This document shows positions 1-40,375 of a DNA stretch of 40,375 nt, piece by piece. The stretch covers positions 1 through 40,375 of the forward strand of contig JAPDKE010000042.1 in assembly GCA_029258725.1 (NCBI GenBank), given 5' to 3'. Numbering within the stretch: the stretch's first letter is position 1; every line of letters starts with the position of its first letter. The DNA is from a bacterium (GTDB lineage Bacteria > Hydrothermota > UBA3072 > JAPDKE01). The translations under genes and the position numbers were made by a program. The notes beneath the pieces are model-generated. The model saw nothing but the letters and a program-made list of their open reading frames with translations, was not told the DNA's origin and did no database searches.

Positions 1-351
1 CCGGATATGACCGTTCTTGAGGCGAGCAATATCCTGAAGAGCAACAGAATAGACGCCCTGCCCGTTATGAAGGATGGACTCCTGGTCGGAATAGTGGCGA
101 CCCTTGATATAGCGCAGGTTCCCCCGCCGAAGAGGGGGGAGGTAAAGGTTGAGGATATTATGACAAGAAATCTCATAGTCGCCTACCCCGATGAGAGCCT
201 CTTTGAAGCCCTGAGCAAGATGACAAGACACGATGTGAGCCACCTCCCCGTCGTATCAAGGGAAAACCCCAGAGAGCTCCTCGGAATCCTCACCCCATCG
301 GATATCTCAAGGCTTTACAGCCTTGAGATCCATATGATGGAAGAAAAATAA
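1..351 (+). CDS. CBS-pair domain C-terminus, probably of a CLC chloride channel/antiporter (5' partial)
   Basis: The reading frame is open to the left edge of the window, so this is only the C-terminal part of a longer protein; the first in-frame ATG (position 7) sits inside a CBS motif and is unlikely to be the true start. Two CBS motifs are visible: the first ends in LVGIVATLDIA, and the second runs from VEDIMTRNLIVAYPDESL to LLGILTPSDISRLY. CBS pairs bind adenine nucleotides and regulate channels, transporters or enzymes. The wording of the second motif (SRENPRELLGILTPSDISRLY-like, with NPRELLGI) resembles the cytoplasmic tails of bacterial CLC proteins, but the membrane part lies outside the window, so the channel identity is an inference. 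Base composition is GC-rich, like the next 1.4 kb and unlike the rest of the window. Confidence 0.75.
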   Translation, partial: PDMTVLEASNILKSNRIDALPVMKDGLLVGIVATLDIAQVPPPKRGEVKVEDIMTRNLIVAYPDESLFEALSKMTRHDVSHLPVVSRENPRELLGILTPSDISRLYSLEIHMMEEK

Positions 352-355
352 GGTC

Positions 356-384
356 TTGACAAAAAACTCCCTCCCCGCCATAAT
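356..384 (+). promoter_or_regulatory. sigma70 promoter for the riboswitch transcript
   Basis: A perfect -35 TTGACA (356-361) is followed after 17 bp by CATAAT (379-384, five of six consensus positions). Transcription would begin near 391, just ahead of the riboswitch aptamer. Confidence 0.75.
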
Positions 385-404
385 ATAAAACGGTTTAAAA
401 CCCC

Positions 405-500
405 GACCGGTGAAAAGGGCAAACCACGGGAAACCGTGGGGCGCAAAGCCACGGGTCTAAAGCCCCTCCGGGGCTATTGACGGCCGGGCTGCCACCGGGG
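405..500 (+). ncRNA. Cyclic-di-GMP riboswitch, GEMM-I class
   Basis: The conserved GEMM-I landmarks are present in order: AGGGCAAACC, a hairpin closed by a GAAA tetraloop (CCACGG-GAAA-CCGTGG, 424-439), GGCGCAAAGCCACGGGTCTAA, a second hairpin (AGCCCC/GGGGCT, 461-475) and the tetraloop-receptor side GCCGGGCTGCC. The closing stem pairs CCGGTG (407-412) with CACCGG (493-498). The AGGGC element keeps all three G residues, which favours c-di-GMP, but a cGAMP-type GEMM-Ib aptamer cannot be excluded by eye. It lies directly upstream of an intrinsic terminator and the regulator gene at 555, so it probably works by transcription attenuation. Confidence 0.9.
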
Positions 501-540
501 AAAAGCCTCTCGGGGGAGCTCGGGAGGCTTTTTTGTTTTT
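501..540 (+). terminator. Rho-independent terminator acting as riboswitch expression platform
   Basis: A 12 bp stem (501-512 with 521-532, including one G-T pair) with an 8 nt GC-rich loop is followed by a T-rich tract to 540. It starts immediately after the aptamer P1 stem and ends 14 nt before the ATG of the regulator, so it would set read-through in response to ligand. Confidence 0.85.
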
Positions 541-554
541 AAGGGGGGGAGAAG

Positions 555-3500
555 ATGGAGGTGAAGGAGGCGATAAGGGATTGTCCTGCGATCCTCTTCC
601 TCCTTGACGGGGAAGGGAGGATAGAAGCCCTCAGCAAAGGTTTTAAGGACTACTTTGAGCTCAGCGAGGAGAAGGTGGGGAGGAGGATGGATCTTATTCT
701 CGGGGAGGATGTGGCGCCGGGAGTCCTTGATGAAGCCCTCAGGGGAAAGCCCATAAGATTCTCGGGGAGGATAGAGATAAACGGGAAGGAGAAGTTTGTT
801 GAGATCCTCCTCTCCCCCATAATTGTCGGCGGGGAGGTAAAGGGGATTCTGGGAGTGGGAAGGGACAGGGGGGAAGAGAGAAGAATATCCTTTGAGCTAA
901 GAAAACTTGAGGAGTCGGGAAGACTTTATAAGCTAATATTTGATAACGCGGGAGATACGATAATCCTCTACGACCTCACGGGCAAAATTCTCCTCGCAAA
1001 TAAAAGGGCGACCGAGCTCTGGGGATATTCCCTTGATGAGCTTATAGGTTTTGATGCGAGAAAGCTTATAGCCCCCGAATATAAGGAGGAGTCAAAAAGG
1101 CTCGCCCTAAAGCTCCTTGAGGAGAAAAAGCCCCAGAGGGTTGAGCTCCTTGAAGTCAGGAAGGATGGGAGGAGGATATGGGTTGAGGGCGTGAGGGTTC
1201 CCTTCGCGGACGAGGACGGGAATATGATAGGCATCCTGAGCATGGTGAGGGATATAACGGAGAAGAAGGAGCTTTACGAGAAGCTTGAGGAATCGGAGAG
1301 CCTTATGAGGAGCGTCCTTGAGAATGCGGGGGAGCCCGTCCTCGTCTGGGAGCTCGGAGATAAGATGGGGAAGGGGAAGACAATCTTCTGGAATAAGAAA
1401 GCGGAGGAGGTCTTCGGATGGAAAAGGGATGAGATACTCGGAAAATCGCCCATCGTCCTCGTTCCGGATGACAAAATAGAGGAGGCGAGGGAGCTCCACA
1501 GGGTATTCCTTGAGAAGGGCTTTATAAGGAACTACGAGACCGAAAGGGTAACGAAGGACGGAAGGAGAATACCGGTTGAACTCACAAGGGCTCTTATAAG
1601 AAGGGAGGGGAAACCGCCCCTCGTCATATCCATAGTGAGGGATATATCGGAGAGGAAGAGGCTTGAGATGGAGAAGGAGGAAGCCCACAGGAAGGCTCTC
1701 AGGGCTGAGAGGCTTGCGGCTATAGGAGAGCTTGCGAGCACCATAGCCCACGACCTCCGTCAGCCCCTTTCCGTTATCTCAAACGCCCTCTACTACCTCA
1801 ACATGAAAATAAAGACGGAGGATGTGACTCTTCCTTCTGCCTTTTACCCTCCTCTTGTTGGGAGAGAAAAAGAAATTGAAACAGTTCTTTCGCTTATGGA
1901 AAAAGGAAAAACCATCGTGATAGAGGGAGAAAGGGGACTTGGAAAGACAAGGTTGCTTGAAGAAATAAAAATACGGGCGTATATAAAAGGATTTTCGTAC
2001 ATATTCCTGGATGACGTTGATGTAAAATACGTTCATCCAGAGAATTTTCTTTCCTCAAAAAGGAGGATTCTTGCAACATCAAGCATCCATCTGGAGGGAG
2101 ATTTTGAAATTATTAAACTCAAAAGGCTTAAAAAAAGGCATGTAAGGGAACTTATAAAAAGGGCACTTGGTGAACCTGAAAGGGAACTTCTGGATTTCAT
2201 TTTCTCCCTTTCAGGAGGACTGCCACTCTCAATCGTTGAAACCATAAGGATTCTTCTTTCATCCGGATACATTGAAAAGCACAGAAGAAAATTGAAATTA
2301 AAGGAAAAAATAGAACTCAAATCCCTTGAAAACCTTTTTGAAAAAAGGCTTAACACACTCACTCCTGAGGAAAGAAAGTTTTTAAGAGTTGCATCCATTT
2401 TTGAAAAAGAGATTCCTCTTGGGATAATGGAAAAATTGGGAATTAAAAATGCGTTTTTCCTTGCAACATCTCTTCTTTTAAAGGGATTTCTCTATCCTGA
2501 AGAGGGAAAATGGAGATTGAGAAGCAGGTTATTGAGAGAGTATCTTCTCCGGTCTATTCCTCCTGAGGAAAGAAGAAAACTTCATAAAAAGATTGTGAAA
2601 ATTGCGGAAAATTCTCCCGCCTCCTTCCTTGCATATCATGTAAGAGAAGGGGGTTTCCCTCCGGAGAAGGTAAGATACATCTCCATGAAGGCAGCATGCG
2701 AGGCAATGAGGAAAAGAAATTATGCAGAGGCAGTGTCGTATCTTGTGCATGTGAGAGACGTACTGGATGACGGAGGAAAAATTTTGCTGTGTATGTGTTA
2801 TAATAAATGCCTCATGTACAAAGAAACTCTTGATATCATAAAAAATATTACTGCACCTACAATTCCTTATATTCACTTTCTTTACGGGCTATCTTTATTA
2901 CGAACAGGAAATCAGAAAGGTGAAGAAATTCTGAAAAAAATGGCTTTGAGAGAAAGAAAAAAACTAAAATATCGCGCCAGTGGAGAATTGCTGAGATATT
3001 ACATACACAAAAAAGATATGGAAAAAGGGAAAGAGATAATAAAAAAGCATGGTTTACCTGATAATGCTTCCATAAATTACGTTTATTTCCGGATGCTGTT
3101 TGAATTCTATCAGAAAAACTACGATGAGATTCTCAAATTTGAAAGAAAAATGATAAAATATATGCCATTATCCGCTGAAAAAGGAGGATTTTACGGGATA
3201 CTGGGAATGGTATATCACATGAAACGAAAATATAATAAAGCAGAGGAGTATTACCGGAAAGCGATTGAGACCTATCGAAAAGTGGGAGAGGAAAAGGAGG
3301 AAGGAAAGATTCTATATCATTTGGGGATGATGTGTATAGAAAAAGGAGAATTAGAAAAGGCGGAAACCCTGCTCCGGGAGGCCCAGAAAATATTTATTTC
3401 ATGGGAACAGAAGTCCCACGAAGACCATGTATTATATTGCCTGGGTGAACTCTATTTCATGAAAGGAAAATTCTCAAAGGCAGAAGAAATACTGAATGGA

Positions 3501-5474
3501 GTAAAAAATCCAAAAAAGAAACTTATTCTCGATTTCATAAAAATTTTCAAAGGAGAAACTTTCTCTCCGGTTCCAGAACTTCTTCCCTTTTATCATTACT
3601 TCCATGGAAAAAGGAAAAAGGCAGCGGATGAATACGAAAAAGTAAAAAATAAACTTCCTTCCTATCTTAAAGTCCTTTACTCCGCTCTGTTTGAGGAAAG
3701 AAGAAAAGAAGAGATGGCATCTATTCCTCTCTATTATCAGGTATTAATCCAGAGGGAACTTGGGAAAATAAAAAAAGATATCTCGTTAATAGAGAAGTCC
3801 ATGGAAATCGCAGATAGATGTGGAATGGAGTTTGAGAAAGGACTCTCCATGTTCTATCTGGCAGATATGATAAAAGAAGAAAATCCCCAGGAGGCAACAA
3901 AACTCCTCAAACAGTGTGAACCCCTTCTTTCACCCTCTCCGTTTTTCCTCCAAAAGACAAAAGAAACCCTCGCAGACCTTGCCCCGGTTCTTGCAAGAAG
4001 AAAGGGGAAAATTTATCTCGACTCCATCCAGAAGATAACTTCTCTTCTCAATGTTCTCACCTCTGAAAAGAGAATAGAAGACATGCTCAGAAAACTCTGT
4101 GAACTCATGGGGGCGGAGAGGGGAGCAATTCTCTTACGGGAAAAGAAAGATGGAAGACCATTTATAGCAGCAGGATACAGAATAGATACAACAACACTTG
4201 AAGAGGCAAGGTTTGTTTCAAAGAGAATTCTTAGGAAGGGAAGCCAGGGAGAACTTCTCATTGTAACAAATGCACTTGAAGACCCAAGGTTCAAGGATTC
4301 GCCGAGTGTGAGGAAGAACCAGATAAAATCCATCCTGTGTGCTCCCATTGTAACCACGGGAGACCCGTTCGGTGCGGTGTATCTTGACAGCACACTTAAG
4401 GAAGGAATATTCAGCCCTGAAGAAAAGGATTTCCTCCTCGCCATTGGAAGACTTATAGGATTTCTTATAGAAAAAGGGGATATGTGGGACAGGATTGTGA
4501 AGGAGAATGAGTATCTCAAAAAATTACTTGAGCCCCCTGGCTCTTTCCATGGAATTGTTGGAAAATCAAAACCCATGCAGCGTCTTTATTCTCTTATAAA
4601 AAAGGTGGCGATGTCGGAGGCACCCGTCCTCCTTATAGGAGAAACAGGAACAGGAAAAGAACTGGTAGCAAAGGTGATTCATGAACTGAGCGGCAGAAGA
4701 GAAAAACCATTCATACCCATAGACTGCGGAGCAATCCCGGAAACCCTGCTTGAGGCAGAACTCTTTGGATATACAAAGGGGGCATTTACGGGAGCAATGA
4801 AAGAAAAACCCGGATTGATTGAAGAAGCAGATGGAGGAACTGTATTCCTGGATGAAATAGGAGACGCACCCCCATCCATCCAGGTAAAACTTCTTCGTGT
4901 GGTGGATACCGGTATTTTGAGAAGACTGGGGGAAACCTCCCCCCGCGTGGTAGATGTAAGGTTTATTTCTGCCACCAATAAAGACCTGGAACAGCTTGTA
5001 AAAGAAGGAAAATTCAGAAAAGACCTTTATTTCCGTCTCAATGCCTTTACAATAAGAATTCCTCCTCTAAAGGAAAGGGAAAACGATGCAATTTACATTG
5101 CAAACCATTTCCTGAAGATATTGAATCAGAGACATAAAAAGAAAATCAGGGGATTCTCACCGGGTGCCGTTGAACTCATACTTTCCTATTCCTGGCCCGG
5201 GAATGTAAGGGAACTCAAAAGTGCTGTGGAGATGGCATATACCCTTGCTCCTGAAAATGGATACATAACCCCGGAACACCTCCCCGCAAAAGTGAGAGTT
5301 AGCGAAGTCATGAAGGAAGGAGCAAAGATGAGTAAGAAAAAGTTTCTCTATGAACTTGCAATGGAGGCACTGAGAAAAACTCACGGAAACAAAAGCGAAG
5401 CAGCAAAACTTCTGGGAATATCAAGAAGGCACCTCTACCGTATTCTTGCCTTTGGCAAAGATCTGGACAAATAG
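555..5474 (+). CDS. Giant hybrid regulator: PAS x3-HisKA fused to AAA/NTPase-TPR-GAF-sigma54 AAA+-Fis HTH
   Basis: This 1,639-residue protein starts at ATG 555 behind a strong AGGGGGG ribosome site. In order: three PAS domains (about 8-105, 120-240, 250-372), a HisKA dimerisation segment with H-box His399 (IAHDLRQP), then an abrupt switch at about 418-425 to an NTPase with Walker A GERGLGKT (458-465), TPR-like helices (about 690-1130), a GAF domain (about 1156-1309), a sigma54-interaction AAA+ domain (about 1331-1562; GETGTGKE, GAFTGA near 1409, FLDEIG) and a Fis-type HTH (about 1606-1634). There is no HATPase domain, so the HisKA part cannot autophosphorylate alone. The C-terminal half should activate sigma54 RNA polymerase, most plausibly at the promoter at 5582. 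Base composition falls from about 55-62% GC to about 28-42% around 1,805, coinciding with the domain switch, so a recent fusion or a chimeric assembly must be considered. Confidence 0.88.
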   Translation: MEVKEAIRDCPAILFLLDGEGRIEALSKGFKDYFELSEEKVGRRMDLILGEDVAPGVLDEALRGKPIRFSGRIEINGKEKFVEILLSPIIVGGEVKGILGVGRDRGEERRISFELRKLEESGRLYKLIFDNAGDTIILYDLTGKILLANKRATELWGYSLDELIGFDARKLIAPEYKEESKRLALKLLEEKKPQRVELLEVRKDGRRIWVEGVRVPFADEDGNMIGILSMVRDITEKKELYEKLEESESLMRSVLENAGEPVLVWELGDKMGKGKTIFWNKKAEEVFGWKRDEILGKSPIVLVPDDKIEEARELHRVFLEKGFIRNYETERVTKDGRRIPVELTRALIRREGKPPLVISIVRDISERKRLEMEKEEAHRKALRAERLAAIGELASTIAHDLRQPLSVISNALYYLNMKIKTEDVTLPSAFYPPLVGREKEIETVLSLMEKGKTIVIEGERGLGKTRLLEEIKIRAYIKGFSYIFLDDVDVKYVHPENFLSSKRRILATSSIHLEGDFEIIKLKRLKKRHVRELIKRALGEPERELLDFIFSLSGGLPLSIVETIRILLSSGYIEKHRRKLKLKEKIELKSLENLFEKRLNTLTPEERKFLRVASIFEKEIPLGIMEKLGIKNAFFLATSLLLKGFLYPEEGKWRLRSRLLREYLLRSIPPEERRKLHKKIVKIAENSPASFLAYHVREGGFPPEKVRYISMKAACEAMRKRNYAEAVSYLVHVRDVLDDGGKILLCMCYNKCLMYKETLDIIKNITAPTIPYIHFLYGLSLLRTGNQKGEEILKKMALRERKKLKYRASGELLRYYIHKKDMEKGKEIIKKHGLPDNASINYVYFRMLFEFYQKNYDEILKFERKMIKYMPLSAEKGGFYGILGMVYHMKRKYNKAEEYYRKAIETYRKVGEEKEEGKILYHLGMMCIEKGELEKAETLLREAQKIFISWEQKSHEDHVLYCLGELYFMKGKFSKAEEILNGVKNPKKKLILDFIKIFKGETFSPVPELLPFYHYFHGKRKKAADEYEKVKNKLPSYLKVLYSALFEERRKEEMASIPLYYQVLIQRELGKIKKDISLIEKSMEIADRCGMEFEKGLSMFYLADMIKEENPQEATKLLKQCEPLLSPSPFFLQKTKETLADLAPVLARRKGKIYLDSIQKITSLLNVLTSEKRIEDMLRKLCELMGAERGAILLREKKDGRPFIAAGYRIDTTTLEEARFVSKRILRKGSQGELLIVTNALEDPRFKDSPSVRKNQIKSILCAPIVTTGDPFGAVYLDSTLKEGIFSPEEKDFLLAIGRLIGFLIEKGDMWDRIVKENEYLKKLLEPPGSFHGIVGKSKPMQRLYSLIKKVAMSEAPVLLIGETGTGKELVAKVIHELSGRREKPFIPIDCGAIPETLLEAELFGYTKGAFTGAMKEKPGLIEEADGGTVFLDEIGDAPPSIQVKLLRVVDTGILRRLGETSPRVVDVRFISATNKDLEQLVKEGKFRKDLYFRLNAFTIRIPPLKERENDAIYIANHFLKILNQRHKKKIRGFSPGAVELILSYSWPGNVRELKSAVEMAYTLAPENGYITPEHLPAKVRVSEVMKEGAKMSKKKFLYELAMEALRKTHGNKSEAAKLLGISRRHLYRILAFGKDLDK

Positions 5475-5490
5475 GACACATTTCTTTACC

Positions 5491-5520
5491 ATGTGACAAT
5501 AATTTAATAGAATGTCACAT
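5491..5520. promoter_or_regulatory. Perfect dyad, candidate enhancer (UAS) for the sigma54 activator
   Basis: ATGTGACA (5491-5498) and TGTCACAT (5513-5520) form a perfect 8 bp inverted repeat with a 14 nt AT-rich centre. It lies about 90-115 bp upstream of the predicted start of the sigma54 promoter at 5582, the usual distance for an enhancer-binding-protein site, and just after the stop codon of a sigma54 activator. It is not followed by a T-tract and so does not look like a terminator. The binding partner is inferred. Confidence 0.6.
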
Positions 5521-5522
5521 AT

Positions 5523-5550
5523 AAAGGGGACATTTTTGTCCCTTTTTTTA
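5523..5550 (+). terminator. Rho-independent terminator after the regulator gene
   Basis: GGGACA (5527-5532), a TTTT loop and TGTCCC (5537-5542), flanked by A and T runs that extend the stem, are followed by a long T-tract. It separates the regulator transcript from the downstream sigma54 operon. Confidence 0.8.
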
Positions 5551-5556
5551 TTTTTA

Positions 5557-5573
5557 TTCTTGAATATCAAGAA
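5557..5573. promoter_or_regulatory. Second dyad next to the sigma54 promoter
   Basis: TTCTTGA (5557-5563) and TCAAGAA (5567-5573) form a perfect 7 bp inverted repeat around ATA. It ends 9 nt before the -24 element, roughly -35 to -51 from the predicted start. It could be an operator or a second activator site; it lacks a T-tract, so it is not a terminator. Confidence 0.4.
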
Positions 5574-5581
5574 CTTATTTC

Positions 5582-5597
5582 TGGCACGGGAATTGTA
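5582..5597 (+). promoter_or_regulatory. sigma54 (-24/-12) promoter
   Basis: TGGCACGGGAATTGTA matches the consensus TGGCACG-N4-TTGCA with one mismatch (GT for GC at -12). The conserved GG (5583-5584) and G(T) (5595-5596) have the required 10 nt spacing. Transcription would start near 5608, just ahead of the AGGAGGTGG ribosome site of the peptide gene at 5623. Confidence 0.85.
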
Positions 5598-5622
5598 AAA
5601 ATCCCTAAAAAAGGAGGTGGAA

Positions 5623-5772
5623 ATGTTGAGAATTATAGGTATTGTCTTTTTCCTTCTTTCAATCTTTGGAAATGTAGTGGCAAAGAGTGTCATCCATGAT
5701 AATGCAACAAAGGCGGTTGCAGTGGCAGAAGACCCTGATGATTTTCTTCCTCCGGATATTCCAGGAGCATAA
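5623..5772 (+). CDS. Small secreted peptide precursor, 49 residues, under sigma54 control
   Basis: ATG 5623 follows AAAAAAGGAGGTGG, a near-perfect ribosome site at good spacing, and the frame ends at TAA 5770-5772. The product begins with a typical signal peptide: Arg3, then a hydrophobic core IIGIVFFLLSIFG and a plausible cleavage after NVVA (about residue 20). This leaves an acidic mature peptide of about 29 residues ending in DDFLPPDIPGA. I recognise no family. The gene is preceded by a sigma54 promoter and the dyads described at 5491 and 5557, follows a TPR-containing sigma54 activator, and overlaps the next small gene by one base (TAATG). A secreted signal, a bacteriocin-like peptide or an export-linked small protein are all possible; a signal for the neighbouring TPR regulator is my preferred inference. 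Confidence 0.7.
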   Translation: MLRIIGIVFFLLSIFGNVVAKSVIHDNATKAVAVAEDPDDFLPPDIPGA

Positions 5773-5987
5773 TGAAATACGGTTATTCCTACTACTTCGA
5801 CATCTTTCACATCTGGGAAATAAGAATGATTGATGGAGAAAGGCTGGAAGGAGAGATAGTGCACAACAAGGATGGACTGGTTATTATAAGGGTTGACCCC
5901 TACGGACCAAACGAAAGATACATCGCAGTTCCTTCTCTCATGGTCGCCTTCCTCATGCACGGCAGATGGGACGGTCTGCTTTTCTGA
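5772..5987 (+). CDS. Small protein of 71 residues, possibly Sm-like beta barrel, co-transcribed with the secreted peptide
   Basis: The ATG overlaps the TAA of the peptide gene by one base, so translation is probably coupled. The N-terminus is aromatic (MKYGYSYYFDIFHIW) with no signal peptide. The centre (IRMIDGERLEGEIVHNKDGL, then VIIRVDP and RYIAVPSLMVAFL) has the strand-turn-strand pattern DG..LEG..........V seen in small SH3-like or Sm/Hfq-type barrels. That fold suggestion rests only on pattern and is weak. The gene ends 22 nt before a strong terminator, so the operon is exactly two genes. Its role next to a secreted peptide could be immunity, modification or regulation; none is shown by the sequence. 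Confidence 0.7.
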   Translation: MKYGYSYYFDIFHIWEIRMIDGERLEGEIVHNKDGLVIIRVDPYGPNERYIAVPSLMVAFLMHGRWDGLLF

Positions 5988-6008
5988 CCATTATCTCCCA
6001 CCTCCACC

Positions 6009-6037
6009 ACCCACCCCTGGAAGGGGTGGGTTTTTTA
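6009..6037. terminator. Bidirectionally placed intrinsic terminator between convergent genes
   Basis: CCCACCCCT (6010-6018) and AGGGGTGGG (6022-6030) pair around a GGA loop, and TTTTTT follows at 6031-6036. It terminates the two-gene sigma54 operon. The convergent minus-strand gene ends inside the T-tract at 6035. Confidence 0.9.
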
Positions 6038-8803
6038 TTTCAACAAAATAAATTTCATCCTTTCTCTTATTCCCTTTCCATACACATGGATAAAGTAGAC
6101 TCCCGGAGACAGTCCAGCACTTTCTATCACAAACTGTTTTTTTCCAGGCACTCCTTCATAAATCCTTCTCACTCTTCTTCCTGATACATCATAAAGGTCT
6201 ATCTTCACAGGTATGGTATAATTTACCTCAAACGCAATCCTCTTCCCCAAAAGACACCTCTCCTTCCTTTCTTCTCTCACTCCTGTAGAGAGAAGCGCAT
6301 CCAGAATTTTTCTTCCAGCAACCTCCGCAACATCCCGTTGCATCCAGGATAAAGGAAATCCAAGAATACATACCCCCGGTTTTTCAAGCCGGAGGATGCC
6401 ACAGGGTTCTCCCTCGGGAAAAGAATCTTCCTTGGTGTCACATGTATAGATAACCCTCACAGTTGAGTCGGATGAGTAAAATAAGGTAGCCCATAAAATA
6501 GCCTCGGCAAAAGAAGTATCAACAGAAAGAGACGGGAACTCACCATTCCCATTCACTCCAATCAGGGACACAGAAAAGTATGTGGAATAATATCCCTTTA
6601 TAACAGAATCCACAAACTCAGGGCCGTAAATCACTGAGATCCCACTTATCATCATTTTTCCCCCTGCACGCAGATAGTCAATAATATCATCTTCCTTCTC
6701 CCTTATATAGAAAGTGGGAGAAGCATCGTCCTGAATCAGGATGAGTTTGTATTGCACAAGTTGAGTTAACGGAGGAGGGTTATCTTCAGAAGAGTTATCC
6801 CAGTATGTCCAGTCGTACGGAGAGAGAAGGGAAAAGTAAAAAGAATCCACAGAGGCATCATCCACCACTTCTGGTGGACCGGAACAATCCACCAGAAGAA
6901 TTTCCCTATCCATTGAAACTGCAAGACCGGTGAGAGTACAGGATGGACTGCTTAACAATCCATTGTAAAGAGCCTGAATGAAGTAATCATATCTTACTCC
7001 CGGAACCACGTCTTCATCCACTATCTGATAAGTATTCACCAGAGTATCAATCACTGTCCACAGACTCTCACTCTCTCCCTTTTTCCACACCAGATATTTT
7101 TCACTCTCCCAGTATCCTTCCCAGGAAATGCATATTCTACGGTAATCCCCCCACGATACGTACCTGAGCAACGGCTTGTATGGAATGCCGCATATTACCA
7201 TTATTTCCCGGCTATATCCACTTTCAAGCTCGGTGGTATCAATCGAAGTAACAACATAATAAACAGTATCACCTGGATGTATATCCACCGAATCCACAAA
7301 TATATTTCTATCAATGGGAGAAGGATTCAGCCGGGTATAAGGACCTCCACTTGTTCCGGAGCGGTAAACGTTATAGGCATAGGAAGGTGAAGGAGAATTC
7401 CAGAGGAGAATGTTCCGGTCGGGTTTCCTTTTCACCTCAATATGGCAAGGAGGGGTGGGAGGGAAATATGGAGGCACCGATAGATCAGGAACACCATCTC
7501 CGTTTATAAAGGCAGTTTCACCTCCTATCACCACAAAATCTCCCTTGTATCCGTCACCATCTGTGTCCACTCCAGGAATATCATAAAAGTATGCCATTTT
7601 CCAGGAAGTATTAACAAGAGAATCAAAGGAATAATCATTGAGATTATAAGATCTGTGAAAATCATATCCTCCAAAAAGAGCAAAAGCAATCCTTATGCTC
7701 TCTCCAGGTGCAAGATAGAATGGACCAGTGGAAAGTAGAAAACGGGTATCGTTTATAGAATCAACACCAGTGGGCCAGGAATATCTCGGATCCGCATTTA
7801 CGCCTCTGGGACCTATCTGATCCGGGTCAAGAGAGCGATTGGAAAGAAGTATATACTTTGCGCTGTCGGGAAAAACATAGTAAGCATCGGATGGTGTGTG
7901 GTTCACATCTTCTGGATTTGCAGGATCGGAAGGACCCCAATCAAGAGAGGGATCGGGGTCCGAGAGCCACCAGTTATAGGAAACACAGGGAATTTCTGGA
8001 CCAAGAAGCCTGCACCCTATACACTCTGGTTGATCGGATGGACCTCCACTGTATGCATCATTGTACCCGTCCGCATCCGCAATCCAGGCTGTCAGAATAT
8101 AATCTTTCACCGAACGGTACTTCGGCAAGCCACTCACATTTATTCCGGTGTATCCACTTCCATTCCATGTATAAAGAATTGTTTCGGAAGGCCACAGGGT
8201 ATCTATGGGGTCTCTCCATATACAGAGTCCTGTAATATCGTCCTGTGCACCAAACCATGCACTCCAGGGATCAGAAATCACAGGATGACAGTCCCCATCC
8301 ACATAGAGTCCAACATGCACACTGTCGAGATAATAGTTTCCCACGTTTTTTATAACATAATCAATAATCACACCTGCCTTCACAGCCCCATGTGCCCATG
8401 CGTAACTTCTTTCATGGACCTGAAGCCCCATGGGAAAGTATTCGGGTGCTGTACCCCCGCATGTATCCCAGTATATACAATAAAGGTCGTGGTCCGATAC
8501 TGCTTCATCTCCCGTAAATTCATAAATGGTATCCTGGGACCCCGGTGAGAATTCTTCATATGGCTGCCATCCGTCCACCCCATAAGAAACCCTATAACAT
8601 TCCTTATAACATTCCTTAACCACAGCGCCTATCCAGAGAGATCCCACGAAGAGGTATTCTCTTCCAGAACCCTGTGGGAATTCAAAACTCCACTCATACC
8701 GGGAATAGTCTCCATTGGTGCCTATTCTTCCTGCGTTGGTTATAACAATGTTAAGATCGTTTATCTGATGAGATTTCAGGGTAATGAAAAACAGCAGTAA
8801 CAT
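6035..8803 (-). CDS. Large secreted protein with FnIII-like modules and C-terminal Por/FlgD-type sorting domain
   Basis: This 922-residue protein has a short signal peptide (MLLLFFITLKSHQ), a long extracellular region, a Ca-binding-like stretch VDTDGDGYKGD, at least one fibronectin-III-like segment (KRKPDRNILLWNSPSPSYAY and onward), and a glutamine-amidotransferase-like fold segment beginning REILLVDCSG that includes DYLRAGGKMMISG. It ends in a sorting-type tail (YDVSGRRVRRIYEG, SPGVYFIHV, KFILLK). Such tails direct export or surface anchoring through type IX-like systems in FCB and related phyla. ATG 8803 is preceded by AAAGGAGGTG, and the gene follows xseA by 14 nt at the end of the long minus-strand gene train. 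Catalytic function is not evident; a cell-surface or structural role is likely. Confidence 0.85.
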   Translation of the reverse strand: MLLLFFITLKSHQINDLNIVITNAGRIGTNGDYSRYEWSFEFPQGSGREYLFVGSLWIGAVVKECYKECYRVSYGVDGWQPYEEFSPGSQDTIYEFTGDEAVSDHDLYCIYWDTCGGTAPEYFPMGLQVHERSYAWAHGAVKAGVIIDYVIKNVGNYYLDSVHVGLYVDGDCHPVISDPWSAWFGAQDDITGLCIWRDPIDTLWPSETILYTWNGSGYTGINVSGLPKYRSVKDYILTAWIADADGYNDAYSGGPSDQPECIGCRLLGPEIPCVSYNWWLSDPDPSLDWGPSDPANPEDVNHTPSDAYYVFPDSAKYILLSNRSLDPDQIGPRGVNADPRYSWPTGVDSINDTRFLLSTGPFYLAPGESIRIAFALFGGYDFHRSYNLNDYSFDSLVNTSWKMAYFYDIPGVDTDGDGYKGDFVVIGGETAFINGDGVPDLSVPPYFPPTPPCHIEVKRKPDRNILLWNSPSPSYAYNVYRSGTSGGPYTRLNPSPIDRNIFVDSVDIHPGDTVYYVVTSIDTTELESGYSREIMVICGIPYKPLLRYVSWGDYRRICISWEGYWESEKYLVWKKGESESLWTVIDTLVNTYQIVDEDVVPGVRYDYFIQALYNGLLSSPSCTLTGLAVSMDREILLVDCSGPPEVVDDASVDSFYFSLLSPYDWTYWDNSSEDNPPPLTQLVQYKLILIQDDASPTFYIREKEDDIIDYLRAGGKMMISGISVIYGPEFVDSVIKGYYSTYFSVSLIGVNGNGEFPSLSVDTSFAEAILWATLFYSSDSTVRVIYTCDTKEDSFPEGEPCGILRLEKPGVCILGFPLSWMQRDVAEVAGRKILDALLSTGVREERKERCLLGKRIAFEVNYTIPVKIDLYDVSGRRVRRIYEGVPGKKQFVIESAGLSPGVYFIHVYGKGIRERMKFILLK
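8593..8616. repeat. 12 bp tandem duplication inside the secreted-protein gene
   Basis: TATAACATTCCT occurs twice back to back (8593-8604 and 8605-8616). In the encoded protein it gives the repeated residues KECYKECY near the N-terminus, a small in-frame duplication that adds a second cysteine. Confidence 0.9.
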
Positions 8804-8817
8804 ACAGCACCTCCTTT

Positions 8818-10134
8818 TTATTCCTTTTCTTCAACCCTGCCTTTAAGTTTACCTTTCGCAAGATAAATATCCACCCTCTCCCCAACCTCAACCTCCTCGG
8901 AACTCCTTACTATCCTTCCATCCTTCCTGACAATTGCATATCCCCTTGAAAGAACATGATATGGACCGAGAGCCTGCAAGTTCCTTTCGTATCCCTCAAT
9001 CTTCTTCCTTCTTTCCTCTATAAATCTCCCCATTACCTTCAAAAGCTCCTTCTCCATGGACTCAAGCCTTTCTCTTCTCTTCTCCAGCATCTTCTCAAAA
9101 TGCCTGAAAGAAGGAACCAGCAATGCGAGCCTGTGCTTGACCTCCATTACCTTTCCAGAAAGTGCACGCTCCATCCGGTGGATTAAAAAGTCAAGGGTCT
9201 CCTTTTTCTGATTTATCCTGTCAAGAGGTCTTCTCAAAACATAACTTCTTTCAAGCCTCTCAATCCTCTCACGCTCCCTTCCTATTCTCTTCATGAGTGC
9301 CTTTCCCATTCTCTCCATCATAAGAGAAAACTCTCTCAGCATGGTATCAACCGAACGCACCGCTATCTCAGCAGCCTCGGATGGCGTTGCTGCCCTTCTG
9401 TCCGCAACATAATCCGCAATGGTAAAATCCTTCTCATGTCCCACAGCGGAGATAACCGGTATCCTTGAGCGAAATATAGCCCTTGCAACAACCTCCTCAT
9501 TGAAAGCCCAGAGGTCCTCAAGAGAGCCCCCTCCCCTTCCCACTATGAGCAAATCCACCCTTCCATACTCATTGAACTCATCTATCGCCCTTGCTATTTC
9601 AAACGATGCCCCTTCACCCTGGACAGGAGCCGGCCTCAGGATAATCTCAACCCCGGGAAACCTTCTTTTCAAAATTCTTACTATGTCCCTTATTGCAGCC
9701 CCCTCTTTTGATGTAACAACCCCAATTCTCAAAGGATACCTGGGCAACGGTTTTTTATACCTTTCATGGAAGAGCCCTTCCTCAGCGAGTTTCTTTTTCA
9801 GGAGTTCAAACTTTATTGCAAGATCCCCCATTCCCGCAGGCTCAATGTCCTCCACATATAACTGATACCTTCCTTTTTTCTCATAAACTCCCACCCTTCC
9901 CCACACCCTCACCTTCATCCCGTCTTTAAGTAAGGAGGCGACAAGACATCTTCCCCCTTCAAACATAACGCATCTTAACTCTGCATACTCATCCTTTAAA
10001 GTGAAGTAAAGATGCCCTGTCGGGGTGTAATGCTTGAAGTTCGATATCTCACCTATCACCCTCACATATCCAATGTTTTCTTCAATTATATACTTTATCT
10101 CCCTTGTTAACTCACTTACCGTGTATTCCTTCAT
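8818..10134 (-). CDS. xseA: Exodeoxyribonuclease VII large subunit
   Basis: At 438 residues this is the usual length for the family. The N-terminal OB-fold domain is clear (VSELTREIKYIIEENIGYV, ISNFKHYTPTGHLYFTLKD), followed by the catalytic region with GVVTSKEGAAIRDI, VGRGGGSLEDLWAFNEE and SAVGHEKDFTIADYVADRRAATPSEAAE, then a long helical C-terminal part. With the small subunit XseB it degrades single-stranded DNA from both ends. No xseB is visible next to it, so the small subunit must be encoded elsewhere or be absent. The start overlaps the 3' end of folD by 23 nt, a pairing of folD and xseA seen in many bacteria. Confidence 0.97.
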   Translation of the reverse strand: MKEYTVSELTREIKYIIEENIGYVRVIGEISNFKHYTPTGHLYFTLKDEYAELRCVMFEGGRCLVASLLKDGMKVRVWGRVGVYEKKGRYQLYVEDIEPAGMGDLAIKFELLKKKLAEEGLFHERYKKPLPRYPLRIGVVTSKEGAAIRDIVRILKRRFPGVEIILRPAPVQGEGASFEIARAIDEFNEYGRVDLLIVGRGGGSLEDLWAFNEEVVARAIFRSRIPVISAVGHEKDFTIADYVADRRAATPSEAAEIAVRSVDTMLREFSLMMERMGKALMKRIGRERERIERLERSYVLRRPLDRINQKKETLDFLIHRMERALSGKVMEVKHRLALLVPSFRHFEKMLEKRRERLESMEKELLKVMGRFIEERRKKIEGYERNLQALGPYHVLSRGYAIVRKDGRIVRSSEEVEVGERVDIYLAKGKLKGRVEEKE

Positions 10135-10933
10135 GGATTTTCAATAGATTTTTGAATATGAGAATGCTCGTAACACTTCCAACCCCTCCTGGAACCGGGG
10201 TAATGGCGCCCGCCTTCTCTTTCACATCCTCAAAGTCAACATCTCCACATACCTTCCCGGAAACCTCGTTTATGCCAACATCTATAACACATGCACCTTC
10301 CTTAACCCCCTCCCTTTTCAAAAGCATGGGAGAACCTGCAGCAACAACCACCACATCCCCCCTCCGGGTCACCTCAAAAAGATTTCGGGTTCTTGAATGT
10401 GCAACTGTCACGGTTGCATCCCAGGTTCCCTTATGAAGCAACATCATGGATAAAGGCCTTCCAACAACACTGCTTCTTCCAACAATAACCACTTCTTTGC
10501 CTTTTGTTTCTATCTCATAGAAGGAAAGTATCTCAAGAACAGCCTGGGGGGTTGGTGGAAAAATCCCTGCCTCACCTCTCAGGAGCAATCCCATGTTCCA
10601 GGGATGGAGCCCCTCAACATCAAGCTCTGGAGGAATTATTTTATAAATCTCATGAGGAGAGATTCCCGGAACAGGCTGAAGTATAAGCACTGGAATATTT
10701 CTTCTTTTCCATTCCTCAATCTTATTCTCTATCTCCTCCCAGGCCGCCTTTTCACGCTCAAAAACATCCAGTCTCACCCCCAGTTTTTCTGCATTTTTTC
10801 TTATCCCTGAAAGATAATACCTCGACCCGGGGTCGTCTCCTATTCTCATAACACCAAATTCCCTTCCCTCAAGTCCACCCTTTATTTCCTCAAATATCCT
10901 CTTTCTTACCTCTCTTCCCGAAAGAATCCTCAT
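10112..10933 (-). CDS. folD: FolD-family methylene-THF dehydrogenase, cyclohydrolase residues altered
   Basis: This 273-residue protein has the FolD NADP-binding motifs (VVIVGRSSVVGRPLSMMLL, TVAHSRT, ITPVPGGVGSVT) and the family N-terminal fold. FolD normally oxidises 5,10-methylene-THF and hydrolyses the methenyl product in one-carbon metabolism. Here three residues of the shared catalytic site differ. The Lys of YxxxK (human Lys56) is Ile44 in YLSGIRKNA. The QLPLP motif reads LQPVP, moving Gln out of register. The second Asp of DVDGxHPxN is Glu107 in DVEGLHPWN. The dehydrogenase half may survive, as in yeast monofunctional enzymes, but cyclohydrolase activity is doubtful. ATG overlaps the upstream lipoprotein stop by 4 nt, so translation is probably coupled. 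Confidence 0.9.
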   Translation of the reverse strand: MRILSGREVRKRIFEEIKGGLEGREFGVMRIGDDPGSRYYLSGIRKNAEKLGVRLDVFEREKAAWEEIENKIEEWKRRNIPVLILQPVPGISPHEIYKIIPPELDVEGLHPWNMGLLLRGEAGIFPPTPQAVLEILSFYEIETKGKEVVIVGRSSVVGRPLSMMLLHKGTWDATVTVAHSRTRNLFEVTRRGDVVVVAAGSPMLLKREGVKEGACVIDVGINEVSGKVCGDVDFEDVKEKAGAITPVPGGVGSVTSILIFKNLLKIHEGIHGK

Positions 10934-11214
10934 AAGGAGGGATAGTGTTTGCTTTTCACCTTTCCCGTATTTTTATCATATTCGTATTCACCGGGATAGT
11001 TCAGTCTGAGATTGAGTTCGTCAAGGGAAGAGGGATATCTTCCATGCTCTGCCCTGTAGAGTTCAAGAGAATTTCTTATAATTCTCAGATCATCTATTAC
11101 CTTCACCCTTTCCGGTAATTTGAGAACCTTGCGGGTATATGCCTTTCCTGCCTCCCTTGCAGGCTGGGATGAACATGCCGGAAAAAGAACAAGGAAAATT
11201 AAAAAATATCTCAT
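10930..11214 (-). CDS. Small lipoprotein with pseudopilin-like tail
   Basis: This 94-residue protein begins with a short hydrophobic leader ending in LFPAC, a degenerate lipobox with Cys14 as the likely lipidated residue. The rest has IDDLRIIRNSLELYRAEHGRYPSSLDEL followed by NYPGEYEYDKNTGKVKSKHYPSL. That pattern (helix, YRAEHGRYPSSLDEL, then a Y-D-tag with NTGKVKS) recalls the globular part of GspG/PulG pseudopilins but without the prepilin N-terminus. It overlaps leuS upstream and folD downstream by 4 nt each. Function is unknown; it could be a tethered, pilin-derived envelope protein. Confidence 0.75.
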   Translation of the reverse strand: MRYFLIFLVLFPACSSQPAREAGKAYTRKVLKLPERVKVIDDLRIIRNSLELYRAEHGRYPSSLDELNLRLNYPGEYEYDKNTGKVKSKHYPSL

Positions 11215-13661
11215 TTCACCACCACATTAACAATCTTATCGGGAACCGCAACCACCTTCACCACCTCCTTCCCCTCAATCCATTTTTTCACCCTTTCTCT
11301 TTCAAGAGTAAGTTTTTCAAGCTCCTCCTTTGGGGTTCCCTTGGGAACCTCCATCCTGTCCCTCACCTTACCGTTCACCTGAATCACAATTTCAACCATC
11401 TCCTCCTCAATCCACCTCTCGTCCCATGAAGGCCAGGAATGATTGAATATGGAGTTCTCCTCCCCGAGTTTCTCCCAGAGTTCCTCAGCAAGGTGAGGGG
11501 CAAAGGGTGAAAGTAAAAGGACAAAATTCCTGCACGCATGATAGAAAACAGGTGTATTCTTCTTTTCATACTTCACAAGTTCGTTAAGCATCTCCATGAG
11601 GAAGGCAATCGCAGTGTTGAATCCAAAACTTTCCATATCCTTTGAAACATTTTTTATTGTTCGATTCACAAGCCTCCAGAGCCTTTTTTCTTCCTCGGAG
11701 AATTTTTCAGGTTCTATCTCTCCTTTTTTGAATCCCGTCTCATTGAAGAGATTATAGGCTTTTGTCAGAAATCTATTTACACCGGTAACACCCTTCTCAG
11801 ACCATCGTGCATCCTTTTCTGGTGGAGCAAGGAAGAGGATGGTCGCCCTTGCGGTATCCGCTCCCCACTCCTCAACAAACGGACCAACGGGAACCGCATT
11901 TCCCATTGACTTTGACATGGGTATACCTTTTTCATCCGTTATCATTCCCTGATTGAAAAGCCGGAGAGCAGGTTCGTCTGCTGGAAGGTATCCCAGGTCA
12001 TAGAGAAACTTGGTTATGAATCTGAAGTATATAAGATGTCCTGTGGCATGTTCAATCCCACCAATGTAAAGGTCTATGGGGAACCACTTGTTTGCTTCAC
12101 TTCTTCTTACGGGCTCTTTCTCATTTTTGGGGTCCAGGTACCTTATGTGATACCATGCAGAATCAACAAACGTGTCCATCGTATCAGGGTCCCTTTTTGC
12201 AGGACCTCCACACTTGGGACATGTGGTATTTATGAACTCCGGGACTGATGCAAGAGGAGGTTTACCCCTGGGTGTGAAGTCAACTTTCTCTTCCGGGGGC
12301 AAAAGAACAGGAAGGTCCTCATAAGGAACCGGAACTATTCCACACCTTTCACAGTGAATCATGGGAATTGGGGCTCCCCAGTATCGCTGGCGGGAAACAA
12401 GCCAGTCCCTCAGCCTGTATGTAACCTTCTTTCTTCCTATTCCCTTTGCCTCCATGTACTTTGTTATCTCCTTTATTCCCTCCCTTGATGGAAGCCCGGA
12501 AAATATACCGGAGTTAATCATTATCCCTTCTTCCTCGTATGCCTCTTCCATTATCTCCGGATTCAGGTCCCTGTCAGGGGGTCTTATAACAACCTTTATC
12601 GGTATTCCATGCTTTTTTGCAAACTCAAAGTCCCTCTGGTCGTGTGCAGGAACCCCCATCACTATCCCGGTTCCATAGGAAACAAGAACATAGTCACCTA
12701 TCCATATTTCTATTCTCTCTCCTGTAAAGGGATGAATTGCATACCTTCCCGTCCTTATCCCTGTCTTTTCCCTGTCCATCCTTGTTCTCTCAATTTCCGT
12801 TAAAAGCAGTGCCTGTTCTATGTATTCCCTTATCTTTTTCTCATTTTTTGTTCCCCTTATGAGTTTTTCAACCACAGGATGTTCCGGAGCAATGGTTATA
12901 AATGTAACACCAAAGAGTGTATCCGGTCGTGTGGTGAATACCGAGAGTTTAAGGTCCATTCCCTCAACCTCAAAATCAATCTCCGCACCTTCGCTCTTCC
13001 CTATCCAGTTGCGCTGCAGGGTTTTCACCCTCTCCGGCCATCCCTCAAGTTTATCTATGTCTTTAAGCAGTCTTTCCGCATATTCCGTTATTTTTATAAA
13101 CCACTGGGTTAGTGCCTTCTTCCTCACCGGAGAATCGCATCTCCAGCACTTTCCTCCAATAACCTGCTCGTTTGCAAGAACTGTCTGGCATCCTGGACAC
13201 CAGTTTACATATGCCTCTTTCCTGTAAGCAAGCCCATGCTCATAGAGTTTTAAAAACAGCCACTGGGTCCAGCGGTAGTAATCAGGATTGCAGGTTGTAA
13301 CTTCTCTATCCCAGTCGTAGGAGAGCCCCATGAGTTTGAGCGTGTTTTTTGAAACCGAGATATTGTTCATGGTCCATTTTTTGGGGCTCTCTCCTCTTTT
13401 TATCGCGGCCTCCTCAGCAGGAAGTCCAAATGCATCCCATCCAAAAGGATGAAGAAGGTCATACCCCCTCATCCGGAGATATCTCCATACCACATCTCCC
13501 ATCACATAGTTTCTGAGATGTCCCATGTGGAGGTCTCCGGATGGGTAGGGGAACATTTCAAGCAGATAAAATTTGCGTTTCGGATTTTTTGGGGTTTTAA
13601 AAAGCTCTATTTCCTGCCAGAAGGACTGCCATTTTTTTTCTATCTCCCGGGCAGGATACAT
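11211..13661 (-). CDS. leuS: Leucyl-tRNA synthetase
   Basis: This 816-residue class Ia synthetase shows the HIGH signature as HMGH in FPYPSGDLHMGHLRNYVMGD (near residue 45), KMSKS as PMSKSMGN (near 580), and zinc-finger cysteines CPGC and CWRC (about 154-174). The editing domain has VFTTRPDTLFG and GIVMGVPAHDQRDFEF, so mischarged tRNA proofreading should be intact. The C-terminus ends in the usual small domain (QVNGKVRDRMEVPKG). It charges tRNA-Leu with leucine in the cytoplasm. It starts 3 nt after the stop of the membrane sensor gene and overlaps the lipoprotein gene downstream. Confidence 0.98.
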   Translation of the reverse strand: MYPAREIEKKWQSFWQEIELFKTPKNPKRKFYLLEMFPYPSGDLHMGHLRNYVMGDVVWRYLRMRGYDLLHPFGWDAFGLPAEEAAIKRGESPKKWTMNNISVSKNTLKLMGLSYDWDREVTTCNPDYYRWTQWLFLKLYEHGLAYRKEAYVNWCPGCQTVLANEQVIGGKCWRCDSPVRKKALTQWFIKITEYAERLLKDIDKLEGWPERVKTLQRNWIGKSEGAEIDFEVEGMDLKLSVFTTRPDTLFGVTFITIAPEHPVVEKLIRGTKNEKKIREYIEQALLLTEIERTRMDREKTGIRTGRYAIHPFTGERIEIWIGDYVLVSYGTGIVMGVPAHDQRDFEFAKKHGIPIKVVIRPPDRDLNPEIMEEAYEEEGIMINSGIFSGLPSREGIKEITKYMEAKGIGRKKVTYRLRDWLVSRQRYWGAPIPMIHCERCGIVPVPYEDLPVLLPPEEKVDFTPRGKPPLASVPEFINTTCPKCGGPAKRDPDTMDTFVDSAWYHIRYLDPKNEKEPVRRSEANKWFPIDLYIGGIEHATGHLIYFRFITKFLYDLGYLPADEPALRLFNQGMITDEKGIPMSKSMGNAVPVGPFVEEWGADTARATILFLAPPEKDARWSEKGVTGVNRFLTKAYNLFNETGFKKGEIEPEKFSEEEKRLWRLVNRTIKNVSKDMESFGFNTAIAFLMEMLNELVKYEKKNTPVFYHACRNFVLLLSPFAPHLAEELWEKLGEENSIFNHSWPSWDERWIEEEMVEIVIQVNGKVRDRMEVPKGTPKEELEKLTLERERVKKWIEGKEVVKVVAVPDKIVNVVVK

Positions 13662-13664
13662 CCC

Positions 13665-14900
13665 TCACCCCTCCCCGAGTTGCTCTTTAAGCTCCTTTAT
13701 TTTTCTTTCAAGTTGCATGAGTTCCTTGCGTTTACTTTCTATCTTTGCAGAGAGCGTCATCTCTTCCCTTCTCTTTGCAACTATTCGCTGGGTAAGCTCT
13801 ATCTCCTGGCGCTTCTTTTCCTCTATTCTCTTATCTATCTCCGCCTCATCCGCAGAGGGTGCACCTGCCTCTTCTCCCACTATCGCAGAGAGAGGTATAG
13901 CTCCAGGAGGAGCCTCTTCCTTCTTTTTCTTCAATTCCTCAATCTCCTTATCCTTCTCCTCTATAGCTTTTCTCAAACCGGCAATTTCCCTGTCCTTTTC
14001 CTGGAGTGCCTGAGAAAGCCTTGCATTCTCTTCCTTCAGTTGCTCAAGTTCTTCTGGGACCGCCCCGGGGGCAGGTGCAGCCTCCGGAGCCTGTGCCTGG
14101 AGTTCCTCCAGTTCCTTTCTCTTCTCCTCTATCTCCTGTTTGATTTTCTCGAGTTCTTCCTTCATCTCATCCATCGTTGCAACTGCCTGCTTCTTCTCGT
14201 TTATCTCCTCCTGGAGGGATTCTGCCTCCTTCCTCATTTCTTCAATTCTTGTGCCTATTTCCCTCTCTTCTTCCTTCAATCTTTCCACACTCTCCTTCAG
14301 GGCTCCAAGTTCCCCTTCCAGTTCCTCGCGCTTATCCACCTCAACCACCGGAACCGCACCTCCTCGGGGTGAAAGGACAAGAACGAGAATAAAAGCAAGC
14401 ACAGGAAAAAGGAAGTTCATTGGGTTTTTTATATCAAAACCCTTCTTCTTTTCCTCCGGAATCTTCACCCCTATATGAACCTCTCCTATCTTTTCATCTC
14501 CGAGTTTTACCGGAACCCCTATATCATAAACATTCCCTTCTGCCTGCTGGAAGAGATAATCTCTGTTTCCAAGTCTCATAAGCGCACCGGGATTGTATTT
14601 TTTGAGTATCTTGGTTGTATCGGTGTGTCCGTAAATGGTTCCATCCTTACCCACGACTATTCCATACACCACATTTCTTTTTCCCTGGATCATATCAGAA
14701 AGGATTATCTGTGTTACAATCTCATCCTCATCAGAAAGTGGCTCTCTTATGGCTGCAGCAACCGCTTCTCCAAGCAAATTTCCCATTTGTTCAAATCCTT
14801 TGAGTTCTTCGCTTCCCCTCCCTCCCGTCTGCCTGCCCACCAGAATCTCTCCTGCAAAAACAAAAACAAAGGCAAGGATTCCTGCTATTATTCTTCTCAT
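13665..14900 (-). CDS. Membrane protein with extracytoplasmic cache-like sensor and long cytoplasmic coiled coil
   Basis: This 411-residue protein has an N-terminal signal/TM segment (1-18), an extracytoplasmic region (about 19-155), a second TM helix (about 158-177, NFLFPVLAFILVLVLS) and then some 230 residues rich in Glu, Lys and Leu with heptad character, interrupted by Pro/Ala-rich hinges (EAAPAPGAVP, GAIPLSAIVGEEAGAPSA). The extracytoplasmic part contains VVYGIVVGKDGTIYGHTDTTKI and YDIGVPVKLGDEKIGEVHIGV, the pattern of single cache (PAS-like) sensors that bind small ligands. There is no kinase, GGDEF or MCP output domain. The ATG overlaps the stop of the Wzc-like kinase gene by 4 nt, so it may act with that kinase; this is inference. 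Confidence 0.8.
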   Translation of the reverse strand: MRRIIAGILAFVFVFAGEILVGRQTGGRGSEELKGFEQMGNLLGEAVAAAIREPLSDEDEIVTQIILSDMIQGKRNVVYGIVVGKDGTIYGHTDTTKILKKYNPGALMRLGNRDYLFQQAEGNVYDIGVPVKLGDEKIGEVHIGVKIPEEKKKGFDIKNPMNFLFPVLAFILVLVLSPRGGAVPVVEVDKREELEGELGALKESVERLKEEEREIGTRIEEMRKEAESLQEEINEKKQAVATMDEMKEELEKIKQEIEEKRKELEELQAQAPEAAPAPGAVPEELEQLKEENARLSQALQEKDREIAGLRKAIEEKDKEIEELKKKKEEAPPGAIPLSAIVGEEAGAPSADEAEIDKRIEEKKRQEIELTQRIVAKRREEMTLSAKIESKRKELMQLERKIKELKEQLGEG

Positions 14901-17041
14901 TTTCTTCCCTCCCTTGTATAGTAATGTCCATATTTTCCATAGTAGTAATAAGTATAGTAACCTCCCACCTTCTCCACAGGTATTCCATTAAGGACCACGC
15001 CCTTCTTTATTTCAAAGGAGGAAATCCGTGAGAGGGACATCTCCAGGGTTTCTCTTTTCGTATGATAAGACCTTACAACAAGTAAAAGGAGATTTGCATA
15101 TTTGGCAAGTATAAGAGGATCCGTGACCACCATGGGAGGAGAATCCAGTATGACAAACTCAAATCCCTTCTTTGCCTCTTCCATAATCATCTGCATCCTT
15201 TGTGACTCCAGCAACTCAGAGGGGTTTACCGGGACCTCCCCTGCAGGGAGGATATAAAGATTTTGAATGTCTGTCCTCATGATGCTTTCTTTAAAAGAGG
15301 CTTCATTCACAATCACATCGGTTATGCCCCTTTCACATCCTTCATGCTCAAATATCTTGCATATAACAGGTTTTCTCAGGTCTGTGTCTATTATGAGTGT
15401 CTTTTTTCCTGCCTGTGCAAGCGCTATTCCGACATTAACAACCACCGTGGACTTACCTTCCCACGGGATAGAACTTGTTACAAGCACTATTTTTTCTTTC
15501 TCGTGCGCAAGCATGTACTGAATGCTGGTCCTCAAACTCCTGAAGGCTTCTGCAATATAGGATTTTGGCTGGAAATGCGTGATAAGCCTTTCCGATATGT
15601 TTATCGCCTCATCCCTTATCCTTCCTTTTTTCTTCCCTATCAGAGGTATCGTTCCCACCACAGGAATATCGGTTATATGCTCAATATCCCTTTCTATTTT
15701 TATAGTCGTATCGACCAGTTCAATAAAACTTATGCCCGCCATTCCTATAATGAAACCTCCAAAAAGAGCCAGAATGAGTGTGAGTTTTTTCTTGGGTCTT
15801 ATCGGCTTCGATGGAAGATATGCGGTATCCACTATTCTCACATTTCCAATTTTTCCGGCTTCCTGAATTTTAACCTCCTCATATTTTTCTGAAAGCATAC
15901 GATACATGTTTTCGGTCAAAGAGTATTCCCTTTCGAGTCTTGCAAGCTCAACTTCCAGGTCAGGGAGTGCCTTCATGCGCTCCTCATACTCCTTTTTTAC
16001 CTTTTCTATCGCTTCCTTCTTCGCCTCTCTTTCTGCAAGTGCAATTTCCCCATCCACTATCTCTTCTGTCAGCTTGACCGTGTAATCAAGTGGGTCCCCC
16101 CTCACATCCTCCGGTAAAACAATCTCTTTTATCTTTTCTTTCATTAACTCTTTTGTTTCTTCAATTCTCTGTTTGAGTTTTACAACCTTGGGATGGTCTT
16201 CAGAAAGCCCCTGAAGTTTATACATGGTGAGTTCTGTCTCAAGTTTTACAAGCTCCTCTCTCAGAGACTTGAAGAATGGATTGAGAACCTCCCCAAAGTT
16301 TTCCGCAAGTTCTCTTCGGTATCTGGAAAGTTCCCGATGAAGATAATCCATCTTCTCTTTAAGTGTGAGATATTCCACAAGATTTTCATTGTAAAGATTG
16401 TCAAGCTCTGTGAGATTCCTTGCAAGCAGTTTGGTTTCCTCAGAAAGATGCACTATTCCATACTTCTTTTTGAAACTCTTTAAAGCATTCTCCGCCTCCT
16501 TGAGTTTCTTCTCTGTTACAGGAATCTGCTTTTCAAGAAACTCCCTTATAAGCCTCACCTCGCTTGATGCAAATTCTGTGGAGTACTTCACATACTCTTC
16601 TGCTATGACATTTGCAAGGTATGCAGCATCCTGAGGGGAATTTGCTCTTGCCTTAATGGTTATTATATCACTCTCTCCAAATCTTCCCACTATGATGGAC
16701 TTCATCAATGCAGTAACTGGATTTTTTGCCTCAAGTATTTTTATATCTTTCCTTTCTTTCCTTATTTTTTCCACCACTCTCCTGAGGAATTTTTTACTTC
16801 TTATCATTTCTATTTCATTATTCACCATCTGCTCTTCTCTGCCCATATAAAGGTTCGGTCCAACCACCGTGGGCGTATTGAGAACTATAAGAATCTTGGA
16901 TTCTGCTTCATAAAGAGGAGGTGTGATTTTTATGAAGAGAATTGCGAGAAAAAGGGTAACCATGATGGAACCTATAAAAATGTACTTTCTTCTCCTGAAA
17001 ATCTCCTTTATGTAACCAATGTCAAGTGCCTCTTCTCTCAT
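14897..17041 (-). CDS. Wzc/ExoP-type polysaccharide co-polymerase with fused BY-kinase
   Basis: This 714-residue inner-membrane protein has a Wzz domain (TM1 about 19-38, IGSIMVTLFLAILFI), a large periplasmic coiled-coil part, TM2 (about 418-440, LILALFGGFIIGMAGISF) and a cytoplasmic tyrosine-kinase domain. The kinase has Walker A SSIPWEGKSTV (about 520-530), Walker A' TLIIDTDLRKP (about 549), Walker B FVILDSPP (about 627) and a C-terminal tyrosine cluster with eleven Tyr in the last twenty residues or so. BY-kinases cycle autophosphorylation of such a cluster to control chain length and export of exopolysaccharide. It overlaps the SLBB gene by 4 nt. No polymerase, flippase or glycosyltransferase is visible in the window. 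Confidence 0.92.
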   Translation of the reverse strand: MREEALDIGYIKEIFRRRKYIFIGSIMVTLFLAILFIKITPPLYEAESKILIVLNTPTVVGPNLYMGREEQMVNNEIEMIRSKKFLRRVVEKIRKERKDIKILEAKNPVTALMKSIIVGRFGESDIITIKARANSPQDAAYLANVIAEEYVKYSTEFASSEVRLIREFLEKQIPVTEKKLKEAENALKSFKKKYGIVHLSEETKLLARNLTELDNLYNENLVEYLTLKEKMDYLHRELSRYRRELAENFGEVLNPFFKSLREELVKLETELTMYKLQGLSEDHPKVVKLKQRIEETKELMKEKIKEIVLPEDVRGDPLDYTVKLTEEIVDGEIALAEREAKKEAIEKVKKEYEERMKALPDLEVELARLEREYSLTENMYRMLSEKYEEVKIQEAGKIGNVRIVDTAYLPSKPIRPKKKLTLILALFGGFIIGMAGISFIELVDTTIKIERDIEHITDIPVVGTIPLIGKKKGRIRDEAINISERLITHFQPKSYIAEAFRSLRTSIQYMLAHEKEKIVLVTSSIPWEGKSTVVVNVGIALAQAGKKTLIIDTDLRKPVICKIFEHEGCERGITDVIVNEASFKESIMRTDIQNLYILPAGEVPVNPSELLESQRMQMIMEEAKKGFEFVILDSPPMVVTDPLILAKYANLLLLVVRSYHTKRETLEMSLSRISSFEIKKGVVLNGIPVEKVGGYYTYYYYGKYGHYYTREGRK

Positions 17042-17451
17042 GTTCCCTCCTTTCCGAATACCTGATATACCACCGCCACTATCCCAGCAAAAACAGCAAG
17101 CCCTCGTAGAAATTCGTAAATTTTATATCCTGTGCTCTTTCCAACATAGATTATGTCTCCCTGCTCAACAAAGGGAATCTCAATCTTCTTTCCTTTAAGA
17201 TATCCTCCCACATCCACATATTTTATCTCTCCTGCCCTTGTCCCTTTTATAAGCTTTACTTTCCCGAGATCCGCAGATTCCCTGGGACCTCCTGCATAAG
17301 AAATCGCATCTATAACGTCAGAGTTGGGAGGAATACGATATATTCCCGGGTTCCGGACCTCCCCCCATACCCTTACGTGTATGTAAAGTATCTTCTCTGC
17401 CTCTTCATCTCCGGCAGAAAGCAGGAAAAGAGAAAGGAAAAGGATATGCAT
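17038..17451 (-). CDS. SLBB-domain protein of exopolysaccharide export, with C-terminal TM, lacking the Poly_export domain
   Basis: The start is placed at ATG 17451 (MHILFLSLFLLSAG, a signal peptide), because a strong promoter lies directly in front. A longer in-frame TTG at 17472 would lie between the -35 and -10 elements. The 137-residue product has one SLBB/SLBB-like domain (VRVWGEVRNPGIYRIPPNSDVIDAISYAGGP, FVEQGDIIYVG) and a C-terminal hydrophobic segment (YEFLRGLAVFAGIVAVVYQVF). Wza-type exporters normally have an N-terminal Poly_export domain before SLBB; it is absent here. It overlaps the Wzc-like gene, so a role in polysaccharide secretion is likely, possibly as a periplasmic adaptor. 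Confidence 0.85.
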   Translation of the reverse strand: MHILFLSLFLLSAGDEEAEKILYIHVRVWGEVRNPGIYRIPPNSDVIDAISYAGGPRESADLGKVKLIKGTRAGEIKYVDVGGYLKGKKIEIPFVEQGDIIYVGKSTGYKIYEFLRGLAVFAGIVAVVYQVFGKEGT

Positions 17452-17461
17452 GGTCTTTCTG

Positions 17462-17489
17462 ATTATACCCAAATAAAAAGGTATGTCAA
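17462..17489 (-). promoter_or_regulatory. Internal sigma70 promoter driving the SLBB/Wzc genes, leaderless type
   Basis: On the minus strand TTGACA (17489-17484), a 16 bp spacer and a perfect TATAAT (17467-17462) stand 10 nt before ATG 17451, placing the start of transcription about 3-4 nt before the codon. No ribosome site fits in that space. The promoter lies in the gap after the beta-propeller gene. Confidence 0.75.
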
Positions 17490-17492
17490 GCG

Positions 17493-18716
17493 TTATCTCA
17501 AAATCATAATCTTTCTCAGTGTCTTTCCTTCTTTCACAAAGTAGATTCCAGGAGGAGGTTCTCCTTTTATCTTCCTTCCATCAGGGGTGTAAATTTCTCC
17601 TTCCTTATGGAAAAGAAAGATCTTCTCATGATAGGATGTGCAGCGAACACCACCGGGCAGGGAAAGTTTGAAAAGGAGGGCGTCATGGGTATTTGCATAC
17701 CCCTCACCCGCCACGTAAACATTCCCGTAGGGATCTCCTACAATTCCATATCCACAGTCATCGGTTCCATAAAAGAGTGTATCCTCCCACACAATTTCCA
17801 GAGAAGAAGTTGACTTCATCCAGAGAATGTGGTCCCCATCAGGGGAGGAGAAATATCCGGTGGCGTAAACATATTCGGAATCATCAAGAGAGATTCCATA
17901 TCCCCTGCCCCCTCCTCCCGTGAGGATTGTGTCACAGAAAAGCACCTCTCCGGTACTGTCACACTTGACCAGCATCATCCGCTCATACAGACCTACGGTC
18001 GCATACCCTGTCATGTAAATGTCTCCATCAGGAGATATTACAAGGTCATAGAGTTCATCGTATCCACCCCAGTCAAAGGTATCAACATCAACAATATCTC
18101 CAGAAGAAGAAAGGATCATAAGCATCCAGTCATGGTCCCCATCTATATAGGAATAGCCCCCAAGGTATATCCGGGAGGAAGAAATATCAATGGCCTCAGC
18201 GTAGTCGTAATATGCGACATTAAAAGTATCAATACTTATCCTTGCCCCTGTGGTATCATATACCGCAAGAAAGTAATTTGTGCTTGACGAAAGGGGACGC
18301 TGGTAATCACCAAAAACATAAATATTTCCCTCCCTTATCGCAACAGCCCTTGCATAATCTGCATCCCCCAGGTTTATTGTATCACTCCAGACTTCAACCC
18401 CGGGAGATCCAAAACCCACAATCCATGCATCTATCCCTATTCCCGGAGACGTATACCCAACAGCCACCGTAAAATGCCCCCCGCATGCAACATCGCAAAA
18501 TGCATTGTCGGTTCCAGGACCCAAAATCGCGGTTGCCGGGACATCTCCTGAAGGAGAATACCATCTCACCACTCCCTCCCTCTCGCTCCCGGTGTATGTA
18601 TAACCTGCAGCCACAACGTAACCCCCTTCGTGCCATGAAATTCCCCTCCATCCATCATCCCCTCCTCTATCAAGGGTATCCGCCCATGAAAGGTTATAGA
18701 AAAAGAGAAAAAGCAT
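17493..18716 (-). CDS. Secreted beta-propeller-like protein with C-terminal sorting tail
   Basis: This 407-residue protein begins with a hydrophobic signal peptide (MLFLFFYNLSWA) and contains at least six repeats of about 45-50 residues with patterns such as GNIYVFGDYQ, SRIYLGGYSYIDGDHDW, GDIYMTGYATVG, EYVYATGYFSSPDGDH and GNVYVAGEGYANTHDA. This is the SBBP/delta-60 type of propeller blade. The C-terminus (EGEIYTPDGRKIKGEPPPGIYFVKEGKTLRKIMILR, read in pieces) is a short form of the Por-type sorting domain. ATG 18716 follows AATAGGAGG, and the gene starts 9 nt after the uvrA stop. It is probably a surface or extracellular protein; the ligand is unknown. Confidence 0.85.
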   Translation of the reverse strand: MLFLFFYNLSWADTLDRGGDDGWRGISWHEGGYVVAAGYTYTGSEREGVVRWYSPSGDVPATAILGPGTDNAFCDVACGGHFTVAVGYTSPGIGIDAWIVGFGSPGVEVWSDTINLGDADYARAVAIREGNIYVFGDYQRPLSSSTNYFLAVYDTTGARISIDTFNVAYYDYAEAIDISSSRIYLGGYSYIDGDHDWMLMILSSSGDIVDVDTFDWGGYDELYDLVISPDGDIYMTGYATVGLYERMMLVKCDSTGEVLFCDTILTGGGGRGYGISLDDSEYVYATGYFSSPDGDHILWMKSTSSLEIVWEDTLFYGTDDCGYGIVGDPYGNVYVAGEGYANTHDALLFKLSLPGGVRCTSYHEKIFLFHKEGEIYTPDGRKIKGEPPPGIYFVKEGKTLRKIMILR

Positions 18717-18725
18717 GATAACCTC

Positions 18726-21473
18726 CTATTTTAATTCCTCCTTTAAAAATTTTCCCGTGTAGGAATGGGGACAGCAGGCAACCTCTTCAGGTGGACCTTC
18801 ACAAACTATCCTTCCTCCCTCCTCCCCTCCCTCAGGTCCCAGGTCTATTATCCAGTCGCAGCACTTTATCACATCCAGGTTGTGTTCTATTACAACGACC
18901 GTATTCCCCCTGTCAACGAGACGCTGGAGAACCTCAAGAAGGAGTCTTACATCCTCAAAATGCAGTCCTGTTGTTGGCTCATCCAGAATGTAGAGGGTCC
19001 TTCCTGTTCCAACCTTTGAAAGTTCCCTTGCAAGTTTGACCCTCTGTGCCTCTCCCCCTGAAAGGGTGGGGGCTGGTTGACCGAGTTTTATGTATCCGAG
19101 ACCAACATCGTGCAAAAGTTGGAGTTTCCTCTTTATCTGTGGAATTGCATCAAAAAACTCAAGTGCCTCGTCCACTGTCATTTCAAGCACATCCGCAATG
19201 TTTTTCCCCTTGTACTTCACCTCAAGGGTTTCCTTATTGTACCTCCTTCCCTTGCATACCTCACAGGGGATGTAAACATCAGGAAGGAAGTGCATTTCTA
19301 TCTTCACCATCCCATCCCCCTGGCACGCCTCACATCTTCCTCCCCTCACATTGAAGGAAAACCTTCCCGGCCTGTATCCTCTTATTTTTGCCTCGGGTAA
19401 GGAGGCATAGAACTCCCTTATCGGAGTGAAGGCTCCGGTGTAGGTTGCGGGATTTGAGCGAGGGGTTCTACCTATGGGAGACTGATCAATGTTTATAACC
19501 TTGTCTATGTGCTCAATCCCCTTTATTTCATCATGTTCACCGGGAAGATGCCTTGAACCGTGGAATTTCCGTGCAAGTGCCCGGTAGAGAATGTCTATAA
19601 GAAGGGTGCTCTTGCCTGAACCTGAAACCCCGGTGATGCATACAAATAAACCCAGGGGAATTTTCACGTGTATGTTTTTTAAATTGTTTGCCCTTGCTCC
19701 CACTATTTCAATATATTTTCCCTTTGGTTTTCTCCTCTTTTGCGGAACCGGTATTTTTCTCTTGCCCGAAAGATACGCCCCTGTGATTGACCTCTTAACT
19801 TTTTTTATATCCTCAGGCTTCCCTGTTGCAACAACATACCCTCCCTTCTCCCCTGCTCCTGGCCCCAGGTCTATAACCCAGTCTGCCGAAAGAATCGTTT
19901 CCTTATCGTGTTCAACCACAACAATGGTATTTCCCAAGTCCCTCAATTCCTTAAGGGTTGCAATGAGTCTCTTTATATCCCTTGGATGCAGACCTATGCT
20001 TGGCTCATCCAGGATGTATATTATACCTGTGAGTCCAGAACCTATCTGGGTTGAAAGATGCACCCTCTGTGCCTCTCCACCTGCAAGGGTCTCGGTTGGT
20101 CTGTCAAGGGTGAGGTAATCAAGCCCCACATCCACCAGGAACTGCAATCTTCTCTTTATCTCCCTTATGAGTTCCCTTGCAATCATTTTTTCCCTCTCCC
20201 CAAGTCTCAATCCTTCAAAAAACTTAAGCGCCTCCTTTACTGTCATTCTCACAACATCATAAATGTTTTTCCCACCTATTTTAACTGAAAGTGCCTCCTT
20301 CCTCAGTCTTGCCCCCTTACATGCAGGGCATGGCTGGATTGACATGTACTTCTCTATCTCATACCTTACCCAGTCGGACTCTGTCTCCCTGTATCTTCTT
20401 TCAAGATAGGGTATTATTCCCTCAACCAAGTCGTCTCCGTAAAGGATTATCTCCTTCTCTCTTTCCTTAAGATTTTCCCATGGGGTCTGGAGGTCTATTC
20501 TGTATTTTCTTGAAAGGTATCTCAGGGTATCGTAAATCCTTCCCCTGGGCTCACCCACGGGTCCTATCGCCCCCTCCATTATGGATAAGGCGGGATTTAT
20601 TATGAGCAATTCCGGGTCTATCTCCATTTTTGTTCCAAGACCAGAGCACACCCTGCACGCCCCGTAGGGGGAATTGAAGGAAAACAGCCTGGGTTCTATC
20701 TCGGGGTAGTCTATTCCACATAAGAGACACGCAAGTCTCTCACTGAACAGCTCCTCTTCCTCTCCCTTTTTTATTATCACATACCCATCGGATTCGGAAA
20801 GTGCGGTCTCTATGGACTGGGAAAGCCTTGAGCGTATTCCTTCCTTTATCCTTATCCTGTCAACCACTATCTCTATTGTATGTTTTTTATTCTTTTCAAG
20901 CGCGGGAACCTCCTCAAGGGAATATATCTCCCCATCCACCCTCACCCTCAAAAACCCCTTTTTCATTAACTTCTCAAATAGGTCCCTGTATTCCCCCTTC
21001 TTTCCCCGAATGACGGGGGATAGAATCTCTATCCTGGTTCCCTCCCCATACTTCTCAACCCTGTCCACTATCTGGTCAAGGGTCTGGGATGTCACCTCCC
21101 TTCCACACTTATAACAGTAAACCTTTCCTATTCTTGCAAAGAGGACCCTGAGATAGTCGTAAATTTCCGTTACCGTTGCAACCGTTGAGCGTGGATTTTT
21201 TGATACTTTTCGCTGCTCAATGGATATTGCAGGAGAGAGCCCCTCTATCTTTTCAACATCTGGCTTCTCCATTATTCCCAGAAACTGCCTTGCGTAAGCA
21301 GAAAGGGATTCAACATATCTCCTCTGTCCTTCAGCATAAAGTGTATCGAATGCAAGGGAGGACTTTCCTGAACCGGAAATACCCGTTATCACAACAAATC
21401 TATTTCTGGGGATGTCCACATCAATATTCTTGAGGTTGTGGACCCTCGCTCCCCTTATTCTTATTGCATCCAT
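18726..21473 (-). CDS. uvrA: Excinuclease ABC subunit A
   Basis: This 915-residue protein has the two ABC ATPase halves of UvrA: Walker [10 protein letters not shown] (about 31-39) and [12 protein letters not shown] signatures [11 protein letters not shown] and [11 protein letters not shown], and Walker B ILDEP in both. Zinc-binding cysteines are visible (CLLC...CRVC and CEAC...CEVC), with the UvrB-interaction and DNA-binding regions between. It recognises bulky DNA lesions in nucleotide-excision repair. The start codon lies only 12 nt after tRNA-Pro. The intervening bases are T-rich with no Shine-Dalgarno sequence, so translation initiation must be atypical or weak. Confidence 0.98.
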
Positions 21474-21485
21474 TTAAGAAAAAAG

Positions 21486-21560
21486 TCGGGGCGAGTGGAT
21501 TTGAACCACCGACCTCCTGCTCCCAAGGCAGGCGCGCTAACCAGGCTGCGCTACGCCCCG
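21486..21560 (-). tRNA. tRNA-Pro(UGG)
   Basis: Read on the minus strand, CGGGGCG (5' acceptor) pairs with CGCCCCG, followed by discriminator A. The D-arm GCGC-AGCCTGGTTA-GCGC, the anticodon arm CCTGC-CTTGGGA-GCAGG with anticodon TGG, and the T-arm GGTGG-TTCAAAT-CCACT are all intact. The 3' CCA is not encoded. The 5' part overlaps the 3' end of rdgB by 24 nt, and the 3' end lies 12 nt before uvrA. Confidence 0.96.
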
Positions 21561-22121
21561 ACGAAGATATTCAAAAGCCTTTGAAAATGCAAGAAATCTA
21601 TGCGATATACGGTTCTTCTCCTCCGGCAGGAGTTCGGCAAGGGTCTTATCCATACCGAAAGGACGAAAAACAGGGTCGTATCCAAAGCCGTAAGTCCCTC
21701 TCTCCTCTTCGATTATCTCACCCTCAAGCACTCCCTCAAAAAGCCTTTCTTCCTCTCCATTCACCAGCGCAACCACAGTCCTGAATCTTGCCCTTCTGTC
21801 CTTCACCCCCTTCATCTCCTGAAGCAGCTTTCTCACGTTATCCTTATATCCACCGCCACTGTATCTTGCAGAGTGGACCCCCGGTCTTCCTTCAAGTGCA
21901 TACACCTCAAGCACCGTATCGTCCGCAAGAGTTGGTATCCCGCTTATCCTGTAACCTTCCCTTGCCTTTATAAGGGCGTTCTCCTCCGCTGTCTCTCCTG
22001 TTTCATGTATATCTATTTTTTCAGAAAAGTCAAGCAAGGAAACAAGCTCAAAACCCGGTCCCGCTATTTCCTTTATCTCACGGAGTTTATCGGGATTCCG
22101 GGTTGCTATGAGTATCCTCAC
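21537..22121 (-). CDS. rdgB: RdgB/HAM1-family XTP/dITP diphosphatase
   Basis: This 194-residue protein shows the family landmarks: MRILIATRNPDKLREIKEI, ETAEENALIKAREGY, LADDTVLEVYALEGRPGVHSARYSG, TYGFGYDPVFRP and KNRISHR. It hydrolyses non-canonical purine nucleoside triphosphates (dITP, XTP) to monophosphates, cleaning the nucleotide pool. The usual ADDSGLxVDAL reads ADDTVLEVYAL, a mild departure near the metal site. The natural end of the family fold is around AFSKAFEYL; the last eight codons (RRGVAQPG-type ending) and the TAG stop are read out of the tRNA-Pro gene. ATG overlaps the SPOR gene stop by 4 nt. Confidence 0.93.
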   Translation of the reverse strand: MRILIATRNPDKLREIKEIAGPGFELVSLLDFSEKIDIHETGETAEENALIKAREGYRISGIPTLADDTVLEVYALEGRPGVHSARYSGGGYKDNVRKLLQEMKGVKDRRARFRTVVALVNGEEERLFEGVLEGEIIEEERGTYGFGYDPVFRPFGMDKTLAELLPEEKNRISHRFLAFSKAFEYLRRGVAQPG

Positions 22122-22639
22122 GGAGAGATCTCACACTCCACGATAAACGCATCGTAATACCCGAAGGATTTCGCTCTCTCCTTGCACGCCTCCGCCTCTT
22201 CCCTTGTAAGGAAGTCCCCGACCCTTACCTTGTAGTATCCATCTATGAACTCAACATAAACAGGCTCAACAAATTTGAGTCTTGCCTCCTCTGCACGTTT
22301 CTGTGCATTTGCCTCTACGGAGAATGCACCAATCTGCACCCTGAACCCGATCTTTGGACCAGGAGGTGGGGGAGGTGGAGTCTCAACGGTTGTTTCAGCG
22401 GTTGCAGGGGGGGTCTCTTCGGTTACTGCAGGTGCGGTTGTTTCTTCGGTTACTGCCGGTGTTTCCTCAACCACGGCTGCTTCTTCAGCTGGTGTTTCCT
22501 CCACAACGACCTCCTCAGCCGGTGCCTCCTCAACAACAACAGCCTCTTCCTCAAACTCAATCTCTCCTGCTCCTTCCTCGGTTGCCCTTGCACATCCAAA
22601 GACAAAGAGTAATGCGGACAAAAGCATAAGGTAACGCAT
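22118..22639 (-). CDS. SPOR-domain lipoprotein with Glu/Pro/Thr-rich linker
   Basis: The start is set at ATG 22639, which has AAAGGAGGTCAT directly ahead. An in-frame ATG 33 nt further upstream has no better signal and would spoil the leader peptide. The 173-residue product has a lipoprotein signal (LLSALLFVFGC, Cys17), a low-complexity linker of repeated VEETPAEEA/VTEETP units ending in PPPPPPG, and a C-terminal SPOR domain (FRVQIGAFSVEANAQKRAEEA, YYKVRVGDFLTREEAEA). SPOR domains bind denuded septal peptidoglycan, so it probably localises to the division site or the envelope. Confidence 0.88.
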   Translation of the reverse strand: MRYLMLLSALLFVFGCARATEEGAGEIEFEEEAVVVEEAPAEEVVVEETPAEEAAVVEETPAVTEETTAPAVTEETPPATAETTVETPPPPPPGPKIGFRVQIGAFSVEANAQKRAEEARLKFVEPVYVEFIDGYYKVRVGDFLTREEAEACKERAKSFGYYDAFIVECEISP

Positions 22640-22653
22640 ATGACCTCCTTTTT

Positions 22654-23661
22654 TTAAAGATATTCCTTCCATCCCCTTTCCCTTAACATGGAAAGGAGTT
22701 CCTTTACCTCCTGAGCATATTTCTTCTTCATAACAAGCGTTGCATCAGGGGTATGGACCACAACCGCATCCTCAATTCCCATAACCCCAACAACCCCATC
22801 CTTTGCATATATTATACATTCCCTTGTATCCTTTCCAGCCCATCTTCCCACCACAACATTTCCATTTTCATCCTTCGGGTTTATCCTTTCAAGGGCTCCC
22901 CAGTTCCCCACATCGTCCCAGGGAAAGGTTGCCCTGACAACCCTCACCCTTTTTGAATGCTCCATCACACCATAGTCTATGGAAATTGGTTTCCCTTTTG
23001 TATACATTCCCTCCACATCCTCCCTCTCCACCTCTTCCCTTATATCAGGCATGTTCTCCTTTATCTCCTCCAGAATAACATCCGCCCTCCACTCAAACAT
23101 TCCGGAGTTCCATAAAAAGTTTCCTTTCTTCAGAAATTCCAGAGCCTGCTTGAAATTTGGTTTTTCGGTAAATCTCTTAACCTCGTAAACCCCATCCTTT
23201 ATTTCCTTACCCATCTCTATGTATCCATATCCGGTCTCAGGTCTTGTGGGGGTTACTCCAAAGGTAACAAGATATCCCTCTTTTGCCGATTCCTCTCCCT
23301 TTTTCATTGTCTCAACCCACGCATCCACATCCCCAACCCAGTGGTCCGAAGGAAGAACACACATAACCCCCTCAGGGTCCCTCTTTTTAACCCAGAATGC
23401 GCCAAGGGCAACCGCATAAAGTGTGTTCATTCCCTTCGGTTCATAAATAACATTCAGGTCCATATTTTCCAGATATTCCCTCAATATCTCGGTTGCGACA
23501 ACCACCACATTTTCCTCAGGAACAAATCTTTTAACCCTCTCAAGGGTAAGCTCTAACATGGAGGATTCTCCAGTGAGGGAGAGAAACTGCTTTGGTCTTT
23601 TCTCCCTTGAAAGAGGCCAGAATCTTTCACCCTTTCCTCCTGCCAGGATAACCGCAAACAT
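22654..23661 (-). CDS. manC: Mannose-1-phosphate guanylyltransferase
   Basis: This 335-residue nucleotidyltransferase has the signature FAVILAGGKGERFWPLSRE and KRPKQFLSL at the N-terminus, SDHWV for metal binding, TFGVTPTRPETGYGYIE, and FTEKP and WNSGMF motifs characteristic of GDP-mannose pyrophosphorylases. It makes GDP-mannose from mannose-1-P and GTP, a precursor for exopolysaccharide or glycans, which fits the Wzc/SLBB genes further down the same gene train. The C-terminal isomerase domain of bifunctional ManC is absent, so it is the short monofunctional form. The start overlaps the preceding gene by one base (TGATG). Confidence 0.94.
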   Translation of the reverse strand: MFAVILAGGKGERFWPLSREKRPKQFLSLTGESSMLELTLERVKRFVPEENVVVVATEILREYLENMDLNVIYEPKGMNTLYAVALGAFWVKKRDPEGVMCVLPSDHWVGDVDAWVETMKKGEESAKEGYLVTFGVTPTRPETGYGYIEMGKEIKDGVYEVKRFTEKPNFKQALEFLKKGNFLWNSGMFEWRADVILEEIKENMPDIREEVEREDVEGMYTKGKPISIDYGVMEHSKRVRVVRATFPWDDVGNWGALERINPKDENGNVVVGRWAGKDTRECIIYAKDGVVGVMGIEDAVVVHTPDATLVMKKKYAQEVKELLSMLRERGWKEYL

Positions 23662-24320
23662 CAGTTTCTCCTTTCAAGCAAAAATACAAGTGAACCAAAA
23701 AACGTGCGCATCTTTATCTTTACAGGAATGCGTTCGGGAGTATCAGAATACCACAGATCAAGTCCTCCTTTCCTGCCAAACGCCTTTGTTTCGGGCAAAA
23801 CGGGCTTAACCCTGAAAGCCTCAAACTCACCCCAGGGCACCCTCACCCTCTCTTTTTCAACAACCTCTATTTTGAGATCCCCTGTTATCTCATCCGCATG
23901 CACAGGAATATAAAAGGTTTTACCAACCTCCAGCGGCAGAAGTCTTACATAGTAGATGGAGGAGAGCAGGTCAACCATGCACTCCCTTCCCGGATACTCC
24001 CTTCCATCAGAATACCTTACCTTTTCTTCCCCAAACTCTATCTCCACCATATTCTTATACCTCCCCTCCTGTATCTTTTTCCTGAACCTGCATGAGCAGA
24101 AGGAATCCACCCTCACCCATGAGTCGTACCGGTCCTCAACCTTAAAAAACAGGTTAAAAAATCCCTCTGTCCTCTCTTCTGATATTATACGATAAACTTC
24201 CATTCCCTGCAAGGTGTCCTTCTCCACCCACATCCACGCTCTCCCTGCAGTGAAGGGTCCGTATTTTACCACATACTCCAGCCTTTCCCCCAGAAAAGGA
24301 AAGGACAGAAGAAAGAACAT
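23661..24320 (-). CDS. DUF3108-type secreted protein
   Basis: This 219-residue protein has a short signal peptide (MFFLLSFPFLG) and then GERLEYVVKYGPFTAGRAWM, the typical opening of DUF3108 proteins, followed by beta-rich sequence with EGFFNLFFKVEDRYDSWV, ECMVDLLSSIYYVRLLPLEVGKTFYIPV and DLWYSDTPERIPVKIKM near the end. DUF3108 proteins are periplasmic or outer-membrane-associated and of unknown function. Its ATG lies only 5 nt from the -10 box of its promoter, so the mRNA is probably leaderless. It is the first gene of the long minus-strand train. Confidence 0.85.
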   Translation of the reverse strand: MFFLLSFPFLGERLEYVVKYGPFTAGRAWMWVEKDTLQGMEVYRIISEERTEGFFNLFFKVEDRYDSWVRVDSFCSCRFRKKIQEGRYKNMVEIEFGEEKVRYSDGREYPGRECMVDLLSSIYYVRLLPLEVGKTFYIPVHADEITGDLKIEVVEKERVRVPWGEFEAFRVKPVLPETKAFGRKGGLDLWYSDTPERIPVKIKMRTFFGSLVFLLERRN

Positions 24321-24325
24321 AATAT

Positions 24326-24354
24326 ATTTTAATCCCTTAAAAAGGTCTTGTCAA
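24326..24354 (-). promoter_or_regulatory. Leaderless-type promoter for the minus-strand gene train
   Basis: On the minus strand TTGACA (24354-24349), a 17 bp spacer and TAAAAT (24331-24326) are followed after 5 nt by ATG 24320. The expected transcription start coincides with the A of the start codon. The -35 overlaps that of the divergent promoter. Confidence 0.75.
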
Positions 24355-24375
24355 TCCCTGTAAATTTGATATAAT
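24348..24375 (+). promoter_or_regulatory. Leaderless-type promoter for rpe and the plus-strand operon
   Basis: TTGTCA (24348-24353), a 16 bp spacer and a perfect TATAAT (24370-24375) are followed after 6 nt by ATG 24382. The start of transcription should fall at or one base before the start codon. No Shine-Dalgarno sequence exists. Confidence 0.78.
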
Positions 24376-24381
24376 ATTTTC

Positions 24382-25038
24382 ATGTGGGTTGCCCCTTCGC
24401 TTCTCTCCTGCGATTTCTCATGTCTGAGGGAGGAGATTGAAGATGTGGTGAGAGGGGGGGCGGATCTCCTCCACCTGGATGTGATGGACGGTCACTTCGT
24501 CCCGAATCTCACATTTGGACCCATGATAGTAAAGGCGATAAGGAAACTCACCCGCCTTCCCCTTGACGCCCATCTCATGATAGAAAATCCTGAAAAATGG
24601 GTTGACCGGTTCATTGAGGCGGGTGCTGACTGGATATCCTTTCACTTTGAGGCATGTAGGGACCCCATATCCCTGGCAAAATACCTCAAAGAGAAGAAAA
24701 TAAAGGCAGGTCTTGCAATAAATCCAGGAACACCCTTTGAAAGCGTGAAGGATATACTCAGGGAGTTTGACTTCATTCTTGTCATGACCGTTAACCCGGG
24801 GTTTGGTGGTCAGCGTTTCATGAAGGAGGTGGTGGAAAAAATTGAAAGGATACACTCATACCTCGGGGGGGAGATACCCATAGAGGTTGACGGTGGAATA
24901 AATGCGGAGACGGTTGAATATGTATTGAAGGCAGGGGCAACCATAATAGTTTCAGGCTCATACATCTTTGGTTCCCCTGACCGGAAATACGCAATAGATT
25001 CCTTAAGGAGGGAAAATGGGGATAAAGGAAAGGCTTGA
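24382..25038 (+). CDS. rpe: Ribulose-phosphate 3-epimerase
   Basis: This 218-residue TIM barrel has the family signatures: VAPSLLSCDF with the N-terminal Ser, LHLDVMDGHFVPNLTFGP, DAHLMIENP, VMTVNPGFGGQRF, VDGGIN and VSGSYIFG. The metal-binding His and Asp residues (HLD, MDGH, AH, VDGG) are all present. It interconverts ribulose-5-P and xylulose-5-P in the pentose phosphate pathway. It leads the plus-strand operon with no ribosome site, so it is likely translated from a leaderless mRNA. It overlaps the next gene by 23 nt. Confidence 0.97.
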   Translation: MWVAPSLLSCDFSCLREEIEDVVRGGADLLHLDVMDGHFVPNLTFGPMIVKAIRKLTRLPLDAHLMIENPEKWVDRFIEAGADWISFHFEACRDPISLAKYLKEKKIKAGLAINPGTPFESVKDILREFDFILVMTVNPGFGGQRFMKEVVEKIERIHSYLGGEIPIEVDGGINAETVEYVLKAGATIIVSGSYIFGSPDRKYAIDSLRRENGDKGKA

Positions 25039-27145
25039 GGGAGTGGTTGTTGACCTGGTAAAAAACCTTGCCCTGTGTTTAAACAACACAAAGGCATACC
25101 CACCCGGGCATCCCTTTGTCCAGCGTACACTTGAGGAAACAAAAAAGATGCTCGACGATGTCATGCAGGGGGAGGAATTGAATCTCGTTGTTTTTGAAAC
25201 CGCTTTATTTGTTGATGAGATAAGGATTGAAAGAGGGAAGGTACCTCCTCTTGGGAGTTTTTTGAGAAACCTTCAGAAGGTAGGAGTGAACTCAATCACC
25301 ATAAAACCTGGATTTGAGGTTGAGGAACTTGACAAATTCATGAGATGTTTAACCGCAGACAGGCTAACCCTTGAGGAGAAAGGTGGTATTGAAAACCTGG
25401 TAAAATCAGAAGGAATAAAACATCTTGCTGTAAACGAGGTATCTTACGGGATAATAAAAGGGGGGAAACCGAAAGAGGAAAAGGGAGTTACAATAGGATG
25501 GGACTCGTTTATTTCCCTTCTTTCTGAAGGAAAGGTTGATAACCCGGGGAAAATGGAAAGTTCGATATGGGAGGGTATAGAAACCGTTGAGGACTTCTTA
25601 AAGAGGGTTGAAAGAATAGCAGAAACAATCCTCTCCACCTATACAGAAGAGGAAAGGCTTGCCTTTTCAAAGTGGTTGCTTGACTTTGTGAGAAAGTCCG
25701 GTGAAAAACTCAAAGACAAAATAAAGGATGCTCATCAGTTCAACGCATGGGTGGCAAAACTCCTCCGTGAGAAATTATCAAGACTTTCAGATGATGAACT
25801 CGTTGCCCTGTTCCGTGGAAGAACGGACTTTGAGCAGTATCTTCCTGAAGGGAAGAAAGGGTTGATTGATAAGATAAAGGAGGCGGTTGTGGAAAAGGGT
25901 CTGGAGGTGGAGGAGATAAAGATTGAACAGGAGGCAATAACCGAGGAGAAGGTTGTGATTACAGGAGAAAAGGCATATCAGGAACTCAGGGAGCGCGCTG
26001 AGGCGGGAATAATGGAGGATGAGTTTGAAAAACTCGTTGGTCCTTTTCTCAAGCTGCTTGAGGATGAAAATCCTGAGGTGAGAAAGGGGGCTGTTGAGAG
26101 AATTGGAGAGATGATAGAGCAGTTGCTTTCGGGAGAGAAGATAAATCTCCTTGAAAGATTTATAGAAAAACTCAAGGAAAACCTGGAGCGCGAGGAGGAT
26201 TTCCATGTCTATATAGCCTATACAAAGACGTTTGAGAAAGTTGCATCGGAGTTGAGGAAGAAGGGGAGAGAGGATATTGCGGACATGGTAAATAAAGTAT
26301 TCGCCGACTTCATGAGTTCGGAGGAAAAGAAAAAGAGGGCTGTTCAGGCAATAGGAAAGATAGGGGGAAAGGATGCCCTTATATATCTTCTCTCCGCCCT
26401 CTGGGAGCCCGGTGTGTATCAGGAGGTGAGGGATGCAATCGTCTCCCAGGGGAGGGAGGCACTGCCTGTGGTTATAGAGGTCTTTCAGGAGGCAGAAGAC
26501 AAGGACCTGAGAAGAAAGTTAAAGGATATCTTAATACGTTTCGGGGAGGAGATACTTCCATTCATGGATGTGCTCATAGAGGATGAGAGGTGGTATATAA
26601 GAAAAGAAGCGGCATCTATTTTATCAGAGCTGGGAAAGGAGTCGGCACTTCCATATCTAAAAAAACTTGTTGAGGACAGGGAATTCATGGTGAAGAAGGA
26701 GGCAATAGCAGGGATAGCAAAAATCGGAGGGGAGGTTGCGGAGGATGCACTTATATCTTCTTTAAAAGGGGTTGGTCCAAAGTTGTTAAAAGAAGGGCTT
26801 GAATTGCTTTCAAAACTTGGAGGGGAAAAGGGGAAGGAATTTATAATTTCACTCCTGGATAAAGAGGAAATAAGAAAGGACCCCGAACTGTTTAAAGAAG
26901 TTATAAAGTATGCTGGACTCACCCGGAAGAAGGAGGCGGTTGAACCCCTGATAAAGATAGTTGAGGAGAAGGGCTTCCTGGGGAGACCAAAATATCCTGA
27001 TGATGTAAGAATGAATGTTGTGTATGCCCTTGCAAGGATAGGAGGGGTGGAGGCAGAGGAGGAATTAAAAAAACTTACCAGTGACCCTTCAAAGGGAGTA
27101 AGGGTTGCGGCGGAATCTGCCTTGAAGAGGATAGGAAATGCATGA
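25016..27145 (+). CDS. HEAT-repeat protein with N-terminal signalling-associated domain
   Basis: This 709-residue cytoplasmic protein starts behind TAAGGAGGGAAA. The first 110 or so residues ([64 protein letters not shown]) match a domain found in front of HEAT repeats or HD-GYP modules in several bacterial signalling proteins. Residues about 330-709 form HEAT/PBS-lyase-type repeats ([76 protein letters not shown]). It is likely a scaffold for protein binding; the partner is unknown. It overlaps rpe and guaA, so it is translated with housekeeping enzymes. Confidence 0.85.
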
Positions 27146-28649
27146 AAAGATAGCAGTTCTTGACTTCGGTTCCCAGTACACACAACTCATAGCAAGAAAG
27201 GTAAGAGAACTCAGGGTAAAGGCTGAAATTTTCCCTTACAATCATGTACCCCGGGATGTGATAGGAATAATTCTCTCAGGAGGTCCCTCAAGCGTTTATG
27301 AACCCGGAGCACCACTTCCTGACCCATCCATATTCTCCCTGAATGTTCCCATACTCGGTATATGTTATGGAATGCAGGCAATAGTTCATCACTTTGGGGG
27401 AAAGGTTGAAAAGGGATTGAAAAGGGAGTATGGAAGGGCATATCTTGAAATCCTTTCGGATGACCCCCTTTTTTACGGGTTAAAAAGAAAAACCTTAGTC
27501 TGGATGAGCCACGGGGATAAAATAGAAGAACTTCCTCCTGGATTCATGGCAATAGCAAGGACTGAAAATTCTCCTTACGCAGTTATAAAGCATGAGAAAA
27601 TTTACGGGGTACAGTTTCATCCCGAGGTTCATCATACCGAAGAGGGAAAAAAACTGCTTGAAAACTTCCTGTACCGGGTATGCAACGCAAAGGGAACATG
27701 GACCATGGAATCGTTTGTGGAAAGTGCGGTAAGAGAAATAAAGGAGACGGTAAAGGATTCCCATGCAGTCCTTGCCCTCTCAGGTGGTGTTGATTCCTCG
27801 GTTGCAGCAGTTCTTGCGGAGCGCGCCATCGGAAAAAGATTCCATCCCATATTTGTTGATACGGGTCTTTTGAGGAAGAATGAAAAAGAAGAAGTTGTAA
27901 GAGTATTCAGGGATAAGATGGGAATGGATTTGCATGTGGTTGAGGCTGAGGAGGAATTCCTCTCCGCACTTAAAGGTGTTAAGGACCCTGAGGAAAAGAG
28001 AAGGATAATAGGGCACAAGTTCATTGAGGTCTTTGAACGTGAGGCGGAGCACACAGGGGCAGAATACCTGATACAGGGAACACTCTATCCTGACAGAATT
28101 GAAAGTTCCTCAGTCATTGGTCCCTCAAGGACCATAAAGACCCATCACAACGTTGGGGGACTGCCTGAAAGGATGAAGTTAAAACTTGTTGAACCATTGA
28201 GGGAACTTTTTAAGGACGAGGTAAGAAGAGTGGCGAGGATTCTGGGACTTCCAGAGTCCATATGGGGAAGGCATCCATTTCCGGGTCCGGGTCTTGCGGT
28301 GAGGGTTCTGGGGGAGATAACAAAGGAAAAACTTGATATTTTAAGGGAGGCAGATGCAATATTCATTGAGGAATTGAGAAAACACAATCTTTACAACAGG
28401 ATATGGCAGGCATTCTGTGTTCTTTTACCCGTTCGTTCGGTTGGAGTGATGGGAGACTACAGGACGTATGAATATGTGGTTGCATTGAGGGCAGTTACCA
28501 GCGAAGATGGAATGACCGCAGACTGGTTCAGGTTCCCCCACGATGTTCTTGCAGCCATATCAACCAGGATTGTAAATGAGGTGAGGGGAATAAACAGGGT
28601 TGTCTATGACATAACCTCAAAACCGCCGGGAACCATAGAATGGGAATAA
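27138..28649 (+). CDS. guaA: GMP synthase (glutamine-hydrolysing)
   Basis: This 503-residue enzyme has the class I glutamine amidotransferase domain ([18 protein letters not shown]; nucleophile Cys in GICYGMQ; catalytic His and Glu in [11 protein letters not shown]) and the ATP pyrophosphatase domain with P-loop [11 protein letters not shown] and C-terminal dimerisation motifs ([36 protein letters not shown] at the end). It aminates XMP to GMP. All catalytic motifs are present and the length is typical. The start overlaps the HEAT gene by 8 nt and the end overlaps the M16 peptidase gene by 10 nt. Confidence 0.98.
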
Positions 28650-29869
28650 TAATTCTTTTTGCATGGGAAAGGATTATACTGGATAATGGACTAACCGTAA
28701 TTTATGAACAGGATACAACGTTCCCTGTCGTGAGTGTCCAGTTGTGGTACCGGGTTGGAAGTGTTTATGAGTATCCCGGAATAACCGGAATTTCACATCT
28801 TTTAGAACACATGATGTTCAGGAAAACAAAAAACCTGGACTACGGTGAGTATGGAGAAAGGGTCAGGGAACTCGGAGGGGAGTATAATGGAGCAACATCG
28901 TATGACTACACATTTTACTACATAAACATCGCAAAGGACCGGTGGGAGGAGGCACTGAAACTTGAAAGTGAAAGAATGCAAAATCTTGTTGTTGACAGTG
29001 CAGACTTTGAAAGGGAAAGAAAGGTTGTTCTTGAGGAATATCTCAGGGGAATCTCAAATCCTCTTGGGAAATTTTACAGGGAATTTAATTACCTTCTCTA
29101 TCTTAACTATCCCTATCGCCAACCCATCATAGGATACAGAAGCGATATAGAAAACATTTCCTGGGGAGAGGTTTACGAACATTATGAGAAATTCTACAGC
29201 CCCTCCAATGCTGTCCTTGTAATAGTCGGGGATGTGGAAAGGAACGAAATGCTTGAAGCGGTGAAAGAATATTTTGGACATATAAGGAAAAAACCACCGG
29301 GAAAGATAAGGATACCCGAAGGTGAAGAGGGTGGAGAAAGAAGAATGTTTATAAGAGAGAACGTTCCTTACCGGAAGATAGCAATGGGATTTCCTGTCCC
29401 TCCGCGTGGAGACCCGGATTACACCCCCTGTCTTCTTCTTTCTTACATCCTTTCAGGAGAAAGGGGATATTTAAAGAAACATATAAAGGAGTTTGATGTC
29501 TCCGCCTATCTCAACCGGAGGAAGTTCAAACCCGCGCTTATTGTAACAGCAACCTTTGATGAGAAAATCTCATACGGGCATGCAGAATCCCTTATTTTAA
29601 CAGTCCTTTCATCCCTTCCTGACTCCCTCACTCCCCGGATGCTTAAAAGGGCAAAGGAAAAGGCAATAACGGATATATACAGCATGAGTTCATCCCCATT
29701 CATGAGGGCAAATTTCCTGGGATACCTTGAGTGCACAGGTCACGTGGAAGATGGGGATACCCTCCTCGGACAGATTCAGGGAACGAAGATTGAGGATATA
29801 AAGAGGGTGATTGAAAAATATATAAAAAGGGAAAGGATGGCGGTTCTCACCATGGGGAGGGAGCCGTGA
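28640..29869 (+). CDS. M16 metallopeptidase, catalytic (zinc-binding) subunit
   Basis: This 409-residue protein has the inverted zinc motif HxxEH as HLLEH (His53, Glu56, His57) in [17 protein letters not shown], and the downstream [11 protein letters not shown] region that supplies the third ligand. The C-terminal half lacks the Arg/Tyr pair (R...GLAY) that fixes the substrate in M16B enzymes (it reads [15 protein letters not shown]). The partner gene directly downstream has that pair but no zinc site, so the two should form one heterodimeric peptidase, like mitochondrial processing peptidase. The first residues ([10 protein letters not shown]) are a weak leader at best, so the compartment is uncertain. 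Confidence 0.92.
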
Positions 29870-31110
29870 TATTGCTTCTGGCATTTCCGGTTATTGAGAA
29901 GGCAATTCTTGAGCACGGACCGGTTGTTTATTCTGTGCGCACCCCCTCCCCTGTTGTCTACATCGGGGTTGAGGTGGATGGAGGAAGTGCGAGAAACAGG
30001 TGGGCATTTCCTGCCTTCTCCCTGCTTGAGGAGGTGTTCGATGGGCTTGATTCCCTTGACAATCTTGGAGGAGAACTGTGGGGAAGGGTGAGAAGGGAAG
30101 GGGTTTTTTATGTTATTTCCATAAGAAAAGAAAGGGTTAAGGAGGGGATATACTTGCTGAAAGAATTCCTTTTAACCCGACCTCATGGTCTCCCTGAGGG
30201 ATTTTATGAACGAATGAAGGTGAAAATTAAAAAACTCTCTTCCTCACCCGCAACCCATGGGAAGGATGTTCTTTTCAAACATCTCTACAGAGGTCCATAT
30301 TCAAAACCCCTTTACCTCCTCCCGGATTCCATTTCACTGGATTCAATAAATGCATACTTAGAAAGACACGTGGGAATAAGGAACATCACCCTTGCTATTG
30401 CAGGGAATGTGAATCCTGATTCTCTTCTTCCATACATTGATTCGCTCTTCTCCGATTTCCCGGAAGGAGATTCACTCCCTCCCTTGCCTCTTCCATCCCC
30501 GGTTTATAAGAAAAGGGTTGTTCTCATAAAGAAAAAGGGATGGGAACAGGTATGGGTCTGGCAGGGAAGACATCTGGGAATAAAAATGGACGCCAAACTC
30601 TACTTTCCCATGGTCCTCTTAAATGCCTGCCTTGGTGGTTCTGGAACCCTCTCCCGTCTTTATTCGGTTGTAAGGGAGGAACACGGATGGGCTTATGCTA
30701 TCCACACCTATTTTTACTCAAGGAGTTTTCCAGGACCATGGGTCATGAAATTTGAGACAAAAAAAGAAAACCTGAAGAATGTTATATCAACCGTAAATGA
30801 AATTATAGAGAATCCACTGGATGGAGCGGATATGGAAAGGGTAAAAGATTACCTCATGGGAAACTTCTTTATAAGCCTTTCATCCCCTTATGCCTTAATT
30901 CGCTTTATTTTCTCCTGCTCACGCTGGGAGGTTGACCCCTACTCCTTCATCCTCTCATGGGAGGAGAAACTTGAAAAACCCGAACTTCAGGATGTGGGAA
31001 TGGCAGAGGGGTATCTTCTCTCTTCACCCCCGGTATGGGTCGTGATGGGAGACCTGACGGAGGAAGATGTGAAGGAAATCTTTGGTGATGTGGAGGTGAT
31101 TGAGGAGTGA
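29866..31110 (+). CDS. M16 peptidase-like partner subunit, zinc site lost
   Basis: This 414-residue protein starts at GTG 29866, overlapping the previous stop as GTGA. It has a short signal-like N-terminus ([12 protein letters not shown]) and the M16 fold, but the HxxEH position reads SLLEE, so it cannot bind zinc. It keeps the substrate-clamping motif SRLYSVVREEHGWAYAI (Arg and Tyr) and the glycine-rich loop LGGSGTLS nearby. This is the classic non-catalytic subunit complementary to the preceding gene. It probably contributes substrate binding in a processing peptidase for exported or damaged peptides. Confidence 0.9.
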   Translation: MILLLAFPVIEKAILEHGPVVYSVRTPSPVVYIGVEVDGGSARNRWAFPAFSLLEEVFDGLDSLDNLGGELWGRVRREGVFYVISIRKERVKEGIYLLKEFLLTRPHGLPEGFYERMKVKIKKLSSSPATHGKDVLFKHLYRGPYSKPLYLLPDSISLDSINAYLERHVGIRNITLAIAGNVNPDSLLPYIDSLFSDFPEGDSLPPLPLPSPVYKKRVVLIKKKGWEQVWVWQGRHLGIKMDAKLYFPMVLLNACLGGSGTLSRLYSVVREEHGWAYAIHTYFYSRSFPGPWVMKFETKKENLKNVISTVNEIIENPLDGADMERVKDYLMGNFFISLSSPYALIRFIFSCSRWEVDPYSFILSWEEKLEKPELQDVGMAEGYLLSSPPVWVVMGDLTEEDVKEIFGDVEVIEE

Positions 31111-32642
31111 GACCCACCTCCATACTTTTTCTCTTTCTATTACTTCTTGTCTTCTTCAATCCCTCAATTCCGTTTGAGATAAGAAAATATGAGGCCCCAT
31201 TCGTCCTGCTTGATGTATCCTGCAGCATGAAGGACTGGAACATCTCAGAATGGGCAAATCTGAGGATGGAGAGGAACTATGCATTTGGAGAATCCCTGAG
31301 GATTTTGAAAAAACCGGAATTCAAGGACAGGTCAACCAATCTATCCTCCGCCCTTAAAAAAATCTCCCGGCTCTCTCCCTCCGGAGTTATCCTTATAACC
31401 GATGGGCTTTACAACGAGGGTGTATCTCCACTTGAAATTTCCTTAAATTTTCCGGTTTATCCTGTTATCTTTAAAGGAAAAAGAGAAGAAGGTGGTATTC
31501 TTTCGGTGAGGATAACCCAGGAAGTATGGGAAAATGAAAGTGTAAAAGTGTTTGTTGAGTTTGACGGGAAAAAGGAGGTGAAAATTCTCAACGGAAAAGA
31601 AGTTCTTTTTTCAGGAAAAAGGGAAAGATTTCTTGAGGAAAAGTTCCTCCTTCCTCCGGGTGAACACGTGCTCACCGTCATTGCAAAGGATACGGTTTCA
31701 TTCCCGGTGAGGGTGAGGGAAAAACCGGATATCCTGCTTGTAACCCAAAAACCCGACTGGGACTTCAAATTTCTGAGAAGGTATTTTGAGAAAAGACCTG
31801 TGAATCTGGATGTTTTCTGGAAGAGAAATCATGAGCTTCTTTCCCTTTCCGAAAGAAAATCCCTCCTTCCCCGCTATTCCCTTATCCTCCTCCATGCCTT
31901 TGAGGACACATTTCTGTATTCAAAAACAGAAAAAATATGGTTCTTCCCGCCAAAACCCCTATTTCATCCCCTCTTGCCCATACTTCCGGGTCCCGGGAAG
32001 GGTAAAGAAAGGGAGGTTTTTGACCGCCGTCCTCCCCTGATTATCCTTCCCTGGAGTGGAATAAAGCCGGGTGGGAAGGTTCTCTTCCAGGAAAAAGATA
32101 TCCCCTTAGTTGCATCCTACGGAAAGATAGTCCAGTTCAACTTCAGGGGATTTTACCGATACTTTCTGCACGGGTATAGGGAAATTCAGGCAATTTTTGA
32201 TTCCCTTTTCTTTCCGCCCCCATCCCCTGAATTTCCTGTTTATGTTGTGGAGGGAAGGAAAACCGAGATCCCCGCTCCCGGCCCATCCGTTCTCCTGCTC
32301 GATGGCAAGAAGATACCCGCGATAAAGAAAGAAAACGGGTATGCTTTTGTTCTTCCACCCCTCTCTTCCGGTGAGCATTCATGGCGTCTTGGTGGTCGGG
32401 AGGGAAAAATACATGTTCTCCCGGGTTCGTGTGAAAAATTCGGGTCTTCCCCGGATACGGTTCTTTTGAAAAGACTTGCGGAGAAAAGCGGTGGAAAGGT
32501 GATAAGGAAAAAAGAGGATATTCCTGGAAGGGTATCCGTCAAAAGGAAAATACTCCTCTCCCCCTTCCGCTCCCCTCTTTATCTCTTAATACTTTTGCTT
32601 GTATTCACATGGGACCTTGTCGTATGGTTGAGGAGAAGATAA
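31107..32642 (+). CDS. VWA-like membrane-anchored protein with N- and C-terminal hydrophobic segments
   Basis: This 511-residue protein starts at GTG 31107, again in a GTGA overlap. A signal peptide (SILFLFLLLLVFFNPSIP) is followed by a von Willebrand A-like segment with the MIDAS triad start DVSCSM (DxSxS, about residue 36) and GVILITDGLYNEG. Further on are an Ig-like part and a region resembling the glutamine-amidotransferase-like insert of BatA/GldN-type VWA proteins. The C-terminus is a TM helix (LYLLILLLVFTWDLVVWL) with a positively charged end. It could be a surface adhesion or chaperone-coupled protein; its ligand is unknown. It lies between the M16 pair and queG, so a link to the peptidase is plausible but unproven. 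Confidence 0.75.
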   Translation: MRPTSILFLFLLLLVFFNPSIPFEIRKYEAPFVLLDVSCSMKDWNISEWANLRMERNYAFGESLRILKKPEFKDRSTNLSSALKKISRLSPSGVILITDGLYNEGVSPLEISLNFPVYPVIFKGKREEGGILSVRITQEVWENESVKVFVEFDGKKEVKILNGKEVLFSGKRERFLEEKFLLPPGEHVLTVIAKDTVSFPVRVREKPDILLVTQKPDWDFKFLRRYFEKRPVNLDVFWKRNHELLSLSERKSLLPRYSLILLHAFEDTFLYSKTEKIWFFPPKPLFHPLLPILPGPGKGKEREVFDRRPPLIILPWSGIKPGGKVLFQEKDIPLVASYGKIVQFNFRGFYRYFLHGYREIQAIFDSLFFPPPSPEFPVYVVEGRKTEIPAPGPSVLLLDGKKIPAIKKENGYAFVLPPLSSGEHSWRLGGREGKIHVLPGSCEKFGSSPDTVLLKRLAEKSGGKVIRKKEDIPGRVSVKRKILLSPFRSPLYLLILLLVFTWDLVVWLRRR

Positions 32643-33502
32643 AGAATAAGGCAAAAGAGATAGGGTTTGACCTTTTTGGAATTGCCTCATGCGAACCATC
32701 TTTTTATCTTGATTACTTCCGGAAATGGATAGAAGAAAAAAGATACGGGGAGATGAGGTATCTTGCTGATGAGAGAAGGGCGTATCCTTTGGAGGTTTTT
32801 CCATGGGCAAAATCCGTGGTTGTTCTTGGTGTGAACTACAATCCAGGTGAAATACCCCCTCCAGAGGGGAAGGTGGGAAGGATCGCAAGGTATGCCATGG
32901 TGGAGGACTATCACAGGGTTATAAAAAGTATGCTGAAAAGACTCTTTGAGGAGATAAAATCTCTGGTGCCCGGGGTTCATGGAAAATTCTTTGTTGATTC
33001 AAGCCCGTTTTTTGAAAAGGAACTCGGAATGAGGGCAGGACTGGGATGGATTGGGAAGAACACATTGCTCATAAATCCCCGATTTGGTTCCTATTTCTTC
33101 CTTGGTGAGATTGTTCTTGATTATCCCCTCTCCCCCACCCCCAAAGAATTCAAAGGATGCGGGGACTGCGATTTGTGCATTCAGGCATGCCCCACTGGGG
33201 CCCTTTCCCCCTACTCCCTTGACCCGAGAAAATGTATAGCATATCTTACCACCGTAAAAAAGGGGAAGGTTGAGTATCCGGGAAATTTTCTTTATGGGTG
33301 TGACATCTGCCAGGAGGTATGCCCATGGAATAAGGGAAGGGAGAAAAGCAAAATTTTCAAACCCATTGAGGAGTTGATAAATCCGGGAGTTGAGGATATA
33401 ATGAAAATAAGTTTTAAAGATACGGTTATAAGGCGTTCTCTGCTTTTGAGAAACCTTGAGGTTGTGAGGAGGAACCATGGAATGGTGGAAGGATTACTTT
33501 GA
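32609..33502 (+). CDS. queG: Epoxyqueuosine reductase QueG (short form)
   Basis: This 297-residue iron-sulfur protein has two ferredoxin-like clusters (CGDCDLCIQACPTGAL and CDICQEVCPWN, with an additional CIAYL Cys between) and the family's cobalamin/active-site region (FFVDSSPFFEKELGMRAGLGWIGKNTLLI, including the catalytic Asp). It reduces epoxyqueuosine to queuosine in tRNA anticodon loops. The family usually has 340-380 residues; the C-terminal HEAT-like tRNA-binding part is missing. An in-frame ATG at 32624 is an equally good start, since neither has a clear ribosome site. It overlaps the VWA gene and the methyltransferase gene. Confidence 0.92.
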   Translation: MGPCRMVEEKIKNKAKEIGFDLFGIASCEPSFYLDYFRKWIEEKRYGEMRYLADERRAYPLEVFPWAKSVVVLGVNYNPGEIPPPEGKVGRIARYAMVEDYHRVIKSMLKRLFEEIKSLVPGVHGKFFVDSSPFFEKELGMRAGLGWIGKNTLLINPRFGSYFFLGEIVLDYPLSPTPKEFKGCGDCDLCIQACPTGALSPYSLDPRKCIAYLTTVKKGKVEYPGNFLYGCDICQEVCPWNKGREKSKIFKPIEELINPGVEDIMKISFKDTVIRRSLLLRNLEVVRRNHGMVEGLL

Positions 33503-34202
33503 TGAGGTTTATTTCAGGTTATATCAGGGGCTTGAAAAGGTGGAAATTGTACAGAGGGAGGTGGATTTCATTGAGCGTGCCCTTGAACTGGAAAAGGGAA
33601 TGATGGTTCTTGATATTGCATGTGGAAGCGGAAGGCATGTGATTGAACTTGAAAAAAGAGGGTATGAGGTAATAGGGATTGATTATTCAGGATATCTCAT
33701 TTCGGTTGCAAAAAGGAGAAGTGAGAAAGTAAAATGGGTAAGAGGGGATATGAGAAATCTTCCATTTAAGGAGTATTTTGATGCTGCGTATATATTCTTC
33801 ACTGCCTTTGGATATTTCCAGGATGAGGAAAATTTGAAAACCCTCATGGAGGTGAACAGGGTTTTGAAGAAAGAAGGGAAATTCCTGCTTGAACTTATAA
33901 ATCCATTCTGGGTCCTTGACAGGTTTCAGAGAAGAATGTGGTTTGAGGGAGAAGGAATCCTGTGCCTTGAGGAAAATGAGTTTGACCTGCATTCCATGAG
34001 AGTCCATTCAAAAAGAAAGATTATGAAGGATGGAAAGGTGGTGGACGAAAGGGAACATTCAATAAGGATATACCTTCCAGGAGAACTTTCCTTCCTTCTA
34101 AACCTTTCAGGATTTATCGTAAAGAACCTATATGGGGACCATTCACTCTCTCCGTTTGAAAGAAACTCAAGAAGGTTGATTATTCTTGCTGAAAAAGGAT
34201 GA
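33477..34202 (+). CDS. Class I SAM-dependent methyltransferase
   Basis: This 241-residue protein carries motif I VLDIACGSGRH, the following acidic residue in YEVIGIDYSGYLISVAKRR, motif II/III with WVRGDMRNLPF and FDAAYIFFTAFGYFQDEEN, and the post-motif region with RVLKKEGKFLLELINP. The second half is beta-rich (EHSIRIYLPGELSFLLNLSGF), as in small-molecule methyltransferases of the UbiE/Methyltransf_25 type. The substrate is unknown; position after queG could hint at RNA modification but is not evidence. Its 3' end overlaps the convergent amidohydrolase gene by 36 nt. Confidence 0.88.
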   Translation: MEWWKDYFDEVYFRLYQGLEKVEIVQREVDFIERALELEKGMMVLDIACGSGRHVIELEKRGYEVIGIDYSGYLISVAKRRSEKVKWVRGDMRNLPFKEYFDAAYIFFTAFGYFQDEENLKTLMEVNRVLKKEGKFLLELINPFWVLDRFQRRMWFEGEGILCLEENEFDLHSMRVHSKRKIMKDGKVVDEREHSIRIYLPGELSFLLNLSGFIVKNLYGDHSLSPFERNSRRLIILAEKG

Positions 34203-35324
34203 GGAAGTATAGATTTTATATGCCTCCCGGTATGAAAGGCGCTGTTCAGGAAATGGGGCACGGACAACAGAATCTATCCCATAAGGAGGAGAGAAGGGCA
34301 TCATGTCGGAACCAAAAAGGATTTTCCCTCCCTTTCGGTAAATAAGACCTATCCGGTTGTTTATCCTGTAATCCCTCCCCAGATTTTTTTCATAAAGCCC
34401 TCCCCCATGGGACCAGTTCCCTATGAAGTTTGGCTGCATGGATAAAATAAATCCCTCCTCTATTGCCCTCTCAATCTGTTCATCTCTGGCAAGTTCAAAG
34501 TGCTCTATCCGGTCCCCGCATACCCTCCCCTTCCCCACCCTCAGGACCTGCTCAATTGCCCTGTCCCCTATTGCATGAATCATAAGCACCTTTCCCCTTT
34601 CCCGTGCAAGTTTAAAGAGTTCCTCAAGTTCTTCATCCTCATGCAAAAGCATTCCCTTTCCCCCATCTGTATATGAGAATTTCTCAAGCGCAGCAGTCCT
34701 TGCCCCTATGGACCCATCAAGGAATATCTTCCATCCACCAAATTTCACAAATTTTCCTTCCGGTTCCTCAAAGTCCCTGAACTCATCCAGAACAAATCCC
34801 AGAACCTTTATTTTCAACTTTCCTTCTTTTTCAAGCTCTAAATAAGCCCTGTAGTATTCCGGAATCAAAACATCGTGAATTTCGCCAACGTTTAAATGCA
34901 ATGCAACCTCCTGGGCACGGAGGATTGCACGCTTTATCTCATCAAAGGATGGAGGAAATATACGGTTGAGGTTTAAAACAACATCCTCAAGCAAAACCCC
35001 ATCCTCACGAACATACTTCCATCCCGGAGGAATGAGTTCAAGTGCCCTTGTGTTTGCAACTGCAACGTGTCCGCATATCCTTCTCATTATCACGGGGACA
35101 TCGGGAAACTCCCTGTCAAGTTCCTCCTTTGCTGGAAATCTCTTCTCCTCCCATCGGGATTCATCCCAGTCCTCCCCGATGATAATCCCTCTTTTCCCAA
35201 CTTCTTTTTTTAAGAGACTTATTGCCTCTTTAAGACTTTTGGTTTTTGAGAGGTCTGGTCTCTCAAGGTGAAGACCGAAGGATACAAAGTGGGTGTGTGC
35301 ATCTACGAAGTAATCACCCTCCAT
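34167..35324 (-). CDS. YtcJ-like amidohydrolase reduced to its TIM barrel
   Basis: The start is ATG 35324 (MEGDYFVDAHTHF). The longer reading frame upstream encodes Cys-rich non-family sequence and lies inside the DUF456 gene, so it is rejected. The 385-residue product has VDAHTH (metal ligands), IMRRICGHVAVANTRAL, GSIGARTAAL, MIHAIGDRAIEQVL, DRIEHFE and ILFGSDMMPFSPPYG, the order of Amidohydro_3 hydrolases. Family members are about 500-550 residues because a small beta-sandwich wraps both ends. Here both the N-terminal strands and the C-terminal part (normally KIGSLEPGKxADLVVLD) are absent, and the protein ends just after EAYKIYT. Substrate unknown. The 3' end overlaps the convergent methyltransferase. 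Confidence 0.85.
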   Translation of the reverse strand: MEGDYFVDAHTHFVSFGLHLERPDLSKTKSLKEAISLLKKEVGKRGIIIGEDWDESRWEEKRFPAKEELDREFPDVPVIMRRICGHVAVANTRALELIPPGWKYVREDGVLLEDVVLNLNRIFPPSFDEIKRAILRAQEVALHLNVGEIHDVLIPEYYRAYLELEKEGKLKIKVLGFVLDEFRDFEEPEGKFVKFGGWKIFLDGSIGARTAALEKFSYTDGGKGMLLHEDEELEELFKLARERGKVLMIHAIGDRAIEQVLRVGKGRVCGDRIEHFELARDEQIERAIEEGFILSMQPNFIGNWSHGGGLYEKNLGRDYRINNRIGLIYRKGGKILFGSDMMPFSPPYGIDSVVRAPFPEQRLSYREAYKIYTSSSFFSKNNQPS

Positions 35325-35773
35325 AGGAAGTAAACCGCCATGTAAAGTGAGATTAAGAATTTCAGCACGCTTCCTGTGAGCATCCCGAGGAAAGAGGCAA
35401 GGGCACTCTTTACTGCATTCTCTGCCTTTCTCTGCCTCAGGTATTCCACAAGAAAGACAAAAAGAGGGGGGAAGACAAAAACTCCCCAGGGAAGGAAGAA
35501 TACTCCCACAACAAGCCCAACACCCGCAGCAAGAACTCCCCATTTTGAACCCTTAAATTTTGCACCGAGCATGGAAAGAAAGTAATCAAGAAAAACGGAA
35601 AGAACAGTTAAAGCAAGCAGGAAGAGAATCTGATATCGGGTTATAACAAAAAATCCATCCTTCCATGCGTAAAGCAAAATTCCTCCGAAAACGAGAGGGG
35701 GTCCGGGAATGTATGGAAGAAAACAGCCTGCAAGTCCAAGAAGGATAAGGACAATGGAAAGAAAAAGTATCAT
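35303..35773 (-). CDS. DUF456 membrane protein
   Basis: This 156-residue integral membrane protein has about four hydrophobic segments (MILFLSIVLILLGLAGCFLPYIPG, ILFLLALTVLSVFLDYFLS, GVLAAGVGLVVGVFFLPWGVFVFPP, and LKFLISLYMAVYFLWRV). The opening LAGCFLPYIPGPPLVFGGILLYA and the GxKWGVLAAGVG region match the DUF456 family, whose function is unknown. It overlaps ffh by 4 nt and the amidohydrolase by 22 nt, so it is translated within the ffh operon. Confidence 0.88.
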   Translation of the reverse strand: MILFLSIVLILLGLAGCFLPYIPGPPLVFGGILLYAWKDGFFVITRYQILFLLALTVLSVFLDYFLSMLGAKFKGSKWGVLAAGVGLVVGVFFLPWGVFVFPPLFVFLVEYLRQRKAENAVKSALASFLGMLTGSVLKFLISLYMAVYFLWRVITS

Positions 35774-37068
35774 ATCGGAAACCTGAGAGGAAATTTTCCT
35801 TTCTTCATCTCCTTCATGAGTTTCACGACAAGTTCGTACTCTCTCAGGAGCTGATTCACATCCTGAACCGTGGTCCCGCTTCCCCTTGCAATCCTTCTCT
35901 TCCTTGAACCATCTATTATCTTTGGATTTCTTCTCTCTTCCGGTGTCATTGAGTTTATGATAGCCTCTGTTTTTTTCAGCATCTTCTCATCCGCATACCT
36001 GGCAAATTCCTTTCCTCCTGGAAGAAGTTTAATAAGCTCCTCAATGGGTCCCATGCGCTTTATCTGTTTTATGTGCTCAAGAAAGTCCTCAAGTGTGAGT
36101 TCTGCCCTTAACATCTTTTCCTGAAATCTTCTTGCATGCTCAGCCTCTATCGCCTCCTTTGCCTTTTCTCTTAAAGTTGCAAGGTCTCCCATTCCCAGAA
36201 TTCTTGATGCAAGCCTTTCCGGATGGAACTCCTCAAGGTCCTCAACCTTTTCCCCAACTCCTATGTATTTTATCGGCTTTCCGGTTATCCTTCTTACTGA
36301 AAGTGCCGCCCCACCACGGGCATCCCCATCAAGTTTTGTGAGTATAACCCCTGTTATTCCCACCTTCTCCTGAAATTCCCTCGCAACATTTACCGCATCC
36401 TGACCCGTCATCGCATCAACGACAAGTAGCAATTCATCGTAGTTCACCGTGTCCCTTATCTTCCTTGCCTCCTCTATCATCTCCTCGTCTATATGGAGTC
36501 TTCCTGCCGTATCAAATATAACAACATCGTATCTCTTCAGAACTGCCATGGAGAGGGCAAGTTTTGAAAGTTTCACGGCATCGGGAAGTCTTTTATCATA
36601 AACGGGAAAATCATATCTTGCGGCAAGGTCCCTTAACTGTTCAAATGCAGCAGGTCTTTTTACGTCTGCCGGAACGAGCAGCGGATTTTTACCCTTTTTT
36701 CTCAAAAGATATGCAAGTTTCACTGCGGTTGTTGTTTTTCCTGAACCCTGGAGTCCAAGGAGGATTATGGGGGAGGGAGAACGGGAGAGTTTGAGAGGTT
36801 CATGCTTCCCCAGGATTTCTATGAGTTTTTCATACACAATTTTCAGAATCTGCTCCCTGGGGGTGAAACTTTTAAGAACCCTCTCCCCTGTCGCCTCCTC
36901 CTCCACCATTTTTATGAATTCCCTGACAACCTTATAGTTAACATCTGCCTCAAGCAGTGCCTTTCTTATCTCCTCAAGCCCCTGTTTGACATCCTTCGGG
37001 GTGAGCCTTCCCTTTTTTCCGAAGAAGTTTATTGCACGTTCAAGTTTTTCGGTAAGCCCTTCAAACAT
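35770..37068 (-). CDS. ffh: Signal recognition particle protein Ffh
   Basis: This 432-residue GTPase has an N-domain (ALLEADVNYKVVREFI), G-domain motifs GLQGSGKTTTAVKLA (G1), PADVKRPAAFEQL, DTAGRLHID (G3), TKLDGDARGGAALS (G4) and a C-terminal M-domain with the RNA- and signal-binding helices (SMTPEERRNPKIIDGSRKRRIARGSGTTVQDVNQLL). It binds SRP RNA and signal sequences to target proteins to the membrane. The start overlaps the MTH1187-family gene by 8 nt. No SRP RNA gene was recognised in the window. Confidence 0.98.
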   Translation of the reverse strand: MFEGLTEKLERAINFFGKKGRLTPKDVKQGLEEIRKALLEADVNYKVVREFIKMVEEEATGERVLKSFTPREQILKIVYEKLIEILGKHEPLKLSRSPSPIILLGLQGSGKTTTAVKLAYLLRKKGKNPLLVPADVKRPAAFEQLRDLAARYDFPVYDKRLPDAVKLSKLALSMAVLKRYDVVIFDTAGRLHIDEEMIEEARKIRDTVNYDELLLVVDAMTGQDAVNVAREFQEKVGITGVILTKLDGDARGGAALSVRRITGKPIKYIGVGEKVEDLEEFHPERLASRILGMGDLATLREKAKEAIEAEHARRFQEKMLRAELTLEDFLEHIKQIKRMGPIEELIKLLPGGKEFARYADEKMLKKTEAIINSMTPEERRNPKIIDGSRKRRIARGSGTTVQDVNQLLREYELVVKLMKEMKKGKFPLRFPI

Positions 37069-37363
37069 CCAGTTTCTCCTCCACCGAACGTTTTTTCTGC
37101 TCCATGGTCCCTTCTCTATCGCGTCTGTCGTCTATCTTTATTGTGGTGAGAACCCTCTTTATACCCATGGAGAAACATACCTCGTGTATCTCCCTTGCAA
37201 GATTGAATAACTCATCTATGGGTCCCTCAATCACCGTTCCCATGGGGGTGAGTTCGTATTTGAGGTTTGATTTTCTGACAACCTCAAATGCCCGTGCCAC
37301 ATATTTACTTAAAGATGTTCCCCCGGTCCCCACGGGAACAACCGATATCTCCATTATTGCCAT
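37061..37363 (-). CDS. MTH1187/UPF0045-family thiamine-binding-like protein
   Basis: This 100-residue protein has the ferredoxin-like family pattern: MEISVVPVGTGGTSLSKYVA, YELTPMGTVIEGPIDELF, and VLTTIKIDDRRDRE. Family members (YqgV, MTH1187) form oligomers and bind thiamine or related small ligands. It leads the ffh operon behind AAAGGAGGAAAA and a good sigma70 promoter. Confidence 0.9.
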   Translation of the reverse strand: MAIMEISVVPVGTGGTSLSKYVARAFEVVRKSNLKYELTPMGTVIEGPIDELFNLAREIHEVCFSMGIKRVLTTIKIDDRRDREGTMEQKKRSVEEKLDV

Positions 37364-37381
37364 TTTTCCTCCTTTTTATGG

Positions 37382-37410
37382 ATTATAAATACTTTTCAGG
37401 AAGAAATCAA
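37382..37410 (-). promoter_or_regulatory. sigma70 promoter of the ffh operon
   Basis: On the minus strand TTGATT (37410-37405), a 17 bp spacer and TATAAT (37387-37382) precede ATG 37363 by 18 nt, leaving room for the AAAGGAGG ribosome site; this is a normal leadered promoter, unlike the one at 24326. Confidence 0.7.
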
Positions 37411-37458
37411 TACAGAATTTCTTCCCTCTGAGGCCCGGAGATGGGTATGGGAAGAGGT

Positions 37459-40038
37459 TTATCTCACCATCAGGAGTTTGTAGACCTCCTCTTCTCTCCC
37501 CTCTATCTTCAGGAAGTAAATTCCAGGGGCAACCTCTTCCCCGTTGTCCGCAGTGCCATCCCATGTGAACCTGTGAACTCCCTTTCCAAGCACTCCACTG
37601 AATACTGTTTTCACCTTTCTTCCCAGGATATTGTATATCACCACCTTTGTCTCTCTTCCATCGCCAGGTATAAGGAAAACCACAGAATTGTGGAAGGGAT
37701 TGGGAGATATCACAACCATTTTTTTCTCTCTTTCAACAGAGGAACTCCCGGATGAGTGGATTCCGGGCACAGCCTCTGCATAGTAGCTTTCTTCTCCTGA
37801 AAGACCCACAGCAGTAACCGTCCAGAATAATAAGGTATCGTAAGGAGCGGAGGTATCAACCCATACCGTGCATGACCCGGGAACCTCTTCCAGGAGGTCA
37901 AAGGGACCGGGTTTCCTTCCTCCCCGGTAAACACGATATGCTCCTATTCCCTCTGATGAGAAGACCGGATCCCAGGAAACAACCATACCCACCGCACTAT
38001 CCTCCACACTCACATTTCCGGGAGCAGGAATACCGGGTTCCAGGAATTTAAGCACCCTTATCACGAATGTATCCTTTAATGCCTGATCGGAAAGAAGGGT
38101 ATCCGGTGAAACGATTGCCTCCGGAAGAAATGCTGTTACCACAACTCTGTAATTTCCTTCACAGGCAATCCCTATGGGGTCTCTCCCTTTCTTACGAAAG
38201 GCTACAAATGCGTGGGTATCGGGATATACAAGATCGGTTCCATCCCATCCATAACCATTGCCATTAAGATGAGAAAACTCAAGAGGTGCTTCAAGTCCCT
38301 GGAAGGGAGGAAGGGTATCTCCGATTACGGTATCACACTCCGCATTTTCCACAAAGGAATCCACATGTAAGAAAGAAAGCAGAACAGAATCCATCCCGGC
38401 TGTAAATATACCCTGTCCGGAAAGCCAGAGTCTTCCTCCATGTCGCAGATATCCAAGTATTGCGTTTATTTCTGCGTTTTCAAGGGGTGAGGATGTATCC
38501 CCGCCCACTGTCCATATCACAGCACCGTGTCTCAGGAGATAGAGAGAGTCCGGAACTCCCTCAACATCCGTGTGTATTACATTGTATCGGTATCCGGATG
38601 CAGCAAGCACCGACTTCCAGTATTCCTCCCAGTTTATTCCATTGACATCAAAGGCTCCTGCATCATCGTCAACAAGCAGTATTTCTTCGGGTGGAGGAAA
38701 TACATCCTCAAGTTCACCAAGCACAACCACATTGTCCACATACATAGGTGATGGGTAAATCTCATCAGGGTCTGTTCCCACAAGTATCCCCACCTGCACG
38801 ACCTTACCGATGTATTCCTGGGATATCTCATAGCCTATTCTGTACCAGTCATAGGAGGGAAGCACCCATATGTATCCTTCAACCATCTTCCATGTTTTTC
38901 CACTATCAGAGGAAATCCATATCTCATATCCGTCCGTGCCACCGCACTCTCCATCTCCCCAGTCAGAGAAATCAAATTTGGCATCCAAGTAAATAGAACA
39001 GGGAGAGGCAGGTGAAACCCTGGTGAGATCTATAAAGGGAGATACTGCAAGGTTCATCACGCCACAGGTAATGTATGTTTCGGTGGAATCGGAACAGACA
39101 AGGCAATGGGTGGGTGATGAATAGTCGTTCTCCGTGAGATGCCAGAGGTTTCCCTTTGCCTTTTTACACTCATAGGTCCATCCATCATCCCCATCTTCAA
39201 AATCCTCGTAAAAAAGCACGGTGGTATCAAGAGAAGAAATTTCAACCACCTGAATACTATCCATCCACCAGCCTCCATACGGTCCTTCATCCTCATCCGA
39301 TATAGATGGATCGGAGAGAAAAGAAAACCTTATCATTATTACATTTCCTGCGTAAGGTGTCAGGTCAAATCCGTACTCACTCCATGCTTCACTGGTTCCA
39401 CCCCATCCGGGAACGTATAATCCACAGTTCTTCCAGCATTCATCCCATGGAGCGTTAATAAACCATGCATAGGAACGGATAAAGTTATATCCTGTCCCAG
39501 GCCATCTTATAGTATCAGGATGGAGTATCTTCCATGTTTTTCCTGAATCGGTGGAAACCCAGAGATTGATGCCATCCCATCCATCAAACTCTTCCCACCA
39601 CGAGTATCCAGGAGATTCTACGCTGTAATACTGCCAGTAAATGAGCAATACCGTATCCCCGGCAGGAACCGAAGTGAGGTCTACAAAAGGCGTTATCGCA
39701 TGCTGAACCCACCCATTTCCATAACCATACTCCTGCTCCCAGTCATCGGGTGCATACCTTCCACACCAGAGGGAGGAATCTCCCTGAAAAGCGTTCATCG
39801 TATCCAGGTGCCAGTAAACTGTATCGTGCCCTTCCCTTATCACAGAGTCATTGATTCCCCCCTCCTGTCCGGTGAGGTCCAGGAATGTCCACCACAGGCT
39901 CTCACCCTCAAAATCCTCAAAGAAGATGGTATCAAGAAAGACAGGTGCTTGAGAATAAAATCCAGTGGCTTCCTTTTCCAGGACCACAATATTTCCTGGG
40001 TGACTGTAAAGTCCATAAAGTAAGATGCATACTATCAT
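37459..40038 (-). CDS. Large secreted protein with MAM/jelly-roll-like modules, amidotransferase-like fold and FlgD/Por-type sorting domain
   Basis: This 859-residue protein has a signal peptide (MIVCILLYGLYSHPG), two repeated adhesin-like jelly-roll segments (each with FFEDFEG or FYEDFEDGDDGW, then INLWVSTDSGKTWKI or YEIWISSDSGKTWKM), a segment like a class I amidotransferase fold (EEILLVDDDAGAFDVNGINWEEYW, GYLRHGGRLWLSGQGI), an FnIII module (PGNVSVEDSAVGMVVSWDPV) and a C-terminal FlgD-Ig sorting domain (SPNPFHNSVVFLIP, YNILGRKVKTVFSGVLGKG, APGIYFLKI). It is probably exported and attached at the surface. The amidotransferase-like segment lacks an obvious nucleophile Cys. The start follows AGGAGGTGCAGT. 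Confidence 0.87.
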   Translation of the reverse strand: MIVCILLYGLYSHPGNIVVLEKEATGFYSQAPVFLDTIFFEDFEGESLWWTFLDLTGQEGGINDSVIREGHDTVYWHLDTMNAFQGDSSLWCGRYAPDDWEQEYGYGNGWVQHAITPFVDLTSVPAGDTVLLIYWQYYSVESPGYSWWEEFDGWDGINLWVSTDSGKTWKILHPDTIRWPGTGYNFIRSYAWFINAPWDECWKNCGLYVPGWGGTSEAWSEYGFDLTPYAGNVIMIRFSFLSDPSISDEDEGPYGGWWMDSIQVVEISSLDTTVLFYEDFEDGDDGWTYECKKAKGNLWHLTENDYSSPTHCLVCSDSTETYITCGVMNLAVSPFIDLTRVSPASPCSIYLDAKFDFSDWGDGECGGTDGYEIWISSDSGKTWKMVEGYIWVLPSYDWYRIGYEISQEYIGKVVQVGILVGTDPDEIYPSPMYVDNVVVLGELEDVFPPPEEILLVDDDAGAFDVNGINWEEYWKSVLAASGYRYNVIHTDVEGVPDSLYLLRHGAVIWTVGGDTSSPLENAEINAILGYLRHGGRLWLSGQGIFTAGMDSVLLSFLHVDSFVENAECDTVIGDTLPPFQGLEAPLEFSHLNGNGYGWDGTDLVYPDTHAFVAFRKKGRDPIGIACEGNYRVVVTAFLPEAIVSPDTLLSDQALKDTFVIRVLKFLEPGIPAPGNVSVEDSAVGMVVSWDPVFSSEGIGAYRVYRGGRKPGPFDLLEEVPGSCTVWVDTSAPYDTLLFWTVTAVGLSGEESYYAEAVPGIHSSGSSSVEREKKMVVISPNPFHNSVVFLIPGDGRETKVVIYNILGRKVKTVFSGVLGKGVHRFTWDGTADNGEEVAPGIYFLKIEGREEEVYKLLMVR

Positions 40039-40060
40039 ACTGCACCTCCTGTTTTGTATA

Positions 40061-40089
40061 AAAATACTCTCTTAACCTTTGCCTGTCAA
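40061..40089 (-). promoter_or_regulatory. sigma70 promoter of the secreted-protein gene at 37459-40038
   Basis: On the minus strand TTGACA (40089-40084), a 17 bp spacer and TATTTT (40066-40061) stand 22 nt before ATG 40038, leaving room for the AGGAGGTG ribosome site. Confidence 0.65.
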
Positions 40090-40105
40090 GGATTATTTTA
40101 ACCAA

Positions 40106-40222
40106 CTTCCTCACATGGTATCCACCATGATTTTTGAGAAATCCAGCATCTGATTCGTGAGGAAGCCGGATTCCACGGGAATAATATCCCTCCTTGTGGA
40201 TGCAGGATTCAGGTTCCTGAAT
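40106..40222. other. Intergenic inverted repeats between divergent genes
   Basis: CTTCCTCAC (40106-40114) and GTGAGGAAG (40157-40165) are perfect 9 bp complements separated by 42 nt. ATTCAGG (40207-40213) and CCTGAAT (40216-40222) pair around TT. Neither carries a T-tract. The 259 bp gap otherwise holds only the two divergent promoters; no gene or known RNA was recognised. Confidence 0.5.
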
Positions 40223-40260
40223 GTCAATTGTCCAGAGAAATTCTAAGGAAAATCGCAAGG

Positions 40261-40289
40261 TTGACAGGGAATATCTTTTATGTTATCAT
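40261..40289 (+). promoter_or_regulatory. Leaderless-type sigma70 promoter for the nucleotide-sugar dehydrogenase
   Basis: A perfect TTGACA (40261-40266), 17 bp spacer and TATCAT (40284-40289) precede ATG 40298 by 8 nt. Transcription is expected to start 0-2 nt before the codon, and there is no ribosome site. Confidence 0.75.
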
Positions 40290-40297
40290 CCCGCCTG

Positions 40298-40375
40298 ATG
40301 GAGCTGAGAAGGAAAATTGAGAATAAAGAGGCAGTTATTGGAATTGTGGGGCTTGGATATGTTGGCCTGCCCCTT
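40298..40375 (+). CDS. Nucleotide-sugar dehydrogenase (3' partial)
   Basis: Only the first 26 codons are inside the window. After a short charged N-terminus (MELRRKIENKEA) comes VIGIVGLGYVGLPL, the NAD-binding GxGYVGLP signature of UDP-glucose/UDP-GlcNAc/GDP-mannose 6-dehydrogenases. These enzymes make uronic-acid precursors for surface polysaccharides, in line with manC and the Wzc-like kinase in this window. The exact substrate cannot be told from this fragment. Confidence 0.85.
   Translation, partial: MELRRKIENKEAVIGIVGLGYVGLPL

Follow-up and report, generated by a model that had tools for sequence, protein, structure and literature searches.

A recurrent sigma54-type locus in WOR-3 genomes: a giant regulator, palindromes and genes for a putative secreted peptide and a predicted Hfq-fold protein

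The window, by which we mean the whole 40,375-nt stretch of DNA analysed here, encodes a very large regulator (P0001; Table 1). Pfam matches assign to it three PAS domains, a STAND-type ATPase, TPRs, a GAF domain, a sigma54-activation AAA+ domain and a Fis-type helix-turn-helix (HTH), and a histidine-kinase-like H-box stretch was recognized by eye. The recognition helix reads ISRRHLYRIL in the translation. A c-di-GMP-I-GGC riboswitch aptamer lies ahead of the gene, and its position suggests that a second messenger may in turn control the activator. Behind the aptamer comes a terminator-like hairpin, the two lying immediately 5' of the regulator gene. No riboswitch reached gathering score in four relative or paralogue loci, only L021 and L181 of which had been picked because a regulator start lies in them.

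On the plus strand, the regulator stop codon is followed in turn by dyad 1, an intrinsic terminator, dyad 2, a -24/-12 promoter with GT rather than GC at -12, a Shine-Dalgarno sequence, ORF1 and ORF2. Both dyads are perfect and lie where the preliminary description had placed them; the strong terminator between them was absent from that account. This terminator would set the downstream genes apart from read-through of the regulator gene. The half-sites of dyad 1 are TGTGACA (5492-5498) and TGTCACA (5513-5519), with starts 21 bp apart. When the 148-nt gap was dinucleotide-shuffled 2000 times, some dyad with arms of at least 7 and a loop of at most 20 appeared in 36.7% of cases, in 13.6% when the arms were at least 8 (same loop limit), and in 9.4% with arms of at least 7 and a loop of at most 3. 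As shuffled sequences often hold such dyads, neither dyad is significant taken singly.

Table 1. Features of the regulator locus and its proposed target genes (window coordinates)
Feature	Position	Strand	Basis or remark
c-di-GMP-I-GGC riboswitch aptamer	409..497	+	Rfam RF03167, 67.2 bits (gathering 59)
Regulator P0001, 1639 aa	555..5474	+	Pfam matches
Dyad 1, ATGTGACA-N14-TGTCACAT	5491..5520	.	Proposed enhancer (UAS)
Intrinsic terminator of the regulator gene, AAAGGGGACATTTTTGTCCCTTTT	5523..5546	+	-13.4 kcal/mol
Dyad 2, TTCTTGA-ATA-TCAAGAA, promoter-proximal palindrome	5557..5573	.	Positional counterparts in relatives
IHF-like sequence TATCAAGAACTTA	5565..5577	+	Consensus scan, 9/9 match to WATCAANNNNTTR
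-24/-12 promoter TGGCACGGGAATTGTA, sigma54-type	5582..5597	+	Sequence; same place before relatives' ORF1
ORF1, 49 aa, proposed secreted peptide precursor	5623..5772	+	Hydrophobic N-terminus, AVA then EDPDDFLPPDIPGA
ORF2, 71 aa, predicted small Hfq-fold family member	5772..5987	+	Profile and predicted fold

ORF1 products are short (42-78 aa in 20 listed relatives); they begin with hydrophobic residues, and their ends vary and are often rich in proline. GGPNDGGGFIDELK is repeated twice in the product from G125, and GPDAPPPSP four times in that from G087. The N-terminus is hydrophobic in all 21 listed products, and an AxA motif is present in 13 of the 21. Against a profile built without it, window ORF1 scored E 0.037 and another reading frame in the window 0.031, so that its homology by sequence alone appears weak.

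The assignment of ORF2 to its family is firmer (E 2.2e-6 against a model built without the window protein). A predicted structure for one family member (pLDDT 82.7) is a five-stranded barrel with matches to Hfq, and the model of window ORF2 itself (pLDDT 70.3) has the same five-strand order. The predicted family barrel superposes on several Hfq entries at 1.0-1.1 A over 51-52 residues, although it lacks the N-terminal helix of Hfq/LSm proteins and is only 12-20% identical to the listed Hfq chains. Of 11 members, 4 match the Hfq_1 profile, at E 0.018 or weaker, and window ORF2 is not one of these; a Foldseek search with the family model gave no match at E < 1e-3, its three best rows being a diheme cytochrome domain. 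On these models we predict an Sm/Hfq fold for the family. By eye, a GAF-type gene follows the ORFs in G079, G080 and G087, and a histidine-kinase-like gene in G126. ORF2-ORF1-ORF2 arrays with diverged peptides are present at L111, L112 and L107.

The window regulator has matches in 111 of the 147 genomes of the phylum at E <= 1e-80, many of them to the sigma54 part only. Relatives of ORF2 occur in 25 of the 147 (E <= 1e-3) and of ORF1 in 22 (E <= 0.01, several weak), the window genome included in both counts. The named records belong to candidate division WOR-3 and Stahlbacteria/TA06 and are all MAGs; a contig scan with ORF2 recovered ten named WOR-3-type loci and one with the regulator no named record. 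No second genome was found in the genus or order of the window organism. The relatives' regulators are likewise giant (about 1500-1800 aa, with TPR, GAF, sigma54 and Fis parts), and 3' of many of them lie short palindromes and, about 42 nt ahead of ORF1, a TGGCA-N7-TGC promoter, with ORF2 following ORF1 in four families of relatives. This layout of palindromes, promoter, peptide and often an Hfq-fold protein is repeated downstream of WOR-3 giant regulators, so that what seemed an isolated palindrome pair can be tested as a regulatory module that many WOR-3 genomes share.

The statistics below use 27 loci, the window and 26 relatives hand-picked because a promoter-like match lies close to an ORF1 or to a large regulator; the genomes are akin, so the loci are not independent. 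The lack of a regulator beside the module excluded G072 and G075. Among 39 further regulator ends, 27 have no promoter-like match and 12 do; six of the 12 are in the statistics, five of the other six joined the palindrome count only, and L152 was omitted. A palindrome score of at least 6 was reached in 22 of the 26 relative loci (24 of 31 with the five additional loci), whereas 60 shuffled sets averaged 4.35 such loci and never exceeded 8. In many loci the palindrome centres lie at -72/-73 and at -141 to -144 from the -24 box, often at exactly 72 and 143 bp, which puts them about 70 bp from each other; those of G125 lie at -62.5 and -128.5. By eye, G107, G108, G111, G112 and G113 have a solitary GTGCGACA half-site and no good partner. 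Most relatives have two enhancer-type palindromes, the window one.

Across the relatives, the type of site tracks the type of HTH. The SRRHLYR or SKRHLYR helix (window, G125, G126, G127 and G128a) pairs with TGTGACA-type half-sites; SRRHLYR, the helix of the window regulator, is common to four relatives of the same class whose sites use the half-site of dyad 1. TRRTIYKY (G013 and G092, from different families) pairs with GTATAC, NRRTI(Q/E)R and close forms (G067a, G077a, G078 and G093) with GCGACA, GRTSIYR and GRKSIYR (G076, G079, G080 and G082) with TGTGTCA or TGTATCA, and GRRS(L/M)HR (G074 and G077b) with TGTGCCA. Where one genome has paralogous modules, these differ from each other in helix as well as in site (G128a/b, G067a/b and G077a/b). 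Over all 351 pairs of loci, helix similarity correlates with half-site similarity (r 0.255; 2 of 10,000 permutations), as it does over the 275 between-family pairs (r 0.228; 29 of 10,000). These tests used automatically picked half-sites, wrong picks included, except that the window half-site was supplied from the dyad of the preliminary description, the automatic picker having chosen otherwise. Such pairs offer material for reading a recognition code of Fis-type HTHs in sigma54 activators.

Because the window helix is shared with relatives that use TGTGACA, we regard dyad 1, an inverted repeat upstream of the -24/-12 promoter, as the likely enhancer of the adjoining regulator, with half-sites one helical turn further apart. 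The Fis-type HTH would bind its TGTGACA and TGTCACA, the AAA+ ring would act on sigma54 polymerase at the promoter, and ORF1-ORF2, the genes for a secreted-type peptide and an Hfq-fold protein, would thereby be switched on. The preliminary description had proposed dual control, for example by an activator and a repressor, and its activator half holds up: the half-site recurs at relatives with the same helix, and dyad 1 occupies the place of their promoter-proximal enhancer. It had also made the dyads depend on their presence in homologous loci. Most of these do have palindromes, but none has the N14 spacing of dyad 1; the half-site starts are 11 bp apart in G125-G128, a trait of those sites rather than of UASs in general, against 21 bp in the window. 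TGTGACA-N4-TGTCACA (at most 2 mismatches) is present at the G125-G128 modules and absent from the window genome.

Further copies of dyad 1, which the preliminary description had suggested seeking upstream of other -24/-12 promoters, did not turn up. Elsewhere in the 2.1-Mb assembly nothing matches it with 0 or 1 mismatch; the next-best are two places with 2 mismatches, and when 3 were allowed a backward-pattern control gave 4 places against 10. Dyad 1 was rejected on this count as a regulon-wide operator in the window genome. In G128, TGTGACA sites also precede two other sigma54-like promoters (on C223 and C412; L207/L211 and L214), which lie ahead of genes for a putative exported protein and for a membrane protein, so a small TGTGACA regulon may exist there. 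G126:C43 has one TGTGACA site and no promoter by the filter used.

Two other readings of dyad 1 seem improbable to us. It could be an RNA element, in which hairpin 1:2, a pairing of its right arm with the left arm of the terminator, and the terminator itself form an attenuator in the 3' transcript. All three hairpins fold (dyad 1 at -7.9, the rival pairing at -5.7 and the terminator at -13.4 kcal/mol), yet in the lowest-energy fold the dyad 1 hairpin and the terminator coexist next to each other, and the palindromes of the relatives examined track the HTH rather than any RNA partner. We give as little credence to the idea that dyad 1 is fortuitous and that the regulator binds the terminator palindrome GGGACATTTTTGTCCC. 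The 12-mer core of the latter, GACATTTTTGTC, is identical, by eye, to the core of one UAS in G126 and one in G127, and its centre lies at -47.5 from the -24 box. However, its flanks are GG/CC and not GT/AC, in almost every relative the enhancer-type sites stand further from the promoter than it does, and the full TGTGACA half-site occurs twice in dyad 1. Given the shared core, the terminator may be a decayed or second site of the regulator, alongside dyad 1 as its likely enhancer.

For dyad 2, an architectural site of HU/IHF type is most likely and a better fit than a repressor operator. The IHF consensus behind this reading, WATCAANNNNTTR, comes from other phyla. In the window a match to it without a mismatch overlaps dyad 2, spanning roughly -43 to -31 relative to the inferred start, between enhancer and promoter. 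With this foreign consensus, IHF-like matches of at least 8/9 occur in 10 of the 27 loci, compared with 1.7 in shuffles, and six of the 10 lie at -16 to -20. Palindromes centred at -20 to -14 from the -24 box score a mean of 3.27 with the window excluded, against 2.29 (sd 0.21) in shuffles, none of 500 of which reached this value. The window genome encodes one PF00216 protein, HU and IHF not being told apart. This single HU/IHF-family protein would bind dyad 2 and put a bend in the short segment that links the enhancer to the promoter.

The repressor half of the dual-control proposal, in which dyad 1 would serve the activator and dyad 2 a separate repressor that blocks sigma54 polymerase, fares worse, and we consider a dedicated operator unlikely. 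Dyad 2 is a perfect palindrome right beside the -24 box, and some relatives have palindromes of their own at its place (TTATTGAATATCAATAA in G128a and TCTTGAAATTTCAAGA in G069). Against an operator, a perfect IHF consensus overlaps it, and similar elements (TTGA-N3-TCAA) stand at the same distance before L195 and L186, which are non-module sigma54 promoters of the window genome; dyad 2 is therefore no gene-specific operator. It is more probably a promoter-proximal element that serves several sigma54 promoters of this genome. Among 18 TGGCACNNNNNTTG places there (19 for the backward control), L183 and L195 have IHF matches of 9/9 and 8/9 at -16/-17; apart from these and L186, the places have weaker matches or none. 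A phylum-wide pattern count gave 5 in the window genome against 1 for the control, to which we attach little weight because the control ignores coding bias. Dyad 2 was also considered, and rejected, as a second enhancer of the same regulator, its sequence being untied to the HTH and different from that of dyad 1. The 12-mer GAATATCAAGAA occurs both in the HTH codons (5416-5427) and in dyad 2 (5562-5573).

Taken jointly, dyad 1 as the UAS of the regulator for ORF1-ORF2 and dyad 2 as an HU/IHF-type architectural site form a reading that we hold with reasonable confidence. Known systems resemble parts of it. In the sections available of a Desulfovibrio study, IHF consensus is printed as WATCARxxxxTTR, an IHF site at -43 works at orp2, and a -42 site of orp1 made no difference (PMC3897727). 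The window similarly has, between its proposed enhancer and the promoter, an IHF-like sequence near -43; it differs from the orp promoters, as they are presented there, in that its genome has one HU/IHF-family gene and no IHF pair, and in that the site is also a palindrome. Sigma54 enhancer-binding proteins with a Fis HTH and palindromic UASs are described in available portions of work on Clostridiales (PMC6615313) and Desulfovibrio (PMC4641369), and in the former similar HTHs bind similar motifs. Like these regulons, the WOR-3 loci have a UAS upstream of a -24/-12 promoter that would be read by a Fis-type HTH. Unlike what those portions present, the WOR-3 regulators reach about 1500-1800 aa with STAND, TPR and GAF parts, the target is a peptide and an Hfq-fold protein, and a rigid 70-bp site pair occurs in many relatives.

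RRNPP systems, as outlined in the accessible part of PMC10075063, are found in Firmicutes and combine a propeptide of 10-100 aa that has a Sec signal, and in some cases internal repeats, with a TPR receptor of 250-500 aa encoded by an adjacent gene. The window likewise has a small putative propeptide of exported type beside a putative TPR receptor, some WOR-3 propeptides have internal repeats as well, and the 49 aa of ORF1 fall within the RRNPP range. TPRs are present in the regulator by Pfam, and the two genes adjoin, which is not the case in G072 and G075. By the same account, the 1639-aa regulator far exceeds RRNPP receptor length, and the WOR-3 module has a sigma54-type output and belongs to a non-Firmicutes phylum.

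Judged from sequence, the sigma54-driven combination of regulator, peptide and Hfq-fold protein looks like an undescribed signalling module; we found no description of it in the parts of the open-licence PMC literature searched, and that literature gave no WOR-3 secreted peptide and nothing on DUF6982. What appears to be new here is the module and the pairing of enhancer with helix inside it. Peptide signalling outside Firmicutes is a tentative extension, doubtful as it stands: ORF1 would be exported and sensed by the TPR/STAND part of its own sigma54 activator, feeding back via a private enhancer code, while the Hfq-fold partner spreads the response. If so, paralogous modules with different helices and enhancers would be separate channels in one genome, and, if the peptide is the signal, peptide signalling through TPR receptors would take in sigma54 and reach a new phylum. 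A sigma54 switch linked to an Hfq-fold protein would itself be unusual.

The N-terminal part of the regulator varies. The PAS and H-box stretch at 555-1840 corresponds to a Ser/Thr protein kinase in a class relative (G126, L021), which replaces the PAS part; this looks like a domain swap, with an assembly chimera as the alternative. The window genome has a second giant regulator (L181, on contig C11 up to 74535) of kinase-STAND-TPR type. Its STAND-TPR part is 65% identical to that of the window regulator, and visual reading of the DNA shows that it, too, has a protein kinase instead of the PAS part. It runs off the contig end, beyond which its sigma54 part and target would lie. Elsewhere in the window, the C-terminus of a 922-aa neighbour (6035-6240, minus strand) resembles by eye a surface-protein secretion-sorting domain, with no Pfam match, and Rfam identifies a tRNA gene at 21486-21560 (minus strand).
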